Assembly (NCBI GenBank): GCA_018992685.1 | Contig: JACVGT010000011.1 | Location: forward strand, 178,094 to 242,093 | Direction of reading: 5' to 3' | Origin: Theionarchaea archaeon | Lineage (GTDB): Archaea; Methanobacteriota_B; Thermococci; Methanofastidiosales; SZ-28-30 | DNA length: 64,000 nt | Part shown: one piece after another, positions 1 to 64,000 of the stretch | Numbering within the stretch: the stretch's first letter is position 1 | Layout of the letters: each line of letters starts with the position of its first letter | Made by a program: the position numbers and the translations under genes | The notes under the pieces: model-generated | Told to the model about the DNA's origin: nothing | What the model saw: the letters and a program-made list of their open reading frames with translations, nothing else | Databases searched by the model: none

Positions 1-338
1 GAGTGGATGTAGACGAAGAAAATCACAATCAGCAGTATCACAATGGAGGCAACATCCTGCCATTGAGTGAATTCGAACCCCAGAAAAACAATAATATATG
101 CTATTATGTAGTCCAATGCGTCACTGGTTCTGTTTTTCGATTTTTTGACATTGAATCTCCTAGGATTCCATTTCCTTGCAATCATAAAGACTGGGATCCA
201 GATTGAATTCACAAGTAACAATACAAGAATGGAAATCCAGAAGTTCCTTGATCCCACTTCAAAGTACTTGATAATGAAAATCAACAAGAGAGGTGAGTAT
301 GCACTGACAAACAAGAGACTTCGAACCCAGCCCCTCAT
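1..338 (-). CDS. Multi-pass membrane protein, C-terminus cut off by the window edge
   Basis: Reading the minus strand from an ATG at 338 gives an open frame of 112 codons that runs off the window without a stop. A purine-rich GGGGTGGGA stands just before the ATG. The protein begins MRGWVRSLLFVSAYSPLLLI and shows three or four hydrophobic segments (about residues 5-24, 33-52, 79-94, 97-112) separated by a basic loop with KKSKNRTSD. I do not recognise the family with certainty. The early 'YSPL' motif followed by short helices recalls small four-helix proteins such as KwaA of the Kiwa anti-phage system, but this is a weak resemblance. The rest of the gene lies outside the window. Confidence 0.6.
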   Translation of the reverse strand, partial: MRGWVRSLLFVSAYSPLLLIFIIKYFEVGSRNFWISILVLLLVNSIWIPVFMIARKWNPRRFNVKKSKNRTSDALDYIIAYIIVFLGFEFTQWQDVASIVILLIVIFFVYIH

Positions 339-540
339 CTTCCCACCCCTGACAGAGCTCTGTAACCCTTCTCAAGTGATGACTGCCCTTTCCCCTGGCA
401 GCATACTTCAGCACGTTTTGAGATGCGTGGAATCACCACAACCACCGCAGGTTCTTACGTGGTAGAAGTATTTACCCTTTTGGTATGTACTATTTTGTGT
501 AAACCCAGGATTTACCTTTGGGTTTCCAAGGCATCAAAAA

Positions 541-547
541 GCTTAAG
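541..547 (+). promoter_or_regulatory. TATA element of tgtA
   Basis: GCTTAAG preceded by an A-run (BRE-like) is centred 28 bp before the ATG at 572, and no ribosome site lies in between, so the messenger is probably leaderless. Confidence 0.5.
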
Positions 548-571
548 TAGTCTCTCTTTTCTTCTGCACCA

Positions 572-2275
572 ATGTTTGAAATCAGGGCAAAAGATGGACT
601 GGGAAGAATTGGCCGCCTTGAAATACATGGAAAAGTAGTAGAAACTCCAGCACTCATGCCTGTAATCAACCCGAAAAAGGCTGAAATCACCCCCCGTGAA
701 ATACAGGAGAGGTTCAAGGCCCAGATGATTATTACCAATGCATATATTATCTATGAATCCTCCTTGCGGGAAGAAGCTGCATCCAGAGGGGTTCATACAT
801 TGCTGGATTTTGACGGGGTTATTGCCACGGATTCAGGAAGCTTCCAGCTCATGAACTATGGGAATATTACCGTCACCAACCAAGAGATTATCGAATTCCA
901 GCAGGCCATCAAGTCTGATATATCAACCTTCCTGGATATCCCTACAACTCCTACCTGCACTTACGAAAGGGCTCTCACCGATCTGGAGGCTACCCTGGAG
1001 CGAGCTCGGGAAGCACAGAACCTCAAGAAAGGGTTCATGAATGGTACAGTCCAGGGAGGGAGGTTCCTTGATCTGCGGGAGAGGGCCTGTAAAGAACTGG
1101 CCACCATGGACTTTGAGATCCATCCCCTGGGAGCTGTGGTCCCTTTCCTGTTGAAATACTCATTTACGCCCTTGATAGACATTATTCTCACCTGTAAGAA
1201 ACATCTACCAGTTGAGAGGCCTGTCCACTTGTTTGGAGCTGGCCATCCGCTGTTGTTGCCACTGGCGGTTTTGTGTGGATGTGATCTCTTTGATTCAGCA
1301 GCCTACATTCTCTATGCCAAAGGAACCAGGTACCTGACACCATCAGGCACCAAGAATCTGGAAGACCTTGTCTATTTCCCTTGTGAGTGTCCCGAATGCT
1401 CAAGGACCGATCCAGAAACAGTCTCCAGACTTTCCTCCCAGGAGAAAATTGCCTTTCTCACCAGACACAACCTGTATTCCACGTTTGGGGAACTCAAGAG
1501 GATAAAACAGGCCATTCATGAAGGTTCGTTGTGGGAACTCGTAGAATCAAGAATCAGGTCACACCCCAATTTGCTGGAGTCATACCGTGTCATCAAGAAA
1601 TACTCTGACTTTATTGAAACTTATGAGCCGTTCACTAAGCGGAGTGGTTTTTCCTATACGGGGGCAGAAACCCAGTTCAGACCGGTGACAGCCCGGGCCA
1701 GATCCAGGATAGCCCGTATAAGAGGCGAAACCTTTGAACATCCCGTGTTTGGTCAGGTTCCCGTTTCCCTGAGCCAGACCTACCCTTTTCATACTGACGA
1801 GGTAGTCAGTCTGACAGAAAAGGACATGATCAGAGACATTGCAGTATACCAGTTTGGTGTGGAGGCTGCCCCCCTGTTTGAAAAAGCGAAAATCTCCTAT
1901 GGAAGAACGGGAAAAGTACGCCATCTGCACGAAGACGGCTCCCTCCTGGCCACCCTGCGTCCCATGGATGGGCTGTTCGTTTTGACTTTTGAGGGGGCAC
2001 AGAAGCTGCATTCCCTGGTCCCACCTCCCCAAAGACGAGTTGTAGCAGATGAAGAAGCCATCCCCTTTGTGAAGGATGGTAAAGACTTGTTTTCTCGATT
2101 TGTTGTCTCCATGGATGAAACCCTGCGCGCGTACGAAGAAGTGCTCATAACTGATAGGGCAGACATCCTTCTTGGAGTGGGACGGCTGACGATGTCTCCA
2201 CCAGAGGTTCAGGCTTTTAAGAGAGGAGTTGCAGTGTACTGCAGGAGAGGTGCTGATGCCATACGTGATCCTTGA
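572..2275 (+). CDS. tgtA: Archaeosine tRNA-guanine transglycosylase
   Basis: This enzyme exchanges guanine 15 in the D-loop of archaeal tRNA for preQ0, the first step of archaeosine formation. The 567-residue length fits the archaeal form with extra C-terminal domains. The N-terminal TIM barrel carries the DSGSFQL motif (Asp87) and FDSAAY (Asp241), which match the two catalytic aspartates of the Pyrococcus enzyme. A zinc site CECPEC at 271-276 with His299 follows. After about residue 370 come the archaeal domains ending in a PUA-type RNA-binding domain (about 490-565; 'LGVGRLTMSPPEV'). The gene overlaps the next one by 20 bases, so the two are probably co-transcribed. The leaderless promoter supports this start. 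Confidence 0.95.
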   Translation: MFEIRAKDGLGRIGRLEIHGKVVETPALMPVINPKKAEITPREIQERFKAQMIITNAYIIYESSLREEAASRGVHTLLDFDGVIATDSGSFQLMNYGNITVTNQEIIEFQQAIKSDISTFLDIPTTPTCTYERALTDLEATLERAREAQNLKKGFMNGTVQGGRFLDLRERACKELATMDFEIHPLGAVVPFLLKYSFTPLIDIILTCKKHLPVERPVHLFGAGHPLLLPLAVLCGCDLFDSAAYILYAKGTRYLTPSGTKNLEDLVYFPCECPECSRTDPETVSRLSSQEKIAFLTRHNLYSTFGELKRIKQAIHEGSLWELVESRIRSHPNLLESYRVIKKYSDFIETYEPFTKRSGFSYTGAETQFRPVTARARSRIARIRGETFEHPVFGQVPVSLSQTYPFHTDEVVSLTEKDMIRDIAVYQFGVEAAPLFEKAKISYGRTGKVRHLHEDGSLLATLRPMDGLFVLTFEGAQKLHSLVPPPQRRVVADEEAIPFVKDGKDLFSRFVVSMDETLRAYEEVLITDRADILLGVGRLTMSPPEVQAFKRGVAVYCRRGADAIRDP

Positions 2276-2906
2276 TTCTCAGACAAAGAAGAGAGAATTG
2301 AAGAAAGTTGCCCCCTCCCTGTACTACTGTACTCCAGATAGGCTGAAACGGTACCCCGCTGCATTGTGTTTCCAGAAGAGAAAAGTCAAAAAATACCGCC
2401 TTCAGCAGAGACAGAAGCATGTGGGTTACATCCTCATGTGGTACAGGATCGAAAATCACGCAGACAAGAACCGTAAAATCGTGCACCGCATGATCGAGAA
2501 ATCGTTGGGATTCCCTGTTGCCCGCTCATTGATCGCCTTCCCCTATATACACTATGAGTCAGATATGCCCTTCCTATCTCCCCAGAGGATTTTCACCCGT
2601 GCCCAGAGCTTGGATATTAATATGTCCAGGGTTGGTGTCCTCACCCCCCTCGGGAAGACTCATGAACGCTTGCGAGAAAGAGCAGAGCACTATATGAGAA
2701 GCAAGTACGAACATCTCATACGACGGGTCTTGAAAGCTCCTCATGACAGGAGGACACGGAGTGAGATTCGCCAGAGCTATAAGAAACTGAAGCACAAGGG
2801 AAGAACATTATCTGCAATTCTAGGAACTGATGTAACAAAGTTGGAGAGAAAGACATATACTATCATCTGGAAGTGGGAAAAAATAGGACAGACACAAAAA
2901 AAATAA
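2256..2906 (+). CDS. Basic protein of unknown function, overlapping tgtA
   Basis: A 216-residue lysine/arginine-rich protein. A GGAGAGG ribosome site four bases before the ATG at 2256, inside the end of tgtA, favours this start over an upstream TTG at 2229. Two parts are visible: an N-terminal region rich in tyrosine and basic residues and a C-terminal region (about 150-216) with RRTRSEIRQSYKKLKHKGR, predicted helical, ending in a KK tail. No signal peptide or membrane segment is present. The overlap with tgtA and the strong positive charge would fit an RNA-binding or tRNA-modification partner, but that is inference only. I do not recognise the family. Confidence 0.75.
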   Translation: MPYVILDSQTKKRELKKVAPSLYYCTPDRLKRYPAALCFQKRKVKKYRLQQRQKHVGYILMWYRIENHADKNRKIVHRMIEKSLGFPVARSLIAFPYIHYESDMPFLSPQRIFTRAQSLDINMSRVGVLTPLGKTHERLRERAEHYMRSKYEHLIRRVLKAPHDRRTRSEIRQSYKKLKHKGRTLSAILGTDVTKLERKTYTIIWKWEKIGQTQKK

Positions 2907-3048
2907 ATGGAAAATTTTTGAGATTTTTATTTGCAAATGTGATATAAATCGGCGATCTGAAACTTATTTTTTATTAAAATCGATGAAGCTGCCTGTCCTG
3001 TTGATTTATTCTTTTTTTATGCAATATTTGAAGTTTTGCGAGTGCAGC

Positions 3049-3067
3049 GAAAAGATTTTATAAACGG
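3049..3067 (+). promoter_or_regulatory. Promoter of first LysW-like gene (shared 19-bp block)
   Basis: GAAAAGATTTTATAAACGG contains a BRE-like purine stretch and a TTTTATAAA box. Exactly the same 19 bases occur at 3653-3671 before the paralogue, so promoter and gene were duplicated together. Confidence 0.75.
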
Positions 3068-3095
3068 TAAAAGATCAAGGCGGGAGGTGATACAC

Positions 3096-3269
3096 ATGAT
3101 ACTGGAATGCCCCATCTGTGATGCAACGATCACAATAAACAATCCCAAGGAAGGAGCCATTGTGGTATGCGAGGAATGTGATACAGAGTTCGAGCTTGTT
3201 CAGTTCGATGATGAATGGGATCTCTTGGAAGTTGGAGAAGAAGACTGGGAAGAGGAAGAGGATTTCTGA
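3096..3269 (+). CDS. LysW-like acidic zinc-ribbon mini-protein (paralogue 1)
   Basis: A 57-residue acidic protein starting at the ATG six bases after a GGGAGGTGA ribosome site; an upstream in-frame ATG at 3036 lies before the TATA box and is not used. It has a zinc ribbon CPIC...CEEC and an acidic tail containing GEEDWEE, the hallmark of LysW/ArgW amino-group carrier proteins of lysine and arginine biosynthesis. In LysW the final Glu of EDWGE is the C-terminus and carries the substrate; here four more residues (EEDF) follow, so carrier function is doubtful unless the tail is trimmed. No lysX/argX-like ligase is nearby. It has a close paralogue at 3700. Confidence 0.85.
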   Translation: MILECPICDATITINNPKEGAIVVCEECDTEFELVQFDDEWDLLEVGEEDWEEEEDF

Positions 3270-3652
3270 TTTATCTTCCTTGACTTTTTTTATTTTCATG
3301 CATGGAGTTAGCTTCAAATCATTGCTTCTTAATTTTTGAATATCCTGATGAGTACAGACTTCTCAAGAAGACACGAATTGCTGAGTGGATTCTTGTGGGA
3401 AGACTATGAGACGCTCTCTGTGAACTCTGTGTCTTGTGAATGCGGGCAGGGCGCACGCTGATGCTGTGAAAGCTTTTGATGGAATAATAGGACAGACACC
3501 GGGTAACTTAGAATGACGAGAAAGAGGAGATTATGAGGTAGCTCCATATTGAGTGACATTCTGTAATTTATTTTTTCATTTTTATTATCCATGGTGCCGA
3601 TAAGAAGGGTTAAATCCATCTTTTGACGTGTAACACCACGAGGAAATCAATA
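3270..3652. other. Intergenic stretch between the LysW-like paralogues
   Basis: Apart from the T-rich terminator at its start, this roughly 380-base gap shows no gene I can support. A 71-codon frame on the minus strand (3404-3619) has no ribosome site, no promoter and an unconvincing composition. Confidence 0.5.
3285..3296 (+). terminator. T-rich terminator after LysW-like gene 1
   Basis: TTTTTTTATTTT follows the stop codon by about 15 bases, typical of archaeal oligo-T termination. Confidence 0.45.
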
Positions 3653-3671
3653 GAAAAGATTTTATAAACGG
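3653..3671 (+). promoter_or_regulatory. Promoter of second LysW-like gene
   Basis: The same 19-base block as at 3049-3067, with a TTTTATAAA box centred about 37 bp before the ATG at 3700. Confidence 0.75.
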
Positions 3672-3699
3672 GCTAATCAACGCCACCGAGGTGTTCTAC

Positions 3700-3873
3700 A
3701 TGATGTTGGAGTGTCCAATTTGTGACGCCGCTATCAACGTGAAGAATCCACAAGAAGGAGATATCGTTACCTGCAAGGAATGCGATACAGAGTTCGAGCT
3801 TGTTCAGTTCGATGATGAATGGGATCTCTTAGAAGTGGGAGAGGAAGACTGGGAAGAGGATAAAGATCTCTAA
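3700..3873 (+). CDS. LysW-like acidic zinc-ribbon mini-protein (paralogue 2)
   Basis: A 57-residue paralogue of the 3096 gene, started at the ATG six bases after GAGGTG so that it aligns with its sister (MMLECPIC against MILECPIC). It keeps the CPIC and CKEC zinc pairs and the GEEDWEE motif but ends DKDL, again four residues past the position where LysW ends. The C-terminal halves of the two genes are nearly identical in DNA (47 identical bases, 3180-3226 against 3784-3830) although the N-terminal halves differ at many codons. That contrast suggests gene conversion or strong selection on the acidic half. Confidence 0.85.
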   Translation: MMLECPICDAAINVKNPQEGDIVTCKECDTEFELVQFDDEWDLLEVGEEDWEEDKDL

Positions 3874-3967
3874 TCTGTCTTCCTTCTTTTATTTTTGTTC
3901 TTCTATCGAGAAAGGATTGCCCAGGCTGGAGGTCAGTGTCAATTGCATCTGGCTGAAAAGCAGATGA

Positions 3968-5314
3968 TCATGCCATTCTTCTTCTGTACAGTGCTGCAAT
4001 TATCAAAGTTATTGAAAGTCCTGCTATTCCAGCTATCCAGTATGGATTGATCCATTCTCTGCCTTTTTCTGGTGAGGATACTTTTGTCGGAACAGGAGAC
4101 ACAGAAGAAGGGGTGATTTCTCGTGGGGAAGAAGATTCAGGAGGTTCAGGGCTGGGCGTGTCAGGAGGTACGTAGCCAGGCACACCATAACAGTGGACAA
4201 TCCCATCCACCGATCCGATGTAGAGGGCACCTCCTGCAATTGCAGGGGAAGATTCGGCAATTTCTCCTGTTTCCATAAGCCAAACTAGCTCACCGGTCTC
4301 CCCTTCAAGACAATATACGTATCCATCATGAGACCCGATGTATACCTTCCCATCGACTGCAGCAGGAGATGAGTCGATATCGTCGCCTGTTTCATAGGAC
4401 CACACTAGCTCGCCACTATCACTATCGAGACAATATACAAAGTTATCCCCTGATCCAATATACACGTTCCCATTCATTACCGCGGGTGAGGAATACACAA
4501 TTTCCTCTCCAGTATCAAACACCCAGACCAATTCCCCGGTATATGCATCAAAACAATAGAAATAGGAGTCACAGCAAGGATACACATACGAGCCAAAATA
4601 TACTTTACTTCCGTAGACTGTGGGAGAGGAACGCACTCTGACATAGTGTTCTCCCATTGAGTAAGACCAGAGAAGCTGGCCTGTATCTGCTGAGAGGCAA
4701 TAGACGATAGTGTCTCGAGCACCTACAAAAACTCTTCCATCATAAACAGCAGGAGAGGAAGCGATCCATACTCCCGTCTCATAGGCCCAGAGGACTTCTC
4801 CCGTATCTGCTGAAAGGCAATATACCTTTGTATCCCCAGACCCTACGTATACTTCTCCTTCCACTACAACAGGTGAAGTCCACACTGCCTGACCAGTTCT
4901 GTATGTCCAGACTGCCTCTCCTGTCTTCGCATCAAGACAGTACACCGAATGGTCATTCGACCCAATGTACACCTTTCCATTGCTCACAGCAGGAGAAGAT
5001 ACCACTTCACCTTCTGTCTGGTATGTCCAGACTGCCTCTCCTGTCTTCGCATCAAGACAGTACACCGAATGGTCATTCGACCCAATGTACACCTTTCCAT
5101 TGCTCACAGCAGGAGAAGATGCCACAGCACCGCCCGTTTGATACGTCCACAGCTCCTCCAATTTGTCAGGCAGGCTACACTGAGAATATCCTGTGTGTAC
5201 AGCATTCAACCTGAACATGGGCCAATCACAGAATGTCTGAGACATGCACCATGAACTGGCATATCCAGCACACAATACCAGTACCAGGACACTGACTCCG
5301 CATTTCCATTTCAT
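3968..5314 (-). CDS. Surface-anchored PQQ-type beta-propeller protein
   Basis: A 448-residue secreted protein: signal peptide at 1-25, then about eight repeats of roughly 40 residues with the pattern W-x-Y-x-T-G ... SSPAV ... VYIGS-D ... VYCLDA-x-TGE, which is the PQQ/quinoprotein-like propeller blade. A Pro/Ser-rich spacer (about 383-420) leads to a C-terminal membrane helix (about 424-442) ending RRRMA, so the propeller should sit outside the cell on a short stalk. No catalytic signature is visible; propellers of this kind often bind proteins or sugars. Two adjacent blades are identical over 100 bp of DNA, showing recent internal duplication. The TATA element (ATTTAAA, 5358-5364) is about 45 bp before the ATG. 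Confidence 0.88.
   Translation of the reverse strand: MKWKCGVSVLVLVLCAGYASSWCMSQTFCDWPMFRLNAVHTGYSQCSLPDKLEELWTYQTGGAVASSPAVSNGKVYIGSNDHSVYCLDAKTGEAVWTYQTEGEVVSSPAVSNGKVYIGSNDHSVYCLDAKTGEAVWTYRTGQAVWTSPVVVEGEVYVGSGDTKVYCLSADTGEVLWAYETGVWIASSPAVYDGRVFVGARDTIVYCLSADTGQLLWSYSMGEHYVRVRSSPTVYGSKVYFGSYVYPCCDSYFYCFDAYTGELVWVFDTGEEIVYSSPAVMNGNVYIGSGDNFVYCLDSDSGELVWSYETGDDIDSSPAAVDGKVYIGSHDGYVYCLEGETGELVWLMETGEIAESSPAIAGGALYIGSVDGIVHCYGVPGYVPPDTPSPEPPESSSPREITPSSVSPVPTKVSSPEKGREWINPYWIAGIAGLSITLIIAALYRRRMA
4901..5120. repeat. Exact 100-bp tandem repeat inside the propeller gene
   Basis: Bases 4901-5000 and 5021-5120 are identical, with a 120-bp period equal to one propeller blade (40 codons). The 20 bases between the copies, and those after them, differ. 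Confidence 0.95.
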
Positions 5315-5723
5315 AGTATCGCCTTCTGTCTGCTGATAGATGGCATAATTTGGGCTCTATTTAAACCTTTTGTGGGGTCAGTGCAATGGGAAGATCGTGA
5401 GCATAGGTCATCAATTCAGGCTGCCCAGGGTTACCCCAGTGTTCTATCATTGCTGGTCCTCCCGATTTTTCAGTTGACGGTGGATAATTCCATTTCGATT
5501 AGTTTCAAACAGCAGGAAAACTCAGAGTCCTGGATTGTTGATTGTACTCTTGAACTGGAACCTACCATTCTTCGAGGCAGGAAGACCTCCGTCTCTTGTG
5601 TATCCACCGAGTCTCAGATGTTTAAAAGAACGTATGAAGAGGGAAATTGACTCTCTTGAGTCTAGGAAGGGCAGAAAGCATGCTTCGTTGAGTGCATCTG
5701 TCCAGAATACCTGCACACAATGA
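5315..5723. other. Intergenic region with the propeller promoter
   Basis: It holds a nearly symmetric TATA element (about 5356-5366). A 92-codon plus-strand frame (GTG at 5372 to 5650) begins just after that box, but it has no recognisable domain and no ribosome site, so I do not call it. No RNA gene was seen. Confidence 0.5.
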
Positions 5724-6791
5724 CTATTCCTTCCTTTCTGTGCGCACGTTGTAGACGATCCACCACACTCCACATGAGAGAGCTATTGATAACACTATCG
5801 ACGTGATTAGTGCCCTCTCCACGAAGGCATATGGGTTCTCCGCGTACGATACGTGGAATATCACCTTCTGGATCAGGGAACCGGTCCTCATCACGTACTC
5901 TTCATGAACGATTCTGTCCTGTTCAGAATGAATGTGGGGATACAACCTGTTGGTCGATCTTGTAATGCCTGCAGCTGGTATTCCTTTTCTGTTGAAAGGG
6001 ACATGATCACTAAATAGAGGGCCAATAGAGGGGGTTCCCTCATCTGATAGTCCATATATGAGCTGTGCAAGCCAGAATGAGGCAAACCTGTGAGATCTCA
6101 AGCAGGAAATGTGAAGATCTTCCCCTACACCCACTGTATCAACGCAGATTACGCCTTTCAGATTCGTCTGAAGAGCATCTGCCATGTCGGTGGACTCTGT
6201 CAATCCCTTTTCTTCGCCCGTAAAGAAGGTGATCATGAGCGTGTTCTTGGGAGATTCAGGGATATCCAATTCCAGCAGGATAGCCACTCCTGAAGCATTG
6301 TCATCTGCACCCGGGGAGTCCTCCACCGTGTCAAAGTGAGCACAGAAGAGAAAGGATTCCTCTTTTTCTCCCTGGATTGTGGCTGTGACGTTTGTGTGGT
6401 ATTCTGGTGATAATCCCTTCTGGTGTAATATTCTTTCAATGTAGGAAGCAGCCTCCTCTTCTTTTTCACTGGAGTAGGGCCTGGGGCCAACAGCTGTGGA
6501 AAGATAATCTACGTGGATGAGCGGATCCCCTGTGTACGACAAACTGTAGTCAGGTGCAAACCATGAGGTTAGAGGGGAGATGGTCAGAAAGAAGAAGACA
6601 AATGAAAAAGTTGTTACAAACAAGAGAGATTCAGTCCATTTCTTATGTGCAACAACGTTGAAAAACCACAGTAAAACCAGAAAGAGTATCAGTTCATGGA
6701 CCATATAGATGTAATATGGGAAGGGATACCCAACAACAAGTGAGGAGACAATGGTGGCCAGCAACACTGAGAGGGCTAAGAAAGGTTTCAC
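5724..6791 (-). CDS. Membrane-anchored M28-family zinc aminopeptidase
   Basis: A 355-residue protein with three N-terminal membrane helices (about 3-22, 28-47, 55-77), an M28 metallopeptidase domain (about 85-315) and a final membrane helix (about 322-345). The expected two-zinc ligands are all visible in order: His of AHFDT, Asp of GADDNASG, the Glu pair of TGEEKG, Asp of CVDTVG and His of the late HIHSEQD. Such enzymes cut N-terminal residues from peptides; this domain should lie outside the cytoplasm between the membrane segments. A TATA-like CATAAAAGG about 25 bp upstream (minus strand) and no ribosome site suggest a leaderless message. The gene stands alone between intergenic gaps. Confidence 0.9.
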   Translation of the reverse strand: MKPFLALSVLLATIVSSLVVGYPFPYYIYMVHELILFLVLLWFFNVVAHKKWTESLLFVTTFSFVFFFLTISPLTSWFAPDYSLSYTGDPLIHVDYLSTAVGPRPYSSEKEEEAASYIERILHQKGLSPEYHTNVTATIQGEKEESFLFCAHFDTVEDSPGADDNASGVAILLELDIPESPKNTLMITFFTGEEKGLTESTDMADALQTNLKGVICVDTVGVGEDLHISCLRSHRFASFWLAQLIYGLSDEGTPSIGPLFSDHVPFNRKGIPAAGITRSTNRLYPHIHSEQDRIVHEEYVMRTGSLIQKVIFHVSYAENPYAFVERALITSIVLSIALSCGVWWIVYNVRTERKE

Positions 6792-7041
6792 AAGAGGAAA
6801 TTGAGGAGATACCTTTTATGGCTTGCGCCCTTGGATTCTCGTCTGCCGGTACATGGTGGATACTTTCGCAAGATGCTTCCTCTCTTACTCGATTCGGGGC
6901 ACTGGTTCCTGAAACTGACATCCTGAAGGTTCCTATCCTATCTGCTCGACCGTCACGCCACAAGAAAGTCTCGACACCGTAAGAAGCCTATTATCTCAGG
7001 GACCCTGTTTCTTGTGGAAACTGCGTAGACTTGAGATGGAT

Positions 7042-7944
7042 TCAGGTCAAAAACAGGAGCAGTACTGTCAGTGAACCGATGCTGGCTATGGTAGATGTCA
7101 GAACTGCACTGGAAACAAATCCGGGTTCTGCATCGAATTCAATGGCAATCAAGACAGAATTAATGGCCGTAGGCATGGAACATTCAACAATCAAGATACT
7201 CCGCAATACACCCTCTATTCCCATTAAACTGGTGAGAGCAACGCCGATAAGAGGAGATAGCCCCAATCGCAAGATATTAACCAGTAAGAGTGATTTGAAA
7301 TCTTTGTTCATATGCGTATTGCAGAGTTGAATACCCAGAAGCACCATGCACACGGGGATGGCGGCAGATCCCAGGAGGCCGACTGATTTTCCCACGAAAG
7401 AGGGAACTTCTACATGGAGTGAGCTGATGAGAGATGCTATTACTACTGCATATATGAGTGGGATTTTGAATACGTTCAGAAAGGACTCCTTGAAGCTGGA
7501 CTTACCCCTAGATGCGATGTACACGGCAAGCGTGTACATGATGATTGATCCATACATCATGTAGGCCAGCGCACTGATTGTTCCTTCTTCACCAAAGGCA
7601 AAGGTGCACAAGGGGACGCCATAGTTGCCTGAGTTGGTAAAGAGGACTGACAGGAGGAATGCACTCTCTACAGTCTTCTCCAGATTGAGAAGTCTACAGG
7701 CTGTGAGGGATATGATGTAGAGGATTCCCGTAAACCCCACCACGAAGACTCCAATAACTGCTAGGCTGCCCAGGACATCTCTGTCTATGAACGTAGTGAA
7801 GACTAGCGAAGGAAGGAGGATATAGATACTGAGGTGGGCTATGGAACGTGTGTCCGGGTTCTTGGTCTTACCCAGCAGGACACCAATCCCAAATATAAGG
7901 AATATGGGGAAGAGTACGTCCATGAGCACCTGGATGAGGTCCAT
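7042..7944 (-). CDS. AEC-family (auxin efflux carrier-like) transporter
   Basis: A 300-residue, very hydrophobic protein with about ten membrane helices in two five-helix halves, as in the Mem_trans/AEC family of secondary carriers. The conserved 'FTNSGNYGVPL' crossover motif in helix 4 (about residue 103) and 'SMPTAINSVLIA' in the second half are both present. The substrate in archaea is usually unknown; bacterial members move malate or other organic acids. TTAAAAAG is centred 25 bp before the ATG, so the gene has its own leaderless promoter. No metabolic partner gene is adjacent. Confidence 0.9.
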   Translation of the reverse strand: MDLIQVLMDVLFPIFLIFGIGVLLGKTKNPDTRSIAHLSIYILLPSLVFTTFIDRDVLGSLAVIGVFVVGFTGILYIISLTACRLLNLEKTVESAFLLSVLFTNSGNYGVPLCTFAFGEEGTISALAYMMYGSIIMYTLAVYIASRGKSSFKESFLNVFKIPLIYAVVIASLISSLHVEVPSFVGKSVGLLGSAAIPVCMVLLGIQLCNTHMNKDFKSLLLVNILRLGLSPLIGVALTSLMGIEGVLRSILIVECSMPTAINSVLIAIEFDAEPGFVSSAVLTSTIASIGSLTVLLLFLT

Positions 7945-8488
7945 GGGTAGGCGTTGTGATGGGTCTTAAAAAGATTGTGGGTATTCACTCCATCTTGCAT
8001 GGTAAAGGACTGAGTCGTACCATCCGTATAATCAGAAATCAGGGAACGACAAACGGTAGTAGCGAATGGATCAGTCTTTACAAACAGCAAGTTGAAGTCA
8101 GAGATCCGTACGTATGCGTCCGGACATGAATCTTCATTTTATGTCCTTTTATTTTTTATTATCATTTCCATTATTCTTAAAAAGAAATTTTCATCATCAT
8201 TCTAAATGTCGTGTGCGGTTTTTTTATTAATTATCCACCGACTTTGAAATCGGGTCGCGAAATTCGCAGAGTCCGCAAGCTTTATAAAGAATGGAGCCCT
8301 CTACTTATTATAACTGGAAGGTACTGGTTGGAAGGGTAAATCCCCCCGAGGCTCAACAAACCATTGCCCCCATAACCTTCTTCTCAAACACTGAGGCCTC
8401 TCAGCGGAGAGCCCATATTCCAACTCTCCTTCCGACTTCTGCTTTTCACGAGATACTCTCTCTGCTGGTGGGTAGAAGGTCATGATCC
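7945..8488. other. AT-rich intergenic region with a free-standing promoter
   Basis: This 540-base gap contains an A/T-rich block (8130-8300) and a good plus-strand TATA element (CTTTATAAAG, 8279-8288) with no supported protein gene downstream. A hairpin GGC-C-TCTC/GAGA-GCC at about 8394-8411 lies after the end of the minus-strand gene stopping at 8489 and could terminate it. See the ncRNA candidate. Confidence 0.5.
8308..8412 (+). ncRNA. Possible structured small RNA
   Basis: A start about 25 bases after the TATA box at 8279-8288 would give a transcript with a small stem GGG-taaat-CCC enclosed by TGGTT (8325-8329)/AACCA, followed by the GGC(C)TCTC/GAGAGCC hairpin. No known RNA family is recognised and the boundaries are guesses; the evidence is a promoter with no gene plus stackable stems. 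Confidence 0.2.
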
Positions 8489-8965
8489 TCATTCTCCATC
8501 AAAGGTGAACAGATCCACGATCCTCCTGGCAGGCTCAAATGCTTTGCAAAATCGTCTCAGACCTGGTACTGCTTCAATCTGTCCCCTTTCATCCCTGTAG
8601 GCATGCAGTCCATCAGGGAATACCAGGTCTCTGCGATCCTTATTGGCGAATGCTACAATGACACTGACAATATACACTGTATTCTCCTGGGGATCGGGAA
8701 GGTTCACCGTTTTATCATAAGATATATCAGTGATATCCACACCGTCAACAGTTTCGGAACGCCTCTCAGTTTCTTTCACTCGCGCCACCTTTCCACTTCG
8801 TGGAATTATGATATCCTTTTCACCCTGTCGGATGACCACATCATGAGGGGTTAAATTTATGAGGACGGGTTTTTTCTTTTCAAAAAGGCTCTTGACTTTC
8901 TGAAAGACCTTTGAAAAAAGGTTGAAAGCCTGCTTTGTGCTATCTGAAAACAAATCCCAACTCAT
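8489..8965 (-). CDS. NLTPH-motif protein of unknown function
   Basis: A 158-residue soluble protein. The start is set at 8965 because a TTTAAG box is centred 27 bp upstream; the ATG at 8983 lies only 9 bp from that box. The N-terminal 40 residues are basic and helical. The rest follows a widespread small-protein family in bacteria and phages: 'INLTPHDVVI' (about 36-45), a mid-protein 'IPRSGKVARVKET', 'VYIVSVIVA', and an 'RRDLVFPDGLHAYRDERGQI' region. The family's biochemical role is unknown to me. Its scattered, phage-linked distribution elsewhere could mean it was acquired by transfer, but base composition here is unremarkable. Confidence 0.75.
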   Translation of the reverse strand: MSWDLFSDSTKQAFNLFSKVFQKVKSLFEKKKPVLINLTPHDVVIRQGEKDIIIPRSGKVARVKETERRSETVDGVDITDISYDKTVNLPDPQENTVYIVSVIVAFANKDRRDLVFPDGLHAYRDERGQIEAVPGLRRFCKAFEPARRIVDLFTFDGE

Positions 8966-9102
8966 GACGAGATGTTCTTCCATGACATCTTAAAGGTTTC
9001 CCACCGTCCTTTCTCCCTCCTGACAAGGGGTTCACATCCCCTCTCACCGACCTGAAGTGGATCAGCACCCAACCCTTTTATGTGACGACTCAAACACTGA
9101 TC

Positions 9103-9645
9103 ATGCTCACGCAAGAACAAGGCCAGTACCTGGTAAATCTAGCCAGGAAAAATATTGCTCACTTTCTCAAGACTGGAACAGCACTTCCTATCAACGGCTT
9201 TCCCACCATTCTCAACGAGAAAAGAGGTGTATTCGTCACTCTCAAGAAGAACGAGCATCTCAGGGGCTGCATCGGGTATCCAGAGCCTGTCTACCCTTTA
9301 ATCGAGGCACTCTTGGATTCTTCGATTTCTGCAGCGGTGAGAGATCCCCGGTTTCCACCTGTTACCGCCTCTGAAATGGAGACTGTTACTGTGGAGGTTA
9401 CTGTCCTGACAGAACCGACCCCCATCAAGCCAGATCCTGCCAACGTCACTATTGGAAAGGACGGTCTCATGATAGAACAGGGTATGTTCAAGGGCATCCT
9501 TCTCCCCCAGGTACCCGTGGAATGGGAGTGGGATTCTGAAGAATTCCTTTGCCAGGCGTGTATCAAGGCAGGACTCCCTCCAGATTGTTGGCTGGACAAG
9601 AAAACTGTCGTCTACGCATTCCAGGGTCAGATCTTCTCTGAGTGA
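9103..9645 (+). CDS. AMMECR1-domain protein
   Basis: A 180-residue protein of the AMMECR1 family, found across archaea and eukaryotes. The signature LRGCIGYPEP is at about residues 52-61, followed by the VEVTVLTEP and WLDKKTVVYAFQGQIF blocks. The start is taken at the ATG of 9103, 26 bp after a CCCTTTTATG box; the GTG at 9082 is part of the promoter itself. The molecular function is not established; links to redox chemistry or protein modification have been suggested for the family because of the conserved cysteine. It lies just upstream of glnA but has its own promoter. Confidence 0.9.
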   Translation: MLTQEQGQYLVNLARKNIAHFLKTGTALPINGFPTILNEKRGVFVTLKKNEHLRGCIGYPEPVYPLIEALLDSSISAAVRDPRFPPVTASEMETVTVEVTVLTEPTPIKPDPANVTIGKDGLMIEQGMFKGILLPQVPVEWEWDSEEFLCQACIKAGLPPDCWLDKKTVVYAFQGQIFSE

Positions 9646-9712
9646 GAGTTCATATTTTCCGGAAAGCGTAGGCTTTGCATGCTTTTCTTACATTACCCAA
9701 AGTGAAGAGAAA

Positions 9713-9722
9713 CCTTTATATA
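9713..9722 (+). promoter_or_regulatory. TATA element of glnA
   Basis: CCTTTATATA is centred about 25 bp before the ATG at 9743, with no ribosome site between, so this is a leaderless promoter. A TTTCCGGAAA palindrome sits about 55 bp upstream of the box and could be an operator; this is unproven. Confidence 0.7.
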
Positions 9723-9742
9723 CAGGGATACCCAACGTACAT

Positions 9743-11104
9743 ATGCACACCCCTGAAGACATTGTTGACTTTTGTGAAGAAAGAAACATCCGGCTCATAA
9801 AATTACAGTTTGCTGACCTCGTGGGAGAACTGAAACAATTCGAGGTTCCTCTCAAGATCTTTCCCAAGGCACTTGAAGAAGGACTGAGCTTTGACGGTTC
9901 ATCCGTCACGGGGATGAACCCCGTGGAGGAAAGTGACCTGGTGGTAAAACCTGATGTGTCCACGTTTATTGAACTGCCTCTGGCAAGACAGAATGGAAAA
10001 GAGAAAGACAGACCCCGGGTGGCCCGTGTCTTGTGCAACATCTATGAACCTCAAAATGGCAGCCTCACGCGACATCCAGGTGATCCTCGGTTTGTTTTAC
10101 AGAAGAATTTAGAATATGCTCTGAAAAAGGGATTCATCTACAATGTAGGCCCTGAGCTGGAATTCTTCATGTTCGAGCAGGATGGAGTCGCCAGGGTAAC
10201 AGACTCAGGCGGGTACTTTGCTTCACCCTTCAGAGACCGTGGTGAGCGTGTCAGGGAGCAGATTATTGGGATTCTCTCCGAGTTGGGCAACCAGACAGGG
10301 ATTGAGGCCGAGTATTCCCACCATGAGGCAGCCTTCTCGCAGCATGAGATTGATCTCAACTACGCAGAAGCACTGAAGATGGCAGATTTCACCATGTTAT
10401 ATAAGTGGATTGTGAAATTCATAGCAGAGCAGAGCGACATGGTGGCTACCTTCATGCCGAAGCCCATTGAAGGTATCAATGGCTCTGGCATGCATATCCA
10501 CCAGAGTCTGGCAAATGAGAAAGGGGATAACCTGTTCTTTGATTCCCGGAATGACTACGGGCTGTCAGATATTGCCAGGCAGTTTATTGCAGGACAGTTG
10601 AAATATGCACGTGAAATATGCGGCATTCTGGCCCAGTGGGTGAACTCATATAAGCGGCTTATCCCAAATTTTGAGGCCCCCACCTATGTCTCCTGGTCTG
10701 TAGTGAACAGGTCTGCTCTCATCAGGGTACCTTTGTCGTTGAAGAATAGAGAGAAAGCAGCAAGAGCAGAAATTCGGTGTGCAGATCCTGCGTGCAATCC
10801 GTACCTGGTCTTCGCTGTGCTGCTGAGGGCAGGGCTCAAAGGCATTGAGGAAGGATTGGAACTTGAAAGTCCCCAGAAAGACAATTTATACAACTTAGGA
10901 TATCAAGAGCGGAAAAAACGGGGCATCATAGATTTGCCGGGAAGCCTGGGAGAAGCCATCAGAGAAGTTGAAAAGTCAGAGCTTGTCAGACAGGTACTGG
11001 GAGGGGTTATCATGGATAACTGGATCGCCCTGAAGGCGGAGGAATGGGCCAACTACAGAAAGAAAGTCCATCCATATGAGTTAGAGGTATACTACCACCT
11101 CTGA
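9743..11104 (+). CDS. glnA: Glutamine synthetase, type I
   Basis: It joins ammonia to glutamate using ATP, the main entry of nitrogen into the cell. At 453 residues it has the usual GSI length. The N-terminal beta-grasp domain contains the flexible-loop 'FDGSSVTGM' (about 50-58); the catalytic domain shows 'GPELEFFMF', 'GSGMHIHQSL' and the ATP/glutamate-site region 'NRSALIRVP'. The C-terminal 'NLYNLGYQERKKRGI' lies where the adenylylated tyrosine loop of GSI-beta would be; the 'NLYDLPPEE' modification sequence is not kept, so adenylylation is unlikely. No PII gene is next to it. A T-rich stretch (TTCTTTTTTC) just after the stop probably ends transcription. Confidence 0.95.
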   Translation: MHTPEDIVDFCEERNIRLIKLQFADLVGELKQFEVPLKIFPKALEEGLSFDGSSVTGMNPVEESDLVVKPDVSTFIELPLARQNGKEKDRPRVARVLCNIYEPQNGSLTRHPGDPRFVLQKNLEYALKKGFIYNVGPELEFFMFEQDGVARVTDSGGYFASPFRDRGERVREQIIGILSELGNQTGIEAEYSHHEAAFSQHEIDLNYAEALKMADFTMLYKWIVKFIAEQSDMVATFMPKPIEGINGSGMHIHQSLANEKGDNLFFDSRNDYGLSDIARQFIAGQLKYAREICGILAQWVNSYKRLIPNFEAPTYVSWSVVNRSALIRVPLSLKNREKAARAEIRCADPACNPYLVFAVLLRAGLKGIEEGLELESPQKDNLYNLGYQERKKRGIIDLPGSLGEAIREVEKSELVRQVLGGVIMDNWIALKAEEWANYRKKVHPYELEVYYHL

Positions 11105-11258
11105 TCTTCTTTTTTCGGATCTTCCTTTATCAATGCTTCCCACTCCTTCTTTCTGGTTTACACATTGTAGGACAGACCCAACCCTTAAGAAGTATCTACT
11201 CTTATGACTAACAGAGATCAAAATCGAGAATTTCCTTTGAAATAACGGAGGTGATGGA

Positions 11259-11759
11259 ATGAGTCATAATATCCGCTGTGAAACGGCACAGAGTCAACCA
11301 GAAGAGTGCGAATGCAGATGCAATGGGGAGTACCATGGCATACACAGACGGGACCTACCTGAGAGAGCTCAATTCGTGAACAGGAAAATGGGTGGAGGAC
11401 TGGGAAGGATCATTCAGACCTTGAACAGGAGAAAGTTGGTGATGGCGTGCGGCATCCAGATAGAAATGGTTCTCTTCATTGGAATCGAAGATGAAGAGGG
11501 CATTCTGGATGGAGCTGGAAGGAAATGGGCAGTATACAGTAAGTGTCGATATCTGGTTGAAGGGAAATGCAGGAAGTTAGGAAAGACTCCCCGCAATACG
11601 GCAGAATGCAAACCTGTCATCGTTGCGCCAACCTCATCAGGGATAGCTCAAATAGACCGCCTGAGCCTTGTGGAGATAAGCATCATCTGCTTTCTGTCGG
11701 CCAGGAGGGTATGGGAGTTCGAAAGCCCTGTGGAATCCATAGTGGTAGGCACAGAGTAA
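11259..11759 (+). CDS. Cysteine-rich hypothetical protein
   Basis: A 166-residue protein with one of the strongest ribosome sites in the window, GGAGGTGATG, just before the ATG. The N-terminus is rich in cysteine and histidine (CECRCNGEYHG at about 18-28), a likely metal site; a second cysteine group (C-x6-C-x12-C) occurs near 96-116. The middle is hydrophobic but too short for a clear membrane helix. The last 50 residues look less conserved in character, and a frameshift there cannot be ruled out. I do not recognise the family. It ends about 40 bp before the NAD kinase start, which has its own promoter. Confidence 0.7.
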   Translation: MSHNIRCETAQSQPEECECRCNGEYHGIHRRDLPERAQFVNRKMGGGLGRIIQTLNRRKLVMACGIQIEMVLFIGIEDEEGILDGAGRKWAVYSKCRYLVEGKCRKLGKTPRNTAECKPVIVAPTSSGIAQIDRLSLVEISIICFLSARRVWEFESPVESIVVGTE

Positions 11760-11798
11760 CAGAACCACCTTTAAAAGTGTTCCATGCAACAGGGAGTG

Positions 11799-12977
11799 AT
11801 GCATGTTTTTGGGTTTGTCGTTAATCCCATTGCTGGAATGGGTGGACGTGTTGGACTGAAAGGAACAGATAATGTGGTAGAAGAGGCAATTGAAAGAGGT
11901 GCAGAGCCTGTCTCAGGAGAAAGGGCACTTCGTATGCTGAAAGTGCTAGTAAGGGCACGCAATGAGTGCAAGAGAGAACTTCCCATTACCTGGGTTACTG
12001 TCTCCGGGAACATGGGAGCAGCCCTTCTCGAGGAGGCAGGCTTTTCTTCACAGGAGTACACAGTTCTCCATGAATGTGCGGACATCACGACGAGGGAAGA
12101 TACAAAGAAGGCTTGCAGAGAATTTCAGACCCATAATGCAGAATTAATAGTATTCTGTGGAGGGGATGGGACAGCACGAGACATATTTGAGGTGGTAGAT
12201 GCTGAAACTCCTGTTGTGGGCATCCCGGCAGGAGTAAAAATGCATTCTGGCGTCTTTGGGGTCAATCCAGAAAGTGTAGCTGAAGTGATTCTCGCCTTTG
12301 TAGAGGGGAATTTGGGACTCAGCGAAGTGGAGATTATGGATTTGGATGAGATAGCATATCGTAAAGGAGAATGGAGAATAGACCTGCATGGTATTGCTGT
12401 TACTCCATTTGAAGATAGTTATATACAGAGTGCCAAGATGATGGTTCGCGGGCCTTCAGAAGAAGAATTGAAAAAGGAAATTGCAGAGTATCTGCTAGAA
12501 TTGATGGAGGAGGACACCTTATATATCCTGGGTTCGGGGAGCACTCTGAGAACTGTCGGTGAGGAACTGGGCATCGATAAGACTCTCCTGGGGATAGATG
12601 CTGTGGTCAATAGGACGTTGATCGGGAAGGACGTCAATGAAAAGGAATTGCTACGCCTCCTTGGAGAGTATGATCGTTCCACACTGATTGTCAGTCCCAT
12701 TGGAGCACAGGGATTCATACTGGGTAGAGGAAACCAGCAGTTAAGTCCAGCAGTTATAAAGAAAATTGGCATCGACAGAATCATGGTGGTTGCCACCCCC
12801 ACCAAGCTCCAACAAACAGAAGCTTTGAGAGTGGACACCAATGATTCAGACCTGGATAGAGCATTTTCAGAGAAGAAATACTTCAGAGTTATTACAGGAT
12901 ACCACACCATGGCTGTACGGAATGTCGAGGTTCAGGTAGCCAGGAGATCTCTTGAGAAACGTGGTGGGATTTTCTGA
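11799..12977 (+). CDS. ATP/polyphosphate NAD kinase-like protein (COG3199)
   Basis: A 392-residue member of the archaeal NAD-kinase-like group. The phosphate-binding GGDGTARD motif is at about residues 114-121, with 'VNPIAGMGGRVGLKGTD' at the N-terminus, diagnostic for this branch, and 'GNQQLSP' in the C-terminal beta domain. Members are annotated as making NADP from NAD with ATP or polyphosphate, or as AcoX-like; the exact substrate is not proven. The start at 11799 is 26 bp after CCTTTAAAAG; the ATG at 11784 is too close to that box. It would supply NADP to dehydrogenases such as the F420H2:NADP oxidoreductase at 34600, though the two are not linked. Confidence 0.88.
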   Translation: MHVFGFVVNPIAGMGGRVGLKGTDNVVEEAIERGAEPVSGERALRMLKVLVRARNECKRELPITWVTVSGNMGAALLEEAGFSSQEYTVLHECADITTREDTKKACREFQTHNAELIVFCGGDGTARDIFEVVDAETPVVGIPAGVKMHSGVFGVNPESVAEVILAFVEGNLGLSEVEIMDLDEIAYRKGEWRIDLHGIAVTPFEDSYIQSAKMMVRGPSEEELKKEIAEYLLELMEEDTLYILGSGSTLRTVGEELGIDKTLLGIDAVVNRTLIGKDVNEKELLRLLGEYDRSTLIVSPIGAQGFILGRGNQQLSPAVIKKIGIDRIMVVATPTKLQQTEALRVDTNDSDLDRAFSEKKYFRVITGYHTMAVRNVEVQVARRSLEKRGGIF

Positions 12978-13146
12978 ATCCTGGTCGTCGCCCTGTTCTT
13001 CTTTCGTGTTCAATGCTACCATTCTCGTGAACTCGCCATCTGATCTAAGACGACACCCCTTGTGAGGACGGTTCAGTTTCGCGCGCCACATGCAACCTTA
13101 AATACCTGTGTGTTGTAAGGTGTATAACTTATGCAGGAGGAATAAA

Positions 13147-14190
13147 ATGAAAGACACAATGCTGGCTGTCTTCAAAACCAACCCCGAGCCAGGAGGAACA
13201 GAAATCAGAGAGGTGCCAGTCCCTATCGTGGGAGCACGTGATGTTCTCATCAAGGTCAAAGCATGTTCTATTTGTGGAACAGATGTGCACATCTATAACT
13301 GGGACCAGTGGGCGCAGAAACGGATCACTCCTCCGCTCCTGTATGGTCATGAGTTTGGAGGAGAAGTCGTTGAAATCGGAAGTGATGTCACGACTGTTCA
13401 GGTGGGTGATTATGTCTCAGCAGAATCCCATATTTTCTGTGGTTCATGTTACAACTGTAGAATGCAACAGCGCCACATCTGCTCAAACCTGCAGATCCTG
13501 GGTGTGGACACGTCAGGCATTTTTGCTGAATATGCTCGGATACCTGCCCAAAATATATGGAAGAACGATCCTGATTTGCCCATTGAGTATGCGAGTGTAC
13601 AGGACCCACTGGGAAATGCGGTGCATACCGTATTCGCGGCAGACGTCCCGGGGAGAAATGTGGTTATCCTGGGATGTGGGCCCATCGGGGTTTTCGCCAC
13701 TGCAATCTGCCACACGATTGGTGCAGCTCAGATTTTTGCCACCGAGGCGAAGTATAAGTACCGGGCAGACATTGCAGAAAAAGTCGGTGCAGATCAAGTT
13801 TTCTTTGGTGATGTGGATGTGCATGCTGGAGTGATGGAAGCTACCGATGGAGTGGGTGCAGATGTGGTTTTGGAATTCACAGGAAGTCCTGCTGCTGTCA
13901 ATCAGGGACTCAAACTCCTGAGACCAGGAGGGACTATAGTGCTGCTGGGAGTATTTTCAAAAGAATTCACCACTGATCTCACTGATAACGTGGTTTTCAA
14001 GTATGTTACGGTCCAGGGAATTACCGGGCGCCTGGTCTGGGATACCTGGTACAGAATGCGGGGCTTATTCAAAGCGGGGCTCAACGTGGATCCCGTGATA
14101 ACCCATACCTTTAAGTTTGAGGAGTTTTTCGAAGCAATGGAGGTCATGAGATCGGGAAACTCCGGAAAAGTCGTTCTATATATGGAATAA
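13147..14190 (+). CDS. tdh: L-threonine 3-dehydrogenase
   Basis: It oxidises L-threonine to 2-amino-3-ketobutyrate with NAD+. The 347-residue zinc-dependent medium-chain dehydrogenase has the catalytic zinc site in 'CSICGTDVHIYNWD' (Cys about 42) and 'GHEFGGEV', the structural-zinc lobe C-x2-C-x2-C-x7-C ('CGSCYNCRMQQRHIC'), and a Rossmann motif 'GCGPIG'. The ribosome site AGGAGGAA precedes the ATG at 13147 by five bases; a longer frame beginning at 13108 lacks a site. A TATA-like CTTAAATAC at 13096-13104 gives a short leader. It is followed 13 bases later by kbl, forming a two-gene threonine-degrading operon. Confidence 0.95.
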   Translation: MKDTMLAVFKTNPEPGGTEIREVPVPIVGARDVLIKVKACSICGTDVHIYNWDQWAQKRITPPLLYGHEFGGEVVEIGSDVTTVQVGDYVSAESHIFCGSCYNCRMQQRHICSNLQILGVDTSGIFAEYARIPAQNIWKNDPDLPIEYASVQDPLGNAVHTVFAADVPGRNVVILGCGPIGVFATAICHTIGAAQIFATEAKYKYRADIAEKVGADQVFFGDVDVHAGVMEATDGVGADVVLEFTGSPAAVNQGLKLLRPGGTIVLLGVFSKEFTTDLTDNVVFKYVTVQGITGRLVWDTWYRMRGLFKAGLNVDPVITHTFKFEEFFEAMEVMRSGNSGKVVLYME

Positions 14191-14203
14191 AGGAGGATAT
14201 CCT

Positions 14204-15391
14204 ATGAAAAGAAATCCAACAGTATTCTTGAGAGAAGAATACCAGAACCTAGTAGAACAAAACTTAAACTGGAAATTACGAGTTCTGGAAGGACCTTCTG
14301 CTCCCCTCTCTGTGGTAGAAGGAAAGAAGGTTATTATGCTGTGTTCCAACAACTACCTGAATTTGTCCAACCATCCCAACCTGAAAAAAGCTGCCAAGGA
14401 GATTATTGACACACACGGCGCGGGATCGGGGTCAGTGCGGGCCATCGCGGGGACCATGGACATTCATATGGAGGTGGAGAAAGCTCTGGCGAGATTCAAG
14501 AGAACCGAAGCCGCTCTGGTATACCAGACAGGGTTTGCAGCTAATTCAGGGCTCATTCCCCAGCTGGTGGATAAGGGAGATTTAATCATATCCGATGAGT
14601 TGAACCACGGGTCCATCATTGATGGAGTTCGGCTCTCTGCAGCTGACAGAGCGATTTTCAAACACAGGGACTATAGCAATTTGGAGGACGTGTTGAACGA
14701 GGCTGAAAAGGAAGCCTACAGACGAATATTGATCATCACGGACGGTGTTTTCTCCATGGATGGAGATGTTGCCAGAATGGATGCAATAGTGAACCTGGCA
14801 GAAGAACATGGTGCCATGACCTATGTGGATGATGCTCACGGGGAAGGAGTTCTTGGCGAGAACGGCAGAGGAATTGGCGCTCACTACAATCTGGAAGGGA
14901 AGATCCATGTGGAAATGGGGACCTTCTCAAAGGCATATGGTGTGGTGGGTGGCCTCATTGCAGGAAGCCGTGATTTGGTGAATTTCGCCTTCAATAAGTC
15001 CAGGACCTGGCTATTGTCTGCCTCTCATCCTCCCCAAGTGGCTGCAGCTCAACTGGCAGCCATTCAGATATTGGAATCTGAGCCCGAGCACTGGAAAAGA
15101 CTGTGGAATAATACCACATATTTCAAGAAAGAGTTGAAGAGCATGGGCTTCGACACCGGTCAATCAGAGACTCCCATTACTCCTGTTATTGTGGGGGAAT
15201 CCAGCGTTGCCAAAGCATTGTCTGACAAACTTTTCGAGAACGGTGTATTCGCGTTACCCATTGTGTTCCCCATGGTGGCCAAGGACAAGGCCCGCATCAG
15301 GACCATGATGAATGCAGGTCTAACCGATGAGGACTTGAACGACGCTCTGCGAGCCTTTGAAACGTGTGGAAAAGAATTGAAGATCGTGTAA
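14204..15391 (+). CDS. kbl: 2-amino-3-ketobutyrate CoA ligase (glycine C-acetyltransferase)
   Basis: It splits 2-amino-3-ketobutyrate with CoA into glycine and acetyl-CoA, completing the pathway begun by Tdh. The 395-residue protein is a typical PLP enzyme of the alpha-oxoamine synthase group: 'MLCSNNYLNLSNHP', 'GAGSGSVRAIAGTMDIHMEVE', the 'VDDAHGEGVLG' cofactor motif, and the Schiff-base lysine in 'GTFSKAYGVVGG' (about residue 243). The AAAGGAGGA ribosome site and 13-base gap after tdh show they are one operon. The unstable intermediate probably passes directly between the two enzymes, as known for bacterial pairs. Confidence 0.95.
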   Translation: MKRNPTVFLREEYQNLVEQNLNWKLRVLEGPSAPLSVVEGKKVIMLCSNNYLNLSNHPNLKKAAKEIIDTHGAGSGSVRAIAGTMDIHMEVEKALARFKRTEAALVYQTGFAANSGLIPQLVDKGDLIISDELNHGSIIDGVRLSAADRAIFKHRDYSNLEDVLNEAEKEAYRRILIITDGVFSMDGDVARMDAIVNLAEEHGAMTYVDDAHGEGVLGENGRGIGAHYNLEGKIHVEMGTFSKAYGVVGGLIAGSRDLVNFAFNKSRTWLLSASHPPQVAAAQLAAIQILESEPEHWKRLWNNTTYFKKELKSMGFDTGQSETPITPVIVGESSVAKALSDKLFENGVFALPIVFPMVAKDKARIRTMMNAGLTDEDLNDALRAFETCGKELKIV

Positions 15392-15395
15392 CTGA

Positions 15396-15414
15396 TCTCT
15401 TTTTTCTCTTTTGT
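15396..15414 (+). terminator. T-rich terminator of the tdh-kbl operon
   Basis: An almost uninterrupted pyrimidine run with TTTTTT and TTTT tracts begins four bases after the kbl stop codon. Confidence 0.55.
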
Positions 15415-15558
15415 TCAGGTTCCTGTTTATGCTCAAAGCGAACAGAATTCAGGATAACACAGTTATTTGGGAGACGTGCCGGCAAATAGCAGCTTTTGAG
15501 GGCCATAACATTTTTAAGGATAAAGGTCTTGGATTTCATACTCCAACGACGTGATATA

Positions 15559-15930
15559 ATGGTCTTCCTGGCAAGAATCATGAGCCCGAACCCGGGCTCA
15601 GAGGAGTTAGAATCACTTATTAGAGACATGGAACCTAGAAGGGTCACCGGCGTGCTCAGAGTTACATTTGATGCATGTTCTGGATTTATTGCTCTTGAGA
15701 ATGGCAGTATTGTGGACGGATATGAAATATACAGAGATGGACTTCTGGTGAGGGACAGGCAGGCACGCCACATTGTGGAGCGGTTCAGGGGAGAGCCTGG
15801 CAGGATTGACGTCTACCCTGTGAACTCTCATGTCCTTCAGACGTTTCTTTCTACACTGGAAGATGATCTTCCTCAGAATTTCAGGAGCTGGTTTCAATCT
15901 CTGTTCAACTCCTGCAATGACACTAATTAA
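15559..15930 (+). CDS. PATAN/DUF4388-like small regulator domain protein
   Basis: A 123-residue protein started at ATG 15559; a TATA-like ATTTTTAAGG lies at 15508-15517. The central pattern 'RRVTGVLRVTFDACSGFIALENGSIVDGYE' (about 33-62) resembles DUF4388/PATAN-type domains, in which a TG-x-L-x-V strand is followed by G-x-I-x-L and a GxIxxG turn. In bacteria such domains occur in response regulators and gliding-motility or phosphorelay proteins. Here the domain stands alone with a helical tail (RQARHIVERFRGEP...). Similarity is judged by eye only. It lies between kbl and the HDAC-family gene, each with its own promoter. Confidence 0.65.
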   Translation: MVFLARIMSPNPGSEELESLIRDMEPRRVTGVLRVTFDACSGFIALENGSIVDGYEIYRDGLLVRDRQARHIVERFRGEPGRIDVYPVNSHVLQTFLSTLEDDLPQNFRSWFQSLFNSCNDTN

Positions 15931-16084
15931 CGAGGGCAACGTCATCTCTCAGGTCCCACTTCCTCCTTCTCTCTTTTCCTCTTCCTCTCGAGGGGATGCA
16001 GGTGTCACCCCTCAATCATGTAGAGGGATGATCTACCTCATTGTCCAGAGGAATGCTTAAATATCCTGCCATATTCTCTCACGT

Positions 16085-16927
16085 ATGAATGTGGTCTTCT
16101 CGCCTCGATGCCTGGAATTCAAGTCCCCTGGTCACCCCGAGTCACCGGAACGTGTACGAAAGACATATGAACTCCTCACACAAAAGGACTATTCGTTTGT
16201 CGAACCTTCACCCTGTACAGAACAGGATCTCCTTCTGGTTCATTCTCCAGAACTTGTGAGAAGTGTTAAGAACAATGACTTTTACAACTGGGACTCTCCC
16301 AACCTCCCTCACATCTATGATTTTGCTGTCTTATCTGCAGGAGGGTCAGTGACAGCCATGGAATTATCCCTTTCCGAGGGAAGGAGTTTTTCGCTGATGC
16401 GTCCTCCTGGACATCACGTTTCACGAGAAAGCCTGGGCGGATTCTGTTATTTCAATAATGTGGCCATTGCTGTGGCCAAGGCCCTGACCACGCTCGATAG
16501 GGTGGCAATACTGGATTTTGACTGTCATCATGGAAATGGAACCCAGGCCATTTTTTTGGGAAATCCAGCCGTCCTCTACATATCGTGGCATCAAATCCAC
16601 ATATATCCCGGAACAGGTCACCAAAGTCAATCGAATTGCATAAACTTTCCATTGAATGCAGGAGCCGACCACAACGATTTCATGGCCCTATTTGAGAAAG
16701 GATGTAAGAAAACACTTGAATTTAACCCTGACCTCATAGCAGTATCTGCTGGGTTTGATGGATACATAGGAGATCCTCTGTCCATGTTGAGATTCCAGCA
16801 GAAAACATATGAGGAGATCGGTGAAAGGGTCAAATCCGTTGGATGTCCCAGTTTCGCTGTACTGGAAGGAGGATATGGTGGAGAACTCCCCCTCTGTGTA
16901 CACAAATTCCTGCAGGGCTACTTCTAG
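16085..16927 (+). CDS. Histone deacetylase family protein
   Basis: A 280-residue member of the zinc-dependent deacetylase (arginase-deacetylase) fold. Visible active-site elements are the tandem His of 'RPPGHHVSRES' (about 101-106), the zinc ligands in 'FDCHHGNGTQ' (Asp and His) and Asp of 'SAGFDGY', and the late 'LEGGYGGELP' with the transition-state Tyr. All key residues are therefore kept. Archaeal members may remove acetyl groups from Alba or from small amines; the substrate cannot be told from sequence. Alba is encoded at 22503 but not in the same operon. A CTTAAATAT box centred 25 bp upstream gives a leaderless start. Confidence 0.92.
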   Translation: MNVVFSPRCLEFKSPGHPESPERVRKTYELLTQKDYSFVEPSPCTEQDLLLVHSPELVRSVKNNDFYNWDSPNLPHIYDFAVLSAGGSVTAMELSLSEGRSFSLMRPPGHHVSRESLGGFCYFNNVAIAVAKALTTLDRVAILDFDCHHGNGTQAIFLGNPAVLYISWHQIHIYPGTGHQSQSNCINFPLNAGADHNDFMALFEKGCKKTLEFNPDLIAVSAGFDGYIGDPLSMLRFQQKTYEEIGERVKSVGCPSFAVLEGGYGGELPLCVHKFLQGYF

Positions 16928-17007
16928 TTGCGGGTTCTTTTTCCTGGTGTTCAACTTCACTCCACACGCCAGCCATAACCTTATATCCTCATGAGCTAAA
17001 CCTTCGC

Positions 17008-17388
17008 ATGATTGAAGGTGACGAGCAGCTGTGCATTGGGTGCAGAGCATGCGAAATTGTATGCGCCATTTCCCTCTTTGGCGAAAGTAATCCGGAAAAG
17101 TCTGCTGTCAGAATCACTACTGAGCCAGACAGTACTGTCATGATCACTGTCTGCAACCAATGCGGCGAGTGTGAAAAGGCGTGTCCGGAAGGTGCCATCT
17201 ACCTAGAAGATGACATAGTGAAGATTAACAACAGGTGCACGGGGTGTTATGTCTGTGTCGAATCCTGTCCTGCAGGTGCTCTTTTCACGCACAGCGATGT
17301 TCTGGAACCTATCAAATGCACTCACTGCCTCAGATGTGTGGAATCGTGCCCGGTTAATGCGTTGTATGTACTCTCTCTTGAGCGGTGA
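17008..17388 (+). CDS. Polyferredoxin with four 4Fe-4S sites
   Basis: A 126-residue electron-transfer protein. Sixteen cysteines form four C-x2-C-x2-C-x3-C groups: CIGCRACEIVC, CNQCGECEKAC-P, CTGCYVCVESC-P and CTHCLRCVESC-P, so four [4Fe-4S] clusters are expected, as in the HycB/HydN/CooF class of subunits. These usually link a dehydrogenase or hydrogenase to an electron pool. No oxidoreductase is adjacent; the nearest candidate partners in this window are the lone molybdopterin enzyme at 53770 and the nitroreductase at 23494. CCTTATATCC is centred 25 bp before the ATG at 17008; a longer frame starting at 16843 lies inside the HDAC gene and is a shadow. Confidence 0.9.
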   Translation: MIEGDEQLCIGCRACEIVCAISLFGESNPEKSAVRITTEPDSTVMITVCNQCGECEKACPEGAIYLEDDIVKINNRCTGCYVCVESCPAGALFTHSDVLEPIKCTHCLRCVESCPVNALYVLSLER

Positions 17389-17607
17389 CCCAGGATCTGG
17401 TCCCCTTTGATCTAGGATTGACCTAGGATCTATCTTCCATGCCCCAGGTGACAAAATATATATCAGGTAGTTCCATGTCGTGGAAGTCGTATCTTGTATG
17501 ATGCTTCTCTGAGACTCAGAAATCCTCTTGTTTTGATATCTCTGGACGAAGACACTCAAATCTTACCTTTGACAACCTTTATAAGAGACCTTTTCCACAA
17601 CAATGTA
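17389..17607. repeat. Repeat-bearing gap upstream of orc1/cdc6, candidate replication origin
   Basis: Three copies of an AGGATC/T-type motif occur within 42 bases (CCCAGGATCTGG at 17389-17400, GATCTAGGATT at 17409-17419, CCTAGGATC at 17422-17430), the last two as an imperfect inverted repeat, followed by an A/T stretch CAAAATATATATC (17452-17464). Archaeal origins often lie next to orc1/cdc6 and hold short inverted repeats bound by the initiator. The usual ORB consensus is not seen, so this is only a candidate. Confidence 0.3.
17576..17585 (+). promoter_or_regulatory. TATA element setting the Orc1/Cdc6 start
   Basis: CCTTTATAAG is centred 27 bp before the ATG at 17608. Because it lies inside the longer frame that begins at a TTG at 17494, it indicates that the true start is 17608. 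Confidence 0.65.
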
Positions 17608-18732
17608 ATGAGACGCAAGGAAATTAAGGATATTCTCCTCTATGATGAAACATTGATCAAAAATGATCGGGTTTTTGATCCAGAGTACACGCCAGATCGG
17701 TTTGGGTTCAGAGACTCCCAACTGCAGCAAATCACCTACAATTTGAGGCGTGGAATCATGGGAGGGAGCCCGGTAAACTCCTTGATTTTGGGTCCTTGCG
17801 GCACAGGGAAAACTACTTCTGTGAAATTGGTGTTTGACGAAGTGGAACAGTCTTCAGATAAGATCGTCCCTGTGTACATCAACTGTCAGTTCAACAGCAC
17901 ACCCTTCCAGATTTTCGCCCAGATCTACAAGAAGGTGGTTGGACATCTCCCTCCTGAGACGGGGGTTCCCCTGGCCAGAATTCAAAATGAGATCATGAAG
18001 AAACTGCAGAGAGAAGGCAAATGCCTGGTGGTAGCTTTGGATGACATTGACCACCTCTTCTATGATAAGTATGCCAATGATATTCTGTATGATATCTTGA
18101 GAGCCCATGAGAAGTACACTGGAGTGAGGACAGGCGTCATTGGCATTTTGTCTGAGAATGAATTCCGATTCGTGCTGGCAACCAAAGTGCATACCGTCTT
18201 CCATCCCAGCGAGATCTTCTTTGATCCTTATACTCGCAGTCAGATCTATGAGATTCTCAGAGATAGGATGCTCCATGGCTTGGTGGAAAATGTTCTATCA
18301 GATGAACTGCTCTCATACATTACGGGTCTGACATTGGATGCTGGAGACCTGCGTGTGGGAATTGAACTCATGTACCGCAGTGCTCTGGAAGCTGAGGCAG
18401 ACGGTTCCAGAAAAATCTCGCAGGAGCATGCGGATCGAGCCCACGCGGCTGAAGCCAGGACTATCCATCTCAAGCGCATACTCCAGGGATTGTCTCCCGT
18501 TGAGAAGGCACTGCTCAAGATGCTAGCTGAAAACCAGGGAGAAATGTTGTCCAAGCAATTATATACCCTCTTCGAGGACAGAACAGGGCACAAACTGAAG
18601 AAGTATAACGCAGTCGTGGGGAAGCTGGAAGCCTTGCGCCTGGTGGATGCACCCTATGTGAAAAAAGTGGGACGTTCTCGAAGAATAATCTCGAGATATG
18701 ACGAAAATGACATCATACGATATCTGAAATAG
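17608..18732 (+). CDS. Orc1/Cdc6 replication initiator
   Basis: This AAA+ ATPase binds origins and loads the MCM helicase. The 374-residue protein begins with the typical 'RVFDPEYTPDRFGFRDSQL' lead-in, then Walker A GPCGTGKTTS (about 66-75), Walker B 'VVALDDIDHLF', sensor-2 'AGDLRVGIELMYRSA', and a C-terminal winged helix (about 295-374). The Walker B acidic pair is Asp-Asp where most family members have Asp-Glu, which may lower ATP turnover. The start follows the leaderless promoter. It is followed by a helical mini-protein gene with its own promoter. Confidence 0.9.
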   Translation: MRRKEIKDILLYDETLIKNDRVFDPEYTPDRFGFRDSQLQQITYNLRRGIMGGSPVNSLILGPCGTGKTTSVKLVFDEVEQSSDKIVPVYINCQFNSTPFQIFAQIYKKVVGHLPPETGVPLARIQNEIMKKLQREGKCLVVALDDIDHLFYDKYANDILYDILRAHEKYTGVRTGVIGILSENEFRFVLATKVHTVFHPSEIFFDPYTRSQIYEILRDRMLHGLVENVLSDELLSYITGLTLDAGDLRVGIELMYRSALEAEADGSRKISQEHADRAHAAEARTIHLKRILQGLSPVEKALLKMLAENQGEMLSKQLYTLFEDRTGHKLKKYNAVVGKLEALRLVDAPYVKKVGRSRRIISRYDENDIIRYLK

Positions 18733-18846
18733 ATTATTCTCAGTATACAGGTATCACGTTCTGCCGATGTCGGTTTCTTCCTTGCTTTTCATCCCGTGCG
18801 ACTGTTGAGGGGATAATTTTATATACGTGTAGTACGTAGGGGAAAC

Positions 18847-19068
18847 ATGGAAGACTGGGATCGGATGGTTTCCTCCATGAAGGAGAAGATCATGGAGGGA
18901 GATACAACCCCTGTAGAATACCTGGACAAGACCATCACTTTCTTCAGGGAGAACTACCACAGGGACCCCCAGCCCGCACTGCTGTGGAACTTGATAGCCT
19001 TGAGGGACGAGCTTATTCGACTGAAAGAGACATACAAGACCATTCGGGAGATTGAGGGTGGAGAGTAG
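18847..19068 (+). CDS. Small helical acidic protein
   Basis: A 73-residue protein, almost entirely helical, starting MEDWDRMVSSMKEKIMEGD and ending in EGGE. TTTTATATAC is centred 25 bp before the ATG, which gives good support for the start. Heptad-like spacing of Leu/Ile in the second half (LLWNLIALRDELIRLKETYK) suggests a coiled coil. No family is recognised and no cysteine or membrane segment is present. It sits directly downstream of orc1/cdc6 but is transcribed from its own promoter. Confidence 0.75.
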   Translation: MEDWDRMVSSMKEKIMEGDTTPVEYLDKTITFFRENYHRDPQPALLWNLIALRDELIRLKETYKTIREIEGGE

Positions 19069-19142
19069 CACGGCAGCCTGAACGCAGAGGATAACCTTTC
19101 TTCTTCTGTAAAAGAGCAATATACTTGTATCAATGTGGAACT

Positions 19143-20879
19143 TCAATTCTGATCTTCTTGGAGCTTCTTCAATGCTTCGCGGTACTGTTCTCTGTTAATT
19201 TCGCCATAGACGAACTGGGCCTTCAGTTTCCGTTCCTTGTCTTTAACCTTCTCCGGCACTTCCTTCTTTCCGGGTTCCTTCCTTCTGGGTTCCGGTTTTT
19301 CTTCTTTTTCTGCCACAGCCTGAATGGGTTTCTTCCCCCGCCTTTTCATCAGTGCAAATATCCCTATTCCAAGCCCGCCCACCACCAGCGGTATCAACAG
19401 AATTCCCAGTGGCCTGCGATCCTCTTCTGGCTGGGTCTCTTCCTCTTCTCCCGGTGTTAACAAGCTTTCTATCTCCGCTATCCTGTCAGAGCATGCCTCC
19501 GCCTCATCCTTCTTTCCCAATTCCTGATACATATTCATGGCATCCCGGTACAGGCGAAGTGCCTCCTGATACTGCTCCTGCTCAAAATAGGCTTCTGCTT
19601 CAGCGAAAGCGACATCAGCCGCCTCCAATTCCAGTATCTCCTCACACTGGCCAATATACTCCAGGCATTTGTCAGCCATCTCCCGGTTGTCACTTTCTAG
19701 GAATGCCGTCTTGGCCTGATTGAACAAGTTGATTGCTTCTGCACAGTCCCCCTGGTCAAACATGGCCATTGCCTTATCGTAGTACTCACTCCCTTTGTCT
19801 GGAGACGGTGTTATCCCTGCTTGATTCTTCAAATAGAACAAATAGGAATCTAGGTCACCTGCCATGGCACTTATTGATTGAGAAAGGAGAATGTCTGGCC
19901 AGCCATCTCTATTCAAATCCGTAACAACCATGTCAGTGAATTTATCTCGCAATTCAACGCGCGAAAACCGGTACTGCCACAGAAGAGTACCTTTCAGGTC
20001 CAGAACTTCCAACCTCAAGAGGGATGAAGCCACGATAATCTCTTGTATCCCATCCTGGGTCAAATCCACAACAGCCAGAATGTCGGCACGCGATGACCTG
20101 AGAACAAGTTCTTGCTTCAGGCCATCAGACCTGGCCTGCCAGATGTAGATCCTTCTGTTATCGGTGGAGACAAAGATCTCCTTTTCCCTGTCCCCATTGC
20201 TATCTTCAACAGTCATGTCCAACAAGTTTTGAGCTCCAGGGCTGGTCCACAGTTTGCTCCCATACATGTCAAACACATGAACGTTCTGCGTTGTCAAAAC
20301 GATTACTTCCTTGGTATCATCCCAGGTCAAATCAGTGATAATAATCTTCTTGATCTGGCTACCTATATTGTACCTCCAGGATAGCGTTTCACCTCTACAG
20401 ATGACTTCTCGAGTCCCAATCAGGAGTTCTGCATTTCCGTCCTTATCCAGATCGTCAGCCTCACAGGCGAATACAACCGTGCCCACCTGCGGGAAATTCA
20501 GGTTCTGTGCTTTGTTTGACAGAACGTACAAATCTGCTGTGGAAACCAGAATTTCCTGCAACCCATCTCCATCCAGATCTGAAATTGATAGTCCGTTGAC
20601 GGGATAGGAGTATGTCCACTGATATCTCTTGTTTCCCTTTGAGTCCATGACAACCACAGGGTATTCAGGAAGCCCTGCTTTGGGTCTGACGCTTATAGCT
20701 GCCACAATGTCCTGAAGTCCGTCTCCGTCAAGATCAGCTACAGCCAGGTGATTGATAGTTTCTTTTCTTTCCTCTGTGCTATAGCTGCGTTGCCATTCCT
20801 TTACGAAAAAATCCTGAGCGGACAGAGAGGCGATCAGCATAGCACCTATGCAAGCCAGGAGAACACTTCTTCGGTTCAA
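19143..20879 (-). CDS. Secreted FG-GAP/VCBS propeller with TPR, membrane anchor and SHOCT tail
   Basis: A 578-residue protein with a mosaic layout. A signal peptide (1-21) is followed by about seven FG-GAP/VCBS-type repeats with calcium-style 'DLDGDGLQDI' loops (about 45-335), then two TPR-like helical repeats (about 345-460; 'YYDKAMAMFDQGDCAEAINLFNQA' type), an acidic linker, a membrane helix (about 491-511), a highly charged Lys/Glu/Pro stretch, and a C-terminal SHOCT motif ('FVYGEINREQYREALKKLQE'). The propeller should be outside and the SHOCT tail inside. SHOCT segments often mediate oligomerisation. Its promoter (ATATTTATATAGG, about 20907-20919) faces that of the 21010 gene. Confidence 0.85.
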   Translation of the reverse strand: MNRRSVLLACIGAMLIASLSAQDFFVKEWQRSYSTEERKETINHLAVADLDGDGLQDIVAAISVRPKAGLPEYPVVVMDSKGNKRYQWTYSYPVNGLSISDLDGDGLQEILVSTADLYVLSNKAQNLNFPQVGTVVFACEADDLDKDGNAELLIGTREVICRGETLSWRYNIGSQIKKIIITDLTWDDTKEVIVLTTQNVHVFDMYGSKLWTSPGAQNLLDMTVEDSNGDREKEIFVSTDNRRIYIWQARSDGLKQELVLRSSRADILAVVDLTQDGIQEIIVASSLLRLEVLDLKGTLLWQYRFSRVELRDKFTDMVVTDLNRDGWPDILLSQSISAMAGDLDSYLFYLKNQAGITPSPDKGSEYYDKAMAMFDQGDCAEAINLFNQAKTAFLESDNREMADKCLEYIGQCEEILELEAADVAFAEAEAYFEQEQYQEALRLYRDAMNMYQELGKKDEAEACSDRIAEIESLLTPGEEEETQPEEDRRPLGILLIPLVVGGLGIGIFALMKRRGKKPIQAVAEKEEKPEPRRKEPGKKEVPEKVKDKERKLKAQFVYGEINREQYREALKKLQEDQN

Positions 20880-21009
20880 AGAACCACCACTTCACGTTCG
20901 GACAATTCCTATATAAATATTGGTATGCCACCACCTGTGGCAGTCTCGCAATTCTTGGGTTTGTATGGATTGCCGCATACCTAATGGTTAAAAGAAATGG
21001 GGAATGTGC

Positions 21010-22275
21010 ATGAAAGTGGTGATAGCGTTGAAATGGCTCGTGATAGCAGCACTGATTCTGGGGGGCCTGACCCCCGTGGGGTGTGAGGATGGTCTTTCTC
21101 ATATCCTCATCGATACGGGTCATGGGGGGTATCCCCTTCTGGGCGATACGCTTCATGATTTTACGCAGTTGGCAGCAGAGAAGGGGTTCAGTGTAGATTT
21201 CAAGGGGCTGGAGAGGGTGGAAACACACGCTTATTCCCTGATACTGCTCCTGAATCCAGAGAATGCATTCGGTTCAGAAGATGTTGAGGTAGTGAGGAAG
21301 TACCTGCGTGAAGGAGGAACGGTCTTTTTGGCGGGATCGGGAGATTTCGACAACAGGGATCACAGTGAGGTCACCAACCCTTTGCTTGAAGAGATGGGAT
21401 CCAGTGTGCGGTTCAATGACGATCAGATAACGGATGAAAAAAACACGGGGAAACCGTATATACCCTTCGTTGATAGGTGGGTTCCTCACCCGGTGACTGA
21501 GTCTCTTCCTCCCATCAGTGTGTATAGTTCCCAATCCGTTTCACTGGGCAGGGGATATCCTTTGCTCCGAGGGAATAGGACGACTCAGAGCAGTGACACA
21601 GACGGCCAAGGTTCTGCAGCTGGCACGGGTGAGAATGTTACCTTCATGGCTGTAGAACGGCTGGGAGAGGGCGATCTTTTTGTGGCAGGATCGTGGGACG
21701 TTCTCACCGGGTTCAGATTCCCTGGTCATTTTCAATTCGCTGAGAACCTGCTGTGGTTTTGCCAGAGTAAGACTACCATCCCGTTGTATGACGAACTGTT
21801 CCTGGGAGCGACCATTTCCACGGGGAAGGAGTGTCGGCCTGAGGTTGATGAAAAAGGGGCTCAGATCCTCTCATCACTGCTTCCAGGACCAGAGAGGAAG
21901 GATGTGTCAATCATCATTGGAGGCCCTCAGGTCAATTCTGACTGTGCAAGAATTAATCCCTTCCTACCCGTGAAGTTCGAGAGAGATGAGATACTGGGCA
22001 CATGGTGCATGACCAGAGATGGGGAGCGGTTCACCGGTCAGAATTGTGGCATGGTGGCAGTGGTGACGGTACAGGGTCAGAAGGTGTTGATCATAGCAGG
22101 ACTGGGAGGCACGGGAACAAGGGGGGCAATCGCTCTCCTGATGCAACTTGACAACTATGACCTTGCCCCCCGGTACAACACGAATGGGGAAGCCGTCCTG
22201 TTTACTGTAGACGGGGACACGAACAACAATGGGATTTGTGAACCCTCAGAACTATGGGAAATATCCGTCCTATGA
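21010..22275 (+). CDS. Secreted or lipid-anchored protein with a GATase-like (DUF4350-type) domain
   Basis: A 421-residue protein with an N-terminal hydrophobic signal ending 'LTPVGC', which could be a lipobox. The next 140 residues ('HILIDTGHGGYPLLGDTL...LILLLNPENAFGSEDVEVVRKYLREGGTVFLAG') follow the DUF4350/class-I-GATase-like pattern, with a flavodoxin-like fold and no catalytic Cys. The rest is a beta-rich domain repeating a similar 'IIIGGPQVNSD' motif, so two related halves are possible. A second protein with the same kind of N-terminal domain is encoded at 32518-33954. The start is taken at the ATG 21010, 20 bp after GGTTAAAAG; 21004 is an alternative. Confidence 0.75.
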   Translation: MKVVIALKWLVIAALILGGLTPVGCEDGLSHILIDTGHGGYPLLGDTLHDFTQLAAEKGFSVDFKGLERVETHAYSLILLLNPENAFGSEDVEVVRKYLREGGTVFLAGSGDFDNRDHSEVTNPLLEEMGSSVRFNDDQITDEKNTGKPYIPFVDRWVPHPVTESLPPISVYSSQSVSLGRGYPLLRGNRTTQSSDTDGQGSAAGTGENVTFMAVERLGEGDLFVAGSWDVLTGFRFPGHFQFAENLLWFCQSKTTIPLYDELFLGATISTGKECRPEVDEKGAQILSSLLPGPERKDVSIIIGGPQVNSDCARINPFLPVKFERDEILGTWCMTRDGERFTGQNCGMVAVVTVQGQKVLIIAGLGGTGTRGAIALLMQLDNYDLAPRYNTNGEAVLFTVDGDTNNNGICEPSELWEISVL

Positions 22276-22278
22276 CAA

Positions 22279-22301
22279 TTTTTCTTTTCCTTTTCTTTTT
22301 T
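22279..22301 (+). terminator. Pyrimidine-rich terminator
   Basis: TTTTTCTTTTCC followed by TTTTCTTTTTTC stands just after the stop of the preceding gene. Confidence 0.55.
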
Positions 22302-22502
22302 CAAAGTCGAAACATTCAACACTTGTTCCTTATAATATATTGAATAGCACATTTGAGGATTATAAAGATTCAATTCAAGAGATAAAATTACATTTATTTG
22401 TCACAAGTGTATGGCAATCTATATGGCACTCTTCAAAAACCGCCTCAACCGAAAAGCTTTTAATAGTACTTATCAAAAAGCGGAGAGAGGAGGTTTGCTG
22501 AA

Positions 22503-22772
22503 ATGGCTGACAATGTAGTTTACGTTGGAAATAAGCCCCCCATGAGCTATGTGCTGGCTGTAATCACCCTTTTCAATGAAGGGAACAAGACAGTTATTCT
22601 GAAGGCTCGGGGAAAGGCTATTTCCACAGCAGTGGACGTATGTGAACTCACCAGAAACAGATTTCTTTCTGAACTGGAAGTGAACGAGATCAGGACAGGT
22701 ACAGAGGAACTTCCGCGCAGAGAAGGTGGAACTATCAACACCTCAACAATTGAGATAACCCTCTCGAAATAG
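22503..22772 (+). CDS. albA: Alba, DNA/RNA-binding chromatin protein
   Basis: An 89-residue Alba protein, an abundant archaeal dimer that coats DNA and RNA. The opening '[24 protein letters not shown]' contains the family core; the lysine of NKPP corresponds to the DNA-contacting, acetylatable lysine region of Sulfolobus Alba (only one Lys here rather than two). '[16 protein letters not shown]' forms the second strand and helix. A strong GAGAGGAGGT ribosome site and an AGCTTTTAATAG box (22455-22466) suggest high expression. The KH-domain gene follows after 11 bases, so an operon of two nucleic-acid-binding proteins is likely. Confidence 0.95.
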
Positions 22773-22783
22773 AGGAAGAATAC

Positions 22784-23287
22784 ATGAAGGCACCCATTTG
22801 CGAGATATGCCTCAAGAGTGGCATACTGTGTTTAGGCTGTGAAGAAAAGCTGAGGAAAGGGACCATTACTGATCTAGATGTCAAGATATCCATACTCCTC
22901 TATCAACTGGAACAGGAACATCATATTAGAGATATCTCTTTTGTCAAGGCAGTGGAATCTCGATCCATAATTGTCATTATTGTAGGGAAAGGCGAAATAG
23001 GAAACCTGATTGGAAAAGGGGGGAAGACAGTCAAGTTTCTCCAGCGCTCATTGAGAAAGAAAATACGTATTATTGAGGACACTGATGATGTAAGGAAGAT
23101 AATCCAGGATCTGCTACATCCAGCGCGTGTTATGGGCATGAATATCCTTTATATGCCGTCAGGAGAGACAAAGCACAAGGTCAGAGTGCCGAGGGAAGAT
23201 GAAAGGAGAATTCCCACCACAGTACAATCAGCAGAAGAGATCCTGTCAAAACTAACTGATCTGAATATCCAGGTGACTTTTGAGTAA
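22784..23287 (+). CDS. NusA-like KH-domain protein with N-terminal zinc knuckle
   Basis: A 167-residue RNA-binding protein. It begins with C-x2-C ... C-x2-C (CEICLKSG ... CLGC), a likely zinc knuckle, then a KH-type region with the GXXG loop in 'GKGEIGNLIGKGGKTVKFLQRSL' (about 67-89). Archaea carry short NusA-like proteins with KH domains but no S1 domain; this resembles them and probably acts in transcription or RNP assembly. Eleven bases separate it from alba, implying co-transcription. The final 30 residues (VQSAEEILSKLTDLNI) look helical. Confidence 0.8.
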   Translation: MKAPICEICLKSGILCLGCEEKLRKGTITDLDVKISILLYQLEQEHHIRDISFVKAVESRSIIVIIVGKGEIGNLIGKGGKTVKFLQRSLRKKIRIIEDTDDVRKIIQDLLHPARVMGMNILYMPSGETKHKVRVPREDERRIPTTVQSAEEILSKLTDLNIQVTFE

Positions 23288-23493
23288 GATTCCTGACTTC
23301 ACTGGGTTAATCTCAAAGGATTATCAAGCATTATTTCGAGATTTTCCAGGTCTTGCTACCAGGTCCGGGGAGGTATCTGTACAGAGTCTGAGAGCATCCA
23401 GTCCAGCGGTTCTAAAGTGACCTCTCGTTAGGGCATTTACAGTCAGGAGGTTCTCCAGTAGTCAGATGCACATCTTGAACATGACATCGTGCT

Positions 23494-24000
23494 TCACTTC
23501 TCGTACATATCGTATGACACCATGTCAGAGAGCGGTCTTCGACTGGAGGTGCGGCTCTCGTCGGGATAGCCCATGGATACGCAGCAGAGAATCCTGAGGG
23601 GATCATGTATTCCCAGAAGAGCTTTCATATCCTTCTCAAATTCTGCATCGATTACTCCCATCCAGCAGGTTCCCAGGCCCTGAGCATGTGCTGCCAAGAG
23701 AAGATTCTGAGTAGCGATACATGCGTCCATCAAGAAGTATTTTGGATTCTTGTCAGGATCACCCAATACCACAATGACCACGGGACTTTCTTTCATGAAC
23801 CGCCCGTAGGGATGCATTTCAGATAGGCTCTTTCTCGTATTCTCGTTTCTTACTACAATAAAATGCCAGGGCTGCTTGTTACTGGCGGAAGGAGCCCACT
23901 GGGCAGCTTCCAGACACTTTTGGATCTTCTCATCCTCAACAAGATCTTTCCTGTACTTTCTGATACTTCTTCTATTTCTTATAGCATCAAAGACGTCCAT
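23494..24000 (-). CDS. Nitroreductase family flavoprotein
   Basis: A 168-residue FMN-dependent NAD(P)H oxidoreductase of the nitroreductase fold. 'IRNRRSIRKYR' at the N-terminus holds the FMN phosphate-binding arginines, 'APSASNKQPWHFIVV' is the classic second motif, and 'GLGTCWMGV' the third. The start is at ATG 24000 behind AGGTGAT; the frame extends upstream but the added residues have no support. A CTTTTTATGG box (minus strand, about 24031-24040) gives the promoter. Physiological substrates of archaeal members are mostly unknown. Confidence 0.9.
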   Translation of the reverse strand: MDVFDAIRNRRSIRKYRKDLVEDEKIQKCLEAAQWAPSASNKQPWHFIVVRNENTRKSLSEMHPYGRFMKESPVVIVVLGDPDKNPKYFLMDACIATQNLLLAAHAQGLGTCWMGVIDAEFEKDMKALLGIHDPLRILCCVSMGYPDESRTSSRRPLSDMVSYDMYEK

Positions 24001-24144
24001 ATTATCACCTGATAACGGGCTCAATCCACCATAAAAAGGTTGTGGAACCTTTCAGAGAAATCACAACTGCAGATTACATCTGGACGAGGAATCTTCTGGT
24101 CAGTCCTCTGACGTGTGATTGACATCGATTTGAGAATTACAAAC

Positions 24145-24153
24145 CCTTATAAG
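24145..24153 (+). promoter_or_regulatory. TATA element of the symporter operon
   Basis: CCTTATAAG is centred 26 bp before the ATG of the 38-residue subunit gene, again consistent with a leaderless message. Confidence 0.65.
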
Positions 24154-24174
24154 AACGCTTCCAGAGAGTGGGGT

Positions 24175-24291
24175 ATGGCACTGATCTTCGGTATGAGTCC
24201 AGGTGTTCTTGCTGCCTGGATTGTGGGATTGATAACTGTTGTGCTCGCGCTGCTCTACCCATTGATGACAAAAGATGAGGAGGGAGAATAA
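24175..24291 (+). CDS. Small membrane subunit of the symporter (38 residues)
   Basis: This gene is below usual size limits. It encodes MALIFGMSPGVLAAWIVGLI..., one membrane helix (about 9-30) and the acidic tail TKDEEGE. Its stop overlaps the next ATG in TAATG, so the two genes are translationally coupled. Short one- or two-helix proteins are known to precede certain sodium:solute symporter genes (for example DUF3311-type partners of pantothenate-like carriers), and this fits that arrangement. The TATA box at the right distance supports the start. It probably stabilises the carrier. Confidence 0.8.
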   Translation: MALIFGMSPGVLAAWIVGLITVVLALLYPLMTKDEEGE

Positions 24292-25766
24292 TGCAGCCTG
24301 ACTTGGTACCTGTTGAGAGTTACATAGCGATTGCTGTAGGCGTTTTTGTTCTGTATCTCATTCTGAATGTTTTCATAGGATATTATGGAAGCAAAAAGAC
24401 TAAAACAGCGAAAGATTACTATTTTGCCTCTCATTCCGTTGGTCCCTGGGCCATTGCCCTGGCGTACGGGGCTACCTGTTACAGTGCTACTTTAATTATT
24501 GGGTATGGTGGCCTCTCGTACAAGATAGGAACTTCTATGCTGTGGATTGCGGCTACAAACATACTGATCATGACCTATCTGGCCTGGGTTGTCCTCGGGA
24601 AGAGGGTGAGAAAGATGCAGGAGAACCTGGAAGCCTACACCGTCATGGAATTGCTGACCAAGAGATATCAGAATAAGAGTGTACGCCCCATCCTGGCCTT
24701 TATCGTCATGTTTGCCATGATGGCCTACTCTGTTGCTGTGTTGAGCGGGACTGCCCGCCTATTCCAGGTGATCTTTGATATTCAGTTCTTGTATTCATTG
24801 ATTATTATCGTGGCCGTCATTGGATTTTACATCACGGTGGGTGGAATCATATCCACAATCTATGCGAATTTCCTTCAAGGGGCTGTCATGCTCTTGGGAA
24901 TGGTGATTCTAGTAGCAGGCATTATATACAAGGTCGGACTTGCATCAGGATTTGAACAGCTTGGTGCCTTGGGGACAGAGTATGTCTCAATGCCTGGAAC
25001 GAGTACCTGGTGGTTCCTGATATCTTTGTGTCTGGTAACCAGTCTGATGCCCTGGGGTATGCCACAGGTAATTTCCATGTTATATTCTGCCAAGAACGTA
25101 AGGGCAATTAGACTGGCCGTTCCTATTGTCACAGTCTGGTCTTTCGTCATCCTGTACACTGTTTACACGGCAGGTCCTCTGGCCAGAGTTGTCCTGGGGC
25201 CTGATATGAATCAGGACGTCGTCATGCCCACCTTGTTTCGAGCAATCCTTCCTGCTATTGGGATTGGTGTGGTCTTGTCTGCTGTGGTGGCGGCCTCCAT
25301 GTCAACGGCTTCTGCAACGACCTTGCAGGCCTCGTTCGCCCTGTCCAGGGACTTGTTGCAGCCTGCTTTCCCGGATAAGATCTCTGACGAGAGCATCCTG
25401 AAAGTGTCCAAGATCACGACTGTACTTATGGTGGCCATTGCATTTGGGCTGTCTTATCTGAGATTAGGGACTATTGCTGACATTTTCAACTTCGGTGCTG
25501 CAGCCTCTTGTGCCGCCTTTGTACCACCCCTCGTGTGTGGACTGTTCTGGAAACGAGGAACATCAAAGGCAATACTGGCCAGTACTGTTTGCGGATTCTT
25601 GACAGTGTTGGTGTGGACAGCCCTTTTCGGGCTCTCAGGAGAAGAGTTCCACGGAGTTCAGGCTATCATCCCGAGCCAAATTGTGGCCTGGATTGTGTTT
25701 ATAGTGAGTTCTCTCGTGACAGAACCATTACCACAGGAACACATTGGACGCGCAATGGAATTCTGA
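24291..25766 (+). CDS. Sodium:solute symporter (SSS family)
   Basis: A 491-residue carrier with about 13 membrane helices. The SSS core is clear: 'YYFASHSVGPWAIALAYGATCYSATLIIG' in helices 1-2, 'GGIISTIYANFLQGAVML' (the family's conserved sodium-site region near helix 5), and 'SAVVAASMSTASATTLQASFALSRDLLQ' (the sodium-binding Ser/Thr segment of helix 8). It resembles PutP/PanF-type importers of small organic acids, amino acids or vitamins; the substrate is not predictable. It is coupled by a one-base overlap to the 38-residue partner upstream. Confidence 0.92.
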   Translation: MQPDLVPVESYIAIAVGVFVLYLILNVFIGYYGSKKTKTAKDYYFASHSVGPWAIALAYGATCYSATLIIGYGGLSYKIGTSMLWIAATNILIMTYLAWVVLGKRVRKMQENLEAYTVMELLTKRYQNKSVRPILAFIVMFAMMAYSVAVLSGTARLFQVIFDIQFLYSLIIIVAVIGFYITVGGIISTIYANFLQGAVMLLGMVILVAGIIYKVGLASGFEQLGALGTEYVSMPGTSTWWFLISLCLVTSLMPWGMPQVISMLYSAKNVRAIRLAVPIVTVWSFVILYTVYTAGPLARVVLGPDMNQDVVMPTLFRAILPAIGIGVVLSAVVAASMSTASATTLQASFALSRDLLQPAFPDKISDESILKVSKITTVLMVAIAFGLSYLRLGTIADIFNFGAAASCAAFVPPLVCGLFWKRGTSKAILASTVCGFLTVLVWTALFGLSGEEFHGVQAIIPSQIVAWIVFIVSSLVTEPLPQEHIGRAMEF

Positions 25767-26057
25767 ATCATTTCTTCTCTTTTCATTTTGTACTGACCTT
25801 TTTTCGAGCCGTGATTCGCTTATTGAAGATTTACTCTTCTGGTGTACCAGTAGACAGCGTGGATCTAATAGGAGCCAGAAACTCAGAGCCACAGGCTTCT
25901 ACACAGAGAGATGGAGATCAAGACATTACCACAAGAAAGGAGGAAGAAAAGCAGTTCCTCTTTGGTGGAGGAATAATGGCACTTCTTTCTGTTTGTCATC
26001 AAAAGTATATAGATCTATATGAATAACCTTATTAAGCGCCCCTTGGAGAAGGTGGCT

Positions 26058-26936
26058 ATGAAGGTTGTCTTTCTGGGAACTGCAGCTGGCCGGCCAACCC
26101 GTACCCGCAGCTTACCCTGTATTGCCCTCCAGTTCGAAGGGGAAACCATCCTTTTTGATTGTGGGGAAAACGCTCAGAGACAGATGATTTCTGTAATTTC
26201 TCCGTCAAAGATCGGGAAGATTTTCATATCTCATTTCCATGGTGATCACTACCTGGGGTTGGGAGGGCTCCTCCAGACTATGAGCCTCAATAGACGTGAG
26301 ACTCCTCTTTCAATTTATGGCCCTCAGGGAACGATTGAGTATTTGAAACACTATTTTGCCTCAGGTCACTTTGGCATCAGATTTGAAATCACCCTCTGTG
26401 AAATAGAGGAGACCACCATTGAGGAGGATCTATACCGCATCAGATCATTTCCGGTAGACCATGGTGTTGCCACCATTGGATTCGTGTTTGAGGAAAAGGA
26501 AAAAAGGGGAAGGTTCCTGGAGGAGAAAGCAAAATCCATGGGGATTCGAGGAAAGCTATTTTCCGAAATTGAAGAGAAAGGGCGGGTAGATATTGATGGG
26601 AAGATCATAACTCTGGAGGAGGTTACAGGACCTCCCAGACCGGGAAGAAAAATTGTCTATGCTGCAGACACGCTTCCTTGCCAGAAGGTCGTTGAAGTGG
26701 CTCACAACTGTGACATGCTGCTCCACGAGGGAACCTACCTCAACGACGAAGATAGACACGGCACCTACCACACGACTGTGAAAGAAGCGTGCGAAATTGC
26801 CAAGAAAGCTAAGGTAAAGACCCTGGTTCTCACACACATATCTCAGCGTTACGAAGATCACGAAATAAGAGAAGAGGCCGAGAAATGGTTTCCTGGTGCT
26901 GTGGTTGCTGAGGATCTCATGGAGATTGAGCTGTAG
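26058..26936 (+). CDS. rnz: Ribonuclease Z
   Basis: This metallo-beta-lactamase-fold endonuclease trims the 3' trailer of precursor tRNAs. The 292-residue length is typical of the short form. Zinc ligands are seen in 'SHFHGDHYLGLGGLLQTM' (HxHxDH), the 'FPVDHG' histidine, 'YAADTLPC', and 'LTHISQRY'. 'HEGTY' near residue 225 belongs to the family signature. The ATG at 26058 is 26 bp after CCTTATTAAG, which excludes the upstream ATG at 26019. No tRNA gene is adjacent. Confidence 0.93.
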   Translation: MKVVFLGTAAGRPTRTRSLPCIALQFEGETILFDCGENAQRQMISVISPSKIGKIFISHFHGDHYLGLGGLLQTMSLNRRETPLSIYGPQGTIEYLKHYFASGHFGIRFEITLCEIEETTIEEDLYRIRSFPVDHGVATIGFVFEEKEKRGRFLEEKAKSMGIRGKLFSEIEEKGRVDIDGKIITLEEVTGPPRPGRKIVYAADTLPCQKVVEVAHNCDMLLHEGTYLNDEDRHGTYHTTVKEACEIAKKAKVKTLVLTHISQRYEDHEIREEAEKWFPGAVVAEDLMEIEL

Positions 26937-26949
26937 TCACTACTTCTTC

Positions 26950-27098
26950 TTACTTCACTCGTTCAGCCGTGAGCTCTTCCATGTCCACAGGAGTGAGCAA
27001 TTTCTCAAGTACGAACCCTGCATTCTTACTAACTCGTGGGCGTCAGGCGAAAGTTGCAGTGGCAAAAGTATTTCATTGAACTCTTCTAGGCTATTACG
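26950..27098 (-). pseudogene. Remnant of a gene 3' end with a frameshift
   Basis: On the minus strand two overlapping frames give fragments that join into one plausible C-terminus: LEEFNEILLPLQLSPDAHEL in one frame, then NAGFVLEKLLTPVDMEEL and ERVK-stop in the next. Each is closed by stops outside its part. The junction (around 27029) needs a single-base shift. No start, promoter or ribosome site is visible, so this looks like a decayed gene, or less probably a sequencing error. Confidence 0.4.
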
Positions 27099-27181
27099 CT
27101 ATCGCACGTAATGGATACATGTGAAGAAAACAACAATAGTTACAGACATCGAAGAACGTACGTTATCTTGGGCTGAGTAGC

Positions 27182-27556
27182 CTATTGGGGTATCTGAAAG
27201 ACCTTGCTCACAATCTTCCAGCCATCCTTGAATTTGAAGAGAAGCATGTAATCAGTAGAAAAGAAGGTATCATTCTTGTAGACCTCAATTTTTATACAGG
27301 CTGTGTCACCCGTAATATCAACGAACTTGAAGGTATATTCCGTTTTGCCTTTCCACAGTTCAGGATTCTGTCTTTTCATTCCTTCTATTCTTCTTAACCA
27401 CTCTGCAATGTTCACTTTTTGTACTGTCTCACCTTCTCTTACATACATGTAGAAATCCTCATGAAACCCTCTTCGAATGGTTTTCTCGTCCTGAGTCTCG
27501 TGAATGCCCCGAATGTAGGCATCAATAATTACTTTCTCAACAGCTTCTTTACTCAT
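27182..27556 (-). CDS. NTF2-like (putative lumazine-binding type) small protein
   Basis: A 124-residue soluble protein with the NTF2/SnoaL-like cone fold pattern: two N-terminal helices ('VEKVIIDAYIRGIHETQDEKTIRRGFHEDF'), then strands ending 'FFSTDYMLLFKFKDGWKIVSKVF', which closely matches the family in Lumazine_bd_2 (DUF3828-like) proteins. Such domains bind small ligands or act as isomerase-like enzymes; no catalytic residue is certain. TTGAGGTGA precedes the ATG, and a TTTATATAG box lies about 45 bp upstream. Confidence 0.8.
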   Translation of the reverse strand: MSKEAVEKVIIDAYIRGIHETQDEKTIRRGFHEDFYMYVREGETVQKVNIAEWLRRIEGMKRQNPELWKGKTEYTFKFVDITGDTACIKIEVYKNDTFFSTDYMLLFKFKDGWKIVSKVFQIPQ

Positions 27557-27813
27557 CTGGTCTCACCTCAAAGGATTTTCTCCTCCTCTCCAGGACCCCC
27601 TATATAAATGTACTGTTCTTTCAAGGGAGCATTTCTGCTTAATTCAGCTTCTGGAAGCAGCATTACACAGGATACCAAAGCCTCGTCTCACCGTTTTTGT
27701 GTCACTGTTTCTCACGTGGCCGGGTACGTTCGTGTGTGCAGTAACTGTGAGTTCAGCACTTTGGGAAATCTCAGCTCTTGTTCCACAGACGTTCTGGAAG
27801 GATGAGAAGGATT

Positions 27814-28263
27814 TCACGATTTTCCGGCGCCCGTTTCAAGGAGCTGTTTGAGATTTTCTCCTTCCTCCTTCATATGTATTCTGATGGCCTGTACTCTGTC
27901 CTTGAAGAGGAATTTCGAAAGTGCACCCAGCCGAAAAGTAATGGAAGCAGTAAAGATGCAGCTCTCTCCTTTTGGGTATATTCGAAATGAGCCGTTTGGA
28001 CTGATGATCGCATGGGGAAACAGTACATCGTATTCGAATTGTGTTGGTTCTACGTTCTTCATCCGAAACGTCATCTTGTGTAATTGCCCGTGCAAGTATT
28101 CTTCAATGTATAAGACGGAACCTTCTTGTGCTTCTTCTCCTTTGATCCTGCGACACTCGACGTGATCAGAATGCCACGCTCTGTAGTTGTCTTCAAGATG
28201 GGCCAGGAATTCAAAAATCCTCTCGGGCGTCGTCTTGATTTCTATTGAATCTTCGAGGAGCAT
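27814..28263 (-). CDS. START/SRPBCC-type ligand-binding protein
   Basis: A 149-residue protein of the polyketide cyclase/START fold: 'DSIEIKTTPERIFEFLAHLEDNYRAWHSDHV' at the N-terminus is the usual opening strand and helix, and a long C-terminal helix ('VQAIRIHMKEEGENLKQLLE') closes the pocket. The start is placed at the third in-frame start codon (28263), five bases after AGGTGA; the earlier codons overlap the ribosome site itself. These proteins bind hydrophobic ligands. The gene is close to the NTF2-like gene and has the same orientation, but separated by about 250 bases. Confidence 0.8.
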   Translation of the reverse strand: MLLEDSIEIKTTPERIFEFLAHLEDNYRAWHSDHVECRRIKGEEAQEGSVLYIEEYLHGQLHKMTFRMKNVEPTQFEYDVLFPHAIISPNGSFRIYPKGESCIFTASITFRLGALSKFLFKDRVQAIRIHMKEEGENLKQLLETGAGKS

Positions 28264-28608
28264 TTTCATCACCTGTTGTCACTCGTAGGGTAGCATTACA
28301 CCCTCACTAATATAACTCTTGTGTTCCCACTCTTCTTGCGGGTCACGCACAGTCTCCCACATGCCCTTTGTTACTTGCCTGTGTCTTTGTGACGGTCAGC
28401 CGATTCAAAGCATACGACTCGTGGTTTCTAGGCAACCGAGTGAGCTGGATCCCCGTATGCTCCGAGGTCAACTCAATGATCAACTGGATATAGGTGTGGT
28501 CCCTAATCGAGAACCTGTTGATTCTCGCAAATGGGTTGAACATGAGTACTCACTATCTGACCAGAAAAAACACAAACCATTTAAACCACATGCTTAATAA
28601 ACATGTTC
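28264..28608. other. Divergent intergenic region
   Basis: It contains a minus-strand TATA-like element (AGTTATATTAG, about 28308-28318) for the START-like gene and a plus-strand ATTTAAAC (28579-28586) for the 28609 gene. A 92-codon plus frame (28319-28597) is proline-, arginine- and cysteine-rich with no signals and is not called. No RNA gene was recognised. Confidence 0.5.
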
Positions 28609-29325
28609 ATGAAGCGCACAACTCTTGCCATGGTAGTCATAGTTCTGGGATTACTTGTGGTAGTAGCAGGGATTATCCCGCTCAACCGTCGGGTCATTGT
28701 GACAGAAGAGAAGATAATGCAGGTTACCGAGCACAGAGAAGAGAGCAGAACGAAAGAAGAGACCTACACCGAAGAGACTGTCATTAGGACAGAAACCAAA
28801 AAGGAGACGCTCCTCCAGGAGGAGATTTCAGTGACTCCAGGTTCCACACTGGGCAGTACCTTCACTCTTGTTGCAGGAGATATTATCACATTGAAAGCCC
28901 ACTCAGAAGGTGGGAGCATGATGCTTTCCTTCACAGGACAAGGAGAAGTCTATATAGGTCTGGACGTGGGTGAAGATATAGAACAGGAATTTACCATCAG
29001 GAAGGATGGCGAACACTCGTTGTTATACTCTTCTGCAGACGTGAGCAAGGACATTGTCATTGACTTTGTCGTTATTAGAATCTATGAAGAACCCATTACT
29101 GAAAAGGAAGAGAAGACCAGGACAGTTGAATACACAGAGACTGTGCCGTACACTGTTGATGTCCCCTATACTGAGCAGACTGCCAAGAAGGAGACCTATA
29201 CCCTGGACTATTTGAAGTACGTGGGAATCGTGGTGATCATTCTGGGAGTAGCCCTCTACACCGTTTCCAGAAAGTCAAAGAAGGACGATGAGCCGAGGAA
29301 AAGTACAAAAAAGAAGAAAAAATGA
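28609..29325 (+). CDS. Double-anchored membrane protein with stalked beta-sandwich (GOLD-like)
   Basis: A 238-residue protein with a membrane helix at each end (about 5-24 and 205-226) and a Lys-rich cytoplasmic tail. Between them are two long Thr/Glu-rich stretches of alternating polar and beta-prone residues (about 32-70, 'VTEHREESRTKEETYTEETV', and about 160-200, 'KEEKTRTVEYTETVPYTVDV') that look like the two sides of an antiparallel beta stalk, and a central domain (about 72-155) whose strands resemble emp24/GOLD-type sandwiches. Start 28609 is 26 bp after ATTTAAAC; 28603 is possible. It overlaps the next gene by four bases (ATGA). Confidence 0.75.
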   Translation: MKRTTLAMVVIVLGLLVVVAGIIPLNRRVIVTEEKIMQVTEHREESRTKEETYTEETVIRTETKKETLLQEEISVTPGSTLGSTFTLVAGDIITLKAHSEGGSMMLSFTGQGEVYIGLDVGEDIEQEFTIRKDGEHSLLYSSADVSKDIVIDFVVIRIYEEPITEKEEKTRTVEYTETVPYTVDVPYTEQTAKKETYTLDYLKYVGIVVIILGVALYTVSRKSKKDDEPRKSTKKKKK

Positions 29326-30104
29326 TTAACCTACCTGAATTGAGGGACTATCTGGAATCGTTCCAGGACCCAGATGGAAAGATTCGTTCCGAGAACAGCG
29401 TTAAGGCTACGGCTGAATTTGCTCTCGTTCACCGGCTGTGTCCCCGTCTTGCAGTAGGCAATCTGGGGGCGGCCAAAACATATCTTAGAAGTCAATTATC
29501 TCCTTTTGCAGAGTACCAGATAAAGAAAGGATTCTCATTCATGGAGAAAATCTGGCACATCACAGTGGGAATACCTGAAGATACCCTGTTCCTGGATTCT
29601 CCAGTTCACGAACTGATTCAGAGTTCACTGTCGCCCTCTGTGAAATCAGCATTGCTTTTGCTCTTGTTGATGCAGAAATCTCAGAGAAATCTCTCAAGGT
29701 ATGTACAGGAAATCGGCTCGTACCAGGAAGAGTTGCTGGAAACCTCTAGTCTTGATACCGTTTATGAGACGACCCACAACCTGATAACTTTTTATTTTGC
29801 CCAGAAATACTATTCAGTATCTGAAATCATCCGGGAGAGCTGTTCATGGCCTGCAAGAACCGTAATGTCTTTCAGAGAGTGTATCGATGTAGTAGCAGAA
29901 TCAGCGGCTGTCATTTTACTGTTTGGATACAGAAAAGATCAAGAAGTAGGTGGCATGCTTGACTGGGTCTCGAAGAACCAGCAGGCAGATGGTGGGTTCC
30001 CGGTGTACGTTGGTGGGAAAAGTGAGTTTCACCCTTCACTGGTTACTGCATGGGCATGTACCGCCCGAGATACTGCACCACCCCACCGATTTACCTCGAC
30101 CTGA
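29322..30104 (+). CDS. Alpha/alpha-toroid (prenyltransferase/terpene cyclase-like) protein
   Basis: A 260-residue soluble protein coupled to the preceding membrane gene by an ATGA overlap. It is helical throughout, and near the C-terminus 'GMLDWVSKNQQADGGFPVY' is a clear QW/prenyltransferase-type repeat (W...QQ-x-DGGF), preceded by a weaker opening 'LRDYLESFQDPDGKIRSENS'. The length suggests only a partial ring of such repeats, or divergent ones. No DDxxD or DxDD motif is visible, so it is unlikely to be a cyclase; toroids of this type also bind proteins. The final residues (TARDTAPPHRFTST) look unrelated to the fold, and the C-terminus may be frameshifted. Confidence 0.65.
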   Translation: MINLPELRDYLESFQDPDGKIRSENSVKATAEFALVHRLCPRLAVGNLGAAKTYLRSQLSPFAEYQIKKGFSFMEKIWHITVGIPEDTLFLDSPVHELIQSSLSPSVKSALLLLLLMQKSQRNLSRYVQEIGSYQEELLETSSLDTVYETTHNLITFYFAQKYYSVSEIIRESCSWPARTVMSFRECIDVVAESAAVILLFGYRKDQEVGGMLDWVSKNQQADGGFPVYVGGKSEFHPSLVTAWACTARDTAPPHRFTST

Positions 30105-30155
30105 CCAGTTCTCGAGGTTGCCAATGCTTTTAAAGAACAGAACACACTATCTCCC

Positions 30156-30974
30156 ATGGATATGACAGCAGAAACCATCCTCAATCAGTTACTGGTAGAG
30201 GACATTGGATTTGGGGATATCACATCTCAGTTGCTGGTAGATGAGAGGGGTACAGCCAGCATCATAACCAAGGAGGATTGTATCCTCTCAGGAGCTGAAT
30301 ATGCGAAATATCTGTTCGACGTGAGAGGAGCTGATTGTCATCTTCCGTGCCATGAAGGGCAGAGGATAGCCAATGGGACGGCGGTTTTGACTGTTGAGGG
30401 ATTGTACAGGACCATATTCGAAGTGGAAAGGACAGCTCTCAACCTCCTCACGAGGATGTCTGGCATTGCTACCCAGACTCGCACACTAGTGGACATGGTT
30501 CATGAGGTCAATCCTCACTGCCGGGTGGCTGCAACCAGGAAAACTGTTTTGCGGTACTTTGACAAGAGGGCAGTGATAACCGGAGGTGGCGATCCTCATC
30601 GGTTCAGACTGGATGACCTGATTCTCTTAAAGGACAACCATGTAAAGATACTGGGGATAAGAGAAGCTCTCACCCGGGCCAGACAATTTTCTTTCTCCAA
30701 GAAAGTGGAAATCGAAGTGTCTACTGTAGAAGACGCGGTCACTGCCTGCAAGTGTGGGGCTGATATTATCATGCTGGACAACATGGACCTGGACACCACC
30801 AGGAATGCAGTGGAAGCAGTGAAGAAGATTTCACCCGGAGTATTGGTTGAGGCCTCAGGAAACATGACGCAGGAAAATATTACAGCATATGCTGAAACGG
30901 GAGTAGATATTATCTCGTTAGGAACCATAACCCACTCTGTCAGGGCAATCAACATGAGCCTGGAGGTTGTGTAG
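30156..30974 (+). CDS. nadC: Quinolinate phosphoribosyltransferase
   Basis: It converts quinolinate and PRPP into nicotinate mononucleotide, CO2 and PPi, a step of de novo NAD synthesis. The 272-residue protein shows the usual signature set: 'EDIGFGDITSQLL' at the N-terminus, 'ERTALNLLTRMSGIAT', 'ATRKTVLRYFDKRAVITGGGDPHRFRLDD', 'LKDNHV' and 'EASGNMTQENITAYAETGVDIISLG'. A GCTTTTAAAG box (30126-30135) is centred 25 bp before the ATG. No nadA or nadB is nearby. Confidence 0.95.
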   Translation: MDMTAETILNQLLVEDIGFGDITSQLLVDERGTASIITKEDCILSGAEYAKYLFDVRGADCHLPCHEGQRIANGTAVLTVEGLYRTIFEVERTALNLLTRMSGIATQTRTLVDMVHEVNPHCRVAATRKTVLRYFDKRAVITGGGDPHRFRLDDLILLKDNHVKILGIREALTRARQFSFSKKVEIEVSTVEDAVTACKCGADIIMLDNMDLDTTRNAVEAVKKISPGVLVEASGNMTQENITAYAETGVDIISLGTITHSVRAINMSLEVV

Positions 30975-31061
30975 TGGGGTTGAAAGAGGGGATATGCCGT
31001 GAGTACTGCACAGACAGGCACTCTTTTTGTTATATCTCGAGGAACAGGTGCGTGTATCTGA

Positions 31062-31829
31062 ATGATTCAGGTAACTGACCTCGTCATGCTTAGACTGTGT
31101 CCATACCGCTTCTACCTGGAAAGAATACAGAAAAAAAAAGCCCCCACCACTCAGGAAATGTACCTGGGTACTGTCTACCACAAGATAGCTGAGGAGACAG
31201 TACGACGCGATAGTCTGATCATTACGGAATTGAAGGAGGGATGTAAACCCCGCCAGATCTTTGATCTTCTATATGTGGAGTACTGCAGAGTGATACGGAA
31301 TGTCATCTTGAGAAGGAAGACCAAGTTACGATCACTGAATATTGATGCTGAGAACCTATCACAGGAATTGAGGGAGTTCTACAAGGAGATTGCTATCCAA
31401 AAAGCCCTTTCTGTGAAAAGAGCACTTGAAAAAAGGGAAGAGGAAGTCATTGTAGGAAACGTGGAGTACAGAATTGAGGATGCGGAACTAGAATTATTGG
31501 GAAGGGTTGATCGCATTGAGATCCACGGAGATCTCCTGCTTCCTGTAGAGATTAAAACGGTGGAAAAGAAGAGACCAACCTTCAGTGAAATGCTGCAGCT
31601 TGCTGGATATGCCTTGCTGCTGGAAAGGGAGAGATGTACTGTAGTGAACAAAGGGATAATCGAGTATCCTTCTACACGGATTATTGTGGATATCCCGGAC
31701 AAGTTCAAAGAAAACGTTGTGAACCTGAGGGATCATGCTCTCAAAATCCTGGCAGGAGAAGTCCCTGAAAAGGTGAGAACAGATAAGTGTGACAGGTGCC
31801 AGTTTTTTGATGTATGCTGGAATGAATGA
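31062..31829 (+). CDS. Cas4-like RecB-family nuclease (solo)
   Basis: A 255-residue PD-(D/E)XK nuclease. The layout matches Cas4: 'CPYRFYL' with the first cluster cysteine (Cys13), 'GTVYHKIAEE' (His), 'ELLGRVDRIE' (catalytic Asp), 'PVEIKT' (Glu and Lys), the RecB QhxxY motif 'QLAGYALLLE', and a C-terminal CDRCQFFDVC giving three more cysteines for a [4Fe-4S] cluster. Such proteins cut single-stranded DNA. There is no CRISPR array or other cas gene in the window, so this is a chromosomal solo member possibly linked to repair. The ATG follows a weak site; the upstream promoter is unclear. Confidence 0.85.
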   Translation: MIQVTDLVMLRLCPYRFYLERIQKKKAPTTQEMYLGTVYHKIAEETVRRDSLIITELKEGCKPRQIFDLLYVEYCRVIRNVILRRKTKLRSLNIDAENLSQELREFYKEIAIQKALSVKRALEKREEEVIVGNVEYRIEDAELELLGRVDRIEIHGDLLLPVEIKTVEKKRPTFSEMLQLAGYALLLERERCTVVNKGIIEYPSTRIIVDIPDKFKENVVNLRDHALKILAGEVPEKVRTDKCDRCQFFDVCWNE

Positions 31830-31943
31830 GCATGAATCTTCATTGCTATTCTTATTCATGCCCCAATTGTTTCTGTGTGAATTAAGAAAAACCACACCAG
31901 GAAAGGGGTTCATCTGCCCACACGGGGGATTCGCTGTAACCAG

Positions 31944-32426
31944 TCATCTGAGATGCTTGCACCTGATTGTGTACAGCAACACTGAGGCCAACAGAGTCCC
32001 ACCACAAAAGAGATACATGTAGATGGGAGAAACCAAGTATAATGGATTCCTCTTGAAAGGGTAGAAAGCGGTTATTTCCCTGTATATAAGTGAATCAATG
32101 ACGATATGAAAGTGAAGCCCAAAAAAAGAGCTCCCTAGCACCTTTTCAAATGATGAACATTGCTGTAGGCCGAAATCGGTTGTTACTCCTCTGATTCCAT
32201 CCTGCATTGCATACATGACACATGCTGTGATGAGAGCCAGGGGGGAGCTGCCTACAAAGCTGTGAAAGAGCCCATGTGCGGGGTAGTCGAGGGACAATCC
32301 AAGGACTACGAGAGGTTCAAGGTCGATGAGCGTGGTAGTTGTCAGCAATGTAGCAAAGTCAACCCTTTGAAACCCGGCCAATCCAATCAAAGATGTGGGC
32401 CCCCAGTGGAATGGTGTAAACGGCAT
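31944..32426 (-). CDS. Membrane protein of the 'MPFTPFHWGP' family
   Basis: A 160-residue protein with about four membrane helices. It begins MPFTPFHWGPTSLIGLAGFQ, a pattern found in archaeal membrane proteins related to the YdjM/DUF4184-type metal-dependent hydrolase-like group, and keeps the typical 'TTTLIDLEPLVVL', 'HGLFHSFVGSS' and 'FHIVIDSLIY' blocks with conserved His and Asp that may bind a metal within the membrane. I set the start at the ATG directly before PFTPFH; eight further codons are possible upstream. The function is not known. Confidence 0.75.
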   Translation of the reverse strand: MPFTPFHWGPTSLIGLAGFQRVDFATLLTTTTLIDLEPLVVLGLSLDYPAHGLFHSFVGSSPLALITACVMYAMQDGIRGVTTDFGLQQCSSFEKVLGSSFFGLHFHIVIDSLIYREITAFYPFKRNPLYLVSPIYMYLFCGGTLLASVLLYTIRCKHLR

Positions 32427-32517
32427 AATGCCATTCACCACTCTCCACATATGTACTTATGTGTTGCTCCTTCCACTCCGGGATACAGAACCAGTTAGGG
32501 AAGAGTGTGAGAAGGTT

Positions 32518-33954
32518 CTATCTTCTCAGTGTATGCATGGCCCCGAAAGCTATCAGAATCGAAATAAGCAGTGTTCCTGCGCAGACTTGGGGGCCCTGAC
32601 GAGGACATCCATTATTTTCAAAAAGGCCCGATTGATTGGGGCAATTGTCCAGGCAATCGTTCACACCGTCCCCATCTGAATCTCTGGGACATCCCACTGA
32701 ATCAACGGTTCGACATTCCGGATTGTAGCACTGATCCTGATCATCAGGGACACCATCATCATCAGAATCGGATTCAGGACAGCCATCATCCTTCTCCCCG
32801 AACTCGTCTGGACACTGGTCTACGCAGTCATTCAGCAAATCTTCATCGGTGTCCATCGGACACCCCTGTGAATCTACCACAGTACAGTCCGGATTAGAGC
32901 ATTGATCCTGATTGTCTGATACTCCGTCTCCATCTGAATCCGTCTCTGTATCTGCGGAACCAGCCGGGCAGCCGTAGTTCGCCGAGGAACCGGCCTGTCC
33001 AACACATCTATCACTGCAGTCATCCGTTCCGTCACCATCAGTGTCTTTTGGACACCCTCGGGAGTCGACCTTGCTGCATCCGGGATTGTAGCATCCATCA
33101 CTGGCGTCGGGCACACCGTCCGCATCTCTGTCAGCACCTTCAGCAGCCCGTGTTGCAGCCCATTCAAAGATGCTCAATCCGAGTCTTTCATTATCGCCAT
33201 ACACCAGAAAGCCGTCGTGTGCACCAAATCTCCTGCTTCCTCCCACAAGGAAGTCTTTGTCTCCCACTGCTAGAACCCTTCCTTCCCCATACTCAGCAGC
33301 AGCCAACACAATGACATCTTCCCCCTCCCGGCTGCCAGCCTTTGTGGTGGGATTGCCAAAAGCCAGCCCCAGTGCTGGAGAATAAACATCCAGAGAACAT
33401 CCCTCTATATATCCAAAGTCAAAGATGTTGTAGGTTACGGGATGACGCTGAAAGGTTCTGATGATCACGAATCTTTCTGCATACCTGGAGGCCGTTTCTG
33501 TATCAGGAATCTGGTTTTCCTGTTCCATATCATACACGGTGTCAGAATTGAATTCAATCCCAAACATGGTGGAGATACTGTTGATTGGATCGATAATCCC
33601 CTGTGATGTCATTGTTCCTCCTACTTCCCCGAAGATGAGAAGACTTCCTCCGTTCTCTACGAAGTCCTTAATCGCTTCTTTCTCATACACTTCAAAGTCC
33701 AGGCTGGGAGCCAGCAAGACTAGAATGTCGTAGGCTGACAGGACATAGGAATCGATCTTCTCTTCCGAATAATCCGAAATGTATCCTTCTCTATCCAGTG
33801 CCATAATAAATCTAGAGAATTGCAGGCTTGGGTTCCATTCAGCATGATATTCGTCGAAAAGTATTCTCGTCCCCTGCTGATCAGAGTGACCTCCTACAGT
33901 GGCGAGTGATAAAAGAACGAAACTGATCAGGATGTAATAGATATTTCTTGTCAT
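32518..33954 (-). CDS. Surface protein with GATase-like domain and thrombospondin type-3 repeats
   Basis: A 478-residue exported protein. After a signal peptide (1-24) comes a DUF4350/GATase-like domain (about 28-275; 'RILFDEYHAEWNPSLQF', 'LVLLAPSLDFEVYEKEAIKDFVENGGSLLIFGE'), then five or six calcium-binding thrombospondin type-3 repeats of the form 'DSDGDGVSDNQDQCSNPDC' (about 280-455), and a C-terminal hydrophobic segment (about 457-473) ending in HTLRR. The repeats form an acidic calcium-dependent rod, so the globular head is probably held away from the membrane. The repeats may have expanded by unequal recombination. Its head is similar to that of the protein at 21010. Confidence 0.88.
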   Translation of the reverse strand: MTRNIYYILISFVLLSLATVGGHSDQQGTRILFDEYHAEWNPSLQFSRFIMALDREGYISDYSEEKIDSYVLSAYDILVLLAPSLDFEVYEKEAIKDFVENGGSLLIFGEVGGTMTSQGIIDPINSISTMFGIEFNSDTVYDMEQENQIPDTETASRYAERFVIIRTFQRHPVTYNIFDFGYIEGCSLDVYSPALGLAFGNPTTKAGSREGEDVIVLAAAEYGEGRVLAVGDKDFLVGGSRRFGAHDGFLVYGDNERLGLSIFEWAATRAAEGADRDADGVPDASDGCYNPGCSKVDSRGCPKDTDGDGTDDCSDRCVGQAGSSANYGCPAGSADTETDSDGDGVSDNQDQCSNPDCTVVDSQGCPMDTDEDLLNDCVDQCPDEFGEKDDGCPESDSDDDGVPDDQDQCYNPECRTVDSVGCPRDSDGDGVNDCLDNCPNQSGLFENNGCPRQGPQVCAGTLLISILIAFGAMHTLRR

Positions 33955-34599
33955 GGTAATTCCTCCATCTTTTGTAGAGGCTTGGCTATAAAAGCCTTTT
34001 GATACCGATAGTGACTATTTGCTGAACAGTTTCCCTGTTAGTGCCCCATGAAGGCGCAACCTGGCTAAATAATCTGATTCATGGAGAATCTGGACGACTA
34101 TCTGTTCAGAAATCTGAGAAGATCACTAATCACCGATAAGAAAGGGGACTCTGAGCCATCCGAGAGGCGAGGGTATACAGTCACTGAGGGGCCACATTGC
34201 GGTGGGATTTCCAAACAAAATACCTCGGGCAATGCTGATGCGGGACATTTGAGATAACTTGCACCTCATGGGCTAGACCCCGCCGTAGGAAATGAGAAGA
34301 TAGGCCAATAATGTTGCCAGGAAGGGCGCGACTTGGCATATGTTCTATATGTATTCGAGAGGTTCTTTTACCATGTTGGTGGCTAGTAACTGGTTCTGGT
34401 CCACAATCTCTTGAACTTCAACCACTCCGGTTACCACCTCATTTTCTATTTCCTTAGATTATTTCCTTTCTTCCCATCATTTCTTATTTTTCAAGCACAA
34501 AGTGCAATGTTATCGTGGAGATTTTCCTCGCTATCTCCTAGGAGCGCTCAGCGTCGCAAATATTTATAAAGGATCATCCGAAAGACACAGTGGATTCCC
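33955..34599. other. Long gene-poor gap with two doubtful mini-ORFs
   Basis: At 645 bases this is the largest gap in the window. It holds a 58-codon plus frame (34081-34257, starting MENLDDYLFRNLRRS) whose nearest TATA-like box is too close (14 bp), and a 26-codon minus frame (listed separately). The promoter of the next gene (AATATTTATAAAGG, 34558-34571) closes it. I see no tRNA or known RNA. Confidence 0.45.
34345..34425 (-). CDS. Possible 26-residue peptide or gene remnant
   Basis: A minus-strand frame from GTG at 34425 reads VVEVQEIVDQNQLLATNMVK and ends KEPLEYI. A GAGGTGGT ribosome-like site stands seven bases before the GTG. Its composition is protein-like, and the same frame continues upstream for a few codons in a similar style (SKEIENEVVTG), so it may be either a genuine peptide or the tail of a decayed gene. 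Confidence 0.3.
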   Translation of the reverse strand: MVEVQEIVDQNQLLATNMVKEPLEYI

Positions 34600-35283
34600 A
34601 TGAAAAAAATAGCTATCATCGGTGGAACTGGAGACCTGGGATACGGACTGGCCTTGCGCTGGGCAAAGGCCGGGAGAGAGATAATCATAGGGTCCAGACA
34701 GGAAGAAAAAGCAGTGAAAGCGGCTGAGGAAATCAGGAACGTTCTTGGTGACAGCGTGACCGTATCAGGAATGGGAAACTTCGAAGCTACCAAGAATGCC
34801 CAGATCACTGTTCTATCAGTTCCTTTCCAGTTTCTTGTTCCTACTATGAGACAGATTCGGGATGCCATAGAAGAGGGCGACATTCTCATAAGTGTTATTG
34901 TCCCTCTTGCAGTAGAGATTGGAGGATTCTCTCCTACACAGGTGGTCACTCCCTGGCAGGGTTCTGCAGCTGAACTAGTGCAGTCTCTAGCCCCTCCGGG
35001 TGCTCAGGTGGTGAGTGCCTTCCAGAACATGAGTGCATTCAGGCTTCAGGACACAGATAATGAGGTGGATTGCGATGCAATCGTTTCGGGTCCGAAAACG
35101 GCTCGAAAGGAAGTCATAGAACTTGCTGGACTCATTCCTGGTGTACGAGGTATTGATGGAGGGCGGCTTGACTATGCTCGATTGGTGGAACCCATCACTG
35201 CGCTCCTCATAGGCCTGAATATCCGTTATAAGAACAGGGAAGGAATTGGAATCCGCTTTACATATGTAAATGAGGAGATATAG
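34600..35283 (+). CDS. npdG: F420H2:NADP+ oxidoreductase
   Basis: It passes hydride between coenzyme F420 and NADP. The 227-residue protein has the N-terminal 'AIIGGTGDLGYGLALRWAKAG' NADP-binding motif and 'IIGSRQEEKA' typical of Fno/NpdG, followed by 'LSVPFQF', 'QGSAAELVQSLAPPGAQVVSAFQNMSA', the conserved F420-site block. 'DDIVSGP'-like 'CDAIVSGPKTARKEVIEL' completes the family pattern. Its presence shows that the organism uses F420. The TATA box (TATTTATAAAGG) is about 35 bp before the ATG, leaving a short leader. It may form the first gene of the run up to 36772. Confidence 0.93.
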   Translation: MKKIAIIGGTGDLGYGLALRWAKAGREIIIGSRQEEKAVKAAEEIRNVLGDSVTVSGMGNFEATKNAQITVLSVPFQFLVPTMRQIRDAIEEGDILISVIVPLAVEIGGFSPTQVVTPWQGSAAELVQSLAPPGAQVVSAFQNMSAFRLQDTDNEVDCDAIVSGPKTARKEVIELAGLIPGVRGIDGGRLDYARLVEPITALLIGLNIRYKNREGIGIRFTYVNEEI

Positions 35284-35328
35284 CCCGAAAGCTTTTTAAA
35301 GCTAAGAAAAAGAGAGGGATGTGATAAT

Positions 35329-35583
35329 ATGACACGTGCATACGTCCTTATAAGGTCCATGAGCCCTGACACTGACCTGCTGGCAGAAAAGATCAAGACG
35401 ATTGGAGGCATTATTGATGCCTGCGCTGTATATGGAAGTTATGACATCATTTTGGAGCTGGAAGCCAAGAATCTGAAGAGGCTGAGAGACAAGATCATCG
35501 AGATCCGAGAGCTCGAGGACATTGGTGAGACAAAGACGCTGATCCAGATGGAAGAAGGAGAGGAAAATTCTGAGGGTGATTAG
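35329..35583 (+). CDS. Stand-alone Lrp/AsnC ligand-binding (RAM) domain protein 1
   Basis: An 84-residue alpha/beta protein with the RAM (regulation of amino-acid metabolism) pattern: 'RAYVLIRSMSPDTDLLAEKIKTIGGIIDACAVYGSYDIILELEA', lacking the DNA-binding helix-turn-helix of Lrp. The tail is acidic. Such stand-alone domains oligomerise into rings and may sense amino acids or modulate full Lrp proteins. A GAGGGATGTGAT ribosome site precedes it. It is directly followed, without any gap, by a second RAM gene. Confidence 0.88.
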   Translation: MTRAYVLIRSMSPDTDLLAEKIKTIGGIIDACAVYGSYDIILELEAKNLKRLRDKIIEIRELEDIGETKTLIQMEEGEENSEGD

Positions 35584-35826
35584 ATGATTAAAGCATTTGT
35601 GATCTTGAAGACTGACTGCCCTGATATATTTGAATGTGCAGAGAAAGCCACAAAGGTTCCAGGAGTGCTCCGCGCTGTACCCCTGTATGGGGAAGGAGAC
35701 ATCATGATTGAGATGCTGGTCAAGGACTTAAGGCAGTTGAAGGTGAGAAGCAGGTTGTTGCGGGTTAATCCCCTGGTCAAGAACACGCAGACCTTTCTTT
35801 CCATGGATGAGATAAAAGGTGAATAG
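35584..35826 (+). CDS. Stand-alone RAM domain protein 2
   Basis: An 80-residue paralogue of the preceding gene, starting immediately after its stop codon (TAG-ATG). 'KAFVILKTDCPDIFECAEKATKVPGVLRAVPLYGEGDIMIEMLVK' matches the RAM fold, and 'VKNTQTFLSMDEIKGE' is the closing strand. The two proteins are only moderately similar, so they may form a mixed ring. The stop of this gene lies just ahead of the nucleotidyltransferase start, so all three are one operon. Confidence 0.88.
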   Translation: MIKAFVILKTDCPDIFECAEKATKVPGVLRAVPLYGEGDIMIEMLVKDLRQLKVRSRLLRVNPLVKNTQTFLSMDEIKGE

Positions 35827-35845
35827 GGCACGAGAAGGAGACTTT

Positions 35846-36772
35846 TTGGAGACGGTGGAAAGCCTTATTTTTGATGTGAAGGGTGTCTGTCACCCTCCAG
35901 ATCGCGTTATCAGTTTTGTAAGGTACATCCCGACTGCAGACGGAGAACGGGAGAAGGCTGGAAGGAGTTATCAGAAAGTCTATGAGCTGGAAGAGCGGTT
36001 CAGGATTTTGAGGGAACGGTTTCCTCACTATGTGTATTTTGATCCAGTTTTCAATAGAGAACTACAAGGCGTGAGTCTGAGTGACATTTCAAGGGTGTAC
36101 AAGCCGGAGGAAAAACTGAGAGAGATTCTGGAGAACACACGAGAAGGGACAGAGAAGAAAGTACGGTCACTGGTGGAGGTTCTGGGAATTCCCATGGAGA
36201 AAATCGGTGTTTCAGGAAGTATCCTGGTGGGACTTGACACACAGGATTCAGACCTGGATATTATGGTGTACGGAGAGAAGTACTGTCGGAAGGCGTATGC
36301 TGCACTGGGAAGACTGAGGGAGGATGGCGTAGTCCAGTCCTTTGATGCAGAAGGAGCCCGGGAGAAAGCTCTTTTCAGATGGGGTTCGGCTGGTGAGGCT
36401 ACTGTTGAACTGGAGAGAAAAAAAGTGACCCAGGGGCTATTTGAGGGCAGGGAGTATTTTTTCAGGTTCTTAAAGGTGGAAGAAATGCCTTATGGTGATA
36501 TTGTGTATCATCCCTTGTACAAAACACACGTAACGGCATGCATCAGTGATGATTCTGATCGTATTTTTACTCCCTGTGTATATGGCGTGAGAGGGTGTTC
36601 CGTGAGTGGTGTTACAAGGTTGGTGAGTCCAAGAGGACGATTCTGTGAGCAGGCATCCCAGGGAGAGGTAGTAAGAGCCAGGGGTACCCTGGAGAAAGTT
36701 GAAGAGAGGGGAAATGTCTTCTTGCAGCTCGTCCTGCAGGATAATGATGATTTTCTCATTCCTTATTCGTAG
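35846..36772 (+). CDS. Predicted nucleotidyltransferase (COG1665-type)
   Basis: A 308-residue archaeal protein. An N-terminal beta-rich part (about 1-85) precedes a minimal nucleotidyltransferase core with 'GVSGSILVGLDTQDSDLDIMVYG' (about 122-144), the GS-x9-D-x-D pattern of the Pol-beta superfamily; a later 'ATVELERKK' may supply the third acidic residue. The C-terminal part is an OB-like strand region. I chose the TTG at 35846, five bases after GAAGGAG; a GTG at 35819 overlapping the previous stop is the alternative. The acceptor of the nucleotide is unknown. The link with two RAM-domain genes suggests regulation by an amino acid. Confidence 0.8.
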   Translation: METVESLIFDVKGVCHPPDRVISFVRYIPTADGEREKAGRSYQKVYELEERFRILRERFPHYVYFDPVFNRELQGVSLSDISRVYKPEEKLREILENTREGTEKKVRSLVEVLGIPMEKIGVSGSILVGLDTQDSDLDIMVYGEKYCRKAYAALGRLREDGVVQSFDAEGAREKALFRWGSAGEATVELERKKVTQGLFEGREYFFRFLKVEEMPYGDIVYHPLYKTHVTACISDDSDRIFTPCVYGVRGCSVSGVTRLVSPRGRFCEQASQGEVVRARGTLEKVEERGNVFLQLVLQDNDDFLIPYS

Positions 36773-36848
36773 ACCCGATTGCCTGGAGAGAGAATAGCAT
36801 CATCAAGGTTTAACAGTCCCAGGGATAGCGTGTAATCCCGGCAGGTAA

Positions 36849-37244
36849 TCAGGATTCTACTTCGTATCCTGCGTCAACCCACGCACTATAGTTCCCTTCC
36901 AGACGATATACCGTTGTGAATCCAGCGTCCACGAGGATTCGTGCTGCCTGCATTGAAACACTGTCACTGTGACAGTAAACAAGGTACGGTGCATTCTTGT
37001 CAAGAGTAGGAATCACTCTGTCTAGGGTACCATCTCCCATGGGGTAGTTCACAGCTCCTGGTAAATGACCCTGTTCGTAAAAAAGGGAAACGTCTACAAT
37101 GATGAGTCCCGGGCTATCTCTTATGAGGAGGGTTGCTTCTTCAGGTGTCACATCAGTATACTCTATCTCAGTTTCACTCTCTTGTTGGAGGCATCCAGAA
37201 CATACCAGTGCTACTACTACCAGCATTCTTGAAAGGCGGTTCAT
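36849..37244 (-). CDS. Rhodanese-domain lipoprotein
   Basis: A 131-residue exported protein: a hydrophobic signal ending 'LVCSGC' (a probable lipid-attachment cysteine near residue 19), then one rhodanese domain. 'IVDVSLFYEQGHLPGAVNYP' is the classic CH2A-type motif, and 'YLVYCHSDSVSMQAARIL' carries the active-site cysteine with loop C-H-S-D-S-V-S; the loop lacks the arginine of the usual CRSGxR sequence, so transferase activity may differ. The final 'GNYSAWVDAGYEV' is also typical. The ATG at 37244 is preferred over an upstream TTG. Confidence 0.88.
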   Translation of the reverse strand: MNRLSRMLVVVALVCSGCLQQESETEIEYTDVTPEEATLLIRDSPGLIIVDVSLFYEQGHLPGAVNYPMGDGTLDRVIPTLDKNAPYLVYCHSDSVSMQAARILVDAGFTTVYRLEGNYSAWVDAGYEVES

Positions 37245-37369
37245 GTGTCTCAACTATATACTTTTGACGAATCGAGGAATATAAATGCTTTCATTCTGAC
37301 ATAACCGTTCAGGTCTCCTACCGGTTGGCAGGAGCAGAAGATATCACCCTACCCATTCGACTCTGAGAA

Positions 37370-38122
37370 CTACTGCTTCTTCAACTTGAAAATAAGGAAG
37401 TGACACACTCTCCAGTCATCTTTAAAGGCTGGATATTTCTCAATCATTTCTTTAGAAGGGGATGGCTCAGCCAAATCTTCTATGGTAAACCCTGCGCTCT
37501 TAATTGCTCTGAAATAGCTTGTCAACGTTCTGTGGAAAAGCAGCACCCCATTTTTTGCCCCTGGAGGATAGGGCTGTTCATAAGGCACCTCATCAAAGTA
37601 TCGATCCACCTTCCAGTACAACCTTTTACCCTCATTGTCCTTGATCCACGCGCTCTCAGGAGTGCCAAAACAGGGATGAATAATTGAAAGAATCAGTAGT
37701 CCATTTCTCACCAGCAATTTGTTCATCTCATTCAATGCCTTTTCATAGTCGGGAAGATCCTGTAACACCATATTTGACACAATAATATCAAAAGTCTCAC
37801 TCTCCAGGAAATCAAGGTTCTCGCAATTACCATGGTGATAGTCTATGGGATAGCCTTTAGGCGTTCTTTTTCGGGCAATCTCTAACATTTTCCGTGAGTA
37901 ATCCACAGCCACTACAGTTGCTCCCTTTTCGGCGAGAATGCGGCTCAGGTATCCTTCACCACATCCTGCGTCAAGTATTCGCTTGTGATCAACTGACCCC
38001 AGGAACTTGAATAATACAGGATTTATCAGCACTTCTCTAGAAGGATCACCCAGTGGTGTAAACCGAGCTGTCAATTCTTCTGCATGGGATTCCCATCTCT
38101 TGATGACTTCTTTCATGTTCAT
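37370..38122 (-). CDS. SAM-dependent methyltransferase, class I
   Basis: A 250-residue protein with the Rossmann-like methyltransferase signature 'ILDAGCGEGYLSRILAEKGATVVAVDYSRKML' (motif I and the acidic end of strand 2), 'DFLESETFDIIVSNMVLQDLPD' (motif II/III) and 'LLVRNGLLILSIIHPCFG'. It belongs to the UbiE/COG2226-like group; the substrate is unknown. The GGTGATGAA ribosome site lies directly before ATGAACATG. It stands alone. Confidence 0.9.
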   Translation of the reverse strand: MNMKEVIKRWESHAEELTARFTPLGDPSREVLINPVLFKFLGSVDHKRILDAGCGEGYLSRILAEKGATVVAVDYSRKMLEIARKRTPKGYPIDYHHGNCENLDFLESETFDIIVSNMVLQDLPDYEKALNEMNKLLVRNGLLILSIIHPCFGTPESAWIKDNEGKRLYWKVDRYFDEVPYEQPYPPGAKNGVLLFHRTLTSYFRAIKSAGFTIEDLAEPSPSKEMIEKYPAFKDDWRVCHFLIFKLKKQ

Positions 38123-38461
38123 TTCATCACCATTTCTGTTCTACAGGTACCTTCCTGAGATCATAGCCTTTTGGTGCCCTACCATTGCAGCAACAGTTCT
38201 GTCGAACAAGAGGTCATTACAGGGGAGTAGACTCTTGAGCCTTTTCCCCTCTGCACAATACGCATCGGTCTGTGTCGAAGTCAAAAGAAGTGCTGAGTAT
38301 TTATACCTTTCTTTTGACAGTATGACGAATCTTATGACGTTGGTTGGTGCTCTGGCAGGTGCAGTGCTGGCAGAGATCATGCGTGGAGCAAGACAGGGTT
38401 TCACTAGAAGGACTGAAATATCCAACCATATCTTTTTATATATATATGCCAAGAAAACCTA
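38123..38461. other. Divergent intergenic region with a tiny ORF
   Basis: It contains GTATTTATACC (38297-38307) and the strong promoter of the RING-like gene, TCTTTTTATATATATATG (about 38430-38447). A 46-codon plus ORF (38322-38462, starting MTNLMTLVGALAGAVLAEIM) lies about 20 bp after the first box and ends in TAATG overlapping the next start. Its last ten codons are encoded by the second TATA box, so I regard it as doubtful (about 0.25). Confidence 0.4.
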
Positions 38462-40333
38462 ATGAGTCAATGCAGTCTGTGTGGTGGAGAAATCTTGGAT
38501 CGGAGTGATTCCCGCTATTGCGTTCATTGCCAGGCAACCTTCCACAGAAGCTGTGTTATCGATCACTTCTATCGAAATAAGTACTGCCCGGTCTGCAACA
38601 AAAAAATGTCCTTGATATTCATGCGGTTTGGTGAACCTCCTCAATCCACAATGAAGAAGAGGTCTTTGCCAAATGAAATCAGAAAGCCCAAGTGGCCCCA
38701 GCTGGAAAGAAGGACAGAGGTTCCCGTTTTCGAAATTGACATCCCGACAGGTCCCCTGAAGCGTACAGACAAGTACATACCAAAGGCCCGAGGCAAACGG
38801 CAATTCAAGCTCCCAAAGAAACTCCCCATGAAATTCATCGGGATTGTTTTCATCCTAGCCGTCATTGGAGGAGGTGCCTACTTTGGGAGAAGCTATCTCC
38901 CCACAAGCTTTGGAACCCAGGAAGAACAACCCACCGCATCGCCCTGGACTGTGGTATGGACCTATCCTCTGGAAGGCGTTACTGACATGGCTGCTTCTCC
39001 TGAGGGAATCGTCGTGGGCAGCAGACAGGGACTTGTGATATTCGCTGTTGATGGCTCTGTCTTGTGGCAAAGAGAGGGCGAAATTACTGATGTAGATATA
39101 AATGAAAGCATTATTGCAGTCACCAACAGAGGATATGTAGAAATGTACACAATCGAAGGGACAGAACTGGTTCGGTATGGCGAAGGATTCTCAGATTCAG
39201 TCTCTCTCTCCAGTCTCCAGATTGCAGCAGCAGGTTCCTCTCAGGGGGGAATAACTTTTGTTGATACAGATGGGAATGTGCTCCAGAAAATCGAGACAGG
39301 CCCGGTAACCAACGTCTCTTTTTCTGAAAACAGTGAAATGACAGCATACCGACAGGAGGGAACAGTGTATGTTCTGGACATTCTGGGGGACGTCATGTAT
39401 GCCTTTGATGACCAGGGATCTGCACAGGATCGAATCATCCTGCTTTCCCAGGGACGGGTATTTGCGCAGGCGGCTCAGAACGTCTTCCTGTATGATGGAG
39501 AGACTGATTCTGTCCTGTGGAGTGCAGAGGTAGGAACGTGCAGTGCAGGTCTTTCAGTTTCAGAGGATGGAGGAACCTTTGCCGTGTGCGGCCAGAACCC
39601 TGTGTTGTACAACAGTTCAGGGCAGGAAATACACACACTACCCAAGGGTAGCTGTGGAAGCATTGCCTTTGTCAACCAGGATGTCGTGGTATCAGATTCC
39701 AATACTATCTATTTCTTACGGTATGCTCAGCCCACCATAACAACTCCTCCTGAAGAAGAAGGCGAGAAGCAGCCGGAAGAATCAGAAGAGCCAGGAGAAC
39801 AACCTTCCACAGAACTGGGAACGTATCAAGAATGGTTCACCTGGTATCAGTCATTTCTCTCCACAGAAGGGAATTCTGCAACCTACAGTATTGAGGTGAA
39901 AGAGGGAGAAAGCGTCTCCACCATGGAAATCAACTATATGATTGAAGGGAAAGAAGAGAAGACCGTCATTGAATCCTTTACCATAGTCATTAAGACCCAG
40001 GAAGCAGAACTCAAGAGTACATTCAAGAGGTGGATTGGCCCGGATGGAACCTGCCTGAAAGCTGAAATGACCATTGACACCACCAGCACGGCAATAGACT
40101 GCAGCAAGACTACCATTCAGGGAGTTGACCTCAGAGAGATTCTTTCATTCGCAGATAAGGTTTCTTATGTTGGCCAAGAAGAAGTGACAGTGGGCAGGGG
40201 TACGTTCCTGTGTCACAAATTGGAATATGACACAGGGAATGGGATTATTACTCTCTGGATTTCTGATGGAATGCCCCCCATCAAGGTTTCATTGCAGCAG
40301 GGTGAACGACTGGTCACCATGAGCCTTGAATGA
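38462..40333 (+). CDS. Transmembrane RING-like zinc finger with extracellular propeller
   Basis: A 623-residue protein. Residues 4-45 hold eight ordered ligands, C4 C7 / C20 C23 / H28 C31 / C42 C45, a cross-brace C4HC3 layout close to RING-type fingers ('CVHCQATFHRSCVIDHFYRNKYCPVC'). A basic linker leads to one membrane helix (about 123-141). Outside are propeller-like repeats (about 155-430) with 'VLWQREGEITDVDINESIIAVTNRGYV' blades, an acidic Pro/Glu spacer (about 433-460), and a beta-rich C-terminal domain (about 465-623) with paired cysteines. RING fingers of this kind in eukaryotes recruit ubiquitin conjugation enzymes; none is encoded nearby. TATATATATG is centred 26 bp before the ATG. 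Confidence 0.85.
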   Translation: MSQCSLCGGEILDRSDSRYCVHCQATFHRSCVIDHFYRNKYCPVCNKKMSLIFMRFGEPPQSTMKKRSLPNEIRKPKWPQLERRTEVPVFEIDIPTGPLKRTDKYIPKARGKRQFKLPKKLPMKFIGIVFILAVIGGGAYFGRSYLPTSFGTQEEQPTASPWTVVWTYPLEGVTDMAASPEGIVVGSRQGLVIFAVDGSVLWQREGEITDVDINESIIAVTNRGYVEMYTIEGTELVRYGEGFSDSVSLSSLQIAAAGSSQGGITFVDTDGNVLQKIETGPVTNVSFSENSEMTAYRQEGTVYVLDILGDVMYAFDDQGSAQDRIILLSQGRVFAQAAQNVFLYDGETDSVLWSAEVGTCSAGLSVSEDGGTFAVCGQNPVLYNSSGQEIHTLPKGSCGSIAFVNQDVVVSDSNTIYFLRYAQPTITTPPEEEGEKQPEESEEPGEQPSTELGTYQEWFTWYQSFLSTEGNSATYSIEVKEGESVSTMEINYMIEGKEEKTVIESFTIVIKTQEAELKSTFKRWIGPDGTCLKAEMTIDTTSTAIDCSKTTIQGVDLREILSFADKVSYVGQEEVTVGRGTFLCHKLEYDTGNGIITLWISDGMPPIKVSLQQGERLVTMSLE

Positions 40334-40414
40334 TTATAAGCTTCAATCATCACATGTCACACAAGGTTATAAACAAATCACAGTTCACCCCGTTTGCTTC
40401 TTCTATCATAACAA

Positions 40415-40642
40415 CTACAGACTTCTGGGTGCTAGATACACAACATTAGCTCCTCGAATGACAATATAACCGATCTTTCGGAACACTTCATCATCAGCAA
40501 GTTCTTCAGTATTCGCCATTACTAGGTTCAGATGTTGGTCGTATCCTTTGAGAATACCACGAAACACTCTGTTGCCCCGGAGCTCTACCAGGACGTTTTT
40601 TTCCAGGGAACCATGAATGAGGTCAAGCGGTTTTTCTGCCAT
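40415..40642 (-). CDS. Sm-like (LSm) RNA-binding protein
   Basis: A 75-residue archaeal Sm protein that forms heptameric rings and binds U-rich RNA. The Sm1 motif 'NVLVELRGNRVFRGILKGYDQHLNLVMANTEE' and the Sm2 motif 'IVIRGANVVYLAP' (IRG) are complete. A TATATAAAG box (minus strand, 40675-40683) lies about 37 bp upstream, leaving a short leader with GGTGAAT. Confidence 0.95.
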   Translation of the reverse strand: MAEKPLDLIHGSLEKNVLVELRGNRVFRGILKGYDQHLNLVMANTEELADDEVFRKIGYIVIRGANVVYLAPRSL

Positions 40643-40837
40643 AGTTATTCACCAGTTTGTAGTTTCTACGGGGCTTTATATATGTTTGCATTGAGGGTTC
40701 TTTTAGCCATTTCTCGCTTTTACCTGTTCTTGTGGATTCCGAATTGTTATTATCCATCAAAAAGTGTGCACAAAAGCTCACAGAAGGAGTTCACAGATTC
40801 AAACTCTCCATGCAATCGTGACCGGTCCTGTAATAAA

Positions 40838-40847
40838 CCTTTTAAAG
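40838..40847 (+). promoter_or_regulatory. TATA element of ppsA
   Basis: CCTTTTAAAG centred 25 bp before the ATG at 40868, with no ribosome site, marks a leaderless message. Confidence 0.65.
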
Positions 40848-40867
40848 TAATGGTAGTATGACACCCC

Positions 40868-43228
40868 ATGTCTGAAGAGTTTATCTTGTGGTTTGATGAA
40901 ATTGGTATGGAAGATGTACCGCGTGTGGGAGGTAAGTCTGCTTCTCTGGGAGAAATGACTAAGGCCGACGTGCCTGTTCCCTTTGGGTTTACCACCACAG
41001 CTGCAGCTTATCAATCCTTTATTACTCAATCACACCTGGAATCCGTGCTTGAGAAGTCATTGTCGGAGTTAGAAGACCCTGAAGATACTAGGACCCTCCA
41101 GAAGGTGGGAAAGAAGATCAGGGAGGCCATCCAGAACGCAGAAATGCCAGAAGCATTGGAAAAGGTTATTAAGGAGGCTTATAAGGAGCTGACTGCCAGA
41201 TATCAGAAGGAAGGAGGCTCTGGAGAGCCATATGTGGCCATTCGTTCTTCTGCAACGGCAGAAGACCTTCCTGATGCCTCGTTTGCGGGGCAACAGGAGA
41301 CATATTTGAACGTTGTGGGCGCCCAGGAGGTTGTGGAGAGGATACAGGAGTGTTTCGCATCCTTGTTCACTGACCGGGCCATCTACTACCGTATACAAAA
41401 AGGATTTGAACATATGGAAGTTTCTCTGGCTGCCATTGTGCAGTTGATGGTATTCAGTGAAGCTGCAGGTGTCATGTTCACTCTGAATGTGTCCAACGGA
41501 GATCGGAACGTGGTTCAGATTGAGGGCGCATACGGGCTGGGAGAATATGTAGTTCAGGGAAAGGTGACACCTGATGTGTATTACGTGAATAAGGAATCAC
41601 TATCCATTCAGAAGATCATTTCTGAGAAAGATGTGATGCTCATACGGAAGGAGAAGGGTGGAGTTGAAGAAAAGAAAGTTCCTGCCTCAAAGAAGAAAGA
41701 ACAGGTAGTTACTGACGAGCAGGTAGTGCAGCTGGCTGAATACGGGAAATCAATTGAAGCCCATTACAGAAAGCCCATGGATATCGAGTGGGGACTGGAT
41801 CAGAGAACAGATAAATTATGGATACTGCAAGCCAGACCAGAGACTGCCTGGGCTGCACGAGGACGAACAGAGGAAGAAAGAGGGGAAATGATAACGACCA
41901 AGGAAAGGAACATTATTGTGAAAGGGCTATCTGCATCTCCGGGGATAGCTGCAGGTAAAGCTCATGTGATCATGGATGTCACAGGTATCCATCAATTCCA
42001 GCAGGGGGAAATCCTGGTGACGGAAATGACTGCACCTGATTGGGTCCCTGCCATGAAGAAGGCAAAAGCTATCGTTACCAACTCGGGTGGGACAACCTGT
42101 CATGCTGCAATTGTGTCCCGGGAGATGGGCATCCCCTGCATTGTGGCTGCTCAGGGAGCTACCGATGCTGTGACCAATGGTCAGGACATTACTGTGGATG
42201 CCACCAATGGTGTGGTGTATGAGGGTATTCTGGAAGAAGCAGTTGCTGAGAAGAAGGAAGAGAGAGAAGTTGCTGCAGAAGTGGCACCAGTGACAGGTAC
42301 GAAAGTGCTGATGAACCTAGGGGACCCTGATCTGGCCGAGAAGTATGCAGTACTCCCCTGTGATGGGATAGGACTGATGCGGGAAGAATTCATCTGGACC
42401 ACCTTCATTCATGAGCATCCCAACTACATGATCGAGATCGGACAGTCAGAGAAAGTGGTAGATATGCTGGCTGAAGGGTTCAGGAAGGTGGCAAAAGCAC
42501 TGTATCCCAGGCCTGTGGTGTTGCGGCTTAGTGATTTTAAGACCAGCGAATATCGAGATTTGAAAGGTGGTGACAAGTTTGAACCTGAGGAACCTTCTGC
42601 ACTGCTGGGGTGGAGAGGCGCCTCCCGGTACTATGATCCAGGATATGTTGAAGCCTTCAAACTGGAATTGACGGCAGTCAAGAAGGTCAGAGAGGAGTTC
42701 AGGTTGCAGAATCTGTGGGTCATGATTCCCTTCTGCAGGACTGTGGAAGAGTGTAGAAAGGTCATTACCATTATGAAGGAGCAGGGACTGGAGAGAGGAC
42801 CTGACTTCAAGATCTGGTTAATGGCAGAGATACCTTCCAATATTGTACTGGCAGACAAGTTCAGTGAGTATGTTGATGGATTTTCAGTGGGTTCCAACGA
42901 CCTGACTATGTTGATATTGGGCGCAGACAGGGACAATGACAGAATTGCCTCGATTTTTGATGAGAGAGATCTGGCAGTGAGACGTTCGATCAAGCACTTG
43001 ATCGAGGTAGCTCACGGGAAGAGGAAGACTGTCTCGATTTGTGGACAGGCACCATCTGTCTATCCAGATTTCACTGAGTTTCTGGTGAGGGCAGGAATTG
43101 ATTCTGTCTCTGTGAACCCTGATGCTGTCAAGTCCACCAAGAAACTGGTGGCTCAGGTTGAACAGAGGATTGTTCTGGAGAAGGCTACAGGAAGAGGAAT
43201 TGCCGCAGATGAAGATCTGGAGTGGTAG
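40868..43228 (+). CDS. ppsA: Phosphoenolpyruvate synthase
   Basis: It makes PEP from pyruvate with ATP, releasing AMP and phosphate, a key step of gluconeogenesis in archaea. At 786 residues it has the expected length. The N-terminal ATP-grasp domain has 'VGGKSASLGEM' and 'IRSSATAEDLPDASFAGQQETYLN'; the central phosphohistidine domain has 'GGTTCHAAIVSREMGIPCIV' with the catalytic His; the C-terminal TIM barrel has 'GIGLMREEF', 'FSVGSNDLTMLILGADRDN' and 'VSICGQAPS'. A Lys/Glu-rich linker (around residue 270) joins the domains. It has its own promoter. Confidence 0.96.
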   Translation: MSEEFILWFDEIGMEDVPRVGGKSASLGEMTKADVPVPFGFTTTAAAYQSFITQSHLESVLEKSLSELEDPEDTRTLQKVGKKIREAIQNAEMPEALEKVIKEAYKELTARYQKEGGSGEPYVAIRSSATAEDLPDASFAGQQETYLNVVGAQEVVERIQECFASLFTDRAIYYRIQKGFEHMEVSLAAIVQLMVFSEAAGVMFTLNVSNGDRNVVQIEGAYGLGEYVVQGKVTPDVYYVNKESLSIQKIISEKDVMLIRKEKGGVEEKKVPASKKKEQVVTDEQVVQLAEYGKSIEAHYRKPMDIEWGLDQRTDKLWILQARPETAWAARGRTEEERGEMITTKERNIIVKGLSASPGIAAGKAHVIMDVTGIHQFQQGEILVTEMTAPDWVPAMKKAKAIVTNSGGTTCHAAIVSREMGIPCIVAAQGATDAVTNGQDITVDATNGVVYEGILEEAVAEKKEEREVAAEVAPVTGTKVLMNLGDPDLAEKYAVLPCDGIGLMREEFIWTTFIHEHPNYMIEIGQSEKVVDMLAEGFRKVAKALYPRPVVLRLSDFKTSEYRDLKGGDKFEPEEPSALLGWRGASRYYDPGYVEAFKLELTAVKKVREEFRLQNLWVMIPFCRTVEECRKVITIMKEQGLERGPDFKIWLMAEIPSNIVLADKFSEYVDGFSVGSNDLTMLILGADRDNDRIASIFDERDLAVRRSIKHLIEVAHGKRKTVSICGQAPSVYPDFTEFLVRAGIDSVSVNPDAVKSTKKLVAQVEQRIVLEKATGRGIAADEDLEW

Positions 43229-43272
43229 TAAAATTCCTTTTCTTCATTTTATTGGGATTGAGATGTCTCTTC

Positions 43273-43497
43273 ATGACTTCAGAAGACATTATAGAAGGTG
43301 ACTTTCATATCGGGTTGTACCTCCATATGGGGGTTCCTTCCGGGAATTTCTGCAAGAGAATTCTTCTGGCACGAACCGTTGGAGGAGTCTTTCAACATCT
43401 TGAAGGTCGATCTACTACGGTGGTCACGGTAGAAGATTCTAGCCCTGAGCGAAACCCTTATATACTACGGAAGAAAACCGAGAGAAGGAATTACTGA
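43273..43497 (+). CDS. Possible 74-residue hypothetical protein
   Basis: A frame from ATG 43273 to 43497 starting MTSEDIIEGDFHIGLYLHMG. A CATTTTATTG box lies about 23 bp before the ATG, in the range of other leaderless genes here. Against it, no family is recognised and a second, better TATA box (CCCTTATATAC) lies inside its 3' end, probably serving the glutaredoxin gene. It may be a chance frame. Confidence 0.3.
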   Translation: MTSEDIIEGDFHIGLYLHMGVPSGNFCKRILLARTVGGVFQHLEGRSTTVVTVEDSSPERNPYILRKKTERRNY

Positions 43498-43561
43498 TAA
43501 GAACATTCGTTTTTTATCCAGTTCAATTCTGAAAAATAACCCAATTACCGGAGGTGATATT

Positions 43562-43888
43562 GTGAATCAAGACCTAGACAAGTATATAACTTGCATCAAG
43601 GGAGAGTACAAAGGGGAGATAGTCTTGTTTTCCCTGAGTAACTGTGCACGCTGCAAGAAAGTCAAGAAAACTCTCAATGAAATGGGTGTTCAGTACTACT
43701 ACATAGATATCGACCGTGCTGATGAAAAGGACAGACCACGGCTCATGGAAACTGTAGAAAGGTGGAATCCCGCTTGTGTTTTCCCCACTGTGGTCATCAA
43801 CAAGACTATCTGTGTTACGGGCGATCCTTCCCGGATCTCCGACACTCTGGAAGAGTTCTGTCTTCCAGCAGTAAACACCCAGAATTAA
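43562..43888 (+). CDS. Glutaredoxin-like protein
   Basis: A 108-residue thioredoxin-fold protein. 'EIVLFSLSNCARCKKVKKTLNEMGVQYYYIDID' carries the CxxC redox site (Cys28, Cys31), and 'FPTVVINKTICVTGD' contains the cis-proline loop. It starts with GTG, seven bases after a strong GGAGGTGAT site. It probably reduces small protein disulfides; its reductant is unknown. A perfect palindrome lies ten bases after its stop codon. Confidence 0.9.
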   Translation: MNQDLDKYITCIKGEYKGEIVLFSLSNCARCKKVKKTLNEMGVQYYYIDIDRADEKDRPRLMETVERWNPACVFPTVVINKTICVTGDPSRISDTLEEFCLPAVNTQN

Positions 43889-43897
43889 GCCGAGTAC

Positions 43898-43917
43898 AAG
43901 AGTGCTTAAGCACTCTT
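43898..43917. terminator. Perfect 20-bp palindrome after the glutaredoxin gene
   Basis: AAGAGTGCTT is followed at once by its exact reverse complement AAGCACTCTT. As RNA it can fold into a hairpin, and a T-run ends the second arm, so it may act as a terminator; it could also be an operator for a dimeric regulator of the ABC genes downstream. Confidence 0.5.
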
Positions 43918-44046
43918 TCAGCTGCCTCCTGTCTTCTTCTGTAGCATTGTAACTCCTTCTGCCGAAGCTGTATCAAAAATCAAATCCACATACATTTCAA
44001 GACTGACGGGAAAAGCTTATTAATGAGGAATCACACGTTCTTTGTT

Positions 44047-44790
44047 ATGCAGAAAGTAATCATTATTGAAGATCTAACCAAGAGATTCGAAGATATTACG
44101 GCAATAGACCATCTCACTCTTGAAGTACCCAAGGGAGAACTTTTCGGCCTTCTGGGCCCAAATGGGGCCGGAAAGACCACAACTATCAACGTCCTGTGTG
44201 GCATTCTCGCCCCCACTTCCGGGAAGGTGATGGTTGGTGGATACAATGTTTTCACTGAACCACGGAAAGTCAAGTCCCTCATCGGTGTCTGTCCCCAGGA
44301 CACAGCAGTCTACGATTATCTAACAGGGAGAGAGAACATAGAATTCTTCGGGCACCTCTACAACCTGCCCCAGGAGACCCTCGCGAGAAACTCAGCTGAC
44401 CTCCTCCAAAAGATGGAATTGACTGATCACCAGAACAGAAGAGTCAGCAAGTATTCAGGGGGCATGCGCCGGCGCATCAACCTTGCCATGGCGTTGGTCC
44501 ATAGCCCGGAGATAGCATTTCTCGATGAACCCACAGTTGCCATGGATCCCCAGTCTCGCCATGCGGTTTGGGACTTTATACGAGAACAAAAGAGCCAGGG
44601 GAAGACCATCATACTCACCACCCATTACATGGAGGAGGCAGAGGAACTCTGTGATCGAGTGGGAATTATTGACTATGGACGACTCATTGCCTTCGGGAGC
44701 CCAGCAGAGCTTAGGCAGAAATACAACGCTGAAAACCTTGAAGACGTCTTCATTCAGCTTACCGGGAGACGCATTCGGGAGGCGGTATGA
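44047..44790 (+). CDS. ABC-2 type exporter, ATP-binding subunit
   Basis: A 247-residue ATPase of the DrrA/CcmA-like group that powers export or antibiotic resistance carriers. Walker A 'GPNGAGKTT' (about 40-48), Q-loop 'CPQDTAV', signature 'YSGGMRRR', Walker B 'IAFLDEP' and the 'THYMEEAEELCDRV' switch histidine are all present. The start 44047 is 28 bp after GCTTATTAA; the ATG at 44023 overlaps the box. It overlaps the permease gene by four bases. Confidence 0.93.
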   Translation: MQKVIIIEDLTKRFEDITAIDHLTLEVPKGELFGLLGPNGAGKTTTINVLCGILAPTSGKVMVGGYNVFTEPRKVKSLIGVCPQDTAVYDYLTGRENIEFFGHLYNLPQETLARNSADLLQKMELTDHQNRRVSKYSGGMRRRINLAMALVHSPEIAFLDEPTVAMDPQSRHAVWDFIREQKSQGKTIILTTHYMEEAEELCDRVGIIDYGRLIAFGSPAELRQKYNAENLEDVFIQLTGRRIREAV

Positions 44791-45950
44791 TGAACAGCGA
44801 GAGAATGCTGGCCTTTACTAGGAAAAACCTCAAACAAATAGTGCGAGAACCAGCAAGCTTGTTCCTTGTTATTCTATTTCCCGTGGTCCTGACCCTGGTC
44901 TTTGGGATATCCTTTGGAGGCATTGGAGGAGAACAGTCGGCAGTCTACGACATCGGTGTGGTAACCCTGGATGCCGGAACGTATCCTGTATGGGCTTTAA
45001 CGTTTGTGGATGCTCTAGATTCTACGGAGATCCTGATTATCAGGAGGTATGAAACCCTGGAAGCGGCCCAGAACGATCTGATACAGGGGTCTGTCAAGGC
45101 AGTACTGGTTATTCCGGAACGCTTTGGAGAGAGCTGCACCTCTTTTGTCCAAGCTCCTGAAAATCCTGCCCTGTGGGTTGAGTCTACTGTTGACCTATTC
45201 CTGGATAGTGGGTCCATGTTTGCCACCCAGGCCATCCCACCAATCATTCAGCAGGTCTTGACAACGCTGATTGCAGGTGAACAGCCCACCGTCCAGCTCC
45301 CGGTTCACCTGGGGATTCCCTCTCTCGTAGAGGCAGAATCTCTTACCGTGTTTGACTACTTCACACCCGGAATTTTTGCCTTTGCCGTCATCTTCTTGAC
45401 GATGATCGTAGCACAGACATTCACCGTGGACCGTGAGAAAGGGCTTCTTCGCAGGATTAACACGACTCCTGCTTCTCCTTTCGAAGTCATTCTGGGCTAC
45501 ACCATATCCAATATGGGGCTGGCTGTGATTCAGGTGGCTGTCGTCTTTGCCATGGCTTTCCTGGTGGGGTATTCTACTCCTGCAGGACTTCCTGGTTTAT
45601 TCTTCGCCTTCGTCATTGTTATGGTATTTGCCCTATGTTCTGTGGGGTTCGGACTGATCACAGCTTCCATAGCCAAGACGCCTGGAGCTGCTACTGGAAT
45701 CTCTTTTGTGTTCATCGTGCCTCAGATGTTTTTGGGAACCTTTGTTTCAGTGGGACTGTCTTCTGTTGCCCAGACCGCAGGGAAATTTGTCCCCAGCTAC
45801 TATGTGACCGATGCCCTGACCTCCTTATTGCTACGAGGGGCACCTGTAACCAGTCAGACAGTGGTACTGGATTTTGTGGTGGTCACTGCAGTTAGTATAG
45901 GAGTTCTTATGGTAGGCGCTCTTGCTTTCCGGAGATATGGAAATACCTGA
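44787..45950 (+). CDS. ABC-2 type exporter, permease subunit
   Basis: A 387-residue membrane protein with one N-terminal helix (about 22-44), a large exterior loop of about 150 residues and five C-terminal helices, the standard ABC-2 layout. 'VDREKGLLRRINTTPASPFEVILGY' is the conserved amphipathic coupling segment. It is translated by ATGATG overlap from the ATPase gene. The substrate is unknown; lipid-like or drug-like molecules are typical. Confidence 0.93.
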   Translation: MMNSERMLAFTRKNLKQIVREPASLFLVILFPVVLTLVFGISFGGIGGEQSAVYDIGVVTLDAGTYPVWALTFVDALDSTEILIIRRYETLEAAQNDLIQGSVKAVLVIPERFGESCTSFVQAPENPALWVESTVDLFLDSGSMFATQAIPPIIQQVLTTLIAGEQPTVQLPVHLGIPSLVEAESLTVFDYFTPGIFAFAVIFLTMIVAQTFTVDREKGLLRRINTTPASPFEVILGYTISNMGLAVIQVAVVFAMAFLVGYSTPAGLPGLFFAFVIVMVFALCSVGFGLITASIAKTPGAATGISFVFIVPQMFLGTFVSVGLSSVAQTAGKFVPSYYVTDALTSLLLRGAPVTSQTVVLDFVVVTAVSIGVLMVGALAFRRYGNT

Positions 45951-45983
45951 CTCCGCACTGCCTATTACGCTGAAAGGCTTTCA

Positions 45984-46151
45984 TCAAAAGTCAGGTGTTT
46001 CATCTTTTTCAAACAGCAGGTAATGATTGACCAGAGTGGGTGATCCTTGGGCCTGGTACGTGTGAAGGTGCCACCCACCTTTCTGATAGTCTGCAATGAC
46101 CTGGCCAATCCTTTCATGATGTTCCACTTTGACACATGTGTAGGTTTTCAC
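45984..46151 (-). CDS. DUF4177-like mini-protein (55 residues)
   Basis: A minus-strand gene starting with GTG at 46151, behind GGAGG with a 7-base gap. It reads VKTYTCVKVEHHERIGQVIA, then a 'YQKGGWHLHTYQAQG' turn, and a final strand 'VNHYLLFEK'. This strand-helix-GW-strand plan is the one seen in DUF4177-type small proteins. The upstream small gene's stop overlaps the start in GTGA, so the two are translated together. The function is unknown. Confidence 0.65.
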   Translation of the reverse strand: MKTYTCVKVEHHERIGQVIADYQKGGWHLHTYQAQGSPTLVNHYLLFEKDETPDF

Positions 46152-46330
46152 GTAGATTCCTCCACTTCAACGAACCTGAAGTAATGACGGCTCCACGTAT
46201 AAAACATTGCCTGCTCCTTCCAGAGGCAGAACGATCGACCTTGCTCACCCATTTCTTTGCCGTCCCACTTGTCAATTATCCAGCGAGTCTCCAATGAAAT
46301 GACCTGCGGAAATCCGAAAAATTCTGGCAC
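46148..46330 (-). CDS. Small tryptophan-rich protein (60 residues)
   Basis: A minus-strand frame from GTG 46330 with composition typical of a real protein: 'SLETRWIIDKWDGKEMGEQG', then 'FCLWKEQAMFYTWSRHYFRF'. Its stop overlaps the start of the next gene (GTGA), strongly suggesting an operon. A shared ACTTAAAAACC element (46345-46355) lies 20 bp upstream and, in the other direction, before the 46425 gene. I do not recognise the family. A longer start upstream of the box is possible but not needed. Confidence 0.55.
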   Translation of the reverse strand: MPEFFGFPQVISLETRWIIDKWDGKEMGEQGRSFCLWKEQAMFYTWSRHYFRFVEVEEST

Positions 46331-46424
46331 AACTGATGAAAGAAAGGTTTTTAAGTCGGGGGAAAGAAGAAATGACAGGGAGAACACTGGAAGCCAGGAT
46401 CATTTCCAGTGCGGAGGTGGTTGG

Positions 46425-46856
46425 ATGTTTTCTCAACAGAGGAAATACACGTATCAGAGAAAAGTATACCTTGCATGGATTGGAATCGTACTGTGTCTCC
46501 TGGCACTGTCCTTCATGTCTTTTCTTGAGGGATGGCTCATTGTCTCAGTGGGAATCTTCATCGTGGCTGTCTACTGGCTGGCCGAGACATTCTATGGGTT
46601 CAGAAAGAGTGTCCTTGTTACCACAGATGATGAGATAATAATTACGCGATCGCTGCTTTTTGGGTCTTTTCGAATTCCTACGAAAGACATTGTAAAGATA
46701 GCCCTGAAAAAGGACAGCTTCTGGCCTCGAGCTACCATTTTCTTTAATCTCAAAGATGGAGTCAGGAATTTTCCAATTATGGTTCGAAGCTTGCGGAAGG
46801 AAGACAAGGCTGCACTCTTTGAATATTTAGAGAATCTTCAAGAGAGAGCCCAGTAG
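46425..46856 (+). CDS. Membrane protein with a PH-like (YdbT-type) domain
   Basis: A 143-residue protein with two close membrane helices (about 15-33 and 37-56), then a C-terminal bacterial-PH-like sheet: 'KSVLVTTDDEIIITRSLLFGSFRIPTKDIVKIAL'. A GGAGGTGG site five bases before the ATG at 46425 fixes the start; a longer frame from 46257 would cross the promoter. Proteins of this plan are common in archaea and bacteria with unknown roles at the membrane. Confidence 0.8.
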   Translation: MFSQQRKYTYQRKVYLAWIGIVLCLLALSFMSFLEGWLIVSVGIFIVAVYWLAETFYGFRKSVLVTTDDEIIITRSLLFGSFRIPTKDIVKIALKKDSFWPRATIFFNLKDGVRNFPIMVRSLRKEDKAALFEYLENLQERAQ

Positions 46857-46909
46857 GGAGAAAAGGTCACAGGCAAACCTTTTTTACTCATGAACCCATG
46901 TAGCCTACA

Positions 46910-48151
46910 ATGAACCATCAGAGTCTTGAGACACCTCGATGCAAGATCTTTGTTGACATGCATAGGACTACCGGCATCTCTAGGGAGAAGTGCATCTATT
47001 GTAAGGGCCGATTGCTGTGCGGTCTCCCCAAGTGCCCCATCTTTGAACAGGTCCACATTCGCAGCAAGATAGAACTCGCAGATCACTTCTTTGGGCCTTC
47101 TCCTTCTGTGTTTGTAGGCTGGCAGAACTATCCTCGAGTACATGCAGGGCCTCTTTCCCTGAGTTTCAGCCCCGATGACCCCGCCCTCTTTGACAATCCG
47201 GGACGGTGGTATGGTTCTGAACTACCTCAGGTTGTGGATCTGCGGTCTGCATTAATCCGCTCAAAGGAAAAAGTCAATGTTAATATCCCCTCTGAAACCC
47301 TGCAGCTTTTGGCCCTTGCCAAAACCCCTCCGGATATTGAAGTGACTCTGCAGAGGAAACCTGCCTTCAGTATTGTGTTTTCTGCAATTGCACAGCCTAT
47401 GGGCCCCTCTGGAATGATTAAGGAACTGGAGATTGCAGACAATGTATCGGTTAATAAGCCTGTGGAACGGGTAACTACTGACGAAATGAATGCACAGGAG
47501 GCAGTCTGGAAACTATACACCTCTGATGTTGATGTCTATGCTTTGACCCGGTTGATGAGTGCAGGACTCCTGGGCATCAAGAAGAAAATGGTACCCACTC
47601 GATGGAGCATAACCACAGTGGATAATATTCTCGGGAACATTCTCATTGAGAGAATCAAGGAACTTCCCGTTCTGGATGAGTATGTGGTATACAGCAATGA
47701 ATACTTGGGTAACCACTTTGAGATCTTGGTTTTACCTCAGCGATGGGAGTATGAACAGTTGGAAGCATGGGTCCCTGATACCTTCTGGACCTTCGGCATG
47801 GAGGAGACCCGGATCATTGGGGAGCATGAAACCTATACCGGGCGAAGTGATTATGCCATCCGAGAAGGTGGAGGCTACTATGCTGTGAGGATGGCGTGCC
47901 TGGAAAAACTTCAGGAGCTCAAGAAGCAGGCAGCAGTCCTGGTCTTCAGGGAGACCACACCTGATTATTTTCTGTGTGTGGGAGTATGGGAATGCAGAGA
48001 GAATGTAAGAAACGCTGTCCAGGTGGGAACGTTTGCCACTCTTCAGGAGGCACTAGAGAGTATATCCTTGCGTCTCACCATCCCCATGGAGGAATGGAAG
48101 GGAAAATCAGTAATCTTGAGCCAGACGAAACTTGATTCCTGGATGCGATAA
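46910..48151 (+). CDS. nreA: DNA repair protein NreA
   Basis: An archaeal repair protein shown in Haloferax and Archaeoglobus to act in the response to DNA damage with PCNA. The 413-residue protein has the N-terminal zinc motif 'CIYCKGRLLCGLPKCPI' (about 28-44), 'FVGWQNYPRVHAGPLSL' and 'PTRWSITTVDNILG' (the conserved NreA core), and ends in QTKLDSWMR. The Q-x2-L-x2-W pattern is the PCNA-interacting PIP box typical for this family. CCTTTTTTACT is centred 26 bp before the ATG. Confidence 0.93.
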   Translation: MNHQSLETPRCKIFVDMHRTTGISREKCIYCKGRLLCGLPKCPIFEQVHIRSKIELADHFFGPSPSVFVGWQNYPRVHAGPLSLSFSPDDPALFDNPGRWYGSELPQVVDLRSALIRSKEKVNVNIPSETLQLLALAKTPPDIEVTLQRKPAFSIVFSAIAQPMGPSGMIKELEIADNVSVNKPVERVTTDEMNAQEAVWKLYTSDVDVYALTRLMSAGLLGIKKKMVPTRWSITTVDNILGNILIERIKELPVLDEYVVYSNEYLGNHFEILVLPQRWEYEQLEAWVPDTFWTFGMEETRIIGEHETYTGRSDYAIREGGGYYAVRMACLEKLQELKKQAAVLVFRETTPDYFLCVGVWECRENVRNAVQVGTFATLQEALESISLRLTIPMEEWKGKSVILSQTKLDSWMR

Positions 48152-48358
48152 CGCTCTGGATTTCAAAAGCTCTTCTTTTCACGTTCCCGAATGGTCAAAA
48201 TATCCCCCGTAGATCGAAAAGCACTATCTAGATTCACTTCTGCGAAAATGCAAAAACGCGCAATAGGATACGATTTCTTATTTTAGATGAATATTAGACA
48301 ATAAAGTGTAAAAAAAGTTATATATTCTCGTTATTACTGAAAACTGAGGTGATTACAC

Positions 48359-48433
48359 ATGAATCTCGAATATGCTCTTGCAAAGCTCAGGATAGAAGAG
48401 AGTCACAAGAACGCATTCCAGAAAAAGGCGTAA
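48359..48433 (+). CDS. 24-residue mini-protein with a strong ribosome site
   Basis: The frame reads MNLEYALAKLRIEESHKNAF and ends QKKA. A full GAGGTGAT site stands six bases before the ATG, and a GTTATATATTC box lies about 40 bp upstream in an A-rich setting, so promoter, ribosome site and ORF all agree. After the stop comes a T/C-rich terminator (CTCTTTCTTCTTCTTTG). The peptide is probably one amphipathic, basic helix. No family is known to me. Confidence 0.6.
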   Translation: MNLEYALAKLRIEESHKNAFQKKA

Positions 48434-48594
48434 GGCTCTTTCTTCTTCTTTGATTACTTCCCTCATTTACGGTTTTTAGGATTCAACCAGTGTATGGGAA
48501 ACGACCTGTTGAGCAGTAGGTTCTCAGTACTCATTTCTGCTGATCGTTGCCGTGGTGTAAAAAAGGTTAAATACATCTTCGTCCTGTTCTTTTC

Positions 48595-49764
48595 ATGGAT
48601 GTTGGAATTGTGGGAAAGCCAAATGTAGGAAAATCTACGTTCTTCAATGCCTGTACGCTGGGAGCAGCAGAGGTGGCCAGCTACCCCTTTACCACCATCA
48701 AATCCAATATTGGGGTTGCCTTTGTCACAGCCCCCTGTCCTTGCAGAGAACTGGAGATTCAATGCAGTCCCAAGAACTCCCGGTGCATCAAAGGTACGCG
48801 CCTTATTCCCACCCGAATCATTGATGTGGCTGGCCTGGTGCCAGAAGCCCACTCTGGAAGGGGATTGGGAAACAGGTTCCTGGATGATATCATGCGTGCT
48901 GAGGTGCTCATCCACATCATTGATGCTTCGGGGAAGACAGATGAGGAAGGGAGGCCCACCGACCACCATGATCCCCTGGAAGATGTTAAGTTCCTGGAAA
49001 AGGAAATCGATGCCTGGTTCCTTGATAGACTTTCCGATAAATGGAAAAAATTGTCCAGGAGGGTGAGTTCAGAGCATCTAGATCTCCACAAGCTGTTGGC
49101 AGAAAAATTCAACATTGTCACAGAAGAGGACATTCTGAGGGCACTTCACACGACGAAATTTGATGCTTCACGACCTGATTCCTGGAGTAACCAGCAGTTG
49201 CAGGAGTTCTCCGTTGAATTAAGGAAGATTACCAAACCAATCGTCATTGCAGCGAACAAGGCAGACATTGCGCCCGAAGAGAATATTGAACGGTTGAACG
49301 AGGTTGGAGCTATTCCAGCCAGTGCAGAGGCTGAACTGGCTCTCAGAAGAGCAGAGATCCATGGATTGATAACCTATGTCCCGGGGAGTGACCGTTTTGA
49401 CGTGAATTCTGACCTCAACAGTGCCCAGAAACAGGCGCTGGAGAAAATACAGCACTTTCTAGATCGGTTCGGATCCACAGGAGTGCAGGATTGTCTGAAC
49501 CATGCAGTGTTCGATATATTGGATCGCATTGTTGTATACCCTGTAGAGAATGAGCATCACTATTCGGATTCCTTTGACAATGTTCTCCCTGATTCATACT
49601 TGATGCGCACGGGTGACACTTCTCACGATTTGGCGTACAAAATTCACACAGATCTGGGTCAAACTTTCATCTATGCAGTCAACGCCCGGACGCATATGCG
49701 TATAAAGGAGGACTACAAATTACAGAATGGCGATATCATCAAAATTGTGGCCGCTGCCAAGTGA
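48595..49764 (+). CDS. ychF: YchF-family GTPase/ATPase (archaeal type)
   Basis: A 389-residue Obg-related P-loop NTPase with ribosome-linked roles. G1 'GIVGKPNVGKST' (about 4-15), switch-I 'ASYPFTTIKSNIG', G3 'IDVAGLVPEAHSGRGLGNRFL', G4-like 'ANKADI', a coiled insertion (about 130-200) of the archaeal/eukaryotic subfamily, and a C-terminal TGS domain (about 310-388; 'MRTGDTSHDLAYKIHTDLG') are visible. GGTTAAATAC is centred 26 bp before the start. Confidence 0.93.
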   Translation: MDVGIVGKPNVGKSTFFNACTLGAAEVASYPFTTIKSNIGVAFVTAPCPCRELEIQCSPKNSRCIKGTRLIPTRIIDVAGLVPEAHSGRGLGNRFLDDIMRAEVLIHIIDASGKTDEEGRPTDHHDPLEDVKFLEKEIDAWFLDRLSDKWKKLSRRVSSEHLDLHKLLAEKFNIVTEEDILRALHTTKFDASRPDSWSNQQLQEFSVELRKITKPIVIAANKADIAPEENIERLNEVGAIPASAEAELALRRAEIHGLITYVPGSDRFDVNSDLNSAQKQALEKIQHFLDRFGSTGVQDCLNHAVFDILDRIVVYPVENEHHYSDSFDNVLPDSYLMRTGDTSHDLAYKIHTDLGQTFIYAVNARTHMRIKEDYKLQNGDIIKIVAAAK

Positions 49765-49771
49765 TGCGGAA

Positions 49772-49782
49772 ACCTTTATAAA
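49772..49782 (+). promoter_or_regulatory. TATA element setting the DUF835 gene start
   Basis: CCTTTATAAAG lies in the short space after ychF. Its centre is 28 bp before ATG 49805, so starts within ychF (49727) or at 49784 are unlikely. Confidence 0.6.
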
Positions 49783-49804
49783 GATGAACTCGTTTCAAAG
49801 GACA

Positions 49805-50539
49805 ATGGACCGCTTTAGGTGGGTAGCTCTGCATAGTGTTGAAAAGAACCTGACAGCAGGGCGAGGTGAAATCTGGCACGAAAGGCTCGGTAAAAGTAGG
49901 AAGCATGTGTTATGGAGAAGTGGGGAAATGCTCCTTGTTATACTGCCAGTGATTGGATGTATCTTTCGGTATTCTCTTGCTTTTTTGGGCTGTGGACTCG
50001 TGGTGTGCGCTCTTGTGGGACCTCCCTTTCTTACCAGGAAAGACACAGCCAGCAGATCCTCTCCTGAATTGGAGATGCCCCTCGAGCTGGGACTTGGGTA
50101 TGTCGTTTACGAAAAGACTCCTGACACGAGTATACAACGATTTCAAGTGCATGTTGAACAGGGAGAAAAAGGACTATTGGTCTCCCGGAAATTCCCCAAA
50201 CATACCACGAGCAAACACAATCTCGACAACGTGGAATGCGTGTGGCTGAGCACTGCAGAAGGCGAGGAAAACTGGATTGATCCCTGTAACCTCTCCAAGC
50301 TGCACCACGTCATGACAGATTTTATTCGCAATGCTCCTGTTTCTATTGTTTTCTTTGAAGGATTTGAGTACCTGATGGTGAGGAACAGTTTTCTGACTGC
50401 TCTGAAATTCGTCCAGAGTATCATGGATGAGGTGGTCCTGCATCAATCGCACTTGATACTTTCTATTAATCCAGACGCCTTCAGCAAGGCAGAACTAGCA
50501 TTAATCAGAAGAGAATTGTTAGAACTGGACGTTGGTTAG
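49805..50539 (+). CDS. DUF835-domain membrane protein
   Basis: A 244-residue protein: a short N-terminal region, a double membrane segment (about 38-70), then a DUF835 domain (about 95-240). The block 'SIVFFEGFEYLMVRNSFLTALKFVQSIMDEVVLH' and 'LILSINPDAFSKAELALIRREL' is diagnostic. DUF835 is mostly found in euryarchaea, often at the end of sensor proteins, and looks like a P-loop-derived domain without its nucleotide motif. Its end overlaps by four bases the convergent CMD-family gene. Confidence 0.88.
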   Translation: MDRFRWVALHSVEKNLTAGRGEIWHERLGKSRKHVLWRSGEMLLVILPVIGCIFRYSLAFLGCGLVVCALVGPPFLTRKDTASRSSPELEMPLELGLGYVVYEKTPDTSIQRFQVHVEQGEKGLLVSRKFPKHTTSKHNLDNVECVWLSTAEGEENWIDPCNLSKLHHVMTDFIRNAPVSIVFFEGFEYLMVRNSFLTALKFVQSIMDEVVLHQSHLILSINPDAFSKAELALIRRELLELDVG

Positions 50540-50874
50540 GGTACCATTTCATCGAGAACCTGAAATGCATGCCTGAGGTGGGGGATGGTGATGGAGCCTC
50601 CTACCACGAGGGCAACATTGAGTGCATCGTAGAATTCCTCTCGGGTTACTCCCAGGTCTCTACATTGAATAATGTGGTAGGTTATACAATCGTTGCAGCG
50701 GAGAACGGTGGAAGCCACCAGTCCAAGCAATTCCTTAGTCTTTTCAGACAGGGCACCTTCCCGGTAGGCTGCAGCATCCAGGTTGAAAAAGCGGGTGATC
50801 CCCTTGTGGTGGGTGCTCAAGATTCTCTCGTTCATTTTCCTTCTGTATGTCTCGAAATCATCAATTGCAGACAT
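50536..50874 (-). CDS. Carboxymuconolactone decarboxylase (AhpD-like) family protein
   Basis: A 112-residue all-helical protein. 'LGLVASTVLRCNDCITYHIIQCRDLGVTREEFYDALNVA' contains the CxxC...H redox motif of AhpD-like peroxidase partners (Cys about 60 and 63, His 67). It probably handles peroxides or acts as a disulfide donor rather than a decarboxylase. It converges on the DUF835 gene with a four-base overlap. Confidence 0.9.
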   Translation of the reverse strand: MSAIDDFETYRRKMNERILSTHHKGITRFFNLDAAAYREGALSEKTKELLGLVASTVLRCNDCITYHIIQCRDLGVTREEFYDALNVALVVGGSITIPHLRHAFQVLDEMVP

Positions 50875-50940
50875 AGTTCTTCTAGGGATGAGACTCTTAA
50901 AAACAGTAGCTCTATTCTACCTGATGGGATCTTATGCAAA

Positions 50941-50950
50941 CCTTTATATG
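50941..50950 (+). promoter_or_regulatory. TATA element of the HAD hydrolase gene
   Basis: CCTTTATATG is centred 27 bp before the ATG at 50973, again the leaderless arrangement. Confidence 0.65.
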
Positions 50951-50972
50951 AACACTCCCTCGAACCAGAAGA

Positions 50973-51677
50973 ATGCCGGTCCGAGCTGTTCTCTTCGATC
51001 TAGGAGAGACCCTGGTGGGAAATAATCTCAACACATTTGAAACATTTCACAGGATTTTGGAATCTGCAGGGTTCACTGTCTCCGTCAGACAGGTTGAAGA
51101 GGCTTTTCATCTGTTGAAAGATGGTGAAGGTGTGGTTTTCGACCAACTCCAGGGTAAGATACCGCCACAAGACTTATACAGCCTGTGGGACAGCATGGTT
51201 TTGCGGGCACTGGGCATTGAAGATGATGGAACTCTTGCAATTGCTATTGATAACCAGTGGAATGCTGTCAGCAGCCCTTTTGCATACCCGGATGTTGCTC
51301 CTTTTCTGGCATTTCTGAAGGAGAGGGGAATTAAAACAGGAATTGTCTCCAATGCGTACCAGGAAGAAATCCAGGATATTCTAGAGATCGTAGGGCTTGA
51401 CCCACGAGAATTCGGTGTCATTGTAGGAGGAGACACGGTACACAGAGCCAAGCCTGATCCATATATCTTTCAATATGCTGTGGAGACTCTGGGGATACCG
51501 CCCAGTGAGGCAATATTTGTAGGAAATCAAATGGAAAAAGACTACACTGCAGCAGAAAAGGCTGGGTTGGTTCCTTTCTTGGTACTACGATCTTCGTCTG
51601 GCACTCTACCAGAAGGGATACGGACGGTGACAACCCTCGAGGCATTATACGAAGTCGTGGAAGAACACATCCCGTGA
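50973..51677 (+). CDS. HAD-superfamily hydrolase
   Basis: A 234-residue phosphatase-type protein. Motif I 'AVLFDLGETLVG' has the nucleophile Asp but Gly in place of the usual second Asp (DxD), and the next-position pattern DLGETL is typical of the variant group of archaeal HADs. Motif II is 'IVSNAY', the conserved lysine is in 'RAKPDPYIFQYA', and motif III 'IFVGNQMEKDYTAAEKAG' has Asn where Asp is common. The changed motif I could alter the reaction. Helical cap at about 15-90. Confidence 0.88.
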   Translation: MPVRAVLFDLGETLVGNNLNTFETFHRILESAGFTVSVRQVEEAFHLLKDGEGVVFDQLQGKIPPQDLYSLWDSMVLRALGIEDDGTLAIAIDNQWNAVSSPFAYPDVAPFLAFLKERGIKTGIVSNAYQEEIQDILEIVGLDPREFGVIVGGDTVHRAKPDPYIFQYAVETLGIPPSEAIFVGNQMEKDYTAAEKAGLVPFLVLRSSSGTLPEGIRTVTTLEALYEVVEEHIP

Positions 51678-51771
51678 CCCTTTCTTTGAACTAGAATGAG
51701 GTTTGAAATGTCGAAGGTCAGGAGCGGGCAGAATCAACAATTAACGTGAGAAATCGAACTATCATCAACCA

Positions 51772-51794
51772 TAAAAAAACAAAAAAGAGAAAAG
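51772..51794 (-). terminator. T-rich terminator of the 55-residue protein gene
   Basis: Read on the minus strand, T-runs of six and seven lie about 30-50 bases after the stop codon. Confidence 0.5.
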
Positions 51795-51824
51795 GAATCG
51801 TGCTGATCAAGGAAACCAGTCAGG

Positions 51825-51992
51825 TTACCAGTTGTACCAGCTCCTCATCAATGCTGCATCAGTGGTGAACTGACCAACTTTGGTCTCCGATTGATCAGAG
51901 TAATCTGGAACGTGAGATACAGTCTGAGAGACAGTCCTTCCCAGACGTGCAACCCTGTTTCGTACATTTCCCTTGAGATTTGCAACACTCAT
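51825..51992 (-). CDS. 55-residue small protein with a very strong ribosome site
   Basis: The minus-strand frame starts MSVANLKGNVRNRVARLGRT and ends RSWYNW. AAAGGAGGG stands six bases before the ATG, and a TTTATATATTC box with an A-rich BRE side (about 52051-52062) is upstream, so expression may be high. The N-terminal half is a basic amphipathic helix, the second half polar, with an aromatic C-terminus. No zinc site or membrane helix. I do not recognise the family. It is divergent from the 52223 gene. Confidence 0.7.
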   Translation of the reverse strand: MSVANLKGNVRNRVARLGRTVSQTVSHVPDYSDQSETKVGQFTTDAALMRSWYNW

Positions 51993-52222
51993 GTTAGATC
52001 CCTCCTTTTTAATGTTTAAGACCCCACAGGTCTATACTATTATCAGAAGGTGAATATATAAACATTTCGACAAAAAAAGTACATAAAACGTAAAATATGG
52101 TAAAATAATATTACATATGGGCTTTTTCTACAGAGGAGATGTACTGGATGTGGTTGGCATGCATAACGTTTATATGCCACACATTTGTACCGAATAGAGG
52201 AGGGAATATCATTACCCCCACG

Positions 52223-53761
52223 ATGAAAATGCTGCTCTTGATAGACAAGCTCAGTAAAGAGCAGCTTGAGGCCCTTCTTGACGGGGAATCTGTGACCTGT
52301 GAGGATCAAGTTCTTGCTCTGGACTCTCTTACAGAGAATGGAGAGCTCAAGGAACCCTACAGGACAGCCCTGGTGTTGAAGGTACTGGGCAAGACAACAG
52401 GTGCATTACTGTGTGCTCTCAGTCTAATTGACTGTGAGGATGGTACCTACGGGAGGAGAATCGGGCAGGCACTTGAGAAGGACGATAACTACATTCGCCA
52501 GCTTCTTAACATCATGGAGTTGATAGGGATTCTAGAATCTTCTGAAGGGAAAGGGAAGCAAAAGATATTCACTGTGAAGGAAGATCTGATTATTTTACCC
52601 CGTGACCAACTTGCCCGCTTGGTGGAGGGGCATCCTGTGTCCATTGAATTGCTTATCTCACGGGAACTGGATAAGGGCTCTGTCTGCCTGGAAGATTTGT
52701 TTTCCAAATTATATGATGATTCTATCAACCAGATTGTGCAGCCAGATGAAAAGAAGGAGAAATTTGAAATCGGCCAGCTCATTGAGTCTCTGATCAAGAG
52801 TGGCGTGGTGCGTACGTTCAAGACGTCCTCCAGAAAGCGATTGACTCAGGAAGGATTCCCTACGTTCTATCAACTCCTGGAGCTTTTGAGAACAGTGAAG
52901 GAGAGAATCCCCAAGGATGAGCAGAAAAATGTGAAGAGTTCTGACCTCACCCGTATCATTGAGGAGGAGCTGCACAACCGGGATGAAACAGGAGAACTTG
53001 CCAGGAGGTACAGGAATTATGTTCAATACCGTATGCGGAAGCAGATTGTCACTGCGGAAGGGACAGCTTCCATTGACTTTGCCACGCTGAAGAACCGTAT
53101 TGACAAGATGGCAGACCAGAAAGAACTGCATCTGTCCAGCAAAATGAGAAATGTTCTTGCTGAAGATCTGATCACTGGCCTGAAAGGACTGCCCATAACC
53201 TCATTTAAGGACGCTTTTCTTGAAAGCTTCATTGACAATTTGCTGGAAGACAAATTCTTGATCACCTCGTCAGAGGACATGATGAACCAGGCGGAGACAC
53301 TTCTTCGTGTGGGCACCAGACTCTTGGAAAATGCCAGAGATATCCAGGACTTGGATGTATCCAAGAGCCGAGAGTTTGCAGCTGAAGCCAGTCTCAGTCT
53401 GCTTTCTCTCCTGTTGCTGTTGCAGGGAGAATCTCCCCCTCAGAAACTGTCTTTGATGAACAAAGCATTCTTCAAGAAGAAAGGGGATGGATCAGTTTTT
53501 GCATTGATGGTAGAGAACTTCTCGTCCCTGAAGAAGGACAAGGAGATGCAGGAGAAAAGAGAGTTCATCGAAGTCGAAAAAGAGCTCAAAGAACAGTATG
53601 AAGCATTTGATGTGGGACGATTTCTCATCACCTATCTGAAAATGGTTTCAGGTGAAGCAGCAGAAGAGTTTTCGCTTCAGCAATTTGTTGAAGCCACTGA
53701 GGTTCTCCGATTGATTGGCGGGTTGCAATATGAATTCAGAACGAAGCAGATGGAAGGGTAG
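52223..53761 (+). CDS. Large helical protein of unknown function with a winged-helix-like segment
   Basis: A 512-residue soluble protein, predicted mostly helical. A segment near 75-115 ('DDNYIRQLLNIMELIGILESSEGKGKQKIFTV') has the helix-helix-wing pattern of winged-helix DNA-binding domains, and a similar one may occur near 190. The region from about 290 on is charged and coiled. The start ATG 52223 is chosen as the first ATG after the TATA (GTTTATATG, 52170-52178); a GAGGAGGG site (52196-52203) lies rather far upstream, so a non-ATG start near 52212 is not excluded. Function unknown. Confidence 0.7.
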   Translation: MKMLLLIDKLSKEQLEALLDGESVTCEDQVLALDSLTENGELKEPYRTALVLKVLGKTTGALLCALSLIDCEDGTYGRRIGQALEKDDNYIRQLLNIMELIGILESSEGKGKQKIFTVKEDLIILPRDQLARLVEGHPVSIELLISRELDKGSVCLEDLFSKLYDDSINQIVQPDEKKEKFEIGQLIESLIKSGVVRTFKTSSRKRLTQEGFPTFYQLLELLRTVKERIPKDEQKNVKSSDLTRIIEEELHNRDETGELARRYRNYVQYRMRKQIVTAEGTASIDFATLKNRIDKMADQKELHLSSKMRNVLAEDLITGLKGLPITSFKDAFLESFIDNLLEDKFLITSSEDMMNQAETLLRVGTRLLENARDIQDLDVSKSREFAAEASLSLLSLLLLLQGESPPQKLSLMNKAFFKKKGDGSVFALMVENFSSLKKDKEMQEKREFIEVEKELKEQYEAFDVGRFLITYLKMVSGEAAEEFSLQQFVEATEVLRLIGGLQYEFRTKQMEG

Positions 53762-53769
53762 TAGAGAGG

Positions 53770-55713
53770 CTATTCTGAGGATTTTCTTATTTTGACGGTG
53801 GTACTGTTGAAGGTGGGTCCTCCTCCGATTTCCTGGACAGTCTCAGGGGCCAGACTGTTTACAGGAACTCCGTAAAGGTCATTTCCCTGGCGTGGTATCC
53901 ACACGACCCCTGGGGGGATTGATACTGAAATCACAGCCTTCATCGTTATGCTTCCTACTTCATTGTACAGGACGAGGGCATCAGAGTCGTGTATGTCATT
54001 TTTAAGTGCATCCCGTATTCCTATGAACACCAAGGGTGGAATGGGGCCATATATGTCCTGGAACTGGGTGTGAGTATAATTTTTCATTGAACTGGTGAGC
54101 ATGGTGTAGTCTTCCTGATGCGGCGGGAAAGGGTGCTGAACAGGAAGGGATGGTACGTGACATTTCTCTGCCTGGGTTGAGGCCAGCTCGATTTTACCTG
54201 TGGGAGTCTGATATGTATCGCGCGGACGAACCTTGAGGGCAAGGCATGCGCCCTCTCTCAGGTCTGAGATCCTTCCATCCTCAAGTGCGTGTTTCAGTGC
54301 TTTTTCAACCACTTTCCAGCAGTCTTCATACACCCAGGCGTCATCCAGGTCAAGCCTCTGGGCAAGTTGGGCCATGACCCACAGTTCTGATTTACTCTTC
54401 CCCATTGGGTCAAGAACCTGGTTGGACTTTCTGACGTACCGGTGGCCCCAGGGAATGACCACGTCTTCTTTTTCAAGGAAAGTGGGTGCAGGAAGGACTA
54501 CATCAGCATAGCGGGCAGTTTCTGTCCAGTGCGTATCATGAACCACAACAAAAACATCATCTCTCTCAAATCCCCTGCGGACTGCTGAGACATTGGGTAG
54601 CGTCTGGGCAGGATTCATGTTGTGGACGTATACAAGTGTAAATGCACCCTGCTCCAGCAGGGACCCTACGGTGACCTGGCTCACAGATTCTATCGGTTTT
54701 TCAGTCAGGGATTCCCCCGTGAGAAACTGGTAGTCAATGGGAAAGCCCTGTGCATTGGAGTAGAAAAACCCTCTATGTACGCCCACTACCGCGGGCAGCA
54801 AAGAGACTGCTCTTACCGATTCAGCCCCATATACACTTTTCTGCATTCCTATACCTATTAACGTGACCTGGGACTTCTTTTGAGCGTATAAGTCGCCGAG
54901 GTGAGTAATTTCTTCCCATTTCACACCTGTAAGTGCTTCGACCTGTTCTTCCCTCCACTTCTGTGTTTCTCCTTTCAGCATGTCAATTCCATGAGTATAT
55001 GTTTTGATGAAGTCCCTATCGATGAGATCAGTTTCCATGAGATATTTCAGTATTCCATAAACCAGGGCGACGTCACTCCCTGGTTGAATCTGAATCCATA
55101 CATCCGCTGTCTGTGAAGTCTCGCTCTTTCTGGGGTCCACTGAGACTAGTACTCCGCCTCTTTTCTGAGACTTCTGGGATAATCGGTGAAAATGGGGGGC
55201 CGACACTGCTGCGTTGAACCCCCAGTACACGGTCAGCTCTTTCTCAGAGAGCTCATCAGGATGAGCCCCATATGATAGTCCATAGTGAAGGCCCACAGCT
55301 TCATGACCCGACTTACTGCATAGACTGCTGTCTGTCTGTGTGAATCCGAGAGCATAAAACAACCGCTGAGGAAGATAGGAAGAGAATAGTCCCTGGTTTC
55401 CGCTGAAGCACAGCTGCAAACACGATCGAGCTCCTTCTGATTTCAGTGTCTGTGCAAGAGATTCAGCTAAGAGATTCAGGGCCTCATTCCAGGACGTCTG
55501 CCGGAATGTATCGTTGACCCGCATGAAAGGATAGAGGATTCGGCTCTCACTGGTGGCACGCTTGATGTCCTGGTATCCGCGGGGACACAGGAATCCCTGG
55601 GTAATTCCAGCCTTGTCTCCCATGATTCGAACCAGTTCCTTGCCCCTTTGGGAAACAGTCATGAAGCAGGTATCATAGCAGTCTCGAGCACACGCAGTTT
55701 GAATATCAATCAT
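53770..55713 (-). CDS. Molybdopterin oxidoreductase (DMSO reductase family), stand-alone
   Basis: A 647-residue catalytic subunit. The N-terminal 'CARDCYDTC...FLCPRGY' gives four cysteines (8, 12, 16, 43) for a [4Fe-4S] cluster. The segment 'SSLCSKSGHEAVG' (about 128-140) carries the position that ligates Mo or W, with Cys or Ser as ligand. 'GGVLVSVDPRKSETSQTADVWIQIQPGSD' binds the cofactor; 'ARYADVVLPAPTFLEKED' and a C-terminal MopB domain complete the fold. No Tat signal is seen, so it is cytoplasmic, and no beta or membrane subunit is adjacent. The substrate is unknown. Confidence 0.9.
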   Translation of the reverse strand: MIDIQTACARDCYDTCFMTVSQRGKELVRIMGDKAGITQGFLCPRGYQDIKRATSESRILYPFMRVNDTFRQTSWNEALNLLAESLAQTLKSEGARSCLQLCFSGNQGLFSSYLPQRLFYALGFTQTDSSLCSKSGHEAVGLHYGLSYGAHPDELSEKELTVYWGFNAAVSAPHFHRLSQKSQKRGGVLVSVDPRKSETSQTADVWIQIQPGSDVALVYGILKYLMETDLIDRDFIKTYTHGIDMLKGETQKWREEQVEALTGVKWEEITHLGDLYAQKKSQVTLIGIGMQKSVYGAESVRAVSLLPAVVGVHRGFFYSNAQGFPIDYQFLTGESLTEKPIESVSQVTVGSLLEQGAFTLVYVHNMNPAQTLPNVSAVRRGFERDDVFVVVHDTHWTETARYADVVLPAPTFLEKEDVVIPWGHRYVRKSNQVLDPMGKSKSELWVMAQLAQRLDLDDAWVYEDCWKVVEKALKHALEDGRISDLREGACLALKVRPRDTYQTPTGKIELASTQAEKCHVPSLPVQHPFPPHQEDYTMLTSSMKNYTHTQFQDIYGPIPPLVFIGIRDALKNDIHDSDALVLYNEVGSITMKAVISVSIPPGVVWIPRQGNDLYGVPVNSLAPETVQEIGGGPTFNSTTVKIRKSSE

Positions 55714-55716
55714 CAG

Positions 55717-55730
55717 GTCACCGTAGTGAC
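55717..55730. promoter_or_regulatory. Inverted repeat at the molybdopterin gene promoter
   Basis: GTCAC-CGTA-GTGAC lies between a minus-strand AATTAAAAG box (about 55744-55754) and the ATG at 55713, just about where transcription should begin, a good place for a repressor. Confidence 0.4.
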
Positions 55731-56037
55731 TTTGTCAGCCGCGCTTTTAATTGTTACTTGTTACCTCTGCCTTGTCTCCTTCGTTCATCCATCTGCCCAT
55801 CAGCCCCAATTTCTGAGACATTCTTCACCGAAGCCTTTCTTGTTGCGAGGAAAGAAGAAGGCGAAGGTGGAGGTTTTTCCCAGATGCAAGAAGATGGGCA
55901 TCAATGGATCGAAATGGGGAATTTTCTCCCTGGCGGAGAAAAGAAGAACAAGAAAAAGATCTCTCTTGAACGTTGAGTGAAAGAGACTGTTGAAGGCCCG
56001 ATAGCTATATATGGCTGACTTCTCCAAGAGAAATGCG
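55731..56037. other. Intergenic region without a supported gene
   Basis: A 72-codon plus frame ending at 55976 is lysine/glycine-rich at its end, but has no signals. The AGCTATATATGG box at 56003-56014 serves the methyltransferase gene downstream. Confidence 0.45.
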
Positions 56038-56562
56038 ATGAATCACTTCATAGATACACTGAATTTTAGGATGCTCCAATTGGTTTTCATGATTCGGGAC
56101 GCAATCTCTCCTCCGGAGAAGAAGATTACAGAAGCAGGCGTGAAAACAGGATTTCTCGTATTGGATTATGGATGTGGGCCCGGGGGTTTCACCATTGCAG
56201 CCGCAAAAATGGCTGGACCCTCGGGCCGAGTGTACGCAGTTGACAGAAATCCTCTTGCACTGGAATCTGTGAAGAATAGAGCTCGAACAAATACCTTGTC
56301 CAACATAGAGCTGATTCACTCTGATTGCAGAACTGGATTGAAAGCGGGCGTCATAGATGTTGTTTTGATGTATGATGTCTTTCATGAACTTGATGCGTCT
56401 TCCAGCGTTCTCACAGAAGTCCACCGAATTTTGAAACCCTGTGCTGTCCTGTCTCTGAGCGATCATCACTTGACAGAAGGAGAGATCCTAACTGGGGTGC
56501 GTGGAGACCTCTTTGACCTAACACACAAAGGAAAATATACGTACACCTTTTCCAAGAAGTAA
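56038..56562 (+). CDS. SAM-dependent methyltransferase, class I (small)
   Basis: A 174-residue protein with the motif 'VLDYGCGPGGFTIAAAKMAGPSGRVYAVDRNPLAL' and 'IELIHSDCRTGLKAGVIDVVLMYDVFHEL', followed by 'VHRILKPCAVLSLSDHHL'. It resembles UbiE/arsenite-type methyltransferases but lacks their cysteine triad, so the substrate is open. The ATG at 56038 is about 29 bp after the TATA element; the ATG at 56011 lies within that element. Confidence 0.85.
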   Translation: MNHFIDTLNFRMLQLVFMIRDAISPPEKKITEAGVKTGFLVLDYGCGPGGFTIAAAKMAGPSGRVYAVDRNPLALESVKNRARTNTLSNIELIHSDCRTGLKAGVIDVVLMYDVFHELDASSSVLTEVHRILKPCAVLSLSDHHLTEGEILTGVRGDLFDLTHKGKYTYTFSKK

Positions 56563-56736
56563 CTCTACCACATCTGATCTTTCGCTGCATGTTCCTCCCT
56601 CTGATTCATCCGAAGAAGTCCTTCTGACCTGGCTGAAGATTTGTGGCCTGTTATGACTCCTTATTCCATCTATTCAAACCTATTATCTTCTATCTTACTC
56701 ACTGTGAGGTATTCCTGCAGCCACCGATGACACCAG

Positions 56737-57132
56737 TTATACCGCGTATTTTCCCACGATGTAGGGTCCCAGAAGTGTTGTCAAGAGCATCAGTATCCAT
56801 ATTCTTCCTTTCAAAATGTTGTAATCAGTCAGAAGCCTTGACCACGTATGTCCAACAATGAAATGACCAAAGAGAAGCTCGAACGCAACAGTCAGACCAA
56901 GCCACATGACGCCGATCATGATCAGATCACTGTCAGTATAGTGAGCTGCAGTTAGCTTGAAGAACACGTACATTGCCAGAAGAGAGAATATGATGCCAGT
57001 CACTGTGCTGATCTGATGGGCATGCAGCTCTTCCATTGCAGGCCCGTACACCTCGTTCCGCAAGGTCCCATTTACGATAGCTACAAGAACCAGTACAATC
57101 CAAAAGCCGAGGGCTTGCCAGTAAATGTTCAT
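56737..57132 (-). CDS. Four-helix membrane protein
   Basis: A 131-residue protein with four membrane helices. Conserved-looking features are 'RNEVYGPAMEELHAHQIST' (loop 1, Glu and His), 'VAFELLFGHFIVGHTWSRLL' and 'DYNILKGRIWILMLL', a pattern I have seen in small membrane proteins of unknown role in bacteria and archaea. AGGAGGTCGT before the ATG at 57132 sets the start. Confidence 0.8.
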   Translation of the reverse strand: MNIYWQALGFWIVLVLVAIVNGTLRNEVYGPAMEELHAHQISTVTGIIFSLLAMYVFFKLTAAHYTDSDLIMIGVMWLGLTVAFELLFGHFIVGHTWSRLLTDYNILKGRIWILMLLTTLLGPYIVGKYAV

Positions 57133-57376
57133 TACGACCTCCTGAAAGTTGATTCTCCCTCTGAGCCAGTATAGTCTCCTAGACGTCCAGACTAATAAGC
57201 GTTTTGGCACTCCGATTTACTTTCAGAATCCGGGAACCGCGAGGCCTTCAACCATTACGAGACAGAACCATGATTTGACTGTGTCAAGAGGGAGTTTGGG
57301 AGATGGTTTGTGGTACACTGCAAAATTACAGGCAGAAGCCCTCCTGCTCTTGAAATGGGACCTGCATTTTCACAGA

Positions 57377-58537
57377 TCACCTGCGGTAGTCCACATCAAG
57401 GTAGGAAATCCAGACAGATAATGCTTTCTTGGGACACCCATCACTTCTCTTCATCCCCGTGTACACCCATATCTTCCCCAATTCCTTCAGTTCATCTGGG
57501 AATACCTCCAATAAATCCACGAAATCCAGCGGGGCCCAGTTAACCACAAACACAAATTCGTAGTCACATGCCTTCTTCAACAGCAAGGTTATGTAGGCTT
57601 TCTGATAATCTTCGTCAAATTCGAAGTCAAAGTCAAGTGCCCTGAAGCTCTGGGAAGGCACTCCTGTCTCTGTTACCGCAACTGGTTTTCCGAACTGGAG
57701 AGCAGCGTCAAAATAATCTTCAGGAACAGGATCCAATCTCTGGGAAGGATGTGCCCACAGGAAAGGGTAAATACTCAATCCCATAATGTCATTGTAGGGC
57801 ATGAACTCTTTTAGTTCCTGCACCTGAATGGAGCTGTCTGCACCTGCCAACCCCTTGATATGACCGAGGGTGAAAGATGCGAACACAGGGAGATCAGGAT
57901 ACTCCTTTTTTAGAGCAGCGTATACGTACTCGTGGAGGTCCGTGTATTGCTCCCACTTTTCAGGGTCTGCTGCAAGGAGTAAGTTAACCTCAATGCCGAT
58001 TACCAGGTAATCTGGGCTGAAATATTCCACCACACGGGTAGCATAGTTCAGATATGCTGTTTTCACCTCATGACTATCTAATTCATAAGTATCCCAGGGA
58101 GAAGGGAGGGGGAGATTATCTTTTTCTCCCCAGTACAAGGCAAGATTCCTACGGGACATATCCAAAGGAGTTATGGCCACCAGAACCTTGTGTGATCTGG
58201 ATGTGCCCTCCTTCTTTACCTTCCACTCGGTAATCAGATGGGTTGAGAATTCGCTGTCAGCAAGAGCTTCAACCCAGGGGATACCTCCGTCAAAGTGGTG
58301 GGCTATCAGGTCTCCATTGGTTTCAACGAATTTGTACATCTCTGAAATGGAGGCTGAAGTGGGACCCGGGGGCCAGCCGGTAAATCCCATGTAGAAAGGT
58401 CTTGACTGACAAGAGACAGGACTGGACTCAGGTGGTGAGCACGGGGTGAGATCATGTGATCTGTCGTTGCGACTGCCCATGAGTACAAGGATTAACAGAA
58501 TTCCCACGATAATGACGGCAAGCCACCTCTTCTTCAT
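57377..58537 (-). CDS. Secreted TIM-barrel protein, glycosidase-like
   Basis: A 386-residue exported protein. An N-terminal hydrophobic segment (about 5-22) is followed by a Pro/Ser/Cys-rich linker and a barrel of about 330 residues. 'DYLVIGIEVNLLL' at the end of one strand and 'GKPVAVTETGVPS' at the end of a later strand place two Glu residues like the acid/base and nucleophile of clan-A glycosidases (GH53-like). 'FYMGFTGWPPGP' and 'MGLSIYPFLWAHP' are also typical. The polysaccharide attacked is unknown, and a non-enzymatic role is possible. Confidence 0.75.
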   Translation of the reverse strand: MKKRWLAVIIVGILLILVLMGSRNDRSHDLTPCSPPESSPVSCQSRPFYMGFTGWPPGPTSASISEMYKFVETNGDLIAHHFDGGIPWVEALADSEFSTHLITEWKVKKEGTSRSHKVLVAITPLDMSRRNLALYWGEKDNLPLPSPWDTYELDSHEVKTAYLNYATRVVEYFSPDYLVIGIEVNLLLAADPEKWEQYTDLHEYVYAALKKEYPDLPVFASFTLGHIKGLAGADSSIQVQELKEFMPYNDIMGLSIYPFLWAHPSQRLDPVPEDYFDAALQFGKPVAVTETGVPSQSFRALDFDFEFDEDYQKAYITLLLKKACDYEFVFVVNWAPLDFVDLLEVFPDELKELGKIWVYTGMKRSDGCPKKALSVWISYLDVDYRR

Positions 58538-58678
58538 GAGGATGGAGTTCCTGTATCATTATAAGTTTTTCGTCTTCGGTGTTGTCAATAGAAGTGCTTG
58601 CGGGCATTCAAGGAGAATATTGGCCAGGAAAATGAGGATGAAGAACCCAATGTTTATCTACACCAAAAGGTGAGTAGT

Positions 58679-59914
58679 ATGATGAGTCGAGTCACTGGGT
58701 TCAAGTTTTTCAGGAAGTATCCTAACGTCCTCGTCGTCTGCGCGGGAACTTTCATGTCAATGATCGGGTTTGGGATGATTTTCCCGTTCTTTCCTTTGTA
58801 TGCAGAACACTTTGGGGCAACCCCTTCCCAGATAGGGATGATTGCCTCTATGTTTGCTCTGACTCGAACTGCTCTGGCCACTCCTTTTGGAGCCCTTTCA
58901 GACAGATATGGGAGAAAGCGGATGATGATGGCAGGATTCTTATCATACAGTGTCGCCATGTCCTTGTTTGCTTTTGCACAGAGTGTGAACCACTTGTTTG
59001 TTCTCAGGGGACTACAGGGAGTGGCTTCTGCCATGGTATGGCCCTCAGCTCAGGCGGTCATTGCAGACTCGACAGAGCATGCTGACAGAGGGAGGGCAAT
59101 GGCATATTTTTCTGCCAGCTGGACTGTGTCCATGATCATAGGACCTGCATTCGGAGGGTTTATTGCTGGCTTTTATGGTTATGAGGCTCCTTTTCTGATT
59201 GCAGGCGGAATCATGATTCCAATCACTGGTTTGATCTATCTCTTTGTGGCTGAAACCATCAAGAGCCGCGTGAGTATCTTAACCGTAAAAGAGCCAGTGG
59301 CAAGAGGGCTGAGGCTCAGATTCAAAGAAATCAGAGAATCGCGATACTTCCTCACACTTTCAGGGCTCATGGTGGGCACTTTCATCACAACATTCGGTCT
59401 CACCTTGATTGAGCCCCTGCTCTCAATTTATGCACAGGAAAAGGTGAATGCAACCCTCACGGAGATCAGCCTGGCCTTTACCGTAATGGGGCTATCTGGG
59501 TTCCTGGTGAGAGTCGTGGGAAGTGGCATTCCTGACAGAATTGGAAGGAAGGCCCCTATCCTGTTTGGCAATCTGTGGGCTTCCCTTCTGACCTTCCCTT
59601 TGAGTATTGTCAGAACTCCGTGGCAGATGATTGGAATCCTCGGTGCTCGTTCTGCCGGTTGGGGGGTTTCTGATCCTGCCACTCAAGCTCTCCTTGCTGA
59701 CGTTGTGGATGAGAACAAGAGGGGGAGGATATTTGGGCTCTTCGGTTCTGTGGGTGGTGTAGCCATGATTGCTGGTCCCACGGTGGGAGGTGTTATCTAT
59801 GAATTGTATGGCGGAGAAATCTCTTTTGCCCTGTGCGGGGCATTGACGCTCATGGCTTCAATAGTACTTTTCTTCATGATTTCAGAGCCCTCTCATGAAG
59901 AGACCGCACTGTAA
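58679..59914 (+). CDS. Major facilitator superfamily transporter
   Basis: A 411-residue carrier with 12 membrane helices. Motif A is 'GALSDRYGRKRMM' in loop 2-3 and again, weaker, 'GIPDRIGRKAP' in loop 8-9, and motif C 'GPAFGGFIAGFYG' in helix 5 suggests a drug:proton antiporter. The start at ATG 58679 follows AAAAGGTGA; a longer frame from 58598 lies upstream of it and has no support. It is not linked in an operon. Confidence 0.92.
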   Translation: MMSRVTGFKFFRKYPNVLVVCAGTFMSMIGFGMIFPFFPLYAEHFGATPSQIGMIASMFALTRTALATPFGALSDRYGRKRMMMAGFLSYSVAMSLFAFAQSVNHLFVLRGLQGVASAMVWPSAQAVIADSTEHADRGRAMAYFSASWTVSMIIGPAFGGFIAGFYGYEAPFLIAGGIMIPITGLIYLFVAETIKSRVSILTVKEPVARGLRLRFKEIRESRYFLTLSGLMVGTFITTFGLTLIEPLLSIYAQEKVNATLTEISLAFTVMGLSGFLVRVVGSGIPDRIGRKAPILFGNLWASLLTFPLSIVRTPWQMIGILGARSAGWGVSDPATQALLADVVDENKRGRIFGLFGSVGGVAMIAGPTVGGVIYELYGGEISFALCGALTLMASIVLFFMISEPSHEETAL

Positions 59915-59992
59915 GGGGGAAGAGAAGGTTTAGAATCCAACCGACCTGGAACTGATGTGACGCCTGTTACAGGAGATGGTCGTCTCCTGAGA

Positions 59993-61042
59993 TCATTCCA
60001 TTACCGTTTCACATATGGTTCTTATTTGAGTTCCAACAACAGAAGGTGTGCACTTTTCCCTGAATGTGTCATATCCTTTTTCAGCCAGGAGCAGTCTCAG
60101 TTCCGGGTTTTCTTTTAGTGTTAATACAGCGCGTGCTATCCCTGTGGGGCTGGCGTGTTCTACGAAAAAAGCACTGGAATCATCAAGTAATTCTCTGTTG
60201 GCAGGGTTTTCGCTCACTACCACAGGTTTCCTCATGGCCAGGAACTGGAAAGTCTTTCCCGCGATCGTCCTGTGTGCTTTGCCGCTTTCAGAGAAGTGAC
60301 CTCCCAGACAAACAGCTGCTTTGGCGATGTCCAAGGGGAGCATATCATAGTCCACCCAGTCGATAAACTGTATGTTTCTGCACTGCAGCTTCTGGGCAAG
60401 ACACACGATTTTCCTGTGCTCAGGACCAGTACCCACTACGTGGAACGTAACGTCTGGATTGAGTTCAAGTTCTTTCGCTGCTTTCACGATGTATTCAATG
60501 CCCTGGAGTGGTCTGTAGGTGCCATAGAAGAAAACCATGAATTGACTTGACTGGGCCTCCCGGGGGTAGAAAACGGAATCATCAGCCCCTACAAACACAC
60601 GGTGAAATTTATTCTCGTCAAGACTGAAGGTTCTCACAAAATAGTCAATGTGGGCTTGTGTATCCAGAAGGACTGCATCGGCAGACTGGCATGATGTCTT
60701 GTCCAGCCAGTAGCAGAATTTGCCTGCTCCCGAAGTAGATGGGACCCACTTTCTGTCAAAGCAAATAGTATCATATGCTGAAAGAAATGCGTCAAATATA
60801 ATGGGTTTTCCAGTCATTTTCCTGATTAAGGGCACCAAGGGCTGACCGAAAAATCCAACGAAAATCATGTCAAAATCCTTCTTGCCAAAATACTTGAAGA
60901 GAGCCCTTAGATACCGAACAGGGTAATGTGAGGACAGGTCACAGCATTCAACAACGTCCACTCCCTGCTGCCTCAGCCCTTTCAGAATCACGGCATTTCT
61001 GACATACGTGGGTTTCTGTCCACAGATGAAAAGCACTCTCAT
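59993..61042 (-). CDS. Glycosyltransferase, GT4 family
   Basis: A 349-residue GT-B enzyme. 'FYGTYRPLQGIEYIVKAAKEL' opens the C-terminal nucleotide-sugar domain, 'FHVVGTGPEHRKI' and 'GKTFQFLAMRKPVVVSENPANREL' with the E-x7-E-like region ('FSESGKAHRTIAGKTFQF') form the donor site. It probably adds a hexose to a surface glycan or lipid. Its ATG lies 16 bases after the stop of the nucleotidyltransferase-cupin gene, so both belong to one glycan operon. Confidence 0.9.
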   Translation of the reverse strand: MRVLFICGQKPTYVRNAVILKGLRQQGVDVVECCDLSSHYPVRYLRALFKYFGKKDFDMIFVGFFGQPLVPLIRKMTGKPIIFDAFLSAYDTICFDRKWVPSTSGAGKFCYWLDKTSCQSADAVLLDTQAHIDYFVRTFSLDENKFHRVFVGADDSVFYPREAQSSQFMVFFYGTYRPLQGIEYIVKAAKELELNPDVTFHVVGTGPEHRKIVCLAQKLQCRNIQFIDWVDYDMLPLDIAKAAVCLGGHFSESGKAHRTIAGKTFQFLAMRKPVVVSENPANRELLDDSSAFFVEHASPTGIARAVLTLKENPELRLLLAEKGYDTFREKCTPSVVGTQIRTICETVME

Positions 61043-61058
61043 TCCCGCACCTGACCTG

Positions 61059-62057
61059 CTATGTCCTCCCGTAGGTATCCCGGGTTCTCACGGTGTCCTC
61101 TGGATGGGGCGTGGAATATTCATTCAGGACCAGGTTCTCTATTGCGTGGATACTGTGGAGAGTATTGGGCTCAATTCTCACCGTTTCATTCTTGCGCAGG
61201 ACTACCTGGTGATCAGAGAATTCAACATACCCTTCTCCCCGGTAGACATGCAGTGTCTCATCCTTTTTCTCATGATAGTGCAGGGATGTGCTCTCCCCTT
61301 TCTTGATGTACAACTCTTTGGTTAGGTACTTGTCCGTTAACACGATAATCTTCTCGTAGCCCCAGGGTTTGTCCGTCTTGTTATGGTACTCTGATTGAAC
61401 TGTTTCCAAATCCTTGATGGAATCTACGGAATGCCAGAAAACATCATCTTCCTTGTAGCACCTGAGGGCCCCCGCCCTGGCTATTGATGGGAACACCAGC
61501 TTTTCTGCATCGCCTTCTTTGTAGTGTGCAAAATATCTCCTCAGACTGAAGGGGATGACGTATATACCTCCATTGATATGATGAGGAAGGATCGGTTTTT
61601 CCTTGAATGAGATTACCCTGCTGTCAGAGAGTTCTACAACACCAAAAGGAGAGACCAGGGGAGCCACATACATGAACATTTCATGCTCTGTGCAGTGATT
61701 CACCATTTCCTTGAGGTTAATATCGGTGACAATGTCGCCATTCATGATAATGGCATCCTTCTCAGTGGCCTGAAAGAGGTTATTCAGTGCGTAGAGTGTT
61801 CCTCCTGGTTTCTCTTCAATGAGGTACTCAATGGTGAGACCATCCCATGATTTTGAGTATCGCTCGTGGATTTTTTCATGGAGGTACCCTGCCAGCATGT
61901 AGATGTGGGTGATACCTGCAGTCTTGAAGTGAAGCAGTTGTTTGTCCAAGATGGTGTACCCTTCCCGTAGTTCAATTAGGGGTTTGGGCGTTTCCTGGGT
62001 TAAAGGACGCAGTCGGGTGCCGTAACCGCCACATAAGATGGCGCCTATGTAATCCAT
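61059..62057 (-). CDS. Sugar-nucleotide transferase fused to a cupin domain
   Basis: A 332-residue two-domain protein. Residues 1-225 are an NTP-transferase fold: 'AILCGGYGTRLRPLTQETPKPLIEL' (the GG-x-GTRL signature and Lys), 'IIMNGDIVTDI' (metal Asp) and 'INGGIYVIPF'. Residues 235-330 are a cupin: 'KPWGYEKIIVL', 'KKGESTSLHYHEKKDETLHVYRGEG', a metal-binding HxH...E pattern as in mannose-6-phosphate isomerase type II. A guanylyltransferase/isomerase role is likely for GDP-mannose. The promoter CACCTATATATATAATC is centred 26 bp before the start, leaderless. Confidence 0.88.
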   Translation of the reverse strand: MDYIGAILCGGYGTRLRPLTQETPKPLIELREGYTILDKQLLHFKTAGITHIYMLAGYLHEKIHERYSKSWDGLTIEYLIEEKPGGTLYALNNLFQATEKDAIIMNGDIVTDINLKEMVNHCTEHEMFMYVAPLVSPFGVVELSDSRVISFKEKPILPHHINGGIYVIPFSLRRYFAHYKEGDAEKLVFPSIARAGALRCYKEDDVFWHSVDSIKDLETVQSEYHNKTDKPWGYEKIIVLTDKYLTKELYIKKGESTSLHYHEKKDETLHVYRGEGYVEFSDHQVVLRKNETVRIEPNTLHSIHAIENLVLNEYSTPHPEDTVRTRDTYGRT

Positions 62058-62075
62058 GGGATAGGTACTATGGGA

Positions 62076-62088
62076 TTATATATATAGG
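62076..62088 (-). promoter_or_regulatory. TATA element of the glycan operon
   Basis: On the minus strand CCTATATATATAA is centred about 26 bp before the ATG at 62057. Confidence 0.65.
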
Positions 62089-62292
62089 TGCGTGTTACAG
62101 CGACTAACCTGATATTCTATAATCTGGGAAAGATCCACGAGAAATTCAGTTTTCGGTCGTCTGACAATCTTCTTTACGTGAGAGAGGTGTAGAGGTTCAG
62201 CAGGACCCAGGGGTGAGTGGTGATTACTATCCCACGATTCAGCACTGAGCTTACCAGTACTTGAAGGAAGTCCGGTTACAGTTCCAAGGTGG

Positions 62293-63801
62293 TCAGTCAA
62301 AATAACCCAAGGCGGACAATCGTTCTCGTATAGTTTCCTCCTCTTCTTTCGAATAGACCTTTTGATGATATTCTATCTGGGACTCTTCAGCTTCCTTTAT
62401 TGGAACCTCTTTCTTGAAGATGTTCATAACACATCCATCCATGTCAGAGGGTACAGGTAGCCCCAAAAGTGTCAATAGCGTTGGACAGACATCAAAGATG
62501 GAGTGCTCTTTCAGGATGCCCGTTTTCACGGGCGGTCCGCTTGCAATGAAAATGCCGTTCATTCTGTGATCTCCAGACTGAAGTGGCTCTGAAAACAGGG
62601 TTCCTATTCTCTGGGAACGAATGCTGTAGTGAGGTATGGCCTCCACGATCAAGTCGGGTGCATTGTCCACCCATGGACCGTGAAAGAGTTGATCCTTCCG
62701 GTACACCCGAGTGATGATAGGTTCTCCTGTATCTGGATCTTTTAGATCTTGGATTCTTTTTTCTATTTCAGCAAGAGTACCATCACATTTTTTCCGCAAC
62801 CATATGGAGGCGAAATGTGCATGTGAAAATGCATATGCACGAGATTCCGGATGTATGCGAGAAAGTACGTCTTTTGATCTTGAAAATACCATCTTGTAAC
62901 CCTTCTTCTGTAGAAAGTCTGGAAGTAGCAGAACAAATCTTTTAATGATGGCATGGTGTTTTATGAGTCCCGTTACCTTCTCAGGGGAGAGTACTTTCTC
63001 GAATGTCAGGGTCCTGATGTCAAGAAATCCTTCCCTTCTCAGCCATTCATTTATGTTGAAAACCTTTTTCGAGGGTCCCATTCCGTGATCTGAGACCACC
63101 ACCACGCAGGTCTGACTGTCGACACAGGAGAGGTACCTGCCCAAGATATCATCCAGCACCTTGTATGCGTCTTCCACTGCAGTGGAAAGAGTGTCATCCG
63201 CTCTGTAATGTGGATGGGTTTTATCCATGTAGTTCCAGTAGATGGTGGGAACAAAGTCTGAGAGATGGTATACAGTGAAGAAAAGATCCCATTTCTCTTT
63301 TTTCAGAATCTTTAGAGCTTTTTCGGTTTGATTGATCTCCCACTGAAACATCTTGGGCAGTGCTTTCTCTTTTTCCATTAACGATTCTTTGTCTATTTGG
63401 AATCTTCCAGAAAACCCTCTTTCATGAGGAGTGAGAATTCCTGACTTTATAATTCCGTTAATCCTTTCAGGGGGGCTTGTCATGGGTATATTGATGGCGA
63501 TAGATCTTTTTCCATGTTCATCCAAGAGATTCCAGAGTGCTTTACTCTTGCGAAATGTTGAGTTGACCACCCTTCCATCCTTATCCTGGAATCCGTAGAT
63601 ATTATGCTTCCCAGGATTTTTTCCTGTCACGAGTGATGTCCAGGCAGGTGCAGACACCGGTGGAATCACAGATATCAGGGGAGTTGATACACCTTGGGCA
63701 ATGAGTCTTGAGATGTGAGGGAGTATTCCTTTCTTGCTGAAGGGCTCTATCAGATCAAAGGTTGCGCCATCGAACCCTATGACAAGCAATTTCATGTTCA
63801 T
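62293..63801 (-). CDS. Alkaline-phosphatase-fold phosphodiesterase
   Basis: A 502-residue protein of the type I phosphodiesterase/nucleotide pyrophosphatase group. 'LLVIGFDGATFDLI' holds the first metal Asp, 'PPVSAPAWTSLVTGKNPGKHNIYGF' the Thr/Ser nucleophile, 'VVVVSDHGMG' the metal Asp and His, and 'GDHRMNGIFIASGP' the last His. It ends 'RERLSALGYFD', as in many archaeal members tied to surface-glycan clusters. The start is the ATG 63801 behind GAGAGGTGG; the frame extends upstream to 63987 but that part lies in repeat DNA. The substrate is not known. Confidence 0.88.
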   Translation of the reverse strand: MNMKLLVIGFDGATFDLIEPFSKKGILPHISRLIAQGVSTPLISVIPPVSAPAWTSLVTGKNPGKHNIYGFQDKDGRVVNSTFRKSKALWNLLDEHGKRSIAINIPMTSPPERINGIIKSGILTPHERGFSGRFQIDKESLMEKEKALPKMFQWEINQTEKALKILKKEKWDLFFTVYHLSDFVPTIYWNYMDKTHPHYRADDTLSTAVEDAYKVLDDILGRYLSCVDSQTCVVVVSDHGMGPSKKVFNINEWLRREGFLDIRTLTFEKVLSPEKVTGLIKHHAIIKRFVLLLPDFLQKKGYKMVFSRSKDVLSRIHPESRAYAFSHAHFASIWLRKKCDGTLAEIEKRIQDLKDPDTGEPIITRVYRKDQLFHGPWVDNAPDLIVEAIPHYSIRSQRIGTLFSEPLQSGDHRMNGIFIASGPPVKTGILKEHSIFDVCPTLLTLLGLPVPSDMDGCVMNIFKKEVPIKEAEESQIEYHQKVYSKEEEETIRERLSALGYFD

Positions 63802-63862
63802 GAGGACACCACCTCTCAGTTCATAGTACGTATAAATCCTTTGCCCTTCAAGAGCTTGTAAT

Positions 63863-63907
63863 AAGTAGGGACATGGGTAACAAAAGTAAGTAGAGACATG
63901 GGTAACA
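63863..63907. repeat. Direct repeats, probable insertion-sequence end
   Basis: AAGTAGGGACATGGGTAACA (63863-63882) and AAGTAGAGACATGGGTAACA (63888-63907) differ at one base and lie 25 bp apart. Double 'GACATGGGTAACA' boxes of this kind are familiar at the ends of some DDE-type insertion sequences (IS481-like). The rest of the element would lie beyond the right edge of the window. Confidence 0.5.
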
Positions 63908-64000
63908 CTTTGGCAGAAGGTGATCCCATTGGACGTGGTAACAGAACGATGGAAATTACTCCAACTGCCAGAGGAAGAACACCTCACAGTGACAGAAGCA

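Follow-up and report, generated by a model that had tools for sequence, protein, structure and literature searches.

Prokaryotic RING fingers and other binuclear treble clefs were reportedly covered by Burroughs et al. in 2011. A well-described archaeal protein with a RING-like finger is the ubiquitin ligase (E3) srfp from Caldiarchaeum, encoded in an operon that also holds the genes for ubiquitin, E1, and E2 (PMC5654768). In the reconstituted Caldiarchaeum system, mutations of I30, W58, and R69 in the RING protein impaired ubiquitylation; according to the same study, every E3 RING has a Lys or Arg at the position of R69 (PMC5654768). A 2015 paper that cites Burroughs et al. states that prokaryotic B-box treble clefs have roles in membrane-protein folding, stability, and proteolysis (PMC4506424). 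Zinc ribbons of the Zn_Ribbon_1 and DZR families are found in prokaryotic proteins that combine a small cytosolic zinc module with one transmembrane (TM) segment and an external domain.

The protein analyzed here, encoded in a 64,000-nucleotide stretch of Theionarchaea DNA (referred to below as the window), has the same general layout. In contrast to its finger, those ribbons follow the CxxC...CxxC pattern and have neither the His ligand nor the cross-brace order. The finger is a variant of the prokaryotic RING/PHD-type treble clef, a known class, but its architectures are unusual: fusions of such fingers to OppC and to propellers were not found in the literature within reach of our search.

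Gene and domain organization of the window protein

The gene (38462..40333, + strand) is open throughout from its ATG to a TGA codon and encodes a 623-amino-acid membrane protein in which the finger is followed by a linker, a TM segment, a propeller, and a β-domain. A TATA-like AT tract, recognized by eye at 38433..38448 (+ strand) and ending 13 bases 5' of the ATG, is the probable promoter of a monocistronic mRNA, which is possibly leaderless. The gene appears to stand alone, since the nearest genes on both sides, coding for a methyltransferase on one side and a small Lsm-like ORF (assigned by eye) on the other, lie on the opposite strand. The orthologous protein, 86% identical over its full length, is encoded in Theionarchaea archaeon SZ_28-30 (L035, 6001-7878), which was the only named match in a four-row alignment scan of the species collection. 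Both genes are flanked by the same neighbors, coding for an F420 oxidoreductase, a nucleotidyltransferase, a rhodanese, and a methyltransferase. A glutaredoxin-like gene is found 3 kb from the window gene, beyond the one for PEP synthase. An Rfam scan of the window produced no match. Also in the window, at 35329-35826, there are two tandem genes for stand-alone Lrp/AsnC ligand-binding (RAM) domains that lack the DNA-binding domain.

The finger with its trailing R-x-G-x-P segment occupies residues 1-60 (38462..38641, + strand) and is described in the next section. In the alignments, it is followed by a basic, proline-rich linker (residues 61-122; 38642..38827, + strand) with the motif LPxxIRKPxW...EVPxF, which is common to the window protein and its OppC paralogue (see below). 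The only strong hydrophobic segment of the protein, at about residues 121-143 with a mean hydropathy of 2.0, is predicted to form a single TM helix (residues about 123-143; 38828..38890, + strand), and a low-confidence AlphaFold model places a helix at residues 126-138, within this segment. Because a Lys/Arg-rich stretch lies just ahead of it, the N terminus of the protein is predicted to be inside and the finger cytosolic.

The outer part of the protein begins with a putative extracytoplasmic seven-bladed β-propeller (residues 161-424; 38942..39733, + strand). This assignment, which we consider probable, comes from a repeat of ∼38 residues, with self-similarity peaks at 35, 38, 39, and 73 that barely stand out from shuffled sequences (about the 95% level), and from sub-threshold matches to PQQ_2/BamB (20.0 bits) and to the COPA/B propeller; a PDB search with the same region retrieved 3hxj at a nonsignificant E value of 0.095. 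The acidic Pro/Glu-rich hinge that follows (residues 425-455; 39734..39826, + strand) is among the least conserved parts of the protein and differs in length by 3 residues from that in L035. The C-terminal β-rich domain (residues 456-623; 39827..40330, + strand) is DUF3108-like, judging from a weak match of 23.2 bits (21.4 in the orthologue) against a cut-off of 26; a PDB search with this domain gave nothing significant. An AlphaFold model of the whole protein, built from two sequences, had a mean pLDDT of 36.3.

The N-terminal finger

The eight ligands of the finger, C4, C7, C20, C23, H28, C31, C42, and C45, come in the C4HC3 order with the spacing C-x2-C-x12-C-x2-C-x4-H-x2-C-x10-C-x2-C and are kept (as CCCCHCCC) in all 11 aligned relatives, which show 31-95% identity. 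The middle of this pattern, C-x2-C-x4-H-x2-C, is PHD-like, and its tail, H-x2-C-x10-C-x2-C, is RING-H2-like. When compared to Pfam in isolation, the finger passed the cut-off for zf-RING_2 (29.5 bits; cut-off 27.3) and scored under the cut-offs for Prok-RING_1 (26.6 bits; cut-off 29.1; first half only aligned), PHD (PF00628; 15.2 bits; cut-off 24), and DZR (17.2 bits; cut-off 27.3). With the 11 relatives scanned singly at an E value of ≤0.01, PHD was matched by 9 of them and zf-RING_2 and Prok-RING_1 by 8 each. In a PDB search with the family profile, the best matches were RING-H2 domains, those of Arkadia (E value of 1.8e-8) and EL5 (1.7e-7); the PHD finger of WSTF was found at 2.5e-6. Given these profile matches and the mixed PHD/RING-H2 spacing, the finger is, by its sequence, a binuclear treble clef of the RING/PHD type, which would bind two zinc ions.

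No other part of the protein is under stronger constraint. Between the two theionarchaea, the dN/dS ratio is 0.024 for the finger, 0.046 for the linker, 0.086 for the propeller, and 0.074 for the C-terminal domain, so that the finger and the linker evolve the slowest. Passage of the zf-RING_2 cut-off, the invariance of the ligands in 11 relatives, and the strongest constraint all indicate that the finger is no chance pattern. The AlphaFold model of the finger, made from a shallow alignment of three sequences (mean pLDDT of 56.5), contains strands at residues 10-14, 17-20, and 25-28 and a helix at residues 32-38, which fit a RING/PHD-type treble clef. In a Foldseek search, this weak model produced E values of 0.03 or higher, and the best RING matches, with an rmsd of about 8 Å, were not counted as proof of the fold. 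In a tree of the 11 fingers, the Theionarchaea copies cluster together; this tree had open forks and long-branch warnings and was not relied on. A PHROG search gave no useful match. The initial annotation had described eight Zn ligands in C4HC3 order at the cytoplasmic end of a protein that crosses the membrane once and carries a propeller and a β-rich domain outside. The ligands of that description hold in every relative, the membrane topology agrees with the prediction made from the sole hydrophobic segment and the basic stretch before it, the repeat, together with the weak PQQ_2 match, makes the propeller probable, and the weak DUF3108 match belongs to the β-rich domain.

Comparison with the named classes places this finger between them. 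It shares with the RING-H2 domains of E3 ligases (Arkadia/RNF111 and EL5; zf-RING_2, PF13639) the order of the ligands, the FHxxC and CPxC signatures, and the 10-residue gap between ligands 6 and 7. However, its ligands 3 and 4 form a PHD-style C-x2-C instead of the C-x-H of RING-H2, it has neither the Trp four residues after the sixth ligand (C6+4) nor the Arg/Lys linchpin, and no E2 was detected in the genome. With the PHD fingers (PF00628), such as those of WSTF and Pygopus, it has in common the C4HC3 order and the C-x2-C-x4-H-x2-C core, but it differs in its short C6-C7 spacing, the membrane anchor, and having no known chromatin context. PHD fingers carry a Trp two residues ahead of ligand 7, the position occupied here by Lys40. 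Although 8 of the 11 relatives match Prok-RING_1 (PF14446), the window finger itself falls below the profile cut-off and is only half aligned. Members of the RING-CH class of MARCH-type membrane E3s match the RINGv profile and have the core C-x1-C-x7-H-x2-C; this class was rejected for the window finger in view of its C-x2-C-x4-H-x2-C core and the absence of RINGv among the listed Pfam matches. The double zinc ribbon was likewise rejected, as DZR is under its cut-off and ligand 5 is an invariant His.

The residues equivalent to those mutated in srfp were placed by ligand positions, with W58 at ligand 6 + 4 and R69 after ligand 8. The hydrophobic I30, located between ligands 1 and 2, is kept as Leu6 in the window finger and is Ile, Leu, or Val in all relatives. 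In contrast, W58 corresponds to His35, with His or Tyr in the other rows from Theionarchaea and from the sister family f3, and the segment is deleted in family f4; the R69 linchpin corresponds to Asn46, and among the relatives just the two OppC paralogues have a Lys there. Unlike that of srfp, the window gene does not share an operon with genes for ubiquitin, E1, and E2.

Other proteins headed by the finger

The finger search detected only two fingers in the host genome. The second one, 46% identical to the finger of the window protein, begins an OppC/DppC-type permease (Opp4C E value of 1.8e-57). The oppC gene comes directly after oppB, and its start overlaps the oppB stop codon. The oppB-oppC pair (L039 9147-11353 in G000:C9; also L036 715-2918) has no adjoining oppA, oppD, or oppF and is followed by kynureninase-like and clamp-loader large-subunit-like genes. 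The same arrangement recurs in SZ_28-30 (two metagenome-assembled genomes [MAGs]), so the fusion is no assembly accident. At least three further OppC-type permeases, all of them shorter, are encoded in the host genome; N termini were inspected for two of them, and both are without the finger. With these permeases present and only two fingers in all, the finger is evidently an addition to one OppC copy. Several weak finger matches in the host (L003-L006) and helicase-like matches from G014 and G003 (L020 and L021) were judged by sequence not to be relatives.

In the sister family f3, 4 of the 5 genomes encode a protein in which the finger and a TM segment precede NEW3-like Ig domains and a thioredoxin-like domain; in f4, half of the 10 genomes encode a finger-TM protein with a short tail. 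The finger thus heads a propeller with a β-domain, an OppC permease, NEW3 plus a thioredoxin-like domain, or a bare TM anchor; the linker motif is seen in the Theionarchaea copies. The finger is always located at the extreme N terminus, and no gene neighborhood is common to all of these proteins. No finger was found in the 4 genomes of family f2, in any of the 94 genomes of the phylum beyond its own order, or among the plasmids and viral contigs searched. The zf-RING_2 domain was likewise missing from all 14 control genomes, 4 of them archaeal, in keeping with the earlier opinion that this organization is unusual in archaea.

Two f3 genomes (L040 5959-9732 and L041 5247-8955) contain, in a row, genes for a thioredoxin-reductase-like protein, a thioredoxin-like lipoprotein, and the finger-TM-NEW3-thioredoxin protein, which looks like an extracytoplasmic redox operon. 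In two f4 genomes (L042 7653-8243 and L043 7927-8526), the short finger-TM gene is located about 42 bases 5' of argS and is possibly co-transcribed with it. Other f4 proteins (L078, L080, L083, and L086) consist of a secreted propeller, a TM segment, and, in the cytosol at the C terminus, two or three zinc ribbons; this is the architecture of the window protein with a different zinc module and in the reversed order.

Possible roles of the finger and linker

On balance, we favor, with moderate confidence, the view that the first ∼93 residues, the finger and the basic linker, represent a portable docking cassette in the cytosol, by which one shared partner is tethered to varied membrane proteins. 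Such a cassette would head proteins with different outer or in-membrane jobs, sit at the inner membrane face, and either bind one common cytosolic partner or self-assemble, thereby tethering or clustering the surface protein. Binding outside would fall to the propeller and the DUF3108-like domain in the case of the window protein; ubiquitin-type transfer would not be needed. This role is favored because the same cassette heads unrelated membrane proteins, its two parts are the slowest to evolve, the finger is homologous to the RING/PHD protein-interaction domains and is an extra on one OppC copy among several, neither E2 nor ubiquitin was found, and the zinc-ribbon proteins with TM segments in the host genome are of an analogous design. 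The strong constraint on the finger and linker and the linker motif common to the propeller and OppC proteins also suggest a specific binding surface.

The main rival to docking is a passive role, in which the finger is a generic cytosolic zinc knob that only stabilizes the N terminus, fixes the topology, or aids insertion, like the zinc ribbons that are common in archaeal membrane proteins. If the role were purely one of structure or targeting, the pattern would look the same as for docking, and the invariable position of the finger at the extreme N terminus, the several zinc-ribbon-plus-TM proteins of the host (e.g., L094, L101, L109, and L097), and the reversed propeller-TM-zinc ribbon proteins of the sister genomes all fit it. 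We nevertheless regard it as rather unlikely, given how strongly the finger and linker are constrained, how the linker motif is common to proteins as different as the propeller protein and OppC, and that the other OppC copies manage without a finger. Alternatively, oxidation of the Cys ligands could free the zinc and alter the state of the membrane protein. The location of the finger gene after the thioredoxin-reductase-like and thioredoxin-like lipoprotein genes in two f3 genomes and the C-terminal thioredoxin-like CxxC domain of the f3 protein are consistent with such a redox or zinc switch. However, this CxxC domain is on the outer side and the finger on the cytosolic one, and the window gene and the OppC paralogue have no adjoining redox genes; we give this explanation little credence.

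The initial annotation had likened the protein to the membrane E3 ligases of eukaryotes. In that case, ligand binding by the propeller would lead to the tagging of cytosolic partners, for which the finger would recruit either a charged E2 or an E1 of the ThiF/UbaA type together with a SAMP-like modifier. The RING-H2 E3 domains as the best PDB matches and the retention of Leu6 (between C1 and C2) and Pro43 are in line with this proposal, as is the presence in the host genome of one ThiF/MoeB-type E1 (ThiF; G000:C5, about 21 kb), three ThiS/MoaD-type proteins above the cut-off, and one JAMM protease. All of these, however, are usual parts of SAMP-type systems or of sulfur transfer, and the ThiF and ThiS/MoaD proteins are equally expected for the latter. 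To our knowledge, SAMP-type systems work without E2 or E3. Ubiquitin was not found in the host genome, and E2 was detected in none of 21 genomes (the host and 20 relatives) in a search that covered the UQ_con family, had no positive control, and dealt with a MAG 91% complete. Nor do the JAMM genes track the finger: the search for Prok-JAB found none in f3, where four genomes have the finger, whereas f2 genomes, which lack the finger, do have Prok-JAB. The genome search that had been suggested for ubiquitin-like, E1, and E2-like genes came out divided, with the E1-like, ThiS/MoaD-type, and JAMM proteins present and E2 and ubiquitin not found. The initial annotation had also named, as evidence against itself, the lack of any ubiquitin-like system combined with the finger in other proteins; about half of this is observed, as other types of proteins do carry the finger but ubiquitin-like parts are present. 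With no UQ_con E2 or ubiquitin found, the Trp and linchpin residues missing (and the Trp-bearing segment absent from f4), and the same finger heading a permease and redox-type proteins, the E3-ligase reading of the window protein is not supported, and we consider it very improbable. An E2-free, ancestor-like membrane E3, with the finger recruiting a ThiF/UbaA-type E1 and a SAMP-like modifier and the propeller ligand directing the tagging, has hardly any likelihood at all.

The cassette exemplifies a RING/PHD-class finger that archaea with no detected E2 or ubiquitin have used repeatedly as an exchangeable module at the membrane surface. This fits the idea that, before their recruitment to ubiquitin transfer, fingers of this kind served generally to dock peptides and proteins. 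With one OppC carrying the finger at its N terminus and others free of it, the host genome offers a clean system for studying what the finger contributes.

In another theionarchaeal sequence (L085 1-1008, in G001:C41), an RHS-repeat-like core sequence adjoins a gene for a lipoprotein propeller.
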